Virus record (IMG/VR): IMGVR_UViG_3300025009_000043 | Location: 1-38,275 of that record | Length of the DNA: 38,275 nucleotides | Origin: a virus | Reading direction: 5' to 3' (one strand) | Part shown: positions 1-38,275 of the stretch, one piece after another | How the letters are laid out: every line of letters starts with the position of its first letter | How positions within the stretch are numbered: the first letter of the stretch is position 1 | Made by a program: the position numbers and the translations under genes | The notes under the pieces: model-generated | Told to the model about the DNA's origin: nothing | Databases searched by the model: none | Seen by the model: the letters and a program-made list of their open reading frames with translations, nothing else

Positions 1-127
1 AATGCTTATAGATATATATTCTCTATCTTGATAATTTAATGTCGCAACAAGCAAATCACTTTCAAGCATATCTAATATGAATATTTCATTTTCTTGGAAT
101 ACGAACGCTGCTGTTAAGTAGTCAGTC
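1..127. repeat. Terminal direct repeat, left copy
   Basis: Bases 1-127 are identical to bases 38149-38275. The gene reading through them on the minus strand continues in frame from one end to the other. The repeat is therefore best read as the overlap of a circular assembly, not as two biological copies. A length of exactly 127 is a common assembler k-mer size, which supports this reading, but a short true terminal redundancy cannot be excluded from sequence alone. Confidence 0.95.
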
Positions 128-2835
128 TCGCTCATTGATATTATCAACTTAATATCATTATTTTCAACCACATTATCTGGTAATGTTCTTATTGGCATAA
201 AGTTGAAATAAATCTTATCAACCGTTGTAAGTGTGCCATCAAGGTTTCTTTGATTAACTGCCAAGTATAAGTTGTCATTGCTATCTACAATAGCGAAATT
301 ATCATTTACAAACGATATATCACTTACATCAATGTAATTATCAGTAATAAGTGTGCTGGGCAATAAGTATTGGTCGCTTGCGCCAGTAAACTTTTGTGTG
401 TTCGCTTTTGAAAACATTGTGTCAGTGCTTCTTAGATAAAACGTTTTCACGCTTGTTCTTAACTTGATTAAGCCATTTTCTTTTGATAAACTATCACCTA
501 TTACAAAACGGTTAAATTCTGTCTTGTAAGGCAATATCGGCATATACATTTGGAATCCAAGTATTTCGCTACTGTCTTTTAAAACTTTATAAACCGGTAG
601 CGAGAATAACGGATCGTTTCTATAAGCGCCTATTTCAAATTGTGAATCGTAATTTGAACCATTCCATATATAAGCTATATCTGTGTCTAACGCTATGTAA
701 TAAACCCCAGTAGTGCCTATTAAAGGAAAATAAGTATTGTCCGTGTAGTATTCTATGTTGCCGTCTATTGCGGTTATTGTTGTTGGAACTAACCCTTGTG
801 TTATAACTTCACCGCCATCGATGTAAGGGAAATCTCTCGCAATCTTGTTGTATGTTCTCATTAAATCGATTACATCTGACGTGGATGTTGCCATAGTCCA
901 ATACTTATTATAAAGTTTGATTGAAGCAAACTCTAAAGTTCCGTCATTTTCAGTATAAGCAACTTGCCTTTTAATAATTTGTGTTGCTAACGATATTGTT
1001 TTAAATGAAGTCTTATCGCCAGCGAGTTTTGTGTCTTTGAAACTAAACAACCATTTTAACGTGTTGTTTTCAGCCACCGAAGCAACTTCGCTATAAACCC
1101 CTATATTGTTTTGAGATATACTCAACATTGCTCCATTGACCGTCAAATTGTTTGTGGCGTTTGTTGCTATTGTTTTCATAAACTCGGCAATAAGGCTCGC
1201 ATACTTTGTTAATCCGTTTGAATCCATTCTTTGTGTTGCGCTTATTTCAACAAAAGCAAACGGCATAAGTAAATCTCTTTTGAGTGTAAAATCGCTCTTT
1301 GTTAATGTAATTTCGTATGGTCTAAACTCTTTTGGTATTTGAATGAATTGTGCTATTCTATTCCAATTCTTGCTTAGTTCATATCTCGCTACTACAAAGA
1401 AGTTGTAATAAACTAATTCAACTGAAGTGATAAAATACCCATCGCTTGTATAATCACCTACCGAATAAATGCCTTGTAAATTGCTACCATCATAAGCATG
1501 AAGTGTTTTGTGAAGTTTAGCAATCGATAATGTATCAACGCCAATTCTTTGAATTTGTCCAAATATGTTTTTTGTGACATCATATAACGAATTGATACGT
1601 TCACTTTGGTTAATTTGAATTTCAGTGTCTTTTAAATAATTATAATCTTCTCGATATTGTTCCGTTCTCATTGTTTCAATATAAGGTATATACTGCACTT
1701 TGAAAACTAAATATTGCCATGTAGTTTCAATGTTGAGGTATTCTCTAATGTTATCTATCGCTGTTTGTAATCCAAACGCACCAAACGTATCAAAGAATCC
1801 ATCAATTCGATCACTACCATAATTCCAATAGATTGCGTGGTCTTTGTAACCTAAACCACCAGTTAAATCAAGCGTGTCATAAACCTTTTTCTCGTATAAG
1901 AAATTATTTAATGAATATTCTAATATCGAACTGCCACCACTTGCATAGCCATAAATATACATTGAAATAATATTTGCTACTTTAAATGGTAAAATTAGTT
2001 TTGCTGTATCTTCACCAACAATATATTCATCAGCTCTAAAGGTAACATAGTTTGTTACTGCGCCTTGATTGATAACCGCAACTTGTTCTTCGTTAGGTAT
2101 CACGTTTTCAAGATAACTTTCAACCTTTGTAGCGTAATTTTCACCGCTAACTTCATCACCATAATCAGTTAAATTAAGCGTTGTAATATCTTGATTGCTT
2201 GGTGTTATGTTTAATTGTCTATTGTTTATAAAATCAGCATAAAGCACATAATTCCACTGTTGCGTTCCAACATCATATTCATATTGTAATCTTGGTATTG
2301 CGTTTACATACTTAAACACTTCAACTAATGCCTCACGCAAGTTTTTCTTATCTAAATAGAATTGCGGTGCGTTAATGCTTTCTAAATATGTTTGCAAGTC
2401 AATATCAATTACAAACGGCCTTGTTTCAATTAAATATTCAACTGGCACAAACGGAGATAATAACCGTAACCGTTCTACAACATCATACATTGTATATCGT
2501 GAGCCACTTGTCGGTTGCGTGAACGATAATGAGCCACATGGGTATTTTTCAAGCACTTTCGTTGATTCAATTAAACCAAGTGTGTGGTCGTATCTTAAAG
2601 TTTTCTTTGTTGATATTTCAACTTTGTCACTATATAAAATCCAATATGTTGTTCTTGTAGTCGTTCCATCGCTTATCGTTACTGTAACATTAGAAAATCT
2701 TGGCAAAGCGTCTTTTGTTGTTAGAAACGGTAATACAAGCAACGCACTATCTAAGCTCTCATCAATTTTAAATGTTTGGTTTATAATCTCTGGTTTATAG
2801 GTGACATCGTTGATCGATACATTAAATGTAAACAA
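1..2835 (-). CDS. Tail/baseplate hub-like protein, N-terminal 945 codons (gene crosses window ends)
   Basis: This is an uninterrupted minus-strand frame that runs off base 1 and continues in frame at 38148, ending at 37759, for about 1,074 residues in all. The start is a TTG at 2835 preceded by AGGTGGTGA at good spacing; no ATG lies nearby. The N-terminus contains a stretch like FKIDESLDSALLVLP and then RYDHTLGLIESTKVLEKY, a pattern I associate with baseplate or hub proteins of Firmicutes siphophages; this family link is from memory. The middle part looks beta-rich. It follows the small tail genes and precedes the fibre gene, fitting a hub or adsorption-platform role. There is no visible peptidase or muramidase motif. 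Confidence 0.75.
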   Translation of the reverse strand, partial: MFTFNVSINDVTYKPEIINQTFKIDESLDSALLVLPFLTTKDALPRFSNVTVTISDGTTTRTTYWILYSDKVEISTKKTLRYDHTLGLIESTKVLEKYPCGSLSFTQPTSGSRYTMYDVVERLRLLSPFVPVEYLIETRPFVIDIDLQTYLESINAPQFYLDKKNLREALVEVFKYVNAIPRLQYEYDVGTQQWNYVLYADFINNRQLNITPSNQDITTLNLTDYGDEVSGENYATKVESYLENVIPNEEQVAVINQGAVTNYVTFRADEYIVGEDTAKLILPFKVANIISMYIYGYASGGSSILEYSLNNFLYEKKVYDTLDLTGGLGYKDHAIYWNYGSDRIDGFFDTFGAFGLQTAIDNIREYLNIETTWQYLVFKVQYIPYIETMRTEQYREDYNYLKDTEIQINQSERINSLYDVTKNIFGQIQRIGVDTLSIAKLHKTLHAYDGSNLQGIYSVGDYTSDGYFITSVELVYYNFFVVARYELSKNWNRIAQFIQIPKEFRPYEITLTKSDFTLKRDLLMPFAFVEISATQRMDSNGLTKYASLIAEFMKTIATNATNNLTVNGAMLSISQNNIGVYSEVASVAENNTLKWLFSFKDTKLAGDKTSFKTISLATQIIKRQVAYTENDGTLEFASIKLYNKYWTMATSTSDVIDLMRTYNKIARDFPYIDGGEVITQGLVPTTITAIDGNIEYYTDNTYFPLIGTTGVYYIALDTDIAYIWNGSNYDSQFEIGAYRNDPLFSLPVYKVLKDSSEILGFQMYMPILPYKTEFNRFVIGDSLSKENGLIKLRTSVKTFYLRSTDTMFSKANTQKFTGASDQYLLPSTLITDNYIDVSDISFVNDNFAIVDSNDNLYLAVNQRNLDGTLTTVDKIYFNFMPIRTLPDNVVENNDIKLIISMSETDYLTAAFVFQENEIFILDMLESDLLVATLNYQDREYISISI

Positions 2836-2840
2836 GTTAA

Positions 2841-3269
2841 TCACCACCTTCCAGTACTGACTGTTCCGTTACTCAACTGCCTCATGTAACCCGCTGACAA
2901 GTTTTCTTTATATATTCTTATTCCATAACCAATATTAGCGTTGCCATAATAAACGCCAGCAACAGTAGAACCTAATATCGGATTTGCGATGATACCAGCA
3001 ACTAACCCAGCGTTTGTAATAACAAATTGATTTCTACGTTGTTGAACGCTATTTTCAGTTAATTCGCCTACATAGCCATTGATTTTCGTTGCTATAACTC
3101 CAACTTTTGCTACGGTTAAAACTGGCGAAATATGATGTTTAACTTCTTTTTCTTCTTTAATCTCTGGCTTTTCAGCAGAAACCTTTTGAAACGACCTTGT
3201 ATATTGTGCGCTTGTTGGTGATTTTGCTGTTCCTCTTCGTGCTTCAACTATTAATCTATAATCTTGCAT
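2841..3269 (-). CDS. Small tail/virion protein, glycine-rich hydrophobic C-terminal half
   Basis: 142 residues. The N-terminal part is basic with a charged linker (KPEIKEEKEVKHH, about 54-66). Residues about 85-115 are Gly/Ala/Val-rich and hydrophobic (GLVAGIIANPILGSTVAGVYYG). The C-terminus ends in STGRW. Its stop codon overlaps the Shine-Dalgarno of the hub gene, so the two are translationally coupled. It occupies the place where a siphophage would carry its tape measure but is far too short and not helical enough. It could be a membrane-inserted or tail-tip protein. I do not recognise a named family. Confidence 0.7.
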   Translation of the reverse strand: MQDYRLIVEARRGTAKSPTSAQYTRSFQKVSAEKPEIKEEKEVKHHISPVLTVAKVGVIATKINGYVGELTENSVQQRRNQFVITNAGLVAGIIANPILGSTVAGVYYGNANIGYGIRIYKENLSAGYMRQLSNGTVSTGRW

Positions 3270-3281
3270 AAAATCACAACC

Positions 3282-4127
3282 TTACGCATATTGCTTCATA
3301 AACGTTATCGAAGCGGTCGCTCTTTCGCCTAAATCATTTGTTTCACTAAAACTTTGTATAATCACCGTTGCACTATAACCACTTGCATTTGTTGGTGTTT
3401 TAATCAATAGCGTATAAGCCGTTTCGGGGTTATAAGAACCATTAAGGCTATCAAGCAAAGCCGATAAACCACTGTTTACCCACAACACAAGCGTTGCACT
3501 CCATGTTGCGCTTTCAGCAAGAGATTTCGCTTCAACCTCACCAAGTATCTGTGGCGTTTGTAATTCCATGTTACGCTCTTTTTTGCTTGAATAAGGGTAT
3601 ATACGAGTTGCGGTTGAAAAGTTCCCACCAGTGAGCCAATATTGCCATTGATTGCCAAAATAGAACGTGTTGCTAAACTCAATATAAATTGTAGTATTAA
3701 GTTGAATGTAATAATCGCCATTAAGCAACTGCAAGCCACCCTCTGGTGTTATTGCTTCCATGTTCCATACGGTATTATATGTTGTAGAGCCGTCAACAAC
3801 GCTTTCGCTATTGCCAACAACTTTACTAATCAATTCTTCTAATGCTTCTAATTTTAAACTTTGTTCGCTATCAGTTGCAACTAAGAACGAAATAGGTATG
3901 CTTGCTAAACCAGTAATGCTACTCGGTATTGCACGATATTCCGCTGTAAATCTCATCATTCCTGGAATGTAAGTGTGTTCGACAAGTTTATAGCCGTTAT
4001 CGATGTTAAACACATAATCAAATTCTTCATCATCTTTTTTCGCATATTGCCCAAGAACAAACACTGCACTTTGGGTGTTGTTATTTAATTTTGCTTCTAT
4101 ATTCGCTCTAATAACCTCTTGCAACAT
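3282..4127 (-). CDS. Tail protein (possible tail tube or tail terminator-like)
   Basis: 281 residues, starting at an ATG behind AAGGTGGTG. The protein is beta-rich throughout, and its end (ERATASITFMKQYA) resembles the closing strand of tube-type tail proteins. The N-terminal 20 residues (LQEVIRANIEAKLNN) look like the first helix of a tail-terminator or neck protein, so a fusion of the two roles is conceivable. It lies directly after the gp10-like gene, where siphophages place tail terminator and major tail protein. No diagnostic motif is visible, so the role rests on position and overall character. Confidence 0.6.
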   Translation of the reverse strand: MLQEVIRANIEAKLNNNTQSAVFVLGQYAKKDDEEFDYVFNIDNGYKLVEHTYIPGMMRFTAEYRAIPSSITGLASIPISFLVATDSEQSLKLEALEELISKVVGNSESVVDGSTTYNTVWNMEAITPEGGLQLLNGDYYIQLNTTIYIEFSNTFYFGNQWQYWLTGGNFSTATRIYPYSSKKERNMELQTPQILGEVEAKSLAESATWSATLVLWVNSGLSALLDSLNGSYNPETAYTLLIKTPTNASGYSATVIIQSFSETNDLGERATASITFMKQYA

Positions 4128-4139
4128 GATAACACCACC

Positions 4140-4634
4140 TTATATTTTTCTATTTATATCTATATTTCCAATTTCAATATCAGCGTTATGTTTCCATGAA
4201 AATTCATTTGAGATATGACCGTAAGTGACTTTATCAGCCAAATAACTATCATAAGATTTCGCTTCTCGTCTGCCAAGCATTCTTTCATTGTTTTCAGCAA
4301 CAAACACATCGTAATTGCCACGCAATATTCTATCTTCATAATACTTTAATAAATCTTCGTTTTGAGTTCCAAACTTAGCATTAAGATAACTTGCGATTGC
4401 TGGCACTGTTCTATTCGCTATAAAGCCAACCCATTTTTTAGACTTGCTTGTGCCTTCCTCAAGAAAATATGTGTAATAAGCTCTCGATAAATTATATTGT
4501 ATATTGAAACCGACTGCGGTATCGTAAACCGATATTGAGTTGTATCTTAAATTGCCAGTTTTAAACGGTGCGTATGAACGTGCAAGCCCTAAACAAGATT
4601 GCTTTTCGCTTTGTAAATCAGTTAAAAATGACAT
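4140..4634 (-). CDS. HK97 gp10-like tail completion/neck protein
   Basis: 164 residues. Two features of the gp10 family are visible: a YAPFKTGNLRYNSISV segment near residue 21 (family form: aP.dTG.Lr.Si) and, about 40 residues later, YYTYFLEEGTSKSKKW (family form: Y..f.E.GT). Proteins of this family sit between the head connectors and the tail. The start overlaps the last base of the preceding gene region and uses a GGAG inside that gene, so the pair is coupled. Confidence is good for the family and lower for the exact virion position. Confidence 0.75.
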   Translation of the reverse strand: MSFLTDLQSEKQSCLGLARSYAPFKTGNLRYNSISVYDTAVGFNIQYNLSRAYYTYFLEEGTSKSKKWVGFIANRTVPAIASYLNAKFGTQNEDLLKYYEDRILRGNYDVFVAENNERMLGRREAKSYDSYLADKVTYGHISNEFSWKHNADIEIGNIDINRKI

Positions 4635-5003
4635 TTAATTCAACTCCAACACAAACGGAAACTTTTTGCTTAATGCAAACATTCCTAATTGCCGTTGTGG
4701 TATTACACTGTTTATTACACGCTTCTTAAAGTCGGCTTCAAGATAAACAACATCATTTAAACGTGGATCGATATCGGTTTCACTTGTGAAGATAACGTCA
4801 CTTAATTTGCCTTTTAACCACGCAGGCAACGCTTGTGTGATTGATTCATTTGCACTCATATAACGATAACGAAACGATTTAACCGCTTCACAAGTTGCTA
4901 TTGCTTCAACGCTATTATCTTTAATAAAACTGTTTACGGTTGTTATATCGCTTGTTTTAACTAAATACCCAACAAAAGTTTCACCAGCACCTAAATTAGC
5001 CAT
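4635..5003 (-). CDS. Head-tail joining protein (putative)
   Basis: 122 residues from an ATG at 5003 preceded by GGGG, giving the N-terminus MANLGAGETFVGYL. The frame stays open further upstream, but that part overlaps the neighbour and has no ribosome site. The sequence is compact with the pattern VIFTSETDIDPRLNDVVYL near the middle. Size and place between a connector-like gene and the gp10-like gene suggest a head-tail stopper. No family motif is recognised. Confidence 0.6.
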   Translation of the reverse strand: MANLGAGETFVGYLVKTSDITTVNSFIKDNSVEAIATCEAVKSFRYRYMSANESITQALPAWLKGKLSDVIFTSETDIDPRLNDVVYLEADFKKRVINSVIPQRQLGMFALSKKFPFVLELN

Positions 5004-5004
5004 A

Positions 5005-5505
5005 CTAGTACCCCATTGTTGTATAATCAAATTCCGTTTGTGAAAAAGCCGATAAATACAATTCTCTACCAACGATAATAAGCAAACCGTTTTTATAGTT
5101 TCTTAAAACATCTTCAGCAGCAACTGCAACTCTACGTTCACCACGCAACGTATCTCTATCGATTTTAACGCCATTAAGCAAGTTTACACCGATTTGATAT
5201 TCAAGCATACTTGCGTTGCTTTCCCATTCATATCTTGCTTGTTCTTCTAAACAGTTTTGAATAACCGTTCTTACATCTTCATCAAACGCTAAATAATATT
5301 CCCAAAGACGTTTGTTTTTAAGTTTATGGTTATAAATGTAGTTATAGACAGTGCGAGATATTTGATAACATTTATCTTTTGCTCTTGTTAAACTGCCTTC
5401 ACGTTCTTCTAAATCAATACCCATTTCACTTTTAAGATACGCTACGGTTAATACATATAAGTGTCTTGTAGTATCATAAGTCATTTGTGTTGTGTTTGTT
5501 GGCAT
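5005..5505 (-). CDS. Head-tail connector-like protein (putative)
   Basis: 166 residues, start ATG behind AAAGGTGGTG. It is mostly helical by composition: several long charged helices over residues 15-130, then a C-terminal segment ending in EFDYTTMGY. Small helical proteins two or three genes after the major capsid gene are typically head-tail adaptors of the gp6/gp15 kind. The assignment is by position and helicity, not by a motif. Confidence 0.55.
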   Translation of the reverse strand: MPTNTTQMTYDTTRHLYVLTVAYLKSEMGIDLEEREGSLTRAKDKCYQISRTVYNYIYNHKLKNKRLWEYYLAFDEDVRTVIQNCLEEQARYEWESNASMLEYQIGVNLLNGVKIDRDTLRGERRVAVAAEDVLRNYKNGLLIIVGRELYLSAFSQTEFDYTTMGY

Positions 5506-5520
5506 TATAATGCACCACCT

Positions 5521-5973
5521 TTATTTTTCTTCTTCTTGTTTCTTTAAATAACCTTCAAAACCCATTTGTATATCTTCAAACTCTTTAACTTGATCATCAT
5601 AAGCATAAGTTAATGGCTTTCTAATATCATATTCTTTGCCAAAACCATCTACAACATCACGATAAATCTTTTTCGCTAAACGATATTCAATCTTTTCAAT
5701 CGGTGTTAAGTTAGGTTTCGCTTTCATCATTTCAAGTTCTTTGCTCATTAAATCTTTTAATTCTTCAATGCTTGTAACACCTTTTGTCATTGGTTTAAAT
5801 CTATTTTCAATGTAAATCAATCTAATACACGCTGGCGTTCTAAAATACTCTTGCAAGATGTTATTATAAATCTCTTTCATCTTTAATAGCATTTGTAAAT
5901 CACTTTCTACCTTTTCTGCACTAACTTCTTCTTCTACTCTTTCTACTTCTTCGATGTTCTTTAAATCTTCCAT
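5521..5973 (-). CDS. Helical structural protein of unknown role
   Basis: 150 residues from an ATG at 5973 with AAGGGAG upstream. The open frame extends to 6012, but that part overlaps the tRNA-like element and has no ribosome site. The N-terminus is glutamate-rich and coiled-coil-like (about residues 1-40). The middle has FRTPACIRLIYIENRFKP, and the C-terminus is again charged (GYLKKQEEEK). A tail-assembly chaperone or connector are both possible; nothing in the sequence decides. Confidence 0.6.
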   Translation of the reverse strand: MEDLKNIEEVERVEEEVSAEKVESDLQMLLKMKEIYNNILQEYFRTPACIRLIYIENRFKPMTKGVTSIEELKDLMSKELEMMKAKPNLTPIEKIEYRLAKKIYRDVVDGFGKEYDIRKPLTYAYDDQVKEFEDIQMGFEGYLKKQEEEK

Positions 5974-6002
5974 TTTTTGTTTCTCCCTTTTCTTTTGGAT
6001 TA

Positions 6003-6046
6003 CAAGTGCCATAGAATCGAACTATGGTTTTGCACCAAGCCACTTG
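6003..6046 (-). ncRNA. tRNA T-arm-like structured element
   Basis: In the minus-strand transcript CCATAG (6027-6022), TTCGATT (6021-6015) and CTATGG (6014-6009) form a 6-bp stem with a 7-base loop matching the tRNA T-loop consensus TTCRANY. An outer stem CAAGTG/CACTTG (6046-6041 with 6008-6003) closes it like the end of an acceptor stem, leaving 13 single-stranded bases on the 5' side. There is no D-arm or anticodon arm, so it is not a complete tRNA. It lies in the gap after the capsid/Ig-like gene. Confidence 0.55.
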
Positions 6047-6056
6047 ATATAAGAAA

Positions 6057-6088
6057 GGGCGGCATTTTCGTTGCCAAGCGTGCCACCC
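6057..6088 (-). other. 8-bp RNA hairpin between capsid module and next gene
   Basis: In the minus-strand transcript GGGTGGCA pairs with TGCCGCCC across a 16-base loop. The one non-Watson-Crick pair is a G-U wobble only in the minus-strand RNA and a mismatch in the other strand, favouring an RNA function. It is followed by CTTTCTTATAT, a weak U-rich run, so it could be a partial terminator or an mRNA-stabilising hairpin after the highly expressed capsid gene. Confidence 0.5.
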
Positions 6089-6103
6089 ATTTCTATTTAA
6101 TTG

Positions 6104-6415
6104 TTATGCAGCACTTACAACTACGGTATGAGTATCAGTTAATGGAGTATCAAGCGATGTATAAACAGGGTTTCCACTTGAATAACTAATAGATTTAACT
6201 TCAGCTGTAATCGTGGCTGTTCCTGCGCCAACACCAGTAACAGTAGCGCCTGCATTATCTCCTACTACGGTTGCTAATAATTCATCATCTGATGACCAGA
6301 TAACTGCATAGTAACCAGGATCAAATCCAGCAGAGAGTGCGACTGTCAATTCAATTTCTGCCCCAACCACAACGGCCTCTAAACCGCTAATGGCAACAGT
6401 AGTTGGGTTAGCTAT
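6104..6415 (-). CDS. Ig-like (BIG2-type) domain in the -1 frame of the major capsid gene
   Basis: About 100 residues with the look of a bacterial Ig-like domain: NPTTVAISGLEAVVVGAEIE at the start, then AVIWSSDDELLATVV, GVGAGTATITAEV and THTVVVSAA at the end. The N-terminal strand is encoded upstream of the first possible start codon (GTG at 6370, which has no ribosome site) and overlaps the capsid stop codon at 6412-6414. The frame is -1 relative to the capsid gene and is open only back to a TGA at 6458-6460. The likely expression is as a capsid extension by frameshift within 6412-6457; an indel error is the alternative. Confidence 0.65.
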   Translation of the reverse strand: MANPTTVAISGLEAVVVGAEIELTVALSAGFDPGYYAVIWSSDDELLATVVGDNAGATVTGVGAGTATITAEVKSISYSSGNPVYTSLDTPLTDTHTVVVSAA

Positions 6416-7488
6416 TCCTGCGATCCAGGTGCTACAACAGTGATTGCTGTTGCCCCTTCAACGAATGTTGCTTTTGCAAGCAATTTAATGCCTTTTTCGA
6501 AGAATACTTTAACTCCGAAATTTGATAAAGGTTGAATTCTTAAACCTTGACCGTCTGGTGAATCGATAACTTTTGTGCTTTCTGGGAAAGCGTGTCCACG
6601 ACCAGTTGCGTTATATGCGCAAATGATACCAACGAGGTTATCAAGATAACCAGCAGATTGTTGCATCCATGATTCAGCGAGTGTCCATAATGCGTTAGAA
6701 GCTTGAATGATTGCTACATCATTAACCATACCTCTATAACCTGGAACATCTGGTAAAACTGTATCAGGATCGACTGCACCAGATTTAATCATTTCTTGAG
6801 CAAAATTCGATCCACCAACAATGATATTACCGTTTTTTCTTAAATCAGTTACTGCTGACGGTCTTAAAATTGCTAAACGGCCAGTAGTTGGGAACACGTC
6901 ATTATAAGTGTCGCCATTGTCTAATGAAGCACAAGCGTCTTGAAATTTAGACCAAGCAGATGAAGCGTCAGTACCAAATTTAGTTGGATCGTATGTAAAG
7001 ATACGGTCAGTTTCAGTTCCGCTTGCTGTAATAACAGCATTAAGAACTTCAGCGATTTGATAAGCCATTGTTCCTGCGTTCATTTGACGAGTGATTGCTT
7101 TTGCGATTTCAATCGCTCTCATGTTAAGAGCAGAAGCACCGCCAAGCGATAAAACGTGTTGAGCTTGTGGAACATCTTCCATTTGGTCATAGATATTAGC
7201 ACAAACTAATAAAACTTCATCTAAACCTTTGATTTGTGACGCTGTGGAGTTAAAGAATCCACCGTTAGTTGTTGCACCTAATTGACGGAATGAGCCAGTA
7301 GAAGCAACAATCTTTGGAACACGAAGGACTGCACCGCCTTGTGAGGCGTTGTTTGAATAGACTTCGGTAATACCGATTCTATCACGATAAATTTGTTCTT
7401 GAATCATTTTACTCAATATGATGTTAGAAACACCAATTTCAAGTGCGGTTGATCCAACCGATAGACCTACGAAATCAGAAAATGCCAT
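6412..7488 (-). CDS. Major capsid protein, HK97 fold (putative)
   Basis: 358 residues. It follows portal, minor head and scaffold-like genes, the canonical place of the major capsid protein. The N-terminal part holds a helix and an extended arm (YSNNASQGGAVLRVPKI). Long helices with AIEIAKAITRQMNAG follow, and late segments such as YRGMVNDVAIIQASN and FGVKVFFEKGIKLLAKATF resemble the A-domain and closing strands of HK97-type capsids. The start ATG at 7488 has AAAAGGAG upstream. An Ig-like domain begins in the -1 frame across its stop codon, so a minor longer form of about 460 residues is likely. Confidence 0.8.
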   Translation of the reverse strand: MAFSDFVGLSVGSTALEIGVSNIILSKMIQEQIYRDRIGITEVYSNNASQGGAVLRVPKIVASTGSFRQLGATTNGGFFNSTASQIKGLDEVLLVCANIYDQMEDVPQAQHVLSLGGASALNMRAIEIAKAITRQMNAGTMAYQIAEVLNAVITASGTETDRIFTYDPTKFGTDASSAWSKFQDACASLDNGDTYNDVFPTTGRLAILRPSAVTDLRKNGNIIVGGSNFAQEMIKSGAVDPDTVLPDVPGYRGMVNDVAIIQASNALWTLAESWMQQSAGYLDNLVGIICAYNATGRGHAFPESTKVIDSPDGQGLRIQPLSNFGVKVFFEKGIKLLAKATFVEGATAITVVAPGSQE

Positions 7489-7506
7489 GATAATTGTTCT
7501 CCTTTT

Positions 7507-7947
7507 TTATTGGGCGTATGTGCCACTTTTTTTATATTGTTCTAAAATCTTTGCTTCTTTATCTTTTGCTGCTTTTGTAACTTCATCGCTTACCTTTGGT
7601 GTTAAAATTCCCGTTGGTGTTCTATCTTCTAAATCTTTCAATTTCTTTGATAGTTCATCAATAACTTTATCTTTATCAGTAAGCAACGTGTTAATGCTTT
7701 CAAACTTCTTTTCTAATGCCGAAAACTTTGCGTCATAGTCTGGAAGTTCAACTTTCTTTTCTACTACAACTTCTTCTTGCTTTTCAACTACTACTTCTTC
7801 TTTAACCTCAACTGTTTGCTCAACTACTACGTCAGTTTGGCCTTCGACTTTAACGACTTCTTCTTCAACCTTTTTAGGTTGTAGTTTAGTCAATAGTTCA
7901 GCTTTTTGTTCTTCGGTTAATAAAGCGATTTGTTCATCTGTAAGCAT
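7507..7947 (-). CDS. Scaffold-like capsid assembly protein (putative)
   Basis: 146 residues from ATG 7947, preceded by AAAAGGAG with 7-base spacing. The N-terminus MLTDEQIALLTEEQKAELL is followed by a Val/Glu/Lys-rich low-complexity stretch (about residues 25-70) and a coiled coil (about 75-110). The C-terminus is basic (AKILEQYKKSGTYAQ), as in many scaffolds that bind the capsid shell. A second in-frame ATG at 7974 also has a good GGAG and would add the basic peptide MSIFKRRFK. No protease motif is visible. Confidence 0.65.
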   Translation of the reverse strand: MLTDEQIALLTEEQKAELLTKLQPKKVEEEVVKVEGQTDVVVEQTVEVKEEVVVEKQEEVVVEKKVELPDYDAKFSALEKKFESINTLLTDKDKVIDELSKKLKDLEDRTPTGILTPKVSDEVTKAAKDKEAKILEQYKKSGTYAQ

Positions 7948-8111
7948 TTTAAATCTCCTTTTAAAAATTGACATCGATGTTCTCTCCTTTCGGAATCTAC
8001 CATGCCATATCAACGGGCTATTTATCACGATACTTACGCTTATGCGCTTTTTCAAGTGTAGTCGGCCAATAAGGTTTAGGCTTTGTAACAAATCTATCTT
8101 GTGTTTCTTTG

Positions 8112-8747
8112 CTACCTATAAGTTAAATAACAACGGCAGTTTATTCTATCATATTGTGGTAACGTATGATGTGCTGGAAACATAGCCGTAAAACCATCTA
8201 CCTCAAAAAACTCATTTATAGGCACTTCTATGCCGTCAATTCCTTGATGGAATGTTGTTTGCCTAACACGATTATCTCGTTGGGTGTTCCATATCTTAAA
8301 GCGTTTATTAAGGTAACTTTGGTTAGTAAACTGCGAAAACGCATTTTGTTTCTCATATAAATCAGTTCGTTCTTTGGCTTCTTCAAACCATTCTCTATCA
8401 TTTTTAACCACCTCTATATCGCTTTTTGGCTCATTTCGTGGTATAATATTCTTGATAGAAGCGATAATTCTTGCGTTGTTTTTACGAACTTCATCAACAT
8501 AATTTACAAACTTGCCTTCATTTTCTAACCCTTTTTCAATCAATTCAACCATTTTTTTAGGTTTTTCAATCTCAATTTCACTTGTTATTTCAGTAAAAAC
8601 AACTTGTTTATTTGAAAAATACTCGGTAAATGCTATCAAAAACAACCCTATAATGATGAAATCTTCTTGTTTTTTACGTTTTTTATACTGTAAATCACTT
8701 AATCGCAATACATATTCATCTAATAACCGTTTATTTTTGGTTATCAT
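8112..8747 (-). CDS. Minor head protein, phage Mu F-like
   Basis: 211 residues. The C-terminal 60 residues carry the Mu gpF-like signature: RQTTFHQGIDGIEVPINEFF, then MFPAHHTLPQYDRINCRCYL, with the conserved NCRC near the end. The N-terminal half is helical, with a short hydrophobic stretch (FIIIGLFLIAFTEYF) near residue 35. Proteins of this family are encoded beside the portal and are packaged inside the head. The start overlaps the portal stop codon. After its stop the +1 frame remains open for about 30 codons. Confidence 0.8.
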   Translation of the reverse strand: MITKNKRLLDEYVLRLSDLQYKKRKKQEDFIIIGLFLIAFTEYFSNKQVVFTEITSEIEIEKPKKMVELIEKGLENEGKFVNYVDEVRKNNARIIASIKNIIPRNEPKSDIEVVKNDREWFEEAKERTDLYEKQNAFSQFTNQSYLNKRFKIWNTQRDNRVRQTTFHQGIDGIEVPINEFFEVDGFTAMFPAHHTLPQYDRINCRCYLTYR

Positions 8748-10441
8748 TTCAATTTATTGTCCTTATGTGCTTCAGTTTTATCGCTCATGTTGTCTATTTC
8801 TTCTTTTTTCTTCTCATCATTACCAAAATCGCCTTTAATTTGCATTGATTTCTCAAATGCCTTTGCATTTATCTCGGCTGTCATTTCAAGTTTACGTTTT
8901 TCTTCTTCAAACTTTCGATCAACCATCTCTTTAATTTGTTCATCATCAAGGTCAGGCCACATCTTTTTGAATATATCAAACTTTGCAAAGCCAACTTCGT
9001 TCATAACTCTTGTTTGTTCGGTTGTTACAAGCATATTAACATGGTTTTGCGAACTAAATCGAACTGTAAACTCATCATCAACCTTATAAAAGTCTTTCCA
9101 TATCGACATAAAGCGATTTAAACACTGTGTGAATAATGAACGTTTTTCTTCGATATACGAAATTGTCTTTTGTGCTTCAGCAGCGATTTGAGTTGCTGTC
9201 TTGCTACCACCACTTGCGTCTTTAAGGAATGAGAATATATCACTACCTGCAACGCCAATTTGTGAAGCAATATTTTCTACAAAGTTGTTACGAACTCTAA
9301 CCCATTCTTCTGCTCTTAATTCAAATTGAATAGAAATAGGCTTTTGGTCTTTATCATTCAAATAAGGGAACTTTGTAAATAACATACCATCTAAATCACT
9401 GTAATAGATATTATTAACATCAGTTGGATTTGTCATTTGTTGAGGTAATAACACCTTACCACGTCCAAGATACAAGTCGGTTATCATTTCAGCGTATGCT
9501 TGTTCATAACCTATCATGTAACCTATAACGTTCAACAAAGCACTTTCTCCCATATCAATTTCAGGTATTGTGTTTGCTGCGGTATATTTAACAATTAACA
9601 CACCAAGATTTGGTAATAAAGGTGAAATAGGTATTTCATAATCAAGTCTAAAATCGTTACCGAAATCAGCTTTAAGCCATTGTTGCACTTTCTTTGGTAA
9701 TTGTTGCCATTGAACTTCGTTTGTTTCCATTAAATCAAAGTTTTGAGCCGATAACACGCTTGAATCAGCACGTTTCATAAAAATCTTTTTAACAGGTTTA
9801 CCACTTTCGTTATAATAACGTTTTTCAAGCAAATAGAACGATTTAAAGTTATCACCACGTCCATCGCCATTACTAATGTTCGCTGTATATGATTTTAAGA
9901 AACCAGTGAATGATGTTGCGTTACCAGTAAAATCGGTTGTATAGAAGCATTGATCCATACGCCAAACGCTTGGAATTAAATCTCTTGAACTACTTATGTC
10001 CATCTTAATAACAGATGTTCCTAAAGCAACGGTATATTCAACGAGTTTTTTAACAAACGATTGAAAGCCAACTACATCGGCATATTTATTCCATGTAATA
10101 AGGTTTTGATTTACAAACGTTTTAGGATTAGTTTCTTTGTATTTGTTACCAAAGAACACATTACCACCAACAATGAGTTTTGAAACCTCTTTAACAATAG
10201 CGTTACCTATTCTTGTTGAGAATATTCCATTTTTAGGATTATGGAACTCTGGCACAAAGCCACTATACCAACCAGCACAAGCACGAATGTTATTGTAGTA
10301 GTATTGTTTAAACTCTGTTGGAACAAGAGCATAAAATGCGTCACGCACAATATACGAGTATGTAAGTTGCGGATTAAGCGAGGAGATGTTAGCAACTTGT
10401 TGTTGCAGTTGATTTGTTTGTTCTATGATATTGTTGCTCAT
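8744..10441 (-). CDS. Portal protein (SPP1-type, putative)
   Basis: 565 residues, the usual length for SPP1-like portals. It begins just inside the large-terminase stop codon and ends overlapping the minor head gene, the standard terL-portal-minor head order. Visible features are an N-terminal helical region, a central stem/wing region with YDYEIPISPL-like strands, and a long helix around QIGVAGSDIFSFLKDASGGS followed by ATQIAAEAQKTISYIEEKRS, typical of the portal tunnel and crown region. The C-terminal 80 residues are highly charged and coiled (EEEKRKLEMTAEINAK). It forms the DNA entry ring at one capsid vertex. Confidence 0.85.
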   Translation of the reverse strand: MSNNIIEQTNQLQQQVANISSLNPQLTYSYIVRDAFYALVPTEFKQYYYNNIRACAGWYSGFVPEFHNPKNGIFSTRIGNAIVKEVSKLIVGGNVFFGNKYKETNPKTFVNQNLITWNKYADVVGFQSFVKKLVEYTVALGTSVIKMDISSSRDLIPSVWRMDQCFYTTDFTGNATSFTGFLKSYTANISNGDGRGDNFKSFYLLEKRYYNESGKPVKKIFMKRADSSVLSAQNFDLMETNEVQWQQLPKKVQQWLKADFGNDFRLDYEIPISPLLPNLGVLIVKYTAANTIPEIDMGESALLNVIGYMIGYEQAYAEMITDLYLGRGKVLLPQQMTNPTDVNNIYYSDLDGMLFTKFPYLNDKDQKPISIQFELRAEEWVRVRNNFVENIASQIGVAGSDIFSFLKDASGGSKTATQIAAEAQKTISYIEEKRSLFTQCLNRFMSIWKDFYKVDDEFTVRFSSQNHVNMLVTTEQTRVMNEVGFAKFDIFKKMWPDLDDEQIKEMVDRKFEEEKRKLEMTAEINAKAFEKSMQIKGDFGNDEKKKEEIDNMSDKTEAHKDNKLK

Positions 10442-11925
10442 TGTTTCACTTCCTTTGCATAATCATTTAATTGATACGGATTAGCATGATATGCTACTGG
10501 GTATCTTATAGCGTCAGTGCGGTCATTCGGTATGCTTGAATTAAACTCATCTTCGTGTCCAGGTTCTTCCATCCAACAAACAGTTTCAAGTTCATTAAAT
10601 AGTTCACTTGGCGAGATTTCAGCACCGCTAATAACTTCAACCCATGATTCTTCAGTAAAATACAAAACGTTATCAGTTAAAGAGTTATTAACCTTTTCGC
10701 TTGTTTCTACTAAATCTTTTCTTGTAAACGGAATAACAGTGCAATAACCACCAAATTGGAATTTTAAGTTATCAATTAAATCACTATTATGTCCATCGAC
10801 AACGAAAATCTTGGTTTTATATTGCAACGAGTATTTATTGATTAAATCATAAAGCCACTTGCGAATGAACTTATCGCATAACACGTTATTTCTTATAATT
10901 CCGTTCTTATCAGGATTATGTTGAAACATATCGCCTAACTTGCAAATAAGCCTACGGTCTTTTAAATGAAATATAGGCATGAAAATTGTCATATCTCTTG
11001 TTGATGAGCCATCGACACCTATATAAACTTTTTCAACATTCATTAACGCCCATTGGCTATCAAACTTAAACGGCTTTTTAGTCTTTAAATCTATGAAAGT
11101 ATCGTCTTGCTTTTCCTTATTATATAAAGGAATTACATGAACGCTTGGTGTAAACGCACCATAGACTAAATCATTACCGCCTACTGGCTCACCTAAATAC
11201 ATATATTTTGCATTTTTAGGATTCATTTCAAACTCTCTTGCAATAAGTTGCAAAGTAGCTCTATTTAAAAAATGTTTAATATCAAGATATGATGTTTCAA
11301 CAACTGTAACATTAGGGTCTTTGCCCATTTGTTCAACCCATTGATTAAACTTACCAAACTTATTTCTATCTCTATTGCCTGCATAAATGACTTTACCTAA
11401 ATTATCATCTAACAAACGCATATATGTTGCCATAGCATGATTTAATAAATCGCTACTACCTGTTCCACTAAATATTTCTTGCGTTTCTTCAACAATGATT
11501 AACGACAATTTCTTTTCAGTTGTTTTACCACGAGATTGGTTACTACCACTTTTACTACCAAGTCCAACTCCACCAAAACGTATCTGATTACCAAAAGGAC
11601 AATCTATAATCATAGGCGGTGTTTCTTTAAATCTAAACTTACTATAAAGTTCAGATGGTAATGTAGTAGCACATAACTTTTTAAATTCTAATAATACGCT
11701 ATCTTTCAACGCACTTGAATTGGCTCTTAATACGATAATATCGTGTTTAGGGTATGCAAAACAGTTAGCTAACATCTTTTGTTCAAATGTAGTTGTTTTA
11801 CCACCAACACGACCACTTACTAAAACATAAGTATTTTTGCCTTTTTTAATTTCTTCTAAATCATCATTCAATACTGGTAAAAACTTGCTTATGACTTTAA
11901 AATCAAGGCTAACGGATTTACCCAT
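10438..11925 (-). CDS. terL: Terminase large subunit
   Basis: 495 residues with both terminase domains. ATPase: Walker A SGRVGGKT at residues 37-44 in the style of terminases, and Walker B LSLIIVEE ending at 147 with the catalytic Glu. Nuclease (RNase H-like): first acidic site in VYIGVDGSSTRD near 300-311, second in IFVVDGHNSDL near 375, third in NDRTDAIRY near 470. It cuts concatemeric DNA and pumps it through the portal encoded next door. The start codon follows GGTGAATAAGTT, directly after the small subunit stop. Confidence 0.9.
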   Translation of the reverse strand: MGKSVSLDFKVISKFLPVLNDDLEEIKKGKNTYVLVSGRVGGKTTTFEQKMLANCFAYPKHDIIVLRANSSALKDSVLLEFKKLCATTLPSELYSKFRFKETPPMIIDCPFGNQIRFGGVGLGSKSGSNQSRGKTTEKKLSLIIVEETQEIFSGTGSSDLLNHAMATYMRLLDDNLGKVIYAGNRDRNKFGKFNQWVEQMGKDPNVTVVETSYLDIKHFLNRATLQLIAREFEMNPKNAKYMYLGEPVGGNDLVYGAFTPSVHVIPLYNKEKQDDTFIDLKTKKPFKFDSQWALMNVEKVYIGVDGSSTRDMTIFMPIFHLKDRRLICKLGDMFQHNPDKNGIIRNNVLCDKFIRKWLYDLINKYSLQYKTKIFVVDGHNSDLIDNLKFQFGGYCTVIPFTRKDLVETSEKVNNSLTDNVLYFTEESWVEVISGAEISPSELFNELETVCWMEEPGHEDEFNSSIPNDRTDAIRYPVAYHANPYQLNDYAKEVKQ

Positions 11926-11928
11926 AAC

Positions 11929-12465
11929 TTATTCACCGTTTGAGCCATCATTAACTTCAAAAATTACCTTAATACCACTTATTTCACTTAATGAACTTGG
12001 TTGTTGCTCTTTCTTGTATTCCATTCTCTTTTTGTTATTAAGCAAATATTGAATTGACATTGGATTTGGTGCTACTTTCTTTGTATATACATCTTTATTC
12101 TCTATTACACGCCCGCCTACGCTTCTTTGATTTATATGAACTTCTTCTACATCATAACCAGTCGCTGAACGGAACAAAGCGTTTTCTACATCTTTAAACT
12201 TCTTATCTGCACCTAACTCTAATCGATCTTGTAATTCTGGGTGTTCATCAAAAAAGTTCCTTAATGATACTTGCGTTAGTTTTAAATCTACTGCAATCTC
12301 TACAAAGGAACGATTATCTCTTGACATATTTTCTATTAACTTTAAACCGTCAGTTGTTAATAAAAAGGTTTCACGGTTTTCTAAATCATTGCAAACATTA
12401 TATTTCTTTAAGGTTTCATCAATCTCTATTTGAACTGTGGTCTTTTTAGTCACTTGATTTGCCAT
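11929..12465 (-). CDS. terS: Terminase small subunit
   Basis: 178 residues from ATG 12465, chosen because GAGGGTGG lies just upstream; the frame stays open to 12534 without a ribosome site. A helix-turn-helix-like segment is visible at SFVEIAVDLKLTQVSLRNFF followed by DEHPELQDRLELGADKKFKD, typical of terS proteins that bind the packaging site. The C-terminal part (APNPMSIQYLLNNKKRMEY) matches the family's usual NP..a..fLLknr motif. It is the first gene of the late operon, about 95 bases downstream of a promoter-like sequence. Confidence 0.85.
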   Translation of the reverse strand: MANQVTKKTTVQIEIDETLKKYNVCNDLENRETFLLTTDGLKLIENMSRDNRSFVEIAVDLKLTQVSLRNFFDEHPELQDRLELGADKKFKDVENALFRSATGYDVEEVHINQRSVGGRVIENKDVYTKKVAPNPMSIQYLLNNKKRMEYKKEQQPSSLSEISGIKVIFEVNDGSNGE

Positions 12466-12560
12466 TGATTCCACCCTCTCTTTTATTTGACATTCTTTAT
12501 TCTTTTGTAAACTTTCCCCAAAAATATACAACACGCACTTTTTGTTTTAATCTCACTATT

Positions 12561-12590
12561 ATTTTAACACCCCTTTAACCCCTTTGTAAA
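12561..12590 (-). promoter_or_regulatory. Putative late promoter
   Basis: On the minus strand TTTACA (12590-12585) and TAAAAT (12566-12561) are separated by 18 bases. The spacer holds two copies of AAAGGGGT. It lies ahead of the small terminase gene with no gene between, so it is the best candidate for driving the late operon. The boxes are weaker than those of the two divergent control-region promoters, which could mean dependence on an activator. Confidence 0.5.
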
Positions 12591-12719
12591 TACTTTTGTT
12601 TTTAATTGCTCTCTTTTAATTCTTTTTATGCCTTTTTAGTTCTTTTATTCTTTCTTTGCCATTTTACGACATTCTTTATATAACCTTTTACATAGAAAAT
12701 ATATAGAGAGTATAACCCT

Positions 12720-13140
12720 AATACCCTATAAAAGAATTGACCTATATACCCCTTTAATAGAATAAACAAAGATATAAAAGAATGATAAGAGAATATTATA
12801 ATAGAATGTAAAGACTTTCAAATGCTAAAAGGTTTACAAAGGATCATATAAAAGAATATATAAAAGGTTTTACTTGCTCTATAAAGATTTAAGTACTAAG
12901 TACTGTTTTAAAGATTTTAAATACATATTAAAGATTTTAAGAACATAACAAAGAATATAAAGATAATAAAAGAATATAAAGACAAAAGAACTAAAAAGAA
13001 TAAAAGACTTATAAGAGAATATAAAAGAGTATTAAAAGAATATAAAGACTATAAAAGAATAAAAAGATATAAAAGATTTTAAATACATGATAAAAAGAGA
13101 TAAAGAGAATAAAAGAATCAAAACAAAGAGAAAAAAAGAT
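12720..13140. repeat. Purine-rich, iteron-like noncoding repeat region
   Basis: This gene-free stretch is almost entirely A, G and T on the plus strand. It is built from variants of AAAGAATATAAAGA, with three perfect copies at 12950-12963, 12969-12982 and 13035-13048. A 17-mer AAAGATTTTAAATACAT occurs at 12910 and 13072, with a partial copy at 12930. A double AAGTACT lies at 12891-12904. No credible coding frame exists. Its place between the two arms, upstream of the late promoter and shielded by two leftward terminators, would suit a replication origin or packaging/regulatory site. Confidence 0.5.
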
Positions 13141-13167
13141 ATCATATTTAAGTGGTTAAAAACAAAT

Positions 13168-13190
13168 AAAAAAGACCACTAAAAAGTGGT
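13168..13190 (-). terminator. Rho-independent terminator, leftward
   Basis: On the minus strand ACCACT-TTTT-AGTGGT (6-bp stem, 4-base loop) is followed by CTTTTTTATTTG. It is the second leftward terminator downstream of the gene at 13372-13710. Its plus-strand arm contains the GTGGTATA motif seen at the nearby promoters. Confidence 0.6.
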
Positions 13191-13360
13191 ATAGAGAACG
13201 CCAGAGAAATAGACATTTTTAAAATATCAGTTTAAATAGCTTTTTTCTGGAATATGTAATAATATACTATAAATCATTTAAAAGCGTTTTAAAGCCAATT
13301 TAAAGCGTTTTTTTAATAGGTTTAAAATGGATCAATGATATTGCTATAAAAAAATGCAAT

Positions 13361-13383
13361 AAAAAAAGCGGTTATTTCACCGC
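13361..13383 (-). terminator. Rho-independent terminator of the 13372-13710 gene
   Basis: On the minus strand GCGGT-GAAATA-ACCGC is followed immediately by TTTTTTTATTGC. The stem overlaps the gene's last codons and stop, a compact arrangement. Confidence 0.75.
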
Positions 13384-13710
13384 CCTTTTAAAAAACATAA
13401 TTTCAAAATTATTTGTATCACAATTCAAAACGTTAATAACTAACACTTGATTGTTTTCGAAATAAATAACCGTATCATCGAAATACTCATATAAATTGAT
13501 ATAATCACTTTCAAAGACTTTGTTATATTCTTCCTTTGTTTTTTCACTAACTTTTTGTGTGTCATTTTCTAAAATATAAGGTGATATTTCTTTGTGGTAT
13601 AACTTGAATTGACTTGATAAAACCTTTTCGTTTAAATAGTCACTTAAATCTTGCATTATGGTTGTCATGAATAAATAATCATTTATAACTTGTTTTAATG
13701 TTGTTTTCAT
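13372..13710 (-). CDS. Small protein of unknown function, single-gene leftward unit
   Basis: 112 residues, start ATG with AAAGG upstream. Its own consensus promoter lies at 13777-13804 and its own terminator at its 3' end, so it is transcribed alone, away from the early operon. The sequence is mixed helical and strand, with DDTVIYFENNQVLVINVLN in the C-terminal half. No helix-turn-helix is evident. A separately controlled gene beside the early promoter could be a regulator or an immediate-early host-takeover protein, but this is inference from layout only. Confidence 0.65.
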   Translation of the reverse strand: MKTTLKQVINDYLFMTTIMQDLSDYLNEKVLSSQFKLYHKEISPYILENDTQKVSEKTKEEYNKVFESDYINLYEYFDDTVIYFENNQVLVINVLNCDTNNFEIMFFKRAVK

Positions 13711-13776
13711 TTTTAACCTTTCTTTTATGTGGTTTTTATTGGTTATACCACAAAACCGATTTTAAAATATACCCTA

Positions 13777-13804
13777 ATTATACAACTATGTTTTATATTG
13801 TCAA
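13777..13804 (-). promoter_or_regulatory. Consensus sigma-A-type promoter, leftward
   Basis: On the minus strand a perfect TTGACA (13804-13799) and a perfect TATAAT (13782-13777) are separated by 16 bases. The spacer is nearly the same as in the rightward early promoter at 14100. It drives the 13372-13710 gene, leaving a leader of about 60 bases that contains an inverted GTGGT/ACCAC pair at about 13730-13751. Confidence 0.85.
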
Positions 13805-13992
13805 GCGGTTTATATCATTTTTTTATCATTTTTTTAAGTGGTATAAAATACAATTTAATTTTACGCTTTAAAATCGGCATATAAAAACCACTCAAAAAAG
13901 CATATAAAAACAATACCAGGCGTAAAGCTCTCATGCGTGCGTGCGTGTGTATTTATAAAGATATAGGCGCATTATAAAGCGTATGATTGCAT

Positions 13993-14049
13993 GGGTGGGG
14001 GTGGGTATCAATATATACGCATGGGGGCGTGGGGTGGTTGCTCTGGGGG
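13993..14049 (+). other. G-rich cluster with six G-runs upstream of the early promoter
   Basis: In otherwise AT-rich DNA, six runs of three to five G occur within 57 bases (13993, 13997, 14003, 14023, 14031, 14045), partly as two related blocks each starting GCATGGG. The first three runs are separated by single T bases. The pattern could fold as a G-quadruplex on the plus strand. A GTGC-repeat (13933-13950) lies just before. No gene is present in 13711-14187. Confidence 0.6.
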
Positions 14050-14099
14050 ATTGATCCATTACATTTTTATAACATTTTAAAATATTTTAATAATTGCAC

Positions 14100-14127
14100 T
14101 TGACATATAAAAACATAGTGGTATAAT
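14100..14127 (+). promoter_or_regulatory. Consensus early promoter, rightward
   Basis: A perfect TTGACA (14100-14105) is followed by 16 bases and a perfect TATAAT (14122-14127), with an added TG at 14119-14120 as in extended -10 promoters. It stands 60 bases before the first gene of the early operon and is almost certainly the main early promoter. GTGGTATAA, overlapping the -10 box, recurs in the control region and may be an operator. Confidence 0.9.
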
Positions 14128-14144
14128 AAAATCATAAAGTTTAA

Positions 14145-14168
14145 TGCTATATCTAAAAAAGCATAGCA
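14145..14168 (+). promoter_or_regulatory. Leader inverted repeat
   Basis: TGCTAT and ATAGCA form a 6-bp stem with a 12-base loop in the leader of the early transcript, just before the AGAAAGGATC ribosome site of the first gene. It could affect message stability or translation. There is no U-run, so it is not a terminator. Confidence 0.35.
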
Positions 14169-14187
14169 ATAGAAAGGATCAAAGAAA

Positions 14188-14574
14188 ATGGAAAAGTTAC
14201 AAGTAGTGAAAGATTGGTTAGAAAGCAAAGACAACGAAGAATTAAGAACGCTATGGAATGAATACGCAGTAGAAAACTCTCCAGATGATGAAATTTTCGA
14301 AAACGATGAGTATTTTTTCAATGATTTTTACGGTCAAGACGTGATGGGGGCTATTAGAGCCATTAGTTATGGGAATTATAATTTTAGAAATGAATACTTA
14401 CAATTTAATGGTTATGGAAATATTGAAAGTTTTGATTGTTACGAAATTAAAGATAAAATCGACATGGATGTATTGGCGGAAGATATTTTAGAAAATCCAA
14501 AAAATTATTATGATTTAGATGATCTTGAAGAATTGTTAGAAGAAAGCGAGGAAGAAGAAAGCGAGGAAGAATAG
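14188..14574 (+). CDS. Very acidic early protein, candidate DNA mimic
   Basis: 128 residues, the first gene behind the strongest promoter. I count about 40 Asp/Glu against about 9 Lys/Arg, a net charge near -31. The middle (AISYGNYNFRNEYLQFNGYG) is aromatic and probably folded. The C-terminus is nearly pure glutamate (EELLEESEEEESEEE), encoded by a 15-base unit repeated perfectly twice (14539-14568). Small, highly acidic proteins made first by phages are often DNA mimics that block restriction or host DNA-binding enzymes. That role is inferred from charge, size and timing; the family itself is unnamed to me. Confidence 0.75.
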   Translation: MEKLQVVKDWLESKDNEELRTLWNEYAVENSPDDEIFENDEYFFNDFYGQDVMGAIRAISYGNYNFRNEYLQFNGYGNIESFDCYEIKDKIDMDVLAEDILENPKNYYDLDDLEELLEESEEEESEEE

Positions 14575-14600
14575 AAAATAACATTTAAAACCCTTTTACA

Positions 14601-14628
14601 TAGTGCATTATAGCGATATAGTGCATTA
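14601..14628 (+). repeat. Paired TAGTGCATTA direct repeats (first pair)
   Basis: TAGTGCATTA occurs at 14601-14610 and 14619-14628, with 18 bases between starts. The same pair with the same phasing recurs at 15239. The stretch up to the next gene also holds AGCGCT-TTAA-AGTGCT, a 6-bp hairpin without a U-run. Confidence 0.7.
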
Positions 14629-14703
14629 TAAAAAGCGCTTTAAAGTGCTAAAATAGTTTATCGCTAAACCTTAAAAAGCGAAAGAATCAGAAAGTGAGAA
14701 AAA

Positions 14704-15219
14704 TTGAAAACGTTAGCAGAATTAAAAAGAAACGCAAAAAGTCAAACATTATTAGCTGAAATGGTCATCCGTTGCGGTGATCACGATATACCAGAAAGGC
14801 TAATGGGGTGGCGTGGTATCGTTGACGCTAACAGCAACAGTATTACATTTTTAACAAAAGAAGGGAAAAAATCACAGTTAGACATTGAATTTGCTTCACT
14901 CGTTGAATATGATGAAAATAAGCTAACTATCTATTTACCAGGTTTTAGAGATTTAAACGAAGAAGAAAGCAAAATCATGCAAGAATGGCAAGCAATAACC
15001 AAAACAGAAAAATATCAAAAGCAATCAGAAATAGACATATTAACCGATGGATCGAGCACTTTCTGGCAACAAAAAGCATTTTTTATCAATAAAGGTTATG
15101 AATATTTAATGGGTTTCAATACGATAAACGGATTAAAATATGATTTTAATACTCAAAAGATAAGAGATAAATCAATAAAAGGCGCTATCAATATGCAATA
15201 TAATATAAAGCATATCTAA
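14704..15219 (+). CDS. Early protein of unknown function
   Basis: 171 residues. The start is a TTG at 14704 with a modest GTGAGAAA upstream; no ATG precedes a comparable region. The sequence contains VDANSNSITFLTKEGKKSQL near residue 40, a beta-hairpin-like segment, and is mixed alpha/beta. It has its own leader with the paired TAGTGCATTA repeats and is followed by a strong terminator at 15297, so it may be expressed at a different level from the genes downstream. No family recognised. Confidence 0.65.
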   Translation: MKTLAELKRNAKSQTLLAEMVIRCGDHDIPERLMGWRGIVDANSNSITFLTKEGKKSQLDIEFASLVEYDENKLTIYLPGFRDLNEEESKIMQEWQAITKTEKYQKQSEIDILTDGSSTFWQQKAFFINKGYEYLMGFNTINGLKYDFNTQKIRDKSIKGAINMQYNIKHI

Positions 15220-15238
15220 AACAGTTTAAATTCTTTTA

Positions 15239-15266
15239 TAGTGCATTATCACATGATAGTGCATTA
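15239..15266 (+). repeat. Paired TAGTGCATTA direct repeats (second pair)
   Basis: TAGTGCATTA at 15239-15248 and 15257-15266, again 18 bases between starts, in the intergenic leader after the 171-residue gene. It is followed by the palindrome AGAGTTTAAAACTCT and then a terminator hairpin. Confidence 0.7.
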
Positions 15267-15296
15267 CATAAAGAGTTTAAAACTCTATAAAGTTTT

Positions 15297-15324
15297 ACGG
15301 TTTAACCTATAAAACCGTTTTTTT
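15297..15324 (+). terminator. Rho-independent terminator or attenuator within the early operon
   Basis: ACGGTTT (15297-15303) pairs with AAACCGT (15312-15318) across an 8-base loop and is followed by six T. Because the operon continues rightward with no new consensus promoter, it is either leaky or a point of control (attenuation or antitermination). Confidence 0.75.
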
Positions 15325-15337
15325 AGAAAGGTTTAAT

Positions 15338-15400
15338 ATGAAAAATGGTTATTTTTCTATGCTTTTATTACGTTTTAAGGGGGTGACTATCTCTTTATGA
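15338..15400 (+). CDS. 20-residue leader peptide coupled to next gene
   Basis: ATG at 15338 has AGAAAGG at ideal spacing. The 20-codon frame (MKNGYFSMLLLRFKGVTISL) ends in TGA overlapping the ATG of the following gene. The AGGGGGTG ribosome site of that gene lies inside the leader frame. A short translated frame right after a terminator fits translational coupling or an attenuation leader. It could also be a chance frame. Confidence 0.45.
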   Translation: MKNGYFSMLLLRFKGVTISL

Positions 15401-15627
15401 AACTAAAAACCTTTTTAGCCAGAGCGCATAAAAGCTCTAATATTTTCGTGTTGTCAAATGAAACAAACGGTTATTTATATGCGGGGGGGGCTGCTCTTTG
15501 CAGGGCTACCTTAAAGAATGAAGAATTTTGCAAGCAGTTATTAGAACGTAAAATCGCTTCGATCCAAGCAGTTGGCGAAAACAAATTTCAAATTAAAGTA
15601 TATGGGGGGTATCCTGGAAATGAATAG
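15397..15627 (+). CDS. Small early protein of unknown function
   Basis: 76 residues, start ATG coupled to the leader peptide with AAGGGGGTGA upstream. The sequence has a hydrophobic glycine/alanine turn (GYLYAGGAALCRATL) encoded across a run of eight G, then a charged helix. It overlaps the next gene by eight bases. Family unknown. Confidence 0.6.
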   Translation: MKLKTFLARAHKSSNIFVLSNETNGYLYAGGAALCRATLKNEEFCKQLLERKIASIQAVGENKFQIKVYGGYPGNE

Positions 15628-15835
15628 AACGCCAGAACAAAAACAAGCTTTAAATGATTTATGCGCTAAACTGCCACGAAATCACAAGCAAGTTTTTCAA
15701 GCGTGGTATTATTCACGCAACGAGTGCGATTTGATTTGTGTTCAAATGAAAAGACAAGAGCCAAGATATTTAAACCTAAAAGAAATACAATTTAATGAAA
15801 TTGAAAAGAAAGTCGAGGAGTTTTTAAATGAATAG
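15620..15835 (+). CDS. Small early protein of unknown function
   Basis: 71 residues from ATG 15620, chosen because GGGGGG lies 10 bases upstream inside the preceding gene. Helical, with QKQALNDLCAKLPRNHKQVF at the N-terminus and a charged end. It overlaps the next small gene by eight bases. No family recognised. Confidence 0.6.
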   Translation: MNRTPEQKQALNDLCAKLPRNHKQVFQAWYYSRNECDLICVQMKRQEPRYLNLKEIQFNEIEKKVEEFLNE

Positions 15836-15974
15836 AAACATACCACAACACGAACAAGAATGGCTCGATAATCTTTATAAACCAATGAGAGAGGGGGGCT
15901 ACCCTAATGTTAGAGTGCAAGATTTGCCACAAGAAAGTTCACCGATTGAAAAGCCACTTGATGAACACGCATAG
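15828..15974 (+). CDS. 48-residue small protein (possible)
   Basis: ATG at 15828 follows GAGGAG with 7-base spacing, a near-ideal ribosome site. The frame gives MNRNIPQHEQEWLDNLYKPM and ends at 15974, overlapping the zinc-finger gene by 68 bases in another frame. Its good ribosome site argues for translation; the long overlap argues for caution. It may mainly serve to couple translation of the neighbour. Confidence 0.45.
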   Translation: MNRNIPQHEQEWLDNLYKPMREGGYPNVRVQDLPQESSPIEKPLDEHA

Positions 15975-16134
15975 AATGACCGCAAGCCAATATTTTAATT
16001 GGTTTGGTGATACGCAGTTTGTTAGTGATGAATTAAGTATTAAATTGAAAAGAGCAGCACGAAATCATGCGGATCAGAATGAAATAAATCTATCAAAATC
16101 TAAAAATAGGAGAATAAAATCATGCGAGGAATAA
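15907..16134 (+). CDS. Zinc-finger-like small DNA-binding protein (MucR/Ros-like)
   Basis: 75 residues. The N-terminus LECKICHKKVHRLKSHLMNT holds a CxxC pair at residues 4 and 7 followed by two spaced histidines, and HRMTASQYFNWFG continues as in the MucR/Ros-type zinc-finger proteins seen in phages, where H..k.M.sh.Y...FG is typical. The ribosome site is GAGGGGGG. The C-terminus is basic. It probably binds nucleic acid; the target is unknown. Confidence 0.65.
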   Translation: MLECKICHKKVHRLKSHLMNTHRMTASQYFNWFGDTQFVSDELSIKLKRAARNHADQNEINLSKSKNRRIKSCEE

Positions 16135-16415
16135 TCACAGGAACGTTTGGAAGAAAAGAAAGCCGTTTAATGTTTACGCCAGAATTAAGTTGCAGTTATA
16201 ACTATATTGCTAATAGAGAAAGAGCGCAACCAGATAACACTTATTTTAGACAATTATGTTATGATTCAGTTCAAGCCTTAAAACACAGTGGGGTGGCCTA
16301 TGTGTTCCAACAGGCGCAAGTTGATAAAATAAAGAGCCATTTAGAGCCAAAATATAGAGTTGACATCGCTATGACAGATGGAATATTTGTTATGCGAGCG
16401 ACATTTAGGGGGTAG
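16122..16415 (+). CDS. Small early protein of unknown function
   Basis: 97 residues, overlapping the preceding gene by 13 bases; AATAGGAG stands before the ATG. The C-terminal 40 residues (YVFQQAQVDKIKSHLEPKYR, then VDIAMTDGIFVMRA) look like an alpha-beta unit. It lies just before the recombination genes. Family unknown. Confidence 0.6.
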   Translation: MRGIITGTFGRKESRLMFTPELSCSYNYIANRERAQPDNTYFRQLCYDSVQALKHSGVAYVFQQAQVDKIKSHLEPKYRVDIAMTDGIFVMRATFRG

Positions 16416-16423
16416 GGGTATAT

Positions 16424-17395
16424 ATGGAATATGCTTCAGCAAGAAAATTAAAAGCCGATGAAGTTGAATTGCGTGTTGGATCAAAGACAAAAGATAAAAC
16501 GAAAGTGCAGTTGCTTGTTTATAAAGACGCAAGAACGGACATGGCGTTGCTTGATGAAATGTTTGGTAATAATTGGCAAGTTGAATACAAAGAAATTAAA
16601 GGCGTTATGTATTGCGGTATTGGTGTTTTAGTTGGTGACCATTGGGTTTGGCGTTGGAACGCTGGTGTTGAATCAAAAGGCACTGGCGATGATGACCCTA
16701 ATAATCAGAAGGGGGAAGCCTCTGACGCATTTAAGAGAGCTGGTTTCCTTTGGGGCATTGGTAGAGAACTTTATAAACTCAAAGGCATACAATGGATTCC
16801 AATCAAAGACAATTATGATAAATGGTTTGTAACTGAACTTGATTGGGATGAAGAAACTTTATGGAATTTAACCATCGTAAATCAAGACGATGAAATTGTT
16901 TATCAAGTCAAAAATGGCAAAAAGATGTTTATCAAACAAGGCACAAAACAAGACGATACGCAAACAAAAGAGCAAGAGCCTAATACGAATACTCAAAAGG
17001 AAGAAAAAATCGTTGTTGAGCCTAAAATTGATGGAAAACAACCATTAACGAATGTTGATGAATACATTAAGAAGAAAAATCAAGAGATTTATATGGAATT
17101 ATTGAAATTATCATTTGATTTATTGAATAGCGCAAAATACCCAGACGCAAATAATAAATCGAAAGAGTTTGTTAAAAACTACTTTGAAAGAACGTTAAAG
17201 GTTGCGCCGATCAAGACGCTTAATGATAAAGTGGAATTGACAAGAGATACAACACAAGAACAACCAACAATTCAAGGAAGAATTTTAATGCAAAAAGATG
17301 ATTTATGGTTTGGTTATAACAACCAAGCAAGCCTAAAATATGAAATTGAACAAGAAATAAACATCTACGAAATGGAGAATGTTATCAATGGTTAA
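16424..17395 (+). CDS. Rad52/22-like single-strand annealing protein
   Basis: 323 residues. The N-terminal 130 residues match the phage Rad52/Rad22-type annealing fold: ALLDEMFGNNWQVEYKEIKG, the strand pair GIGVLVGDHWVWRWNAGVE, and the signature GEASDAFKRAGFLWGIGREL. In this family the protein coats single strands and pairs complementary DNA during recombination. After about residue 170 comes a charged, Gln/Glu/Lys-rich linker and a less conserved C-terminal part. The SSB gene follows, overlapping by eight bases, as expected for a recombination cassette. The ribosome site GGGGTAGGGG is strong. Confidence 0.85.
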   Translation: MEYASARKLKADEVELRVGSKTKDKTKVQLLVYKDARTDMALLDEMFGNNWQVEYKEIKGVMYCGIGVLVGDHWVWRWNAGVESKGTGDDDPNNQKGEASDAFKRAGFLWGIGRELYKLKGIQWIPIKDNYDKWFVTELDWDEETLWNLTIVNQDDEIVYQVKNGKKMFIKQGTKQDDTQTKEQEPNTNTQKEEKIVVEPKIDGKQPLTNVDEYIKKKNQEIYMELLKLSFDLLNSAKYPDANNKSKEFVKNYFERTLKVAPIKTLNDKVELTRDTTQEQPTIQGRILMQKDDLWFGYNNQASLKYEIEQEINIYEMENVING

Positions 17396-17849
17396 AGTGC
17401 AGTTTGAAATGAAAATCAATCATAAAAGACAAAAATACAAAACAAGCAAGGGGGGGAGTGTTATCGGTGGTTATTTCATGGACAAAGATAATTTTGGAAT
17501 GATTAACCTGGAATTTAGTTGCTTTAATGACCTTGCTGAACTTGTTGATTCACTTCCTACTGGCACTAAAATCACTGGAGAAGGAACTTTAAAAAACAAA
17601 ACACCGTTTAATAAAGACGCAAAGCAAGAAGATAATAACGCAAGAGAGGTTTTGATTACCAGAATAACAAAATATTCAATCTGGAATGATGATTTAAAGC
17701 GTTTCGATACCACTGAATGTAATGTTGGAATCACTAAACCAAGCGATACTCAATACGATAAAGACCATGAATATACGCCTAATAAACCAAAAGAACAAAA
17801 GCAAGAGAAACAAGAATTTGAGATTATTGATGATGATTTACCGTTCTAA
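17388..17849 (+). CDS. ssb: Single-stranded DNA-binding protein with DDDLPF tip
   Basis: 153 residues from ATG 17388, preferred over ATG 17379 because GGAG then lies 10 bases upstream. The C-terminus is acidic and ends EIIDDDLPF, the classic SSB tip that docks partner enzymes, behind a Lys/Gln/Glu-rich linker. The core has beta strands with VIGGYFMDKDNFGMINLEF and ITGEGTLKN, consistent with an OB fold though divergent from cellular SSB. A run of seven G lies inside the gene at about 17451-17457. It works beside the annealing protein and replisome. Confidence 0.8.
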   Translation: MVKVQFEMKINHKRQKYKTSKGGSVIGGYFMDKDNFGMINLEFSCFNDLAELVDSLPTGTKITGEGTLKNKTPFNKDAKQEDNNAREVLITRITKYSIWNDDLKRFDTTECNVGITKPSDTQYDKDHEYTPNKPKEQKQEKQEFEIIDDDLPF

Positions 17850-17860
17850 CGTGATTTAAA

Positions 17861-18292
17861 ATGGACTTTATGAACTTACAGCAATTCGTTGTGGCGGTGG
17901 GGTATGTTTCTCAAGACCTCATCCCACAAGATAGTTCGTTTGGAAAGTATATGTTCTTTGGTTTAACATCACGAAAGCATACAGGACAAACAACTTATTT
18001 AAGATGTAGAGTTTCTGGTGATTTAGTCGATCAGTTTGCTTCACAACACACAAAAGGCTCTATCGTAATGCTTTATGGCAATATCGTTCATCAATATGAC
18101 CAAGACGCTAAAAATCGTGTAAACAACTTAATTGACGTTCTTGGGTGGTTATACTTTGCTGACATTGACGCTCACTTTGATGATTTAAACGATGTTGAAT
18201 ACGCTTATTTAAGTGATAGATTAAAGGCTTATCGAATTGCAAGCGAAAAAGAACAAAAGAAAATAAAAAAGAAATTAGGGTTTGAAGAATAA
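17861..18292 (+). CDS. Second OB-fold/SSB-like protein (putative)
   Basis: 143 residues. The order of segments is SSB-like: an N-terminal strand (QQFVVAVGYVSQDL), a central TTYLRCRVSGDLVDQFA resembling SSB strand 3 and its following helix, then KGSIVMLYGNIVHQYDQD, which matches the KG..v.v.G.i... core of SSB proteins. It lacks the acidic C-terminal tip of its neighbour, ending in a lysine-rich helix. It may have duplicated from an SSB and taken another single-strand-binding role. An in-frame ATG at 17870 is an alternative start. Confidence 0.6.
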   Translation: MDFMNLQQFVVAVGYVSQDLIPQDSSFGKYMFFGLTSRKHTGQTTYLRCRVSGDLVDQFASQHTKGSIVMLYGNIVHQYDQDAKNRVNNLIDVLGWLYFADIDAHFDDLNDVEYAYLSDRLKAYRIASEKEQKKIKKKLGFEE

Positions 18293-18318
18293 AATATGAA
18301 TAAAAATATACTAAAATG

Positions 18319-18347
18319 TTTACATATAAACAATATTGTGCTAAAAT
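18319..18347 (+). promoter_or_regulatory. Internal early promoter with overlapping dyad
   Basis: TTTACA (18319-18324), 17 bases, TAAAAT (18342-18347), then the GGGGGT ribosome site and ATG of the helix-turn-helix gene at 18373. The -35 box is part of the dyad GTTTA-CATA-TAAAC (18318-18331), a plausible operator for autoregulation by that gene's product. Confidence 0.6.
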
Positions 18348-18372
18348 TGTATTGTGAAAGGGGGTATAATAT

Positions 18373-18552
18373 ATGACATTATATACCATTAGGGAAGTTG
18401 CTGAAATGTTAAAAGTGCATGAGGGAACGGTTAGAAGATGGATTAGAGAACAAAAATTAACATCATTTAAGTTTTCTAACTCTGGATCTGTTCGTGTAAC
18501 ACAAGATTCACTTAATAACTTTTTAAGCAACTCACAGAATAAGGTGATTTAA
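18373..18552 (+). CDS. Small helix-turn-helix DNA-binding protein (excisionase/MerR-type)
   Basis: 59 residues. Almost the whole protein is a winged helix-turn-helix of the excisionase/MerR N-terminal type: YTIREVAEMLKVHEGTVRRW followed by IREQKLTSFKFSN and SVRVTQDSLNNFL. No integrase is present, so a role as transcription factor or replication accessory is more likely than excision. Its own promoter with a dyad lies just upstream, and its stop abuts the ATG of the replisome organiser. Ribosome site AAGGGGGT. Confidence 0.8.
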   Translation: MTLYTIREVAEMLKVHEGTVRRWIREQKLTSFKFSNSGSVRVTQDSLNNFLSNSQNKVI

Positions 18553-19275
18553 ATGGCAATTTATAGAAATTTTTATACACAGTTTTGGGATGATGATTTT
18601 ATATTAGATTTATCAAAAGATGAAAGATATTTATATTTTTATCTTATTACAAATCCAAAAACAACATTATCTGGTATTTACGAGTTGCCTTATAAGGTCA
18701 TTGAGTTTCATACAAGCTTAAATAAAGTGCAAATTGATAGACTGCTTGAATCTTTAGAAAAGAAAGAAAAGATTATTTATGATAAAACAACAAATGAGGT
18801 TTGCATACGAAATTGGTTGAAATACAATATCACAAAATCACCAAAACTTGTTGTTAGTTTAGAAAAAAGTTTTAAAGATGTTAAAAATCAAAATTTAATT
18901 CAATTTCTTAATGGGTTAGATACGGTATCTATACTGTATCGATACCCTATTGATACTGTATGCATACCTTCTGTATCTGAATGTATTAAAGATTCTTTTA
19001 ATTCTTTTATAGAAAAAGATACTAAAGACTTTAAAGATACTAATAGATTTAATAAGCCTTCTGTTGAAGAAGTTAAAAACTACTGCAAAGAACGAAATAA
19101 TGGAATTGATGGTGAAGCTTTTTGGAATTTTTATGAAAGCAAAGGTTGGAAGATAGGACAAACACCTATGAAATCATGGAAAGCAGCAGTAGTTACATGG
19201 GAAAAGAAAAACAACGCAAATAAACCTCGTGATCCAAAACAAGCGATAGGTGAAGAAATAGGGCAGGTGTTTTAA
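18553..19275 (+). CDS. Replisome organiser / DnaD-like replication protein
   Basis: 240 residues. The N-terminal 110 residues carry the pattern of phage replisome-organiser winged-helix domains: IYRNFYTQFWDDDFILDLSK, DERYLYFYLITNPKTTLSGI and ICIRNWLKYN-like strand after a dimerisation helix. The C-terminal 60 residues (SVEEVKNYCKERNNGIDGEA, then FWNFYESKGWKIGQTPMKSW and KAAVVTWEK) form the second domain common in phage initiators of Firmicutes. It likely binds the phage origin and recruits the helicase loader encoded directly downstream. An internal run of TATCNATAC-type repeats at 18920-18970 may be of interest as an origin within the gene. Confidence 0.8.
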   Translation: MAIYRNFYTQFWDDDFILDLSKDERYLYFYLITNPKTTLSGIYELPYKVIEFHTSLNKVQIDRLLESLEKKEKIIYDKTTNEVCIRNWLKYNITKSPKLVVSLEKSFKDVKNQNLIQFLNGLDTVSILYRYPIDTVCIPSVSECIKDSFNSFIEKDTKDFKDTNRFNKPSVEEVKNYCKERNNGIDGEAFWNFYESKGWKIGQTPMKSWKAAVVTWEKKNNANKPRDPKQAIGEEIGQVF

Positions 19276-20031
19276 ATGACGCAAGAAGAAATGTTAAACA
19301 AAGAAGCTGAATTTAAAAACAGCAATACATATGAGCCTTTTGATGATGTAGATTGCACTGTTTGTAAAAATAGAGGGTATATCGCAGTTGTAAAAGGAAA
19401 TTATGTAATAGAAGAAGAATGTAATTGCATGAAAGAACGTAGAGCAAATATTTATCTTAAAAGAAGTGGTTTAAGCGATATTGCAAAGCGATACACCTTT
19501 GAAAATTACAAGCAAACAGAACAATGGCAAAAATCAATCAATAAACTTGCACTTGAATACGTTGATAAAGATTGGAAGAATCATTGGTTTTTCATAGGCG
19601 GTCAGGTTGGTAGTGGTAAAACTTATATATGCACCGCAATAACAATCGCTTTAATGAAACGTGGTGTTCCTGGTTATTATATGCTTTGGCAAGATGAAAT
19701 TGCTAAATTAAGAACACTTAAATTCAAAAACGATGAACTTGAAGATGAATTAAATAAGCTCACAAACGTTAAAGTGCTTTATATTGATGATTTATTTAAG
19801 ACTTATAATGGGGTTATTGATAAAGAAGATTTTAACTTAACGATGAACTTGATAAACATTAGATACAAAGAAAACCGAACAACGATTATCTCAACTGAAT
19901 TAACACTACAAAAAATTAAAGAGATAGACCAAGCCATAGGCGGTAGAATCTTTGAAAGAACTACAAACAAGTATCAAATATCAATAACAAAAAATGACGA
20001 TAAAGATTTTAGATTTAAAAAAGGAGAATAA
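19276..20031 (+). CDS. dnaC: DnaC-like helicase loader ATPase
   Basis: 251 residues. An N-terminal Cys cluster (C27, C30, C49, C51) forms a likely zinc site. The AAA+ core has Walker A GGQVGSGKT at residues 108-116 and Walker B VLYIDDLF at 167-174, then a sensor-type strand TTIISTELTL and the arginine-containing GGRIFERTT near the end. This matches DnaC/DnaI-type loaders of phages, which place the host or phage replicative helicase onto the origin. No phage helicase gene is evident here, so the host helicase is the probable client. Coupled to the replisome organiser upstream. Confidence 0.85.
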   Translation: MTQEEMLNKEAEFKNSNTYEPFDDVDCTVCKNRGYIAVVKGNYVIEEECNCMKERRANIYLKRSGLSDIAKRYTFENYKQTEQWQKSINKLALEYVDKDWKNHWFFIGGQVGSGKTYICTAITIALMKRGVPGYYMLWQDEIAKLRTLKFKNDELEDELNKLTNVKVLYIDDLFKTYNGVIDKEDFNLTMNLINIRYKENRTTIISTELTLQKIKEIDQAIGGRIFERTTNKYQISITKNDDKDFRFKKGE

Positions 20032-20034
20032 AAA

Positions 20035-20964
20035 ATGAAAATAGAACAATGTATCAATGATAAAGACATAAAAGAATATAATATTGTAATTAACGATTTA
20101 GATAAGAGTGAATATTTCTTGTTCAATAAAGCAAAATATAGAGTTTTAAAAGGCCATGATATTTTAGATTTTACAGTTTTAGATGTCCAATTCGAAGCAG
20201 ATTTTAATGAAAAATTATTAAAAAATTATTTTTTATTTGATGTTGGTAATTTTTATAAAAATAAAAAAACAAAAATTTTATCAATTAGAGGTGGTGAATT
20301 TTCTCCAAAAAATAGTTTTGATTTTGATACACATTATCCTAAACGAACTGTTGGTATGGTTTATAACAATTTTAAAGGAACAACAGCACAAATATATATT
20401 TTAGATAAAAATTCAGGATCAAAAAATTATGTAAACGAAATTTGGAACACATATAGAGGCCATTCTGTTTTTGATTACCACGTTATTCAATTTCAAGAGG
20501 AAAACTTTGTATTGGAAGGGAGAAGAACAATAACGCTTACAATAAATGGAAACGAATTTTCTGAAAAAAACACAGATAGAATAGACAACTCTTCATATAG
20601 TTTAGATACCGAATACGCAAGTTATTTAGACCTAAGAGATAACAAAAACAAAGGTTTTGTATCTGATGAATTGATGAAAACGTTAATAGAAATTGATAAA
20701 TATTATGAAAAAGTCGGTTTTGGAATAGAATTTTTTGATAAAACAAATAGCAAATTACCTATAAAAGTTTATTTTAATGATAATAAAAAAGCGACAACGC
20801 TTATGATGAATGGTAATAAAGTCATCGTTGTAAAGTGTGGTAAAGGCGATAAATACAATCGAAGAATTGGTTTTCTTGAAGCGTTTTATCAAGCAAATTG
20901 TGGTTTAAGCAAATCAAAAGCTTTAAAATATCTTGAAGAAATCGTTAAAGAAAAGGAAAAATAG
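20035..20964 (+). CDS. Early protein of unknown function with phage C-terminal domain
   Basis: 309 residues, good GGAG. Codons are more AT-rich than in flanking genes. The N-terminal 200 residues are not recognised; they are rich in Asp, Asn, Phe and Tyr and contain TYRGHSVFDYHVIQF. The last 60 residues (ATTLMMNGNKVIVVKCGKGD, then KYNRRIGFLEAFYQANCG) follow the pattern of a small C-terminal module common in Firmicutes phage proteins (t.l..dG..vvvkc...D.fd...G...A). It may be a DNA-transaction or host-modulating protein; the function is open. Confidence 0.65.
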   Translation: MKIEQCINDKDIKEYNIVINDLDKSEYFLFNKAKYRVLKGHDILDFTVLDVQFEADFNEKLLKNYFLFDVGNFYKNKKTKILSIRGGEFSPKNSFDFDTHYPKRTVGMVYNNFKGTTAQIYILDKNSGSKNYVNEIWNTYRGHSVFDYHVIQFQEENFVLEGRRTITLTINGNEFSEKNTDRIDNSSYSLDTEYASYLDLRDNKNKGFVSDELMKTLIEIDKYYEKVGFGIEFFDKTNSKLPIKVYFNDNKKATTLMMNGNKVIVVKCGKGDKYNRRIGFLEAFYQANCGLSKSKALKYLEEIVKEKEK

Positions 20965-20965
20965 A

Positions 20966-21145
20966 ATGACACCAAGAGATGAAAACATATTGCATTTAAT
21001 GGAACAAAACGGTGAGTTTGATGACAAAATAGAATCAAACAAAAAGCACCGAATTGAAAAAGCAAGAGTATGGATCGATAGACCGCAACAAGCACCTGAA
21101 TGGTTTTTAAATCTATTCGAGCAATATTCAAAGGCGGTGAAATAG
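20966..21145 (+). CDS. Small early protein of unknown function
   Basis: 59 residues from ATG 20966, preceded by AAAAGGAAAA inside the previous gene's end. Charged and helical, with a Trp-containing segment (VWIDRPQQAPEWFLNLFEQY). It overlaps the next gene by one base. Confidence 0.6.
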   Translation: MTPRDENILHLMEQNGEFDDKIESNKKHRIEKARVWIDRPQQAPEWFLNLFEQYSKAVK

Positions 21146-21528
21146 TGAACGACATTAAAGAACTTGAAAGAGCGGTTTTAATGGACTATCAAGAATACTA
21201 TGATAATCACAAGTTTGAGTTAAGAATTGACGATTTAGTTCGCATACAAGACATATATAGGCCTTTTAAGTGTGAAATAAGTCCTACAATCAATCTTTAT
21301 GGTATAGGGGGTATAGAAACCTACTACACTATCAAAGCGTTTCATACGGTCGAAATTGTCGATTTGGTAGATAGAGAGATTTTTGTTGAAACTACTACTG
21401 TTTTTAATAAAACAATCGAAAGTGTATGCGAAAACTTATTTGAATTATTGCGTGATGAGATTGAAAAAATAGAGCCAACGGAAATTGATGAAACCGATTA
21501 TCTTTATGAAGAAGCGAGAGATAGATAG
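21145..21528 (+). CDS. Early protein of unknown function
   Basis: 127 residues from GTG 21145, preceded by GGCGGTG. The start overlaps the preceding TAG by one base. Mixed alpha/beta and acidic, with VRIQDIYRPFKCEISPTINL and a Glu-rich C-terminal helix. It abuts the first methyltransferase gene exactly. No family recognised. Confidence 0.6.
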   Translation: MNDIKELERAVLMDYQEYYDNHKFELRIDDLVRIQDIYRPFKCEISPTINLYGIGGIETYYTIKAFHTVEIVDLVDREIFVETTTVFNKTIESVCENLFELLRDEIEKIEPTEIDETDYLYEEARDR

Positions 21529-22317
21529 ATGATTGATACATTCTATAAAAACAAGCACATCTCTTTATTCAATGGTGATTGCGTTGAAATATTACAACAA
21601 CTGGCCGGATCTTGTATGAGAATTGATAAAGTTATTACAAGTCCACCATATAATATTGTTAGACCAAATAGTTCAGATCGTGGCTATGACGTTTATAAAG
21701 ACGGCATGAGTAATGAAGAATATATAAAATGGACTTTATCTATATTTGATTTATACGATAAAATACTTAACGAAAAAGGTGCTGTAATTTATAACATGAG
21801 TTACGGAACTGAAAACACCGAAATTATGAATTTAGTTGTATCTGAAATTATAAGAAATACAAACTTTACACTTGCAGATGTTCTTGTTTGGAAAAAGAGA
21901 AGTGCTACACCAAATAATGTATCATCAAATAAAATGACAAGAATAGTTGAGTTTGTTTATGTGTTTTGCAAAAGAAATGAGTTCAATACATTTACAAGCA
22001 ATAAGAAAATAATTGGTTATAGAGATGATACAAACCAAGCAATTTATGAGAATGTATTTAATTTCTTTAACGCAAATAACAATGATGAAACACAGGATCT
22101 AAACAAAGCAACTTTTTCACTTGAGTTTGTAGAAAATATTATCGAAAGATATATATTGAAAACCGATATTGTTTTAGATAATTTTTGTGGAACCGGAACA
22201 ACGTTGATAGCGTGTGCTGAAAATGATATTAAATCGATTGGCATTGAACTATCAAAAGCACAATGCAAACATATTGTTGAACGAATAAAAAAAGGCGTTA
22301 GAATAAAACTTTTTTAA
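21529..22317 (+). CDS. DNA methyltransferase, beta class (N4-cytosine or N6-adenine)
   Basis: 262 residues. Catalytic motif IV TSPPYN is at 37-42, and the cofactor-binding motif I DNFCGTGTT lies near residue 220, followed by IGIELSKAQ. The order IV before I defines the beta class, and SPPY is most often seen in N4-cytosine enzymes. It would methylate phage DNA, probably to evade host restriction. No restriction enzyme gene is nearby, so it is an orphan. The target site cannot be read from the sequence. Confidence 0.85.
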   Translation: MIDTFYKNKHISLFNGDCVEILQQLAGSCMRIDKVITSPPYNIVRPNSSDRGYDVYKDGMSNEEYIKWTLSIFDLYDKILNEKGAVIYNMSYGTENTEIMNLVVSEIIRNTNFTLADVLVWKKRSATPNNVSSNKMTRIVEFVYVFCKRNEFNTFTSNKKIIGYRDDTNQAIYENVFNFFNANNNDETQDLNKATFSLEFVENIIERYILKTDIVLDNFCGTGTTLIACAENDIKSIGIELSKAQCKHIVERIKKGVRIKLF

Positions 22318-22326
22318 GGAGATTAA

Positions 22327-22800
22327 ATGACAACACTATTTGAATTTGATTTTAGCGAGCAAACGCAACCGCATGATTTGACACCTCGTCAATGGAGGCT
22401 TTATACGTTTTTGAAACTTTTAGGTAATCATAACCTTAAACAAGAACGTGTGCTTGAAGAATACGAAACTTATCTCGTTATGAACGGCCTTGATTTGCAT
22501 AAATATTCTTTTGGGTATTTGCAAGAAAAAGGCACAAAGCATTTTAGTGACATGACAAGTGCAAGAAACTATCGAAAAGACATTTTAGTTTTAAAGCAAA
22601 ATTATGATATTCAAAAGGTTATTACAACCAATAAAATTGCACCTAATTTTAAAGAAGCTCAAAAGCACGTTAATAAACTTTATCGTGAAGCAAAAAAACA
22701 AATGCGACTTTTTAGAATTGAAAAAGATAAATTGGAACTCGATCATCAATGTAAATTGGTTTTTAACAAAGAACGTGATGAATGGATTTCAACATTATGA
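22327..22800 (+). CDS. Early protein of unknown function between two methyltransferases
   Basis: 157 residues, ribosome site AAGGAG. Helical and basic towards the C-terminus, with HDLTPRQWRLYTFLKLLGNH, which resembles a winged-helix N-terminus, and a long charged helix from about residue 105. A DNA-binding role is plausible. The stop overlaps the next start (ATGA). Confidence 0.6.
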   Translation: MTTLFEFDFSEQTQPHDLTPRQWRLYTFLKLLGNHNLKQERVLEEYETYLVMNGLDLHKYSFGYLQEKGTKHFSDMTSARNYRKDILVLKQNYDIQKVITTNKIAPNFKEAQKHVNKLYREAKKQMRLFRIEKDKLELDHQCKLVFNKERDEWISTL

Positions 22801-22931
22801 CACCAGCTCAACTTGAAGCATTAAACCAACTAACGAATAACCGCTTAACAGCAAAACAGTTATCGCAAGTATGGGAATACGTTAAAAAAGAATTGAATGA
22901 CCGAGAGGATGAGATACAGGATGGAAGATAA
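22797..22931 (+). CDS. 44-residue small protein
   Basis: ATGA-coupled to the preceding gene. The frame MTPAQLEALNQLTNNRLTAK continues to a stop at 22931, overlapping the second methyltransferase by 11 bases. Composition is helical and coding-like. Confidence 0.6.
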   Translation: MTPAQLEALNQLTNNRLTAKQLSQVWEYVKKELNDREDEIQDGR

Positions 22932-23724
22932 TAAAATGCTTGAAATAAACAAAATACATTTAGGCGACAGTTACGAACTTATAAAGCAGATACCAGACAA
23001 GAGCGTTGATTGTATATACACGGATGTTCCTTATTTGTTTAATAATTGTTCACACAAAGGGGCTGGGGTTATTGGTGAAAAGGCAAATGTTGGGATGGAA
23101 GAATTGCGTTTTATAAGTGAAGGATTTAATAAAGAAATTTTATATCAATTTATAAGGGTTTGCAAAAAAATAAATATGTTTGTTTGGTGTAACAAATTTC
23201 AGTTTAAAGACATAATAAATTTTATATTTGATAATGGTTTTAAATTTGAATTGTTAACTTGGGAAAAAACAAATCCAATTCCTATGACGAGCAATATATG
23301 GTTAAGTGATTTAGAATATTGTTTTTGGATTGGCGAATACGGTTTAACACTAAATGATGGTTATTTATTAAAACAAAAGTCTTTTACAAGTTCTATAAAT
23401 CAATACGACAAATCGATTTATGATCATCCTTCAATTAAACCGCTTGAGCTTGTTAAAAGGCACTTGTTACATACTACTCAACCTAACGACCTCATCCTTG
23501 ATTGCTTTAGCGGTAGCGGAACTACTTGCGTGGCAGCGAAAGAACTTAACCGTAGATTTATCGGTATTGAGATTGACGAAAACTATCATCGCATATCGAT
23601 TGAACGCCTTAACGGTATCACGACAAGCGGGCAGACGAGCATATTTACAGACTTTGAACAGCAAGACATCTTCGACTTCATAGGCGACGAGCATGGAACA
23701 AGCGACAACAAAGGCCTCATATAG
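22921..23724 (+). CDS. DNA methyltransferase, beta class, with DVPY catalytic motif
   Basis: 267 residues from ATG 22921; ATG 22936 is an alternative. The motif IV position reads TDVPY (35-38), where most relatives have DPPY, NPPY or SPPY. Motif I is DCFSGSGTT near residue 195, followed by RFIGIEIDENYHRISIERL. The order again gives the beta class, probably N6-adenine. It is clearly different from the first enzyme, so two sequence contexts would be protected. The 3' third has higher GC than the 5' part, which hints at recombination. Confidence 0.85.
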   Translation: MEDNKMLEINKIHLGDSYELIKQIPDKSVDCIYTDVPYLFNNCSHKGAGVIGEKANVGMEELRFISEGFNKEILYQFIRVCKKINMFVWCNKFQFKDIINFIFDNGFKFELLTWEKTNPIPMTSNIWLSDLEYCFWIGEYGLTLNDGYLLKQKSFTSSINQYDKSIYDHPSIKPLELVKRHLLHTTQPNDLILDCFSGSGTTCVAAKELNRRFIGIEIDENYHRISIERLNGITTSGQTSIFTDFEQQDIFDFIGDEHGTSDNKGLI

Positions 23725-23739
23725 GCGGAAGGGGAAAGA

Positions 23740-23961
23740 ATGAAAGAGATTAAATTGACGATTACAGCTTTAGTAACGGAAGAAGGTTTTGAAGATAGAA
23801 TCGAAAATATTTTAGAAGATGATGTAGCATATACAGAATTTGGAAACCAATTATTATTTGAGAATGCTCATAAAGTTGCTTACGCTTTAGATAATAAATG
23901 GGTAGAAATTATCGGTGCAGACATCGAGGTTAAAAATCATACTATTGGGGTATCGAAATGA
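23740..23961 (+). CDS. Small early protein of unknown function
   Basis: 73 residues, ribosome site GGAAGGGGAAAG. Acidic, with LTITALVTEEGFEDRIENIL; appears to be a small alpha/beta protein. Its stop overlaps the next start. Confidence 0.6.
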   Translation: MKEIKLTITALVTEEGFEDRIENILEDDVAYTEFGNQLLFENAHKVAYALDNKWVEIIGADIEVKNHTIGVSK

Positions 23962-24131
23962 AACATAAAACAAAAAATGAAACTATGCAAATCGTCAGAA
24001 TAGAATTGCTTGTTGATAGAGCAAAAATGTTATATGAAACAAATAATTCAAGTTATGACAAAGGTATTTTAAATGGTTTAACATTGGCATTATCGGTATT
24101 AAAAAATGAAGAATGGAAGCCTATTGAATGA
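23958..24131 (+). CDS. 57-residue small protein
   Basis: ATGA-coupled on both sides. The frame runs MKHKTKNETMQIVRIELLVD and ends WKPIE. It is helical; family unknown. Confidence 0.6.
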   Translation: MKHKTKNETMQIVRIELLVDRAKMLYETNNSSYDKGILNGLTLALSVLKNEEWKPIE

Positions 24132-24391
24132 TGAAAACAGCGAAAGAGATGTTTGAAGCGTTAGGGTATCGTAAATATTCTATCGAAACAAGCGGTTTAA
24201 TTATTGGGTGGCAAGCAAACCCAAAAGATTATAAAGTATCACATGAATATCGCAACATTCAATTTTATACCGATAAGACATGGAATATATTTTCTGATAA
24301 CATTACGCAAGCATTAGTGTTTAGCAAACCAACAGTGGCGGAGTTTGAAGCCATCACGCAACAAATGAAAGAATTGGGGTGGATTAAATGA
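24128..24391 (+). CDS. Small early protein of unknown function
   Basis: 87 residues; ATG 24128 or the adjacent ATG 24131. It begins TAKEMFEALGYRKYS, then a beta segment, and ends with a helix (AEFEAITQQMKELGWIK). The pattern of a modified ALGY motif, a strand pair and an EF..I.qQMkELGW helix resembles small modular proteins common in Firmicutes phages. Confidence 0.6.
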   Translation: MMKTAKEMFEALGYRKYSIETSGLIIGWQANPKDYKVSHEYRNIQFYTDKTWNIFSDNITQALVFSKPTVAEFEAITQQMKELGWIK

Positions 24392-24546
24392 CACTTGAAG
24401 AATTTTATCAATTAAACGAAAGTGGCACAAGAGTATTTAAAGACGGAGTTGAATTGCATATCGATCAATTCACAAGAACTGATTTATTCACAGTAATTGC
24501 TTTTACAGCATTATGTGACGACTTAATTAAGGTGGTAGTAGAATGA
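24388..24546 (+). CDS. 52-residue small protein
   Basis: ATGA-coupled at both ends. MTLEEFYQLNESGTRVFKDG, then a helix rich in Asp, Leu and Thr. Coding-like and in register with the overlapping gene chain. Confidence 0.6.
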   Translation: MTLEEFYQLNESGTRVFKDGVELHIDQFTRTDLFTVIAFTALCDDLIKVVVE

Positions 24547-24866
24547 TGATTATATCGGTATCAAAAGAAGAAATGCCAACAATGAGATTATTTGACAAAC
24601 AAATTAGATTAAACGTATTGGTGGAAGAAGAACTTATAACCGAAACTCAAAAAAAAGAAATTCTAATGGCTTACACTAAAATACTTATTACTGCCAAAAC
24701 GGCAGAAGATATTGTTGATAGATTTTGGACTATCATCGGTGATAGATTATGTTTTAATACTTACAATTTTACAAAAGATAAATCGGAAATTATTTGTCAT
24801 TATGTAATATCAATGTATAACATATTTGCATTAAAAGCTATTGAAGAAAGGAACAATTTAGTATGA
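24543..24866 (+). CDS. Small early protein of unknown function
   Basis: 107 residues; ATGATGATT start, 24543 or 24546. Helical, with KTAEDIVDRFWTIIGDRLCF in the middle. No family recognised. Confidence 0.6.
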   Translation: MMIISVSKEEMPTMRLFDKQIRLNVLVEEELITETQKKEILMAYTKILITAKTAEDIVDRFWTIIGDRLCFNTYNFTKDKSEIICHYVISMYNIFALKAIEERNNLV

Positions 24867-25132
24867 TTTCAAAAGAAAATGCTATTAAGTCGTTTAATGA
24901 AATCAAGTATTTTGAAGAAAATTGGTATCCTGAACAAATTAAAATCATTGAAGAATTTATCACTCGCCCCACCCTCGATGACGCTATCAAGGTTGTGGAA
25001 GAAGAAATAGACAACCAAGAAATAGGTATAATTGGCAAATGTTTTACCAAAGCACAAAAAGATGAATCGTATATCAAAAGAGATATATTGTTAGTGATTT
25101 TAACCGCTCTAAAAGGGCTGAAGGGGGAATAG
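24863..25132 (+). CDS. Small protein with shared PTLDDAIKVVEE module
   Basis: 89 residues, ribosome site AAAGGAAC. The second half carries RPTLDDAIKVVEEEI and ends ILTALKGLKGE. The same module occurs in the protein at 25371. The N-terminal half differs. The DNA of the module is unusually GC-rich for this phage. Confidence 0.65.
   Translation: MISKENAIKSFNEIKYFEENWYPEQIKIIEEFITRPTLDDAIKVVEEEIDNQEIGIIGKCFTKAQKDESYIKRDILLVILTALKGLKGE
24968..25003 (+). repeat. 36-base coding direct repeat, copy 1
   Basis: CCCACCCTCGATGACGCTAT and the following 16 bases match 25524-25559 with one silent difference (GAT/GAC). It encodes PTLDDAIKVVEE. Confidence 0.85.
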
Positions 25133-25134
25133 TC

Positions 25135-25374
25135 ATGCTAACCGCCGAAAAAGAGAAAACGCGTCATAGTAACGAAGCATTAAAAGAAATTGGTATTCAA
25201 TATATTATTGACTATAAAAAACCACAGTATCGTGATGGTGAATATGTTGGAACATATTTAATTGCATATTTAGATGGTATCGATTCTTGGGGTGATAATG
25301 ATGAATGGCTAAACAAGACTCTTGAAGAAGCCCAACACGACCTCGCCATTTTGCGAGAGAAAGGAATTGTATGA
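25135..25374 (+). CDS. Small early protein of unknown function
   Basis: 79 residues with GGGGGAAT upstream of the ATG. It contains LKEIGIQYIIDYKKPQYRDG and a C-terminal helix (EEAQHDLAILREKGIV). Stop overlaps the next start. Confidence 0.6.
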   Translation: MLTAEKEKTRHSNEALKEIGIQYIIDYKKPQYRDGEYVGTYLIAYLDGIDSWGDNDEWLNKTLEEAQHDLAILREKGIV

Positions 25375-25655
25375 TGAACTACGATGAAGCGATTGAAGCG
25401 TTAAAAGAATTAGGAGCAACGCCCGTTCCGTTTGTTTGCAACGAAGATGGTGACAAAGACTATCATCATTTACGAGATGATAAATCGAATGAATATCAAA
25501 CAGTTTTAGACCGTATCACCCAACCCACCCTCGACGACGCTATCAAGGTTGTGGAAGAAATGAGAAATAATGCTATTCGTTCTTCGTATTACGATAAAAT
25601 TTTAATTACTGTTTTAACCGCCATCAAAGGGCTGAAAGAAGGGAAAGGGAAATGA
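25371..25655 (+). CDS. Small protein with shared PTLDDAIKVVEE module
   Basis: 94 residues. The N-terminal NYDEAIEALKELGATPVPFV differs from the protein at 24863, but residues about 50-90 carry QPTLDDAIKVVEEMR and a matching ILITVLTAIKGLKEG end. Coupled on both sides by ATGA overlaps. Confidence 0.65.
   Translation: MMNYDEAIEALKELGATPVPFVCNEDGDKDYHHLRDDKSNEYQTVLDRITQPTLDDAIKVVEEMRNNAIRSSYYDKILITVLTAIKGLKEGKGK
25524..25559 (+). repeat. 36-base coding direct repeat, copy 2
   Basis: Matches 24968-25003 with a single silent difference; both copies are in the same reading frame relative to the repeat. Confidence 0.85.
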
Positions 25656-26260
25656 AAGCAATCTTATTAAGCGTTAGACCTGAACACGCACTGAATATCT
25701 TAAACGGCAAAAAGACACTCGAACTTCGCAAGACGATACCGCATGATTTCGTTGGGTGGGTTTATGTTTATGTGACGAAGGCAAAACCGTATTTATACCA
25801 CAATTTATTGGTTACAAATCCCAAATATGAAATCGTTGATAAAAAATTAGTCTTACAAGAGCTCAACGGCCTCGTGGTCGCCAAGTGCGTGGTGGATGGG
25901 TACACAAGACTAAACCACGTTCAATGGGTTAATCAAAACACAGAAACATACGTTGCAGAGGGAAGCTTTGAAAATGAAGAAATACTTAAAAGTGCTTGCC
26001 TTGATATTACAGAGGTTTGCGCTTACGGACATGGCCGTCCGCTCTACGCATGGCACATCAAGCGACTTGAGATATTCGACAAGCCAATGGAATTAAAAGA
26101 CTTCACAACAATACATATTCCTGATGACGCTATAATTGAACGTGAGGAAAATGGTGAAGAATATTTTTATCGAAAAGGAATGCAATTATGGCATAACTAT
26201 TTTAGTAGACTCACTCGCGCTCCACAATCATGGCAATACGTTGAAGTTAAGGGGGAATAA
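25652..26260 (+). CDS. ASCH-domain (PUA-like fold) protein
   Basis: 202 residues. The N-terminus MKAILLSVRPEHALNILNGK continues to KTLELRKTIP and VYVYVTKAKPYLY, the typical start of phage ASCH proteins, where an E(I/L)RK motif sits in the RNA-contacting groove. VVAKCVVDGY, the next core strand, is present, and AWHIKRLEIFDKPMEL near residue 130 closes the fold. ASCH proteins are thought to bind RNA or nucleotides; some act in RNA modification. The last 60 residues are an extension of unknown role. Confidence 0.75.
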   Translation: MKAILLSVRPEHALNILNGKKTLELRKTIPHDFVGWVYVYVTKAKPYLYHNLLVTNPKYEIVDKKLVLQELNGLVVAKCVVDGYTRLNHVQWVNQNTETYVAEGSFENEEILKSACLDITEVCAYGHGRPLYAWHIKRLEIFDKPMELKDFTTIHIPDDAIIEREENGEEYFYRKGMQLWHNYFSRLTRAPQSWQYVEVKGE

Positions 26261-26262
26261 CC

Positions 26263-26556
26263 ATGTGGATTAGAAGCCAAAATAAACTCGCATTAGTCGA
26301 TTGCACCAAGTTCTTTGTAGCAAAAGAAATGAACGATTGTGGTTTCACTGAAATTACAAATCAAGATGATGGCGTTATTGGTGCATATGATACCCACCAA
26401 CGTGCGCTCGAAGTGCTTGATGAGATACAAGCGCACGTTATAGGTAAATTGATTATACCGCATGATGTGACATATGAAATGTATGATACGCAAGTCCATG
26501 TAAGACATGAAGAAATTAAACAATTACCCACCGTTTACGAAATGCCGAAGGAGTGA
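26263..26556 (+). CDS. Small early protein of unknown function
   Basis: 97 residues, GGGGGAAT upstream. The pattern ALVDCTKFFVAKEM, then GVIGAYDTHQRALEVLDEIQ, then VTYEMYDTQV resembles small phage proteins that describe a strand-helix-strand unit (display of a parameter-like fold). No function known to me. Confidence 0.6.
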   Translation: MWIRSQNKLALVDCTKFFVAKEMNDCGFTEITNQDDGVIGAYDTHQRALEVLDEIQAHVIGKLIIPHDVTYEMYDTQVHVRHEEIKQLPTVYEMPKE

Positions 26557-26564
26557 AACGAAAT

Positions 26565-26765
26565 ATGTGGCATCCAATTTGTGATGAAATTAAACTTTAC
26601 ACCAAGAAAGAAACACCTAAACCTCAATTAACATTTCAGCAACAAAAAAAGGCTTATTTTAAATCTATTAACCGCCAACGCACAATGCTAATTTACGCAA
26701 GCATTATCACAATTATTATAGTTGTTGTGTTTGCCACAGTTATGCACGCAATATTTAAGGCTTAA
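26565..26765 (+). CDS. Small single-pass membrane protein
   Basis: 66 residues from ATG 26565, which has GAAGGAG 11 bases upstream; a GTG at 26553 is too close to that site. The N-terminal 40 residues are polar and basic. The C-terminal TMLIYASIITIIIVVVFATV (about 44-62) is one membrane helix. Topology is therefore an N-terminal cytoplasmic domain with a C-terminal anchor. Confidence 0.65.
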   Translation: MWHPICDEIKLYTKKETPKPQLTFQQQKKAYFKSINRQRTMLIYASIITIIIVVVFATVMHAIFKA

Positions 26766-26775
26766 GGGGGTAATT

Positions 26776-27093
26776 ATGACACCACTACAAGCGTTAGAAA
26801 TGTTAGCACAGTTTATTATCGAAAAAGATGATAATACCGATTTTAGCGCAAGCGTTATTGAAGCACATAACGAAATTAAGAAAGCATTAACCCCCCCGAC
26901 TGCCGATGAGGTGTGTGAGGAAATTGAAAATGTATTAGGTGAAAAGATAATCTATAATTGTGGAAGTTTTTACAACACAAGAGAAACAGCAGAAGTGTGT
27001 GCGATAGGCAATCTTGGTTCAGTATATTTTAGCACTCATTTACCACCTCACATCATCACGCTTATAGGTCGCTTCTACGAGGGACAAGAATGA
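26776..27093 (+). CDS. Small modular early protein
   Basis: 105 residues from ATG 26776 behind AAGGGGG. It begins PLQALEMLAQFIIEKDD, a common N-terminal module in Firmicutes phages, then LTPPTADEVCEEIEN, a relative of the PTLDDAIKVVEE segment, across a run of seven C. The end (STHLPPHIITLIGRFYEGQE) follows a cysteine-containing beta part. A mosaic build is likely. Confidence 0.6.
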   Translation: MTPLQALEMLAQFIIEKDDNTDFSASVIEAHNEIKKALTPPTADEVCEEIENVLGEKIIYNCGSFYNTRETAEVCAIGNLGSVYFSTHLPPHIITLIGRFYEGQE

Positions 27094-27278
27094 AAAAATA
27101 TCATGTTGCTTTATGGATTAACGGTTATGAAACAAAACACAAAATGTTTAATACTATGTTTTTTATGAATATATGGTTGAGAATAGAATTAAGAAAAATT
27201 ATCAATTATTACAGTATTACGATTACAACAAAAGGTGGCAAAACGGTAACTGATTCAAACTTGAGTGACCGCTCATGA
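27090..27278 (+). CDS. Small early protein of unknown function
   Basis: 62 residues, basic, overlapping both neighbours by four bases. It has a hydrophobic aromatic centre (MFNTMFFMNIWLRIELRKII). No family recognised. Confidence 0.55.
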   Translation: MKKYHVALWINGYETKHKMFNTMFFMNIWLRIELRKIINYYSITITTKGGKTVTDSNLSDRS

Positions 27279-27451
27279 ACATCCTCGACAGGTATCACAG
27301 GAAGTTAGAGAAGAATAAGCAAGCGAATAAGGTTTTAAAGCAAAAGGCTTATGAGAGGTATCTATTGAAAGCGAGGCGATTAAATGAACAAAACGAAGTT
27401 TATAGAAAATATACGAAAGCCAGGAAACAAGCTCAAACTAACAGTTTATGA
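27275..27451 (+). CDS. 58-residue basic small protein (possible)
   Basis: ATGA-coupled to the previous gene. Strongly basic and helical: NILDRYHRKLEKNKQANKVL followed by KAYERYLLKARRLNE. It overlaps the next gene by 68 bases in another frame. The high Lys/Arg content suggests nucleic-acid contact. Confidence 0.5.
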   Translation: MNILDRYHRKLEKNKQANKVLKQKAYERYLLKARRLNEQNEVYRKYTKARKQAQTNSL

Positions 27452-27875
27452 TACGCCTTTTAGCACAAAAGAACTCATAATAGATTTAGATGAAGTTGAA
27501 GATGTTGAAATGGTCTTTGATGAAAATAAAGGCGTTATAGATTTAATTGAAGCAAGCGATAGTCTTGAAGAAGCATTAAAGTATGTATCTGATCCGTTAT
27601 CAAAAGAAGAAAATCAAGCGTTAGATAAATTGAAAGAGAAACTAACACCACAACTGCTTGAAAGCCAAATAAAAAGAATAAAAGACACAATAGAGTTTAA
27701 ACTGCACGAAAAGCACTCAAAATTAGCCGTAAGCGAAGTTTTATTGTTTGTGTGTGAAAATATACTCGGTATAGCGAAAATCGATACAATGCTTAAATTA
27801 GATGATGAAATGAAATTGCTTGATACAGAAAAGATTCAAAATGCAATACAAAAATTAGAGAGTATAGGGTGGTAA
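27384..27875 (+). CDS. Early protein of unknown function
   Basis: 163 residues, ribosome site GAGGCG. Beta-containing N-terminus (KLKLTVYDTPFSTKELIIDL), then acidic and helical. It starts the small recombination-linked group with the DUF1351-like gene. Family unknown. Confidence 0.6.
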   Translation: MNKTKFIENIRKPGNKLKLTVYDTPFSTKELIIDLDEVEDVEMVFDENKGVIDLIEASDSLEEALKYVSDPLSKEENQALDKLKEKLTPQLLESQIKRIKDTIEFKLHEKHSKLAVSEVLLFVCENILGIAKIDTMLKLDDEMKLLDTEKIQNAIQKLESIGW

Positions 27876-27876
27876 A

Positions 27877-28203
27877 ATGGAAAACAAAATGGAATGGCTT
27901 ATCAATCAATTAAAAGGTTTTGTTGAAATTGGGTTTACTAAAATGAGAATTACAAAAGAAAAATTGATTTTATCAAACGAAAAACACGAAAGAAAAGTTA
28001 CCGACAACACATATCACTTGATTGTAAGCGATGATTGGCGAAAGTATTATGATATTCAAGAGATGATTAAAGAATTAGAATTAAAGAACAAAATCACCAA
28101 AATCGTTGTTGAAAAGACAAATGACTTGCTTAAAGCGTTGAATATCGTATTAACACTACAAATCAGCGAACTTGTAACGAAAATTATTGGGGAAATCAAA
28201 TGA
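27877..28203 (+). CDS. Early protein of unknown function
   Basis: 108 residues, ribosome site GGGTGG overlapping the preceding stop region. Helical and lysine-rich; the N-terminal MEWLINQLKGFVEIGFTKMR is followed by a beta segment. Stop overlaps the next ATG. Confidence 0.6.
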   Translation: MENKMEWLINQLKGFVEIGFTKMRITKEKLILSNEKHERKVTDNTYHLIVSDDWRKYYDIQEMIKELELKNKITKIVVEKTNDLLKALNIVLTLQISELVTKIIGEIK

Positions 28204-28973
28204 ATGAATTATTAGCACCTAACTCGCTTAAAGTCGAATATCAATTACCAACACTTAAATATGATATTACATCGATTAAAGACGCAGTTAAAGACCTCGA
28301 AGAAGAAATAAATGAGTTGTTAAAAACCGCAACAGATGATGATATTGAATTGGTTAAAACGAACAAAACCGAATTAAACAAACTCGCAAAAGCTTTGTCA
28401 GATAAACGGATTGAAATTGTTAAAGAGATTAAAAAGCCACTTGATGTGTTTGATAAAGATGTTAAAGACATCACGAAAACCGTTCAAGATTTAAGTGACA
28501 AATTAAATGGAATTGTCATTGATTACGAAACCGAACAAAAAGAAAAAAAACGCAAAGAAATAATGGCATTAAGTGATTATGCCGATTATACCGTTTTCAA
28601 TGAAAAATGGTTGTTAAAAGGCACATCAATCAAGCAAGTTGAATTTGATTTAAGCGAACAAAAAAAGACGTTTGAAACGAATTGTAAGTTGATTGACGCA
28701 ACTTGTAAAGCATATAATCTTGAGCCAGACAAATACTTCAAAATGCTTGTAAGTGCCGATGACGTTGATAGCATTATTAAGATGATTGAAAATGATAATG
28801 ATGTTAGAAACACTTATCAAGACAAGCCGACTGAACAAGCGACTGTAAAAGTATCTAATGAGATACTTCGTGAAACTGACATTTATAGCAAGACTTTCAC
28901 TGTTAAAGCAACAAAAGCTCAACTAATTATGTTAAAGGATTACATGGACAAAATCGGTATTGAAATTGTATAA
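28200..28973 (+). CDS. DUF1351-like phage protein (putative)
   Basis: 257 residues. Residues about 50-120 form a long charged helical hairpin with LNKLAKALSDKRIEIVKEIK and KPLDVFDKDVKDITKTVQDL, the pattern of the DUF1351 family, where L.k....d.Rk.ikk....P...f......i precedes an EKKRKE-type segment. The family is common next to phage recombination genes and may assist single-strand annealing or act as its helper; this role is not proven. Ribosome site GGGGAAATCAA. Confidence 0.6.
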   Translation: MNELLAPNSLKVEYQLPTLKYDITSIKDAVKDLEEEINELLKTATDDDIELVKTNKTELNKLAKALSDKRIEIVKEIKKPLDVFDKDVKDITKTVQDLSDKLNGIVIDYETEQKEKKRKEIMALSDYADYTVFNEKWLLKGTSIKQVEFDLSEQKKTFETNCKLIDATCKAYNLEPDKYFKMLVSADDVDSIIKMIENDNDVRNTYQDKPTEQATVKVSNEILRETDIYSKTFTVKATKAQLIMLKDYMDKIGIEIV

Positions 28974-28985
28974 AGGTGGTGCGCT

Positions 28986-29513
28986 ATGCTTAAAGCGACA
29001 TGGAGTGATTATGTTATCAAAGAACACATCTTAAAAAACGCTGTTATTCTCATTGACACACGAGAACAAGAAAATTCACATATCATTTCTTATCTCGATA
29101 AAAAGGAAATTAAGCACCAAAGTGTTAAGTTAAGTTACGGTGATTATGGCTTGCTTATTCCTAAAAATGAAATATACGGCTTTATGCAAGATGTTGTTCT
29201 TGATTTCGCTATTGAGCGCAAAGGTTCATTAGAAGAATTAAGCGGTAATTTCACTAACGATAGAGATAGAATAGAACATGAATTATGGCGTGGTAATGGT
29301 AAATTAGATTTGCTTGTCGAAAACGGATCGATTGACGACATTATTGCAAAGAACTATAATACTCAATATGATAAAAACTCGTTTATTGCCACGCTATGTT
29401 CGTTTCATCATCGCTATAATATTGGCTTGCATTTCTGCAAAAAAGAAAATAGTGGTTACATGATAGTTGCGTTACTAAAATACAAATTAAGAGAAGAACT
29501 TAAAGGAGATTAA
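28986..29513 (+). CDS. ERCC4-type nuclease
   Basis: 175 residues. The XPF/ERCC4 catalytic signature is visible in order: ILIDTREQ near residue 25, VKLSYGDYGLLIP near 52-64, LDFAIERKGSLEEL near 72-85 and the downstream basic RDRIEHELWR. In this family the GDY and ERK..(D/E)L residues bind metal and cut branched or flap DNA. There is no visible helix-hairpin-helix tail, so this is a minimal phage version. It likely resolves recombination or replication intermediates made by the annealing protein. Ribosome site AAAGGTGGTG. Confidence 0.8.
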   Translation: MLKATWSDYVIKEHILKNAVILIDTREQENSHIISYLDKKEIKHQSVKLSYGDYGLLIPKNEIYGFMQDVVLDFAIERKGSLEELSGNFTNDRDRIEHELWRGNGKLDLLVENGSIDDIIAKNYNTQYDKNSFIATLCSFHHRYNIGLHFCKKENSGYMIVALLKYKLREELKGD

Positions 29514-29711
29514 ATGACTGAAAAACAAATATCTTTATTGAACGAAAAGTCTTTATTAGCAACAAGAATTAAAGCGGTAGAAAAAGAAATTGATGTTTGC
29601 TTTGTTGATAAAACAACCGATGATGAAGATTTTACATTACTGCAACTGCAATTAAGTGCTATGAAAAACTATTCCAGGCACTTGCAAGCAAGAATAGATT
29701 TAAGAAAGTGA
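29514..29711 (+). CDS. Small coiled-coil protein
   Basis: 65 residues, AAAGGAG ribosome site; its start follows the nuclease stop directly. Helical: ISLLNEKSLLATRIKAVEKE, then LQLQLSAMKNYSRHLQARI, a pattern typical of small regulatory or scaffold proteins in Firmicutes phages. Confidence 0.6.
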   Translation: MTEKQISLLNEKSLLATRIKAVEKEIDVCFVDKTTDDEDFTLLQLQLSAMKNYSRHLQARIDLRK

Positions 29712-29720
29712 GTGATTAAA

Positions 29721-30056
29721 ATGACAAAAGAAAATATTAACATTGAATTGTTAAATGAAATTAGAGATTGGCTTGCGGTTAAGCATGGGCTTGAAACCTA
29801 TTACACAACCGATGATCGAGTTGCTTATGCGGTATTTGTTGCCTATAACGCTTATATGGTTGAAGATAAATCCTATAATACTTCAATGGAATTTTTGAAT
29901 GATGTTCTCAAACTTATTCCATATAAATTGGCTTACCCCGCACTTGAACGTAGTATCTACCGAAATCTTAAAAAGGTTTTTGATGATGAATATACCGATG
30001 TTAAAAAGAGTTGTATTCATTTAGCAAAGCAATTTAAAGAACAAAAGGCGGTATAA
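29721..30056 (+). CDS. Early protein of unknown function
   Basis: 111 residues from ATG 29721; an in-frame GTG at 29712 is less likely. Helical, with ELLNEIRDWLAVKHGLETYY and many aromatic residues. No family recognised. Confidence 0.6.
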   Translation: MTKENINIELLNEIRDWLAVKHGLETYYTTDDRVAYAVFVAYNAYMVEDKSYNTSMEFLNDVLKLIPYKLAYPALERSIYRNLKKVFDDEYTDVKKSCIHLAKQFKEQKAV

Positions 30057-30057
30057 A

Positions 30058-31068
30058 ATGCCAGAAAATAAGATTGCCGAAAAGGTAGAAAAACAGCAAG
30101 TTGTAATTAGTCGAGTAAATAACAAATTAAAGATTTTCTTGGCTTTCTTGCCCAACATTCTTATTAACTTGTTCGCTATTATCGCTTTAGCTTTAATCAC
30201 ACTTATTGCTTTTAACTTTGACGCTGACTACATTCTATCATGGGCTTTCGTTATCACAACAGGCTTGTTACTGGTTATTTATGTTTCAGTTCATTGGGCA
30301 ACATTTGACGCTAAAGTTAAGGCGTTAAGGCGAAATAAAGAGAATATTGAATATTGTTTAGCGCAAGAGCAAGATATTAAGAAAGTCACAAATACTGTTG
30401 TATGGGCTAATCACAAACACGAATTTCTTGGCTTTCGTAATCAAGACCAAAAGATAGTTGCTTGGAAAACTCACATAACAAATCAATTAACGAAATTAAG
30501 CAATAAAGCAAGTAGAAAAGACTTATTCATTGAAACGCAAGATGTAACGCCATTTCAAAGAAAAAACCTTACTGAAGAACAAGTTAAAGAACTTGAAGCA
30601 AAATATGATGAGCAAAAGAGCAAGTGCCGATATTTAAAGCGTAAAGCGCAACTTGAAAGTTATCTTGAAGATAAATGGGTTGCTAACAACATTAACAAGA
30701 TAAGCATTGAGTTTAACGAGGTTGATATTCAGTTTATTGAAACCGGCAGTGTTATTAAAGGTATCACAAAGGACAAAACGCAAAAGAAAGGCAAGTATGC
30801 TAAAGACAATACCGTATCACGAGTTGTTAGCATAATCTTAACGCTTTTCATTTCAGCGTTTACTGCCGATTTAGGTTTAAGCCATTTCACTCCTGACGCT
30901 TGGTTTGTGTTCACGATCCGTATGTTTTTATTGGTTGTCAACATTACAATGGGTTTAAATTACGGTGAAACTTATTATGCCGAACTTGACATACATAACG
31001 TTGATTCAAGAAACATGATTGCCGACGAGTTTAAGATATGGGCGTTAGAAAAAGGCTATACAAGTTAA
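30058..31068 (+). CDS. Four-helix membrane protein with charged cytoplasmic middle
   Basis: 336 residues, last gene of the early operon. Membrane helices at about 26-52 and 57-80, then a charged, Lys/Glu-rich middle of about 170 residues (including LTEEQVKELEAKYDEQKSKC), then helices at about 255-272 and 281-300, and a short polar tail. Both ends and the middle would lie on the same side of the membrane. Nothing catalytic is visible. Early expression speaks against a holin; takeover of the host envelope or superinfection exclusion are possible. Confidence 0.65.
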   Translation: MPENKIAEKVEKQQVVISRVNNKLKIFLAFLPNILINLFAIIALALITLIAFNFDADYILSWAFVITTGLLLVIYVSVHWATFDAKVKALRRNKENIEYCLAQEQDIKKVTNTVVWANHKHEFLGFRNQDQKIVAWKTHITNQLTKLSNKASRKDLFIETQDVTPFQRKNLTEEQVKELEAKYDEQKSKCRYLKRKAQLESYLEDKWVANNINKISIEFNEVDIQFIETGSVIKGITKDKTQKKGKYAKDNTVSRVVSIILTLFISAFTADLGLSHFTPDAWFVFTIRMFLLVVNITMGLNYGETYYAELDIHNVDSRNMIADEFKIWALEKGYTS

Positions 31069-31080
31069 ATAAAAAGAAAA

Positions 31081-31103
31081 GCACTCGTTTGAGTGCCTTT
31101 TTT
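31081..31103. terminator. Bidirectional terminator between the two arms
   Basis: GCACTC-GTTT-GAGTGC, followed rightward by CTTTTTTATTT and leftward by TTTTCTTTTT. It lies between the converging early and late transcription units and can end both. Confidence 0.85.
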
Positions 31104-31105
31104 AT

Positions 31106-31540
31106 TTATGTTTGTGTTTGTTCTGCTAAGACTTTTTTATCAAAATAGACTTGAACGAACTTTAATGCGAAAGCAAATACTTGACATATCGTAATTAAAG
31201 CCATAACAATAGCAAGTTTATCAATATCATCTCTAACTGAAAATAGAAACCATGTAAATAATCCTGCACCTACAACACTCATGTAGCCATAAGAGAAAGC
31301 GATGTAATAAGGTGATACGATAAAACCCATTTCTTTACGCAATTTAATGCGCCTTTTAAATAGTTTAAGAGAGCCAAGAGCGATACCGAGCAACAGAAAC
31401 ACACCAATGATATTTATTGCCATTGATGATGTTGTTGTTTCAAGCGACATATACATTGAAAAAACGATAGTCAAAGGCAATACGATAGCGAATAAGCCGA
31501 TAAAAAGACCGACAATTTTTGATTTAGTTGAGTTAGTCAT
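31106..31540 (-). CDS. Four-helix membrane protein, last late gene (possible lysis protein)
   Basis: 144 residues with four clear membrane segments: SKIVGLFIGLFAIVLPLTIV, MAINIIGVFLLLGIALGSLK, YIAFSYGYMSVVGAGLFTWF and LAIVMALITICQVFAFALKF. It ends the late operon just before the shared terminator. A holin is a reasonable guess for a multi-spanning late gene, but no endolysin accompanies it. Ribosome site ATAGGTTG. Confidence 0.65.
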   Translation of the reverse strand: MTNSTKSKIVGLFIGLFAIVLPLTIVFSMYMSLETTTSSMAINIIGVFLLLGIALGSLKLFKRRIKLRKEMGFIVSPYYIAFSYGYMSVVGAGLFTWFLFSVRDDIDKLAIVMALITICQVFAFALKFVQVYFDKKVLAEQTQT

Positions 31541-31549
31541 AATAGCAAC

Positions 31550-32113
31550 CTATCGCAATTTAATATCGCTAATTCGTGTTCCAAGAGCTTGTTCTACTTG
31601 TGCTATATCATCAGCAATATCTAACGCTTCTTCTTTTGTCATTACGCCATCTTCAACAGCTTGTTCAATCTTTGTAACGAAACTATCAACCAAAGGAATT
31701 TTAACTTGCTTTAATGTAGTCGCAACAATAGCAAATTGTTCTTTTTGTTCTTTTGTTAAAGATACCGAAGATAAATTGACATTAGCACTTGTTTCGAGAT
31801 AGCCAACAACGCCTATCATGCCCTCACGAAGCGTTTTGTTTTCTAATTGTAATTCATCAACTTTAGTCAAAAGGTTTGATGTTTGCAATCCCAATTCACC
31901 AAGTTTATTAAGCAAAATCTTGTTTGAGTTTCTAAGCATAGGCACAACTGTTTTAATAAGAACCGCTAAACCGCCAATCATCGATCCCGAAACAGATAAC
32001 CCTTTAACCCAATTCCAAATATTAGTCCAATTCCAATCGCCAATTTGCTCAAAGAAAAGTCCTAATCCGTTTACAATATTTTCATACATTTCACTCATAC
32101 TCGCTAAAAACAT
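31550..32113 (-). CDS. Membrane-associated coiled-coil late protein
   Basis: 187 residues, ribosome site GGGGGTG. A Trp-rich amphipathic stretch (QIGDWNWTNIWNWVKGLSVS, about 22-41) precedes one hydrophobic segment (MIGGLAVLIKTVVPML, about 44-59), then a heptad coiled coil (LTKVDELQLENKTLREGM) and an acidic C-terminal helix pair. It could be part of a lysis or membrane-disruption unit with the next gene. Family unknown. Confidence 0.6.
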   Translation of the reverse strand: MFLASMSEMYENIVNGLGLFFEQIGDWNWTNIWNWVKGLSVSGSMIGGLAVLIKTVVPMLRNSNKILLNKLGELGLQTSNLLTKVDELQLENKTLREGMIGVVGYLETSANVNLSSVSLTKEQKEQFAIVATTLKQVKIPLVDSFVTKIEQAVEDGVMTKEEALDIADDIAQVEQALGTRISDIKLR

Positions 32114-32124
32114 AATAGCACCCC

Positions 32125-32466
32125 CTAAATCCTAACGTAGTCTGGGAAAACGTGAGCCATTAACTCGCCTATTTCGCCATCCAACTTCGTATTGTGTTCT
32201 CTTAACGCTTGATTTTCGGCTTTAAGCACCTTTTCATTTGCTACTGAGGTATTTATACTCGTTTGTAATGAAATAAGCATATCGCCTAATTTTACGCTTT
32301 TGTCGCCATCTACAATTTCAAGCTCAAATAAATCTACATAACCGACTTGCTTGTTTCCTTGTTCGTCTTGATATGCAATTTGAACTTGACCTGGTTGTGA
32401 AGCATTTAACTTAACCAACGCTTTCGACCATTCTTTTGCCGTATGTTGCTTAACATTTGTTATCAC
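32125..32466 (-). CDS. Late protein with C-terminal coiled coil
   Basis: 113 residues from GTG 32466, chosen because AAGGAG lies 8 bases upstream. The first 65 residues are beta-rich (ASQPGQVQIAYQDEQGNKQV); the rest is a coiled coil (ANEKVLKAENQALREHNTKL). Virion or accessory protein; no family recognised. Confidence 0.6.
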   Translation of the reverse strand: MITNVKQHTAKEWSKALVKLNASQPGQVQIAYQDEQGNKQVGYVDLFELEIVDGDKSVKLGDMLISLQTSINTSVANEKVLKAENQALREHNTKLDGEIGELMAHVFPDYVRI

Positions 32467-32494
32467 TAAAACCACTCCTTCAAGTTAAAGATTA

Positions 32495-32514
32495 GGCGGT
32501 TATACGCTACCGCC
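32495..32514 (-). terminator. Intercistronic hairpin (weak terminator)
   Basis: GGCGGT pairs with ACCGCC across 8 bases in the minus-strand transcript, followed by TAATCTTTAA. The U-run is poor, so it probably stabilises or tunes rather than ends the message. Confidence 0.45.
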
Positions 32515-32526
32515 AAACGGAAATCA

Positions 32527-32637
32527 TTAAAGCAATTCAGCGACTTTCTCTTTGTATTCCACTGGCACATCATCGATAGTCAGTTTCCCCGCCTTAATTT
32601 TCGCAACAAACAAATCAATAATAAGTTTCTCGTCCAT
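32527..32637 (-). CDS. Small CD1375-like phage protein (36 residues)
   Basis: MDEKLIIDLFVAKIKAGKLT continues to IDDVPVEYKEKVAELL. This matches the short tail-region proteins typed as the CD1375 family (i..G.kti.dVP...ke.V..lL), found after tail and fibre genes in many Firmicutes phages. Its job is unknown. It follows the 114-residue gene by one base. Confidence 0.7.
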   Translation of the reverse strand: MDEKLIIDLFVAKIKAGKLTIDDVPVEYKEKVAELL

Positions 32638-32638
32638 T

Positions 32639-32983
32639 TTAAAACTCGCTAAAATAAATATTTGCTTGCTCTTTACACCAATTCACATACTCACGGTATC
32701 TTATATAATCATTGTTAACGGGGTCAGAAATACCTTTGTTTATCAAAGCAAATTCATCGTCTTGACTATAAACCATGCGGATTAACGCAACAACCCCTTC
32801 TGACTTGGTTGTGATTATAGCGGTTTGAAGAGTTGTTTCAGCTTTATATATAACTCGTTCTCCAGACTCTTCTCTTACAACATTTTTATTTTGCATAATT
32901 TCAAAACACGAATTGCCAAAATTTCTAACTTGAAAATCAACAGGAACATAATCCATTTCCGCTGTCATTCTTTTAATTTCCAT
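32639..32983 (-). CDS. Late protein of unknown function downstream of the reverse transcriptase
   Basis: 114 residues, ribosome site AAGGAG. It overlaps the reverse transcriptase gene by 11 bases and is therefore coupled to it. Beta-rich with DYVPVDFQVRNFGNSCFEIM, and ends in a helix with YVNWCKEQANIYFSEF. It is not the helical bundle expected of the DGR accessory protein Avd. Similar small proteins precede CD1375-like genes in other phages, so it is more likely tail-related. Confidence 0.6.
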   Translation of the reverse strand: MEIKRMTAEMDYVPVDFQVRNFGNSCFEIMQNKNVVREESGERVIYKAETTLQTAIITTKSEGVVALIRMVYSQDDEFALINKGISDPVNNDYIRYREYVNWCKEQANIYFSEF

Positions 32984-33995
32984 TTCGTATATTCTCCTTC
33001 ATTTGTTTGAAATGTGGTTGCATATATCTTTTAAAAAGTGGGTATGAATCAGAGTGCTTTAGCCATCCGAAGTAGCTCATTAATGATGATGCGGTGTGTT
33101 TTGATGGCTTTTTGGAATAGCTGAAGCTTTTTCTTCGCATCCGTTTTGTGATCCGTTTCCTGATAAAGGTTTTATTTCTTTGAAAGCAGAACCCGCAAAA
33201 ATCGAGCGGGCGTTTAGAAACATTGAATATTTGCCAATTGTCTTTAATTTGTAGATGTTCTTGATTAACAAATTCGTTTAGTTCATCAAATTTCTTCCGC
33301 AGTTCACGCTTGTTGGGGCCAAACAAAACCATATCATCCATATACCGTATGTAATAGTCTATACCAAGTTTCTGTTTGATAAAGTAATCAGTGCCCTGTA
33401 AATAGAAGTTGGCAAACCACTGACTAGTATAATTCCCAATTGGGATTCCCGGACCGTGACTATCAATTATTGAATCGATAAGCCATAAGCAATCATTATC
33501 TTTAATAATCGCTCTAAACTTTTGTTTTAGAATTTCTTTGTCGATTGATGGGTAAAACTTTCGAATGTCAATTTTTAGGCAATAACGCGTTGATTTTGGG
33601 TCTGTCTGTATCCATTTTTCACACACCTTCTTTGCATATAATCCGCCTCGATTAGGAATGCTGGCACAAGACCATTTATACATCCCGCGCATGATTAAAG
33701 GCCTAATGACATTGATTAAGCACCAATGAATAATTTGATCCGGATAATAGCGTGGTTTAAAAATAGTTCTTTCTTTATTTGACAAACCATCATAAATCTT
33801 AGCCTCAATATACTTTGAAGGGATATATGATTTTTCTTCAAGCAATGATTTTACATAAGCAAGTGCTTCGGCATTATTTTTAAAAACCATCTGAACCGCT
33901 CTTTTTTTTCTCTTTCCTTTTGCTGAATCCAAAAGTGATTTCGAAATATTTGTTTCCGAACAAATGTCTTGATATAAAAAACCTTTTCTTTTCAT
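32973..33995 (-). CDS. Diversity-generating retroelement reverse transcriptase
   Basis: 340 residues. RT motifs in order: a basic N-terminus with KERTIFKPRYYPDQIIHWCL, the first catalytic Asp in LKIDIRKFYPSID (140-152), the DGR-type motif GIPIGNYTSQWFANFYL (183-199) with SQ in place of the usual QG of retroviral enzymes, and YMDD at 218-221. The C-terminus is basic (RKRITKRMRRKSFSYSKKPS). There is no group II intron maturase or endonuclease domain. It copies the template-repeat RNA with errors at adenines; the cDNA replaces the variable repeat of the fibre gene. Ribosome site AGGAC; template repeat 110 bases upstream. Confidence 0.92.
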   Translation of the reverse strand: MKRKGFLYQDICSETNISKSLLDSAKGKRKKRAVQMVFKNNAEALAYVKSLLEEKSYIPSKYIEAKIYDGLSNKERTIFKPRYYPDQIIHWCLINVIRPLIMRGMYKWSCASIPNRGGLYAKKVCEKWIQTDPKSTRYCLKIDIRKFYPSIDKEILKQKFRAIIKDNDCLWLIDSIIDSHGPGIPIGNYTSQWFANFYLQGTDYFIKQKLGIDYYIRYMDDMVLFGPNKRELRKKFDELNEFVNQEHLQIKDNWQIFNVSKRPLDFCGFCFQRNKTFIRKRITKRMRRKSFSYSKKPSKHTASSLMSYFGWLKHSDSYPLFKRYMQPHFKQMKENIRNGN

Positions 33996-34104
33996 GATGT
34001 CCTATCTTTCTATGGCAATGATGGCTTTTCAATTATTTACTAAGCCATTCCCTTTATAGAGCCATTTTTCAGCAAGTGCTGAGGGACTTTTGGCGCAATT
34101 ACAA

Positions 34105-34206
34105 TAGAAAGACGAGCGCCGATGCTCAGGTTCGTGTTACCAAGACTGTTGTTGAGATTCCAGTAGAACGGGCCGGCATTGGAGCTGTTGTTCCAATTGC
34201 CGCCAA
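34105..34206 (-). repeat. DGR template repeat (TR)
   Basis: 102 bases matching 34312-34413. Read on the minus strand it is rich in AAC and AAT codons (24 adenines in the 33 aligned codons), the usual design for a mutable template. The last 16 bases (GGCGCTCGTCTTTCTA) are identical to the variable repeat and form the putative initiation site. It lies between the fibre gene and the reverse transcriptase on the same strand. It has an open frame only because it mirrors the fibre gene. Confidence 0.92.
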
Positions 34207-34275
34207 ACCCGACAACAGACAAGAAGCGCGCCCAAAGTCCCTATATATTTTGTGGAACATTAAAGCCAAAGCTTT

Positions 34276-34293
34276 TGGGGGAGGCATCCCCCA
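34276..34293 (-). other. DGR target-recognition hairpin after the variable repeat
   Basis: TGGGGGA and TCCCCCA form a perfect 7-bp GC-rich stem around a 4-base loop, GGCA on the plus strand. It begins 7 bases after the fibre stop codon and 18 bases after the variable repeat. Comparable hairpins or cruciforms behind variable repeats are needed for efficient retrohoming in the Bordetella phage DGR. It might also act as a weak terminator. Confidence 0.75.
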
Positions 34294-34300
34294 CGCCCCC

Positions 34301-36940
34301 TTAAGGGCGTTTAGAAAGACGAGCGCCGACGCTCAAGAACGCAATACCAAGACTGCCGTAGAGAGCCCAGAAGAACGGGCCGGCAAGGGAACCGAAGCTC
34401 CAACCGCCGCCAACAAAAGCAGTTCGATCTCCGGTGTTTTGATAATAATAATCGGAGAAGTATAACACTGACGAACCACCAGTAATTGAAGTTGGAAATT
34501 TTGCAAATGGGTACAATGCGTCATAACCAAGTTCAGAACAATAACCGTCGGAATTTATGTTGACGTAACTCAATTTCACAAACGGCGATGCATAGTCTCC
34601 TGCCACTGAGGCGGTATCGTTGTACAAGGATGGGAGTAAGCATATCCAAGTTTGATTATTTGAAATTTTAACCCCATCGATGTTTTTATAGGTGTTGCCA
34701 TAGGGGTTTTCCATGCCGCGCCAAATACAAGAGTATTTCCCATCGTTTGCGGTTTTAGCACCTGACGAGGCGACGACCGCGTCACACTCACCAGTTTTGT
34801 TTGCGACATTATAAACCATTTGAGTTAGAGTTGTAGTAATCGCGGCACCGTCAAAGATAATTTCGGATTGACCAGCCGCTGGTGTATCAACGGTAATTGA
34901 CACAATTTTTCGGTCTTGAGCAACTTGTCTTCCACCTTGAGATGTTCCAATGTCAATCATTTGCCCGACACGATATAACGCTGCTTGTGCGTTCGTTAAT
35001 ATAACTCTATTAACGGCTGTTTCAGCAACCAATGGAAGGTGCGTAGCGGTGTATTGACCAGCAGTAAACCCTTGCAAAATACTTTGCATATTTTTTGTTG
35101 CAAATTCAATCATCATTGGGATTTGAACTAAATCTACATATTCAGCAACGTCTGTGATTTGATATTTCGAAGCAGTACCAAGCCCGTCATTTAATCTTGC
35201 GGCCGTTCTAAAATTAGCGCGTGAATACGAAACTTTTTGAATAGCGTTTGTCACTGATTTAAGTTTGCTATCAACGCTAAACGAGCCTTCGTAAGCCCCA
35301 ATAAAGTAACTGTCATTCTCTGTGCCATCTTCGTTTGTGAATGATAATGGGGTGCGGTATCCGGCAAGTTTTGATTGGCACATCCAAATGTAATGGTAGT
35401 TTGTTCCACTTTCCGTTTTCCATTCTTCTTTTATATAATACTTTGGAACTCTAACAAACACATTGCCATCTAAATGAGTTTCTCTTGTGCGCTGGAATAT
35501 TGGAATATAATCGAAACTATTATATACAACTTCATCATCTACACCAACAGAGGCGACAAGCCCTGTGGCAGAACCAATTTTTAATTCGCCGCCAAACCGA
35601 GAAACTCTTTCTAACGTTGGAGATGACTGACCGACAATTTCACGGACACCATATTCTTTGTAGTCTAACAATTCTAATACATCTTCTATAACATCGATAC
35701 GATGTTCGTTGTTCAGGATGTCTTGCTGGGCTTGCTCGACGAGTGGCTCGACGATATCGAGGCGGTCTTCGTTAGCAAGAATAACTGTTTCAATATCGCG
35801 TGTGTCGGTCATGTCAATATCACCAGCGACTACCACGACATCGGCGTCAAGTGCGTGACCGTTAACCGTCGTAGTCTTATCAACCTTAGCGGCTAACGCT
35901 GTGACTAAATCTACGCCCTCAGGGTATTGGTCGAATATCGCTAATATTTCAGTGATAGTATTAACCACGCTATCGGCGTCAGTGCCGAGTAGTGCCACGA
36001 GCGTATTTAAGTCAGTAACTTGCTGTGCTGTCATTAAACCAGCGAGAGATGTTGTAGCGCTACCAATAAATGCTTTTAGTTCAGCAAGCGTGATTACGGT
36101 TGCGGTTGTGTCGTTTTGATAAGTTATTGTAATTAAGTCCGTTCCTGTTCTAACGATACTTTTAACTAACAAACTCACCTTTGTATCAGTATATGTTTTA
36201 ACCGCTTTTTGTGACGCTATTTTAACATCACTGTTTGCCTCTAATGTGCCATCAGTATCAATGTATGTCAAAGGAATCTTTAACTCATCTTCGGCTTTCG
36301 TTGCATAAGTTGTTGTGATAACATTTCCGCTTGCGTCTTGTTCTGCTTTTTTAACCGTTGTTGTGCCGTCAATAAAATCGGCGTCTTGTTCTTCAAGCGC
36401 TACAATATCAGCTTCCGCTTCTGTCATTCTTGCCGCTTGATCCGCGAACACTGCACTAACTGCTGTATAGATTTCTTCGTATGTATCGGCTTCTACAAGT
36501 TCATAGTTGTTTATGCCATCTTGAACAAGATAAAAAGCCAAATCAAGATTTTCATAAGTGCTATTTGTTAAATAACCAACATACAAAGCGTTTCTTCCAG
36601 CGTAGTAAGTTAAGCCAATTAAATCGAGTGTGTAATAGAAAACTTGATAACTTGTTTCAACCGTATCTTCAATAATAGTCCATGAAGCCGTTGACATTGG
36701 CAATAACGTTGTTGGCCTGCCTTTTGGCGACATAAACGTGACAAGAGGTGCGCCACCGCTAAATGTTCCAGCAGGCAACGCAATAGCAATTTGTTTTGTG
36801 CCAACATCACCTTGATTGATTGTTGCTTCTTCATCTACAAATGTGTATTTGCCAGTTCCACTATCATAGGTTAAACTTCCTTGCTTTGTTAAATGGTAAC
36901 TTGCGTCATAAAAATATACCGCTCTTGCTGTTATCGCCAT
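34301..36940 (-). CDS. Tail fibre / receptor-binding protein with DGR-diversified C-type-lectin domain
   Basis: 879 residues, ribosome site AAGGAG. The N-terminal 145 residues are beta-rich (ITARAVYFYDASYHLTKQGS) and resemble baseplate-attached fibre heads (BppU-like). A helical and trimeric-looking middle follows, with IASQKAVKTYTDTKV and VNGHALDADVVV, both recurring in phage fibres, and a coiled segment around LNNEHRIDVIEDVLELLDYK. From about residue 440 to the end is the C-type-lectin/FGE-like domain of DGR targets, including YSCIWRGMENPYGNTYKNID. The last 36 residues carry the variable repeat, whose surface positions would contact the receptor. The protein probably decides host range. Confidence 0.9.
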   Translation of the reverse strand: MAITARAVYFYDASYHLTKQGSLTYDSGTGKYTFVDEEATINQGDVGTKQIAIALPAGTFSGGAPLVTFMSPKGRPTTLLPMSTASWTIIEDTVETSYQVFYYTLDLIGLTYYAGRNALYVGYLTNSTYENLDLAFYLVQDGINNYELVEADTYEEIYTAVSAVFADQAARMTEAEADIVALEEQDADFIDGTTTVKKAEQDASGNVITTTYATKAEDELKIPLTYIDTDGTLEANSDVKIASQKAVKTYTDTKVSLLVKSIVRTGTDLITITYQNDTTATVITLAELKAFIGSATTSLAGLMTAQQVTDLNTLVALLGTDADSVVNTITEILAIFDQYPEGVDLVTALAAKVDKTTTVNGHALDADVVVVAGDIDMTDTRDIETVILANEDRLDIVEPLVEQAQQDILNNEHRIDVIEDVLELLDYKEYGVREIVGQSSPTLERVSRFGGELKIGSATGLVASVGVDDEVVYNSFDYIPIFQRTRETHLDGNVFVRVPKYYIKEEWKTESGTNYHYIWMCQSKLAGYRTPLSFTNEDGTENDSYFIGAYEGSFSVDSKLKSVTNAIQKVSYSRANFRTAARLNDGLGTASKYQITDVAEYVDLVQIPMMIEFATKNMQSILQGFTAGQYTATHLPLVAETAVNRVILTNAQAALYRVGQMIDIGTSQGGRQVAQDRKIVSITVDTPAAGQSEIIFDGAAITTTLTQMVYNVANKTGECDAVVASSGAKTANDGKYSCIWRGMENPYGNTYKNIDGVKISNNQTWICLLPSLYNDTASVAGDYASPFVKLSYVNINSDGYCSELGYDALYPFAKFPTSITGGSSVLYFSDYYYQNTGDRTAFVGGGWSFGSLAGPFFWALYGSLGIAFLSVGARLSKRP
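34312..34413 (-). repeat. DGR variable repeat (VR) at the 3' end of the fibre gene
   Basis: Encodes fibre residues about 844-876. Against the template repeat, 22 of 102 positions differ. Nineteen are at template adenines and the other three are C-to-T changes. Fourteen codons are altered, almost all former Asn, Ser, Thr, Tyr or Ile codons, while the Gly, Pro, Trp and Leu framework (AGPF, SLG, GARLS) is kept. Confidence 0.93.
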
Positions 36941-36953
36941 GTTAAATCACTCC

Positions 36954-37226
36954 TTATTTTTTAATGCTTAATAATTCTAATATGCCAAGCGCACCAAATA
37001 GTCCGCTAACAATCAAAGTTTGTGGCTGTGCTTTAAAAATGTAATCAAAATATGTAATCCAATGTAAACTTAACCAACCAGTTAAATCCATTTCATTTGC
37101 AACACCAAGTTCATCGACAATAGTGAAAGTTAAATCAGCACTATATATCTTTATTGTAAACCATATAATCATTAAAGCAAAGAGAATTATCGCTTTTGCT
37201 ATATGCAATACGTTTTCTTTTTTCAT
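36954..37226 (-). CDS. Small two-helix membrane protein (holin candidate)
   Basis: 90 residues with membrane helices at about 10-29 (AKAIILFALMIIWFTIKIYS) and 70-88 (TLIVSGLFGALGILELLSI), separated by a 40-residue polar loop, and a charged KK end. Size and topology suit a holin, but its place before the fibre gene is also where small virion membrane proteins can sit. Ribosome site AAAGGAG. Confidence 0.6.
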   Translation of the reverse strand: MKKENVLHIAKAIILFALMIIWFTIKIYSADLTFTIVDELGVANEMDLTGWLSLHWITYFDYIFKAQPQTLIVSGLFGALGILELLSIKK

Positions 37227-37254
37227 TTGTAAAACTCCTTTTTATATGGCAAGA

Positions 37255-37281
37255 GCCACGCACCATTTAAGATAACGTGGC
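37255..37281 (-). other. Intercistronic hairpin
   Basis: GCCACG and CGTGGC form a 6-bp stem with a 15-base loop in the 69-base gap between two late genes. No U-run follows; probably an mRNA stability or processing structure. Confidence 0.35.
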
Positions 37282-37295
37282 ACTCGCTCACATAT

Positions 37296-37733
37296 TTATA
37301 AATCAATTCTTTCAAAATTGTATGTCAAGCTCGATAATTCAGCCGTTCCAGCATTGACAAAACTGCGCGGTGTTTCCAACACATATCGTGCCAACACGTC
37401 AGTTAAATCTAAGTCGCCAGTTGTTGAGAACTCTATATCTGGTGCGCCAACCGTTCCAGCGTTACGAACACCTGAGTTAAATAGCACGATGCCTTTAACA
37501 ACTGTATTGGCCGTTACAGTGAATAACGGCGCAGTGCCAGAAATATAAATACTCGCTTTACCAGCCGAAAAACCCCAAGTAATCGTTTTGAGAGTATCAA
37601 TCAGACTATCAGCAGCGCCACTCACGCTGCCATATAAGCCAATTCTATTGTAGCCAGTTGTATATTGCGCTGCTAAGCCACCCTGTGCCATTGTAAGAAA
37701 ATATTGTTCGCCTAATCCTGTTAAGTTTGCCAT
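37296..37733 (-). CDS. Tail-associated structural protein (putative)
   Basis: 145 residues. Beta-rich and low in charge: NLTGLGEQYFLTMAQGGLAA at the start, GKASIYISGTAPLFTVTANT and VVKGIVLFNSGV in the centre, LSSLTYNFERIDL at the end. The centre is like small accessory proteins in tail modules that carry strand-rich, jelly-roll-like folds. It lies between the hub and the fibre genes. No enzyme motif. Confidence 0.6.
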   Translation of the reverse strand: MANLTGLGEQYFLTMAQGGLAAQYTTGYNRIGLYGSVSGAADSLIDTLKTITWGFSAGKASIYISGTAPLFTVTANTVVKGIVLFNSGVRNAGTVGAPDIEFSTTGDLDLTDVLARYVLETPRSFVNAGTAELSSLTYNFERIDL

Positions 37734-37758
37734 TTTAAATCACTCCTTATATATATTT

Positions 37759-38275
37759 TTAAATTGGGAATCCTGTTGCGCTATCTATTGTGGAATAATT
37801 CTTATCTGTTGCTTTTGCTCTTGCATAGCACGTAACTGTTCCTAAACCACTTAAAATTGTAACATTTACAGTTGCACTTGGTGCTATTAGTCCTCTTGAT
37901 GTTGTTGGTGTTTCGTTTTGGTCGGAATATATTGTTGCATAAACAGTGTCATTATTTGTTATTTGGAAAACAAAACTATCTGTCGCACCACCATCAGTCC
38001 ATGATATAAAGTTTATAGACGGCTCTGTTGTGCTATCAATAAAATTAAATGTTGGTGTTAATAAGTCGCTTTCTATTATCGCTGCACTAAATGTTTGTCG
38101 CGTTCCTTCTGTATAATTTAATGTTGCTGCTAACGTGTCAGTTTCATAAATGCTTATAGATATATATTCTCTATCTTGATAATTTAATGTCGCAACAAGC
38201 AAATCACTTTCAAGCATATCTAATATGAATATTTCATTTTCTTGGAATACGAACGCTGCTGTTAAGTAGTCAGTC
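37759..38275 (-). CDS. Tail/baseplate hub-like protein, C-terminal part (same gene as 1..2835)
   Basis: This is the 3' end of the gene that begins at 2835; the stop is at 37759-37761. Only 37759-38148 is new sequence, as the rest is the terminal overlap. The C-terminus holds about four degenerate repeats of 20-24 residues, each with a core such as ETDTLAATLNY or ESDLLVATLNY, followed by a beta-rich domain of about 70 residues ending in SATGFPI. An ATG at 38215-38217 is internal and should not be used as a gene start. The next gene downstream begins at 37733. Confidence 0.8.
   Translation of the reverse strand, partial: TDYLTAAFVFQENEIFILDMLESDLLVATLNYQDREYISISIYETDTLAATLNYTEGTRQTFSAAIIESDLLTPTFNFIDSTTEPSINFISWTDGGATDSFVFQITNNDTVYATIYSDQNETPTTSRGLIAPSATVNVTILSGLGTVTCYARAKATDKNYSTIDSATGFPI
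38149..38275. repeat. Terminal direct repeat, right copy
   Basis: Exact copy of the first 127 bases of the window. Removing it leaves a circle of 38,148 bases in which the tail hub gene is intact. Confidence 0.95.

Follow-up and report, generated by a model that had tools for sequence, protein, structure and literature searches.

An Avd-free diversity-generating retroelement at a phage tail fibre gene, with RT-18 RNA as its putative template-RNA scaffold

The reverse transcriptase (RT) gene and the imperfect repeats beside a tail fibre gene in this virus raise the question of which kind of diversity-generating retroelement (DGR), if any, they form, and of which parts it is made. The window analysed is the whole 38,275-nt stretch of virus record IMGVR_UViG_3300025009_000043, a linear fragment. 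It comes from a gut-type bacterial virus with a real DGR, whose features and neighbours are as follows:

32639..32983, minus strand: 114-aa ORF overlapping the RT stop codon, in the slot of the relatives' tail-fibre-assembly-chaperone-like gene
32973..33995, minus strand: RT of the DGR type, 340 aa, with IPIGNYTSQ and YMDD
34004..34084, minus strand: RT-18 RNA (Rfam RF03021), proposed spacer or scaffold of the template RNA (cmscan, covariation)
34105..34206, minus strand: template repeat (TR), intergenic, 25 adenines, many AAC/AAT codons
34105..34122, minus strand: candidate IMH*, the invariant TR 3' end, common to VR (TR/VR alignment)
34277..34292, minus strand: GC hairpin GGGGGA-TGCC-TCCCCC after VR, candidate homing hairpin or cruciform (DNA fold z -3.3)
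34293..34310, minus strand: second hairpin, ACGCCCTTAAGGGGGCGT, across the fibre stop codon (DNA fold)
34301..36940, minus strand: target tail fibre, 879 aa (PHROG 5302 tail protein, 1.6e-41)
34304..35659, minus strand: modelled DGR variable-protein (CLec-like) domain, the C-terminal 452 aa of the fibre (AF2, Foldseek)
34312..34329, minus strand: candidate IMH, the invariant VR 3' end (TR/VR alignment)
34312..34413, minus strand: variable repeat (VR), in the 3'-terminal part of the fibre gene, with 13 altered residues between 846 and 871

TR and VR are 102 nt each, 78% identical and offset by 207 nt. On the coding (minus) strand they differ at 22 positions, and 19 of these (86%, where at least 75% is expected of a DGR) are at TR adenines: nine are A to G, eight A to T and two A to C. 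The remaining three are C to T, all of them silent, and none falls at a TR G or T. The adenine bias was highly significant (Fisher p = 1.1e-12) and vanished when VR was taken as the template; thus a chance repeat or an ordinary duplication is ruled out by a bias that is one-sided and absent in reverse. In a scan of the whole window with TR, 74 of the 77 non-adenine positions agreed at VR and at most 34 elsewhere, so that no second VR was found. The arrangement is also that of a DGR, with VR at the 3' end of its target gene and a non-coding TR nearby. Moreover, the same specificity held across 78 TR/VR pairs of the RT-18-bearing clade, where 1200 of 2182 TR adenines and 30 of 6579 other bases were changed. 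The preliminary description of this DNA had already placed the repeat pair at these coordinates, with 19 of 22 differences at TR adenines and 24 adenines within the 33 whole codons, and we recovered all of these values. By analogy with phage BPP-1, the invariant 3' ends of TR and VR may act as IMH* and IMH respectively.

The RT, likewise described before by its GNYTSQ and YMDD motifs, is encoded by an intact ORF that carries both catalytic-motif signatures. It matched PHROG 1423 (RT, 1.8e-102) and RVT_1 (9.1e-11), and its best PDB relative was 8ub7 (6.1e-30), which we take to be the BPP-1 bRT complex. Phylogenetic trees placed the window RT within the DGR clade, while five group II intron, CRISPR and other RTs fell outside it and lacked the SQ motif. 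Retrons, group II introns and DRTs were also rejected by profile, all being far below the NCBIfam cut-offs. Within the DGRs, the window RT belonged to an Avd-free clade together with that of crAssphage LMMB (support 100/99). The crAssphage LMMB element shares with the window the order target-VR-TR-RT, the absence of avd and a target that is a tail-collar fibre with a C-terminal C-type-lectin-type domain, although its RT is well diverged from that of the window. Closer in sequence was the RT of Lactobacillus phage LBR48 (43% identity over the full length).

The fibre ORF is intact, and its C-terminal domain was modelled with a pLDDT of 86.8 and a pTM of 0.86. The only significant PDB match of this model was Thermus aquaticus TaqVP (5vf4, Foldseek 6.2e-11), with about 15% identity and TM of 0.40-0.48. 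The predicted fold is therefore that of a C-type-lectin DGR variable protein, in support of the lectin-type target proposed earlier; unlike TaqVP, the domain is preceded by the long N-terminal part of a phage tail fibre. Downstream of VR, as in other DGRs, stands a GC hairpin, a candidate cruciform. Equivalents of it were present in 44 of 77 relatives against 6.3 expected from shuffles, and its TGCC loop departs from the GRNA type described in PMC3240598. Together the RT tree, the bRT match, the adenine bias, the target fold and the hairpin bear out the earlier call of a DGR.

Whether this DGR is active is a separate matter. Two near-identical relatives differed at three positions in 9685 bp, all of them in VR over TR adenines; activity is thus shown for a relative, not for this genome. 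Searches by exact TR match and by terminase among viral contigs found none near-identical to the window. The three non-adenine differences between its own repeats are more than in almost all relatives (3/77, against 0.46% in the clade), which suggests that VR has had no recent full overwrite. Hence the earlier statement that the phage actively varies its fibre went too far. A decayed or dormant element, whose repeat bias would be a fossil of homing that has ceased, is an unlikely reading but the one that retains most weight among the alternatives: it accords with these three differences and with data that come from one record of this phage. On the other hand, the RT is intact with its catalytic motifs, the RNA helices and the hairpin are kept, the fibre is intact, and the restriction of the extra differences to silent sites points to selection on the fibre.

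Between TR and RT, in a spacer of about 110 nt, RT-18 was the sole Rfam family above threshold (cmscan 47.9 bits at 34006-34081; gathering cut-off 41.3), and the spacer RNA scored 67 bits against a covariance model of our own. Its helices covary: compensatory changes were seen in 11 of 13 pairs among 21 relatives, and covariation was 0.906 as compared with 0.307 after shuffling. Folded as a single sequence, the window spacer was no stabler than shuffles (z -0.5). RT-18 adjoins the RT across the Avd-free clade, LBR48 included (59 bits, just upstream of the RT; its record is linear, with the RT at the start, and the initial 7.8 kb yielded no TR/VR). In BPP-1 the equivalent place is taken by Rfam Phage_DGR (RF03022, 104.7 bits). 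From the covariation, the adjacency to the RT across the clade and the position of Phage_DGR in BPP-1, we infer that RT-18 may be the template-RNA scaffold of Avd-free DGRs. Both this structured RNA and the hairpins after VR had gone unremarked in the preliminary description.

RT-18 could instead be a cis-regulatory leader of the RT, or a terminator between template RNA and RT: it reaches as far as the ribosome-binding site of the RT gene, and its Rfam title states no function. We regard this as improbable, since i) TR and RT-18 lie some 20 nt apart, an arrangement close to that of the BPP-1 spacer; ii) in one relative, L101, TR/VR and the RNA have together changed sides relative to the RT, and the RNA has thereby ceased to be a leader of that gene; and iii) RT-14 and Phage_DGR, which Avd-bearing DGRs have in this position, contain the same 3' helix-AGUA-hairpin-GAA module as RT-18, as read from the Rfam consensus lines of the three separate families. 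The module was found in 83 of 84 model matches, a count that is partly circular because the matches were fitted to a model containing it. The scaffold reading can be widened, and we lean towards the wider form: RT-18 and, to judge from the common 3' module, RT-14 and probably RT-17 and RT-4 would all be DGR template-RNA scaffolds, and in Avd-free elements an RNA of ~80 nt plus the RT would make up a minimal two-component mutator in place of the RT, Avd and 127-144-nt RNA of BPP-1-like DGRs. In the literature covered, which did not extend to the first description of RT-18 or to Wu et al. 2018, nothing tied RT-18 or Rfam to DGRs, and any claim that the connection is new is thus provisional.

BPP-1 resembles the window in its A-to-N TR/VR pair, its homologous bRT, a receptor-binding gene with VR at its 3' end, the GC hairpin after VR and a structured RNA between TR and RT. 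Unlike the window, BPP-1 carries an avd gene, located between mtd and TR, and its Phage_DGR RNA, which the window spacer lacks, is larger. Avd is essential in BPP-1, and function without it is therefore argued here from evolution. A search with Pfam bAvd, which recovered BPP-1 Avd as positive control (2.2e-37), found no bAvd in the window, beside the RT or elsewhere. It was equally negative for 44 of the 50 viral relatives, for 28 of the 39 prokaryote genomes that encode a related RT, and for the complete LBR48 phage genome (48 kb); near the RTs of the clade, none was detected by this profile or by an iterated home-made Avd profile. DGRs of lineage 3 of Wu et al., in which crAssphage LMMB has been placed, have the order target-TR-RT and are without avd (PMC7290462). 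The window agrees in RT grouping, gene order and lack of avd; lineage 3 has CLec3-class VRs, and the target fold seen here is of the DGR variable-protein type in the broad sense. Thus the element is very probably an Avd-free DGR of target-TR-RT architecture, as in crAssphage LMMB. The preliminary description had called it complete and such as that of BPP-1; with Avd absent from both record and clade, the cassette is complete as a lineage-3-type element, not as a BPP-1-type one.

Could another protein replace Avd? The chaperone-like gene right after the RT is present in 79 of 92 RT-18 clade loci and in none of 27 Avd loci, and it mostly overlaps or touches the RT stop. Some of its members nevertheless have a Phage_tail_APC domain (PF16778) and hits to tail-fibre-assembly PHROGs, so that fibre, DGR and chaperone in this order resemble a tail module of the usual kind, and the 114-aa ORF in this slot of the window has no detectable homology to the family. 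An accessory role for this gene is thus highly improbable, and we do not regard the 114-aa ORF as DGR machinery. Tail-assembly-like and lysin-like families were the only ones widespread beside the RT, and a substitute accessory gene was accordingly rejected. Least credible of all is a DGR of BPP-1 type that relies on an avd gene of the host or on one of its own beyond the ends of this record. It is true that the window is a linear record and that 11 of the 39 prokaryote genomes encode bAvd somewhere. However, Avd-bearing relatives have avd immediately upstream of RT or TR, where the VR-TR gap of 105 nt and the similarly short TR-RT gap leave no room, and the other genomes, LBR48 and the published lineage all do without it.

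In the Avd-free element proposed here, TR and the following RT-18 spacer would be transcribed as one RNA, in which RT-18, to judge from its position and the BPP-1 spacer, might fold and recruit or prime the RT. The RT would copy TR with misincorporation opposite adenines, and the cDNA would take the place of VR in the fibre gene; homing would perhaps be guided by the 18 nt common to the 3' ends of both repeats and by the GC hairpin a short way beyond VR. The 13 residues thereby randomised would lie on the C-type-lectin-type tip, which probably contacts the host surface.

As an element, this is another phage DGR acting on a tail fibre, from a branch already described as without avd. Its contribution is a testable function, across more than 80 relatives, for RT-18, an RNA family known by number only; the RNAs of the window and its relatives match the Rfam model, and are here placed in the DGR template transcript. 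RT-18 elements without Avd and RT-14 or Phage_DGR elements with it form a natural contrast that can reveal the role of Avd and show whether an RT and a ~80-nt RNA scaffold are enough for mutagenesis directed at adenines; if these two suffice, the result would be relevant to smaller targeted mutagenesis tools. Weaker RT-18-type matches were also found in the spacers of crAss-like phages (25.7 bits in C0531BW4 and 33.2 bits in cr50_1).

The element is a genuine, correctly placed diversity-generating retroelement (DGR) of a known kind and of a known branch. In this linear IMG/VR virus record (GC 33.8%) it runs in the order fibre gene with variable repeat, template repeat, RNA and reverse transcriptase, with every part on the minus strand:

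34301-36940, minus strand: 879-residue fibre gene, the target
34312-34413, minus strand: variable repeat (VR)
34105-34206, minus strand: template repeat (TR)
34004-34084, minus strand: RT-18 RNA (Rfam RF03021)
32973-33995, minus strand: DGR reverse transcriptase (RT), 340 residues

A repeat search returned TR and VR exactly where the preliminary description had placed them, and the adenine bias claimed there was borne out: 19 of the 22 differences in 102 nt lie at TR adenines (Fisher p 1.1e-12). On the coding strand (5' to 3') the TR-to-VR changes were A to G (nine), A to T (eight), A to C (two) and C to T (three), with none at a TR G or T. Altered adenines amounted to 19/25 (76%), where full randomisation would give about 75%, and at the codon level 13 fibre residues between 846 and 871 were changed. 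None of the three non-adenine differences (34391, 34343 and 34336), all C to T, alters the amino acid encoded by the VR codon as it now stands (GGT/GGC, ATT/ATC and TTG/CTG). The TR is dense in AAC/AAT codons, at which adenine changes can never yield a stop.

The RT matched PHROG 1423 at 1.8e-102, and its best solved relative was 8ub7 (plus entries 8ub8 to 8ube; 6e-30, residues 11-322), labelled in the database as 'Reverse transcriptase' and nothing more; we take this series to be the BPP-1 bRT complex. Retron, DRT and group II models matched far under cut-off. In trees of RTs from 80 viral contigs, 80 prokaryote-genome loci, BPP-1 and Lactobacillus phage LBR48, together with RTs of group II introns, CRISPR systems and other kinds, the window RT was placed among DGR RTs, a position on which the preliminary description had made its reading depend, and five non-DGR RTs were set apart (support 96/96, second tree). 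Two RTs initially used as outgroup, from plasmids of Vibrio and Aeromonas (L167:1398-3095 and L168:1590-3275), carry the SQ motif and fell among DGRs; each has beside it, encoded on the other strand, a gene for a divergent Avd-like four-helix bundle, and no TR/VR was found within 2 kb of either RT.

The Pfam bAvd model, for the accessory protein Avd of the BPP-1 DGR, gave no match in the window, in 44 of 50 viral records or in 28 of 39 prokaryote genomes with a related RT (positive control of the prokaryote search: BPP-1, 2.2e-37), and with a profile grown from BPP-1 Avd, only distant DGRs showed an Avd gene shortly upstream of the RT. The VR-TR gap of the window (105 nt; clade median 141 nt) is far shorter than at Avd-bearing loci (394-848 nt), and thus leaves no space for an Avd gene. 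In a 149-row RT tree the window lay within a 99-row clade (SH-aLRT 100) with Avd in none of its members. This clade was joined at 100/99 in the second tree by the RT of crAssphage LMMB, whose DGR has been published under Wu et al. lineage 3, an architecture of target-TR-RT without avd (PMC7290462). Thus the Avd-free state marks a known branch, and was not discovered here. Directly 3' of the RT, a tail-fibre-assembly-chaperone-like family occupies 79/92 Avd-free loci (e.g., L090:1576-2124) and 0/27 Avd loci; its slot in the window is 32639-32983.

The part worth pursuing is the RNA, with RT-18 proposed as the scaffold on which Avd-free DGRs rely. Rfam RT-18 matched the window between TR and RT (47.9 bits; threshold 41.3); it occupied the same place in all 13 of the scanned closest relatives whose upstream region is intact, as well as in further relatives. 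A 21-spacer alignment supported three helices, two of them main and one short and apical: paired cells were 94.1% versus 62.6% shuffled, covariation was 0.906 versus 0.307 shuffled (0.05-0.17 with the partner slid), and 11/13 pairs had two-sided changes. Scanned across about 1.5 Mb of loci, the resulting model matched almost exclusively next to RTs. Among loci with at least 600 nt upstream of the RT, 84 had RT-18 only, 25 Avd only, none both and 23 neither; this exclusion goes back in essence to a single split of the tree, and therefore counts as one evolutionary event rather than 84.

At the equivalent position BPP-1 carries Rfam RF03022 (Phage_DGR, 'Bacteriophage Diversity-Generating Retroelement RNA') and several Avd-bearing relatives carry RT-14. 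Common to all three RNAs is a 3' module, helix-(U)AGUA-hairpin-GAA-helix, whose AGUA/GAA resembles a sarcin-ricin (bulged-G) loop. RT-14 and Phage_DGR have an extra 5' domain that RT-18 lacks. The BPP-1 spacer folds and recruits bRT-Avd, with cDNA primed by an internal adenine (PMC12875486). By analogy, RT-18 would do without Avd what the BPP-1 spacer does. We found no literature tying RT-18 to DGRs, though the two most relevant papers stayed outside the search. The spacer of Butyrivibrio phage Arawn (L175:2367-2476) gave a sub-threshold Rfam RT-4 match (49 of 73.5 bits) plus an RT-18 match, hinting that RT-4 may belong to the same RNA superfamily.

An exact TR search and a terminase search of viral contigs found no second copy of the window's phage. 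Between two near-identical relatives from different metagenomes (L002 and L003), 3 of 9685 bases differed, all three being VR positions over TR adenines (chance about (25/9685)^3). Another pair (L032 and L033) differed at 19 VR sites, 18 of them over TR adenines, and at one TR position; within other near-identical pairs the VRs were the same. Such adenine-site differences between near-identical relatives indicate that members of the lineage do home. For the window itself, the frequency of non-adenine TR/VR differences (3/77, versus 30/6579 in the clade) speaks for a period that its VR passed without full overwriting.

The 18-nt 3' end, invariant between TR and VR, is a candidate IMH, a role assigned from BPP-1. 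The VR is followed directly by two hairpins (DNA fold z -3.3), of which the first extends across the fibre stop codon. Hairpins of at least 6 bp followed the VR in 44/77 clade members, versus 6.3 expected from shuffles and 6 in a control region, and many stems were G5...C5. A hairpin of such type is required for efficient BPP-1 homing (PMC3240598). The loop in the window departs from the GRNA consensus given there.

The second half of the fibre matched phage tail PHROG 5302. For its structure model (33-sequence alignment; pLDDT 86.8, pTM 0.86), the only Foldseek PDB matches below 0.001 were three chains of the DGR variable protein TaqVP (5vf4); entries for BPP-1 Mtd came next and were not significant, and predicted phage tail-collar fibres matched at up to 4e-35. 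Fold and position suggest that this domain binds the receptor.

The terminase (27% identity to Streptococcus phages), portal, DnaC-like loader, two DNA methyltransferases, ERCC4-type nuclease and Erf-like protein indicate a tailed phage. The nearest RTs came from uncultured Bacilli, Clostridia and 'Mycoplasma' assemblies, many gut-derived by title, and thus, judged from the RT alone, the phage probably infects a gut bacterium of the Bacillota or Mycoplasmatota. Three imperfect 39-nt repeats lie at 38036-38212, inside ORF 37759-38217.

Two cassettes stood out among the RT loci compared. In L081:5205-5963, identical to L130 (Fervidicella metallireducens AeB), a unit of about 304 bp, made of a TR-like repeat and then an RT-14 RNA, occurs three times in tandem upstream of a single RT with Avd; the templates differ among themselves, partly at adenines, and the locus is possibly a multi-template DGR. 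In a Christensenella assembly (L101:7135-7871) the cassette is permuted, with the TR/VR pair and an RT-18-type RNA downstream of the RT.
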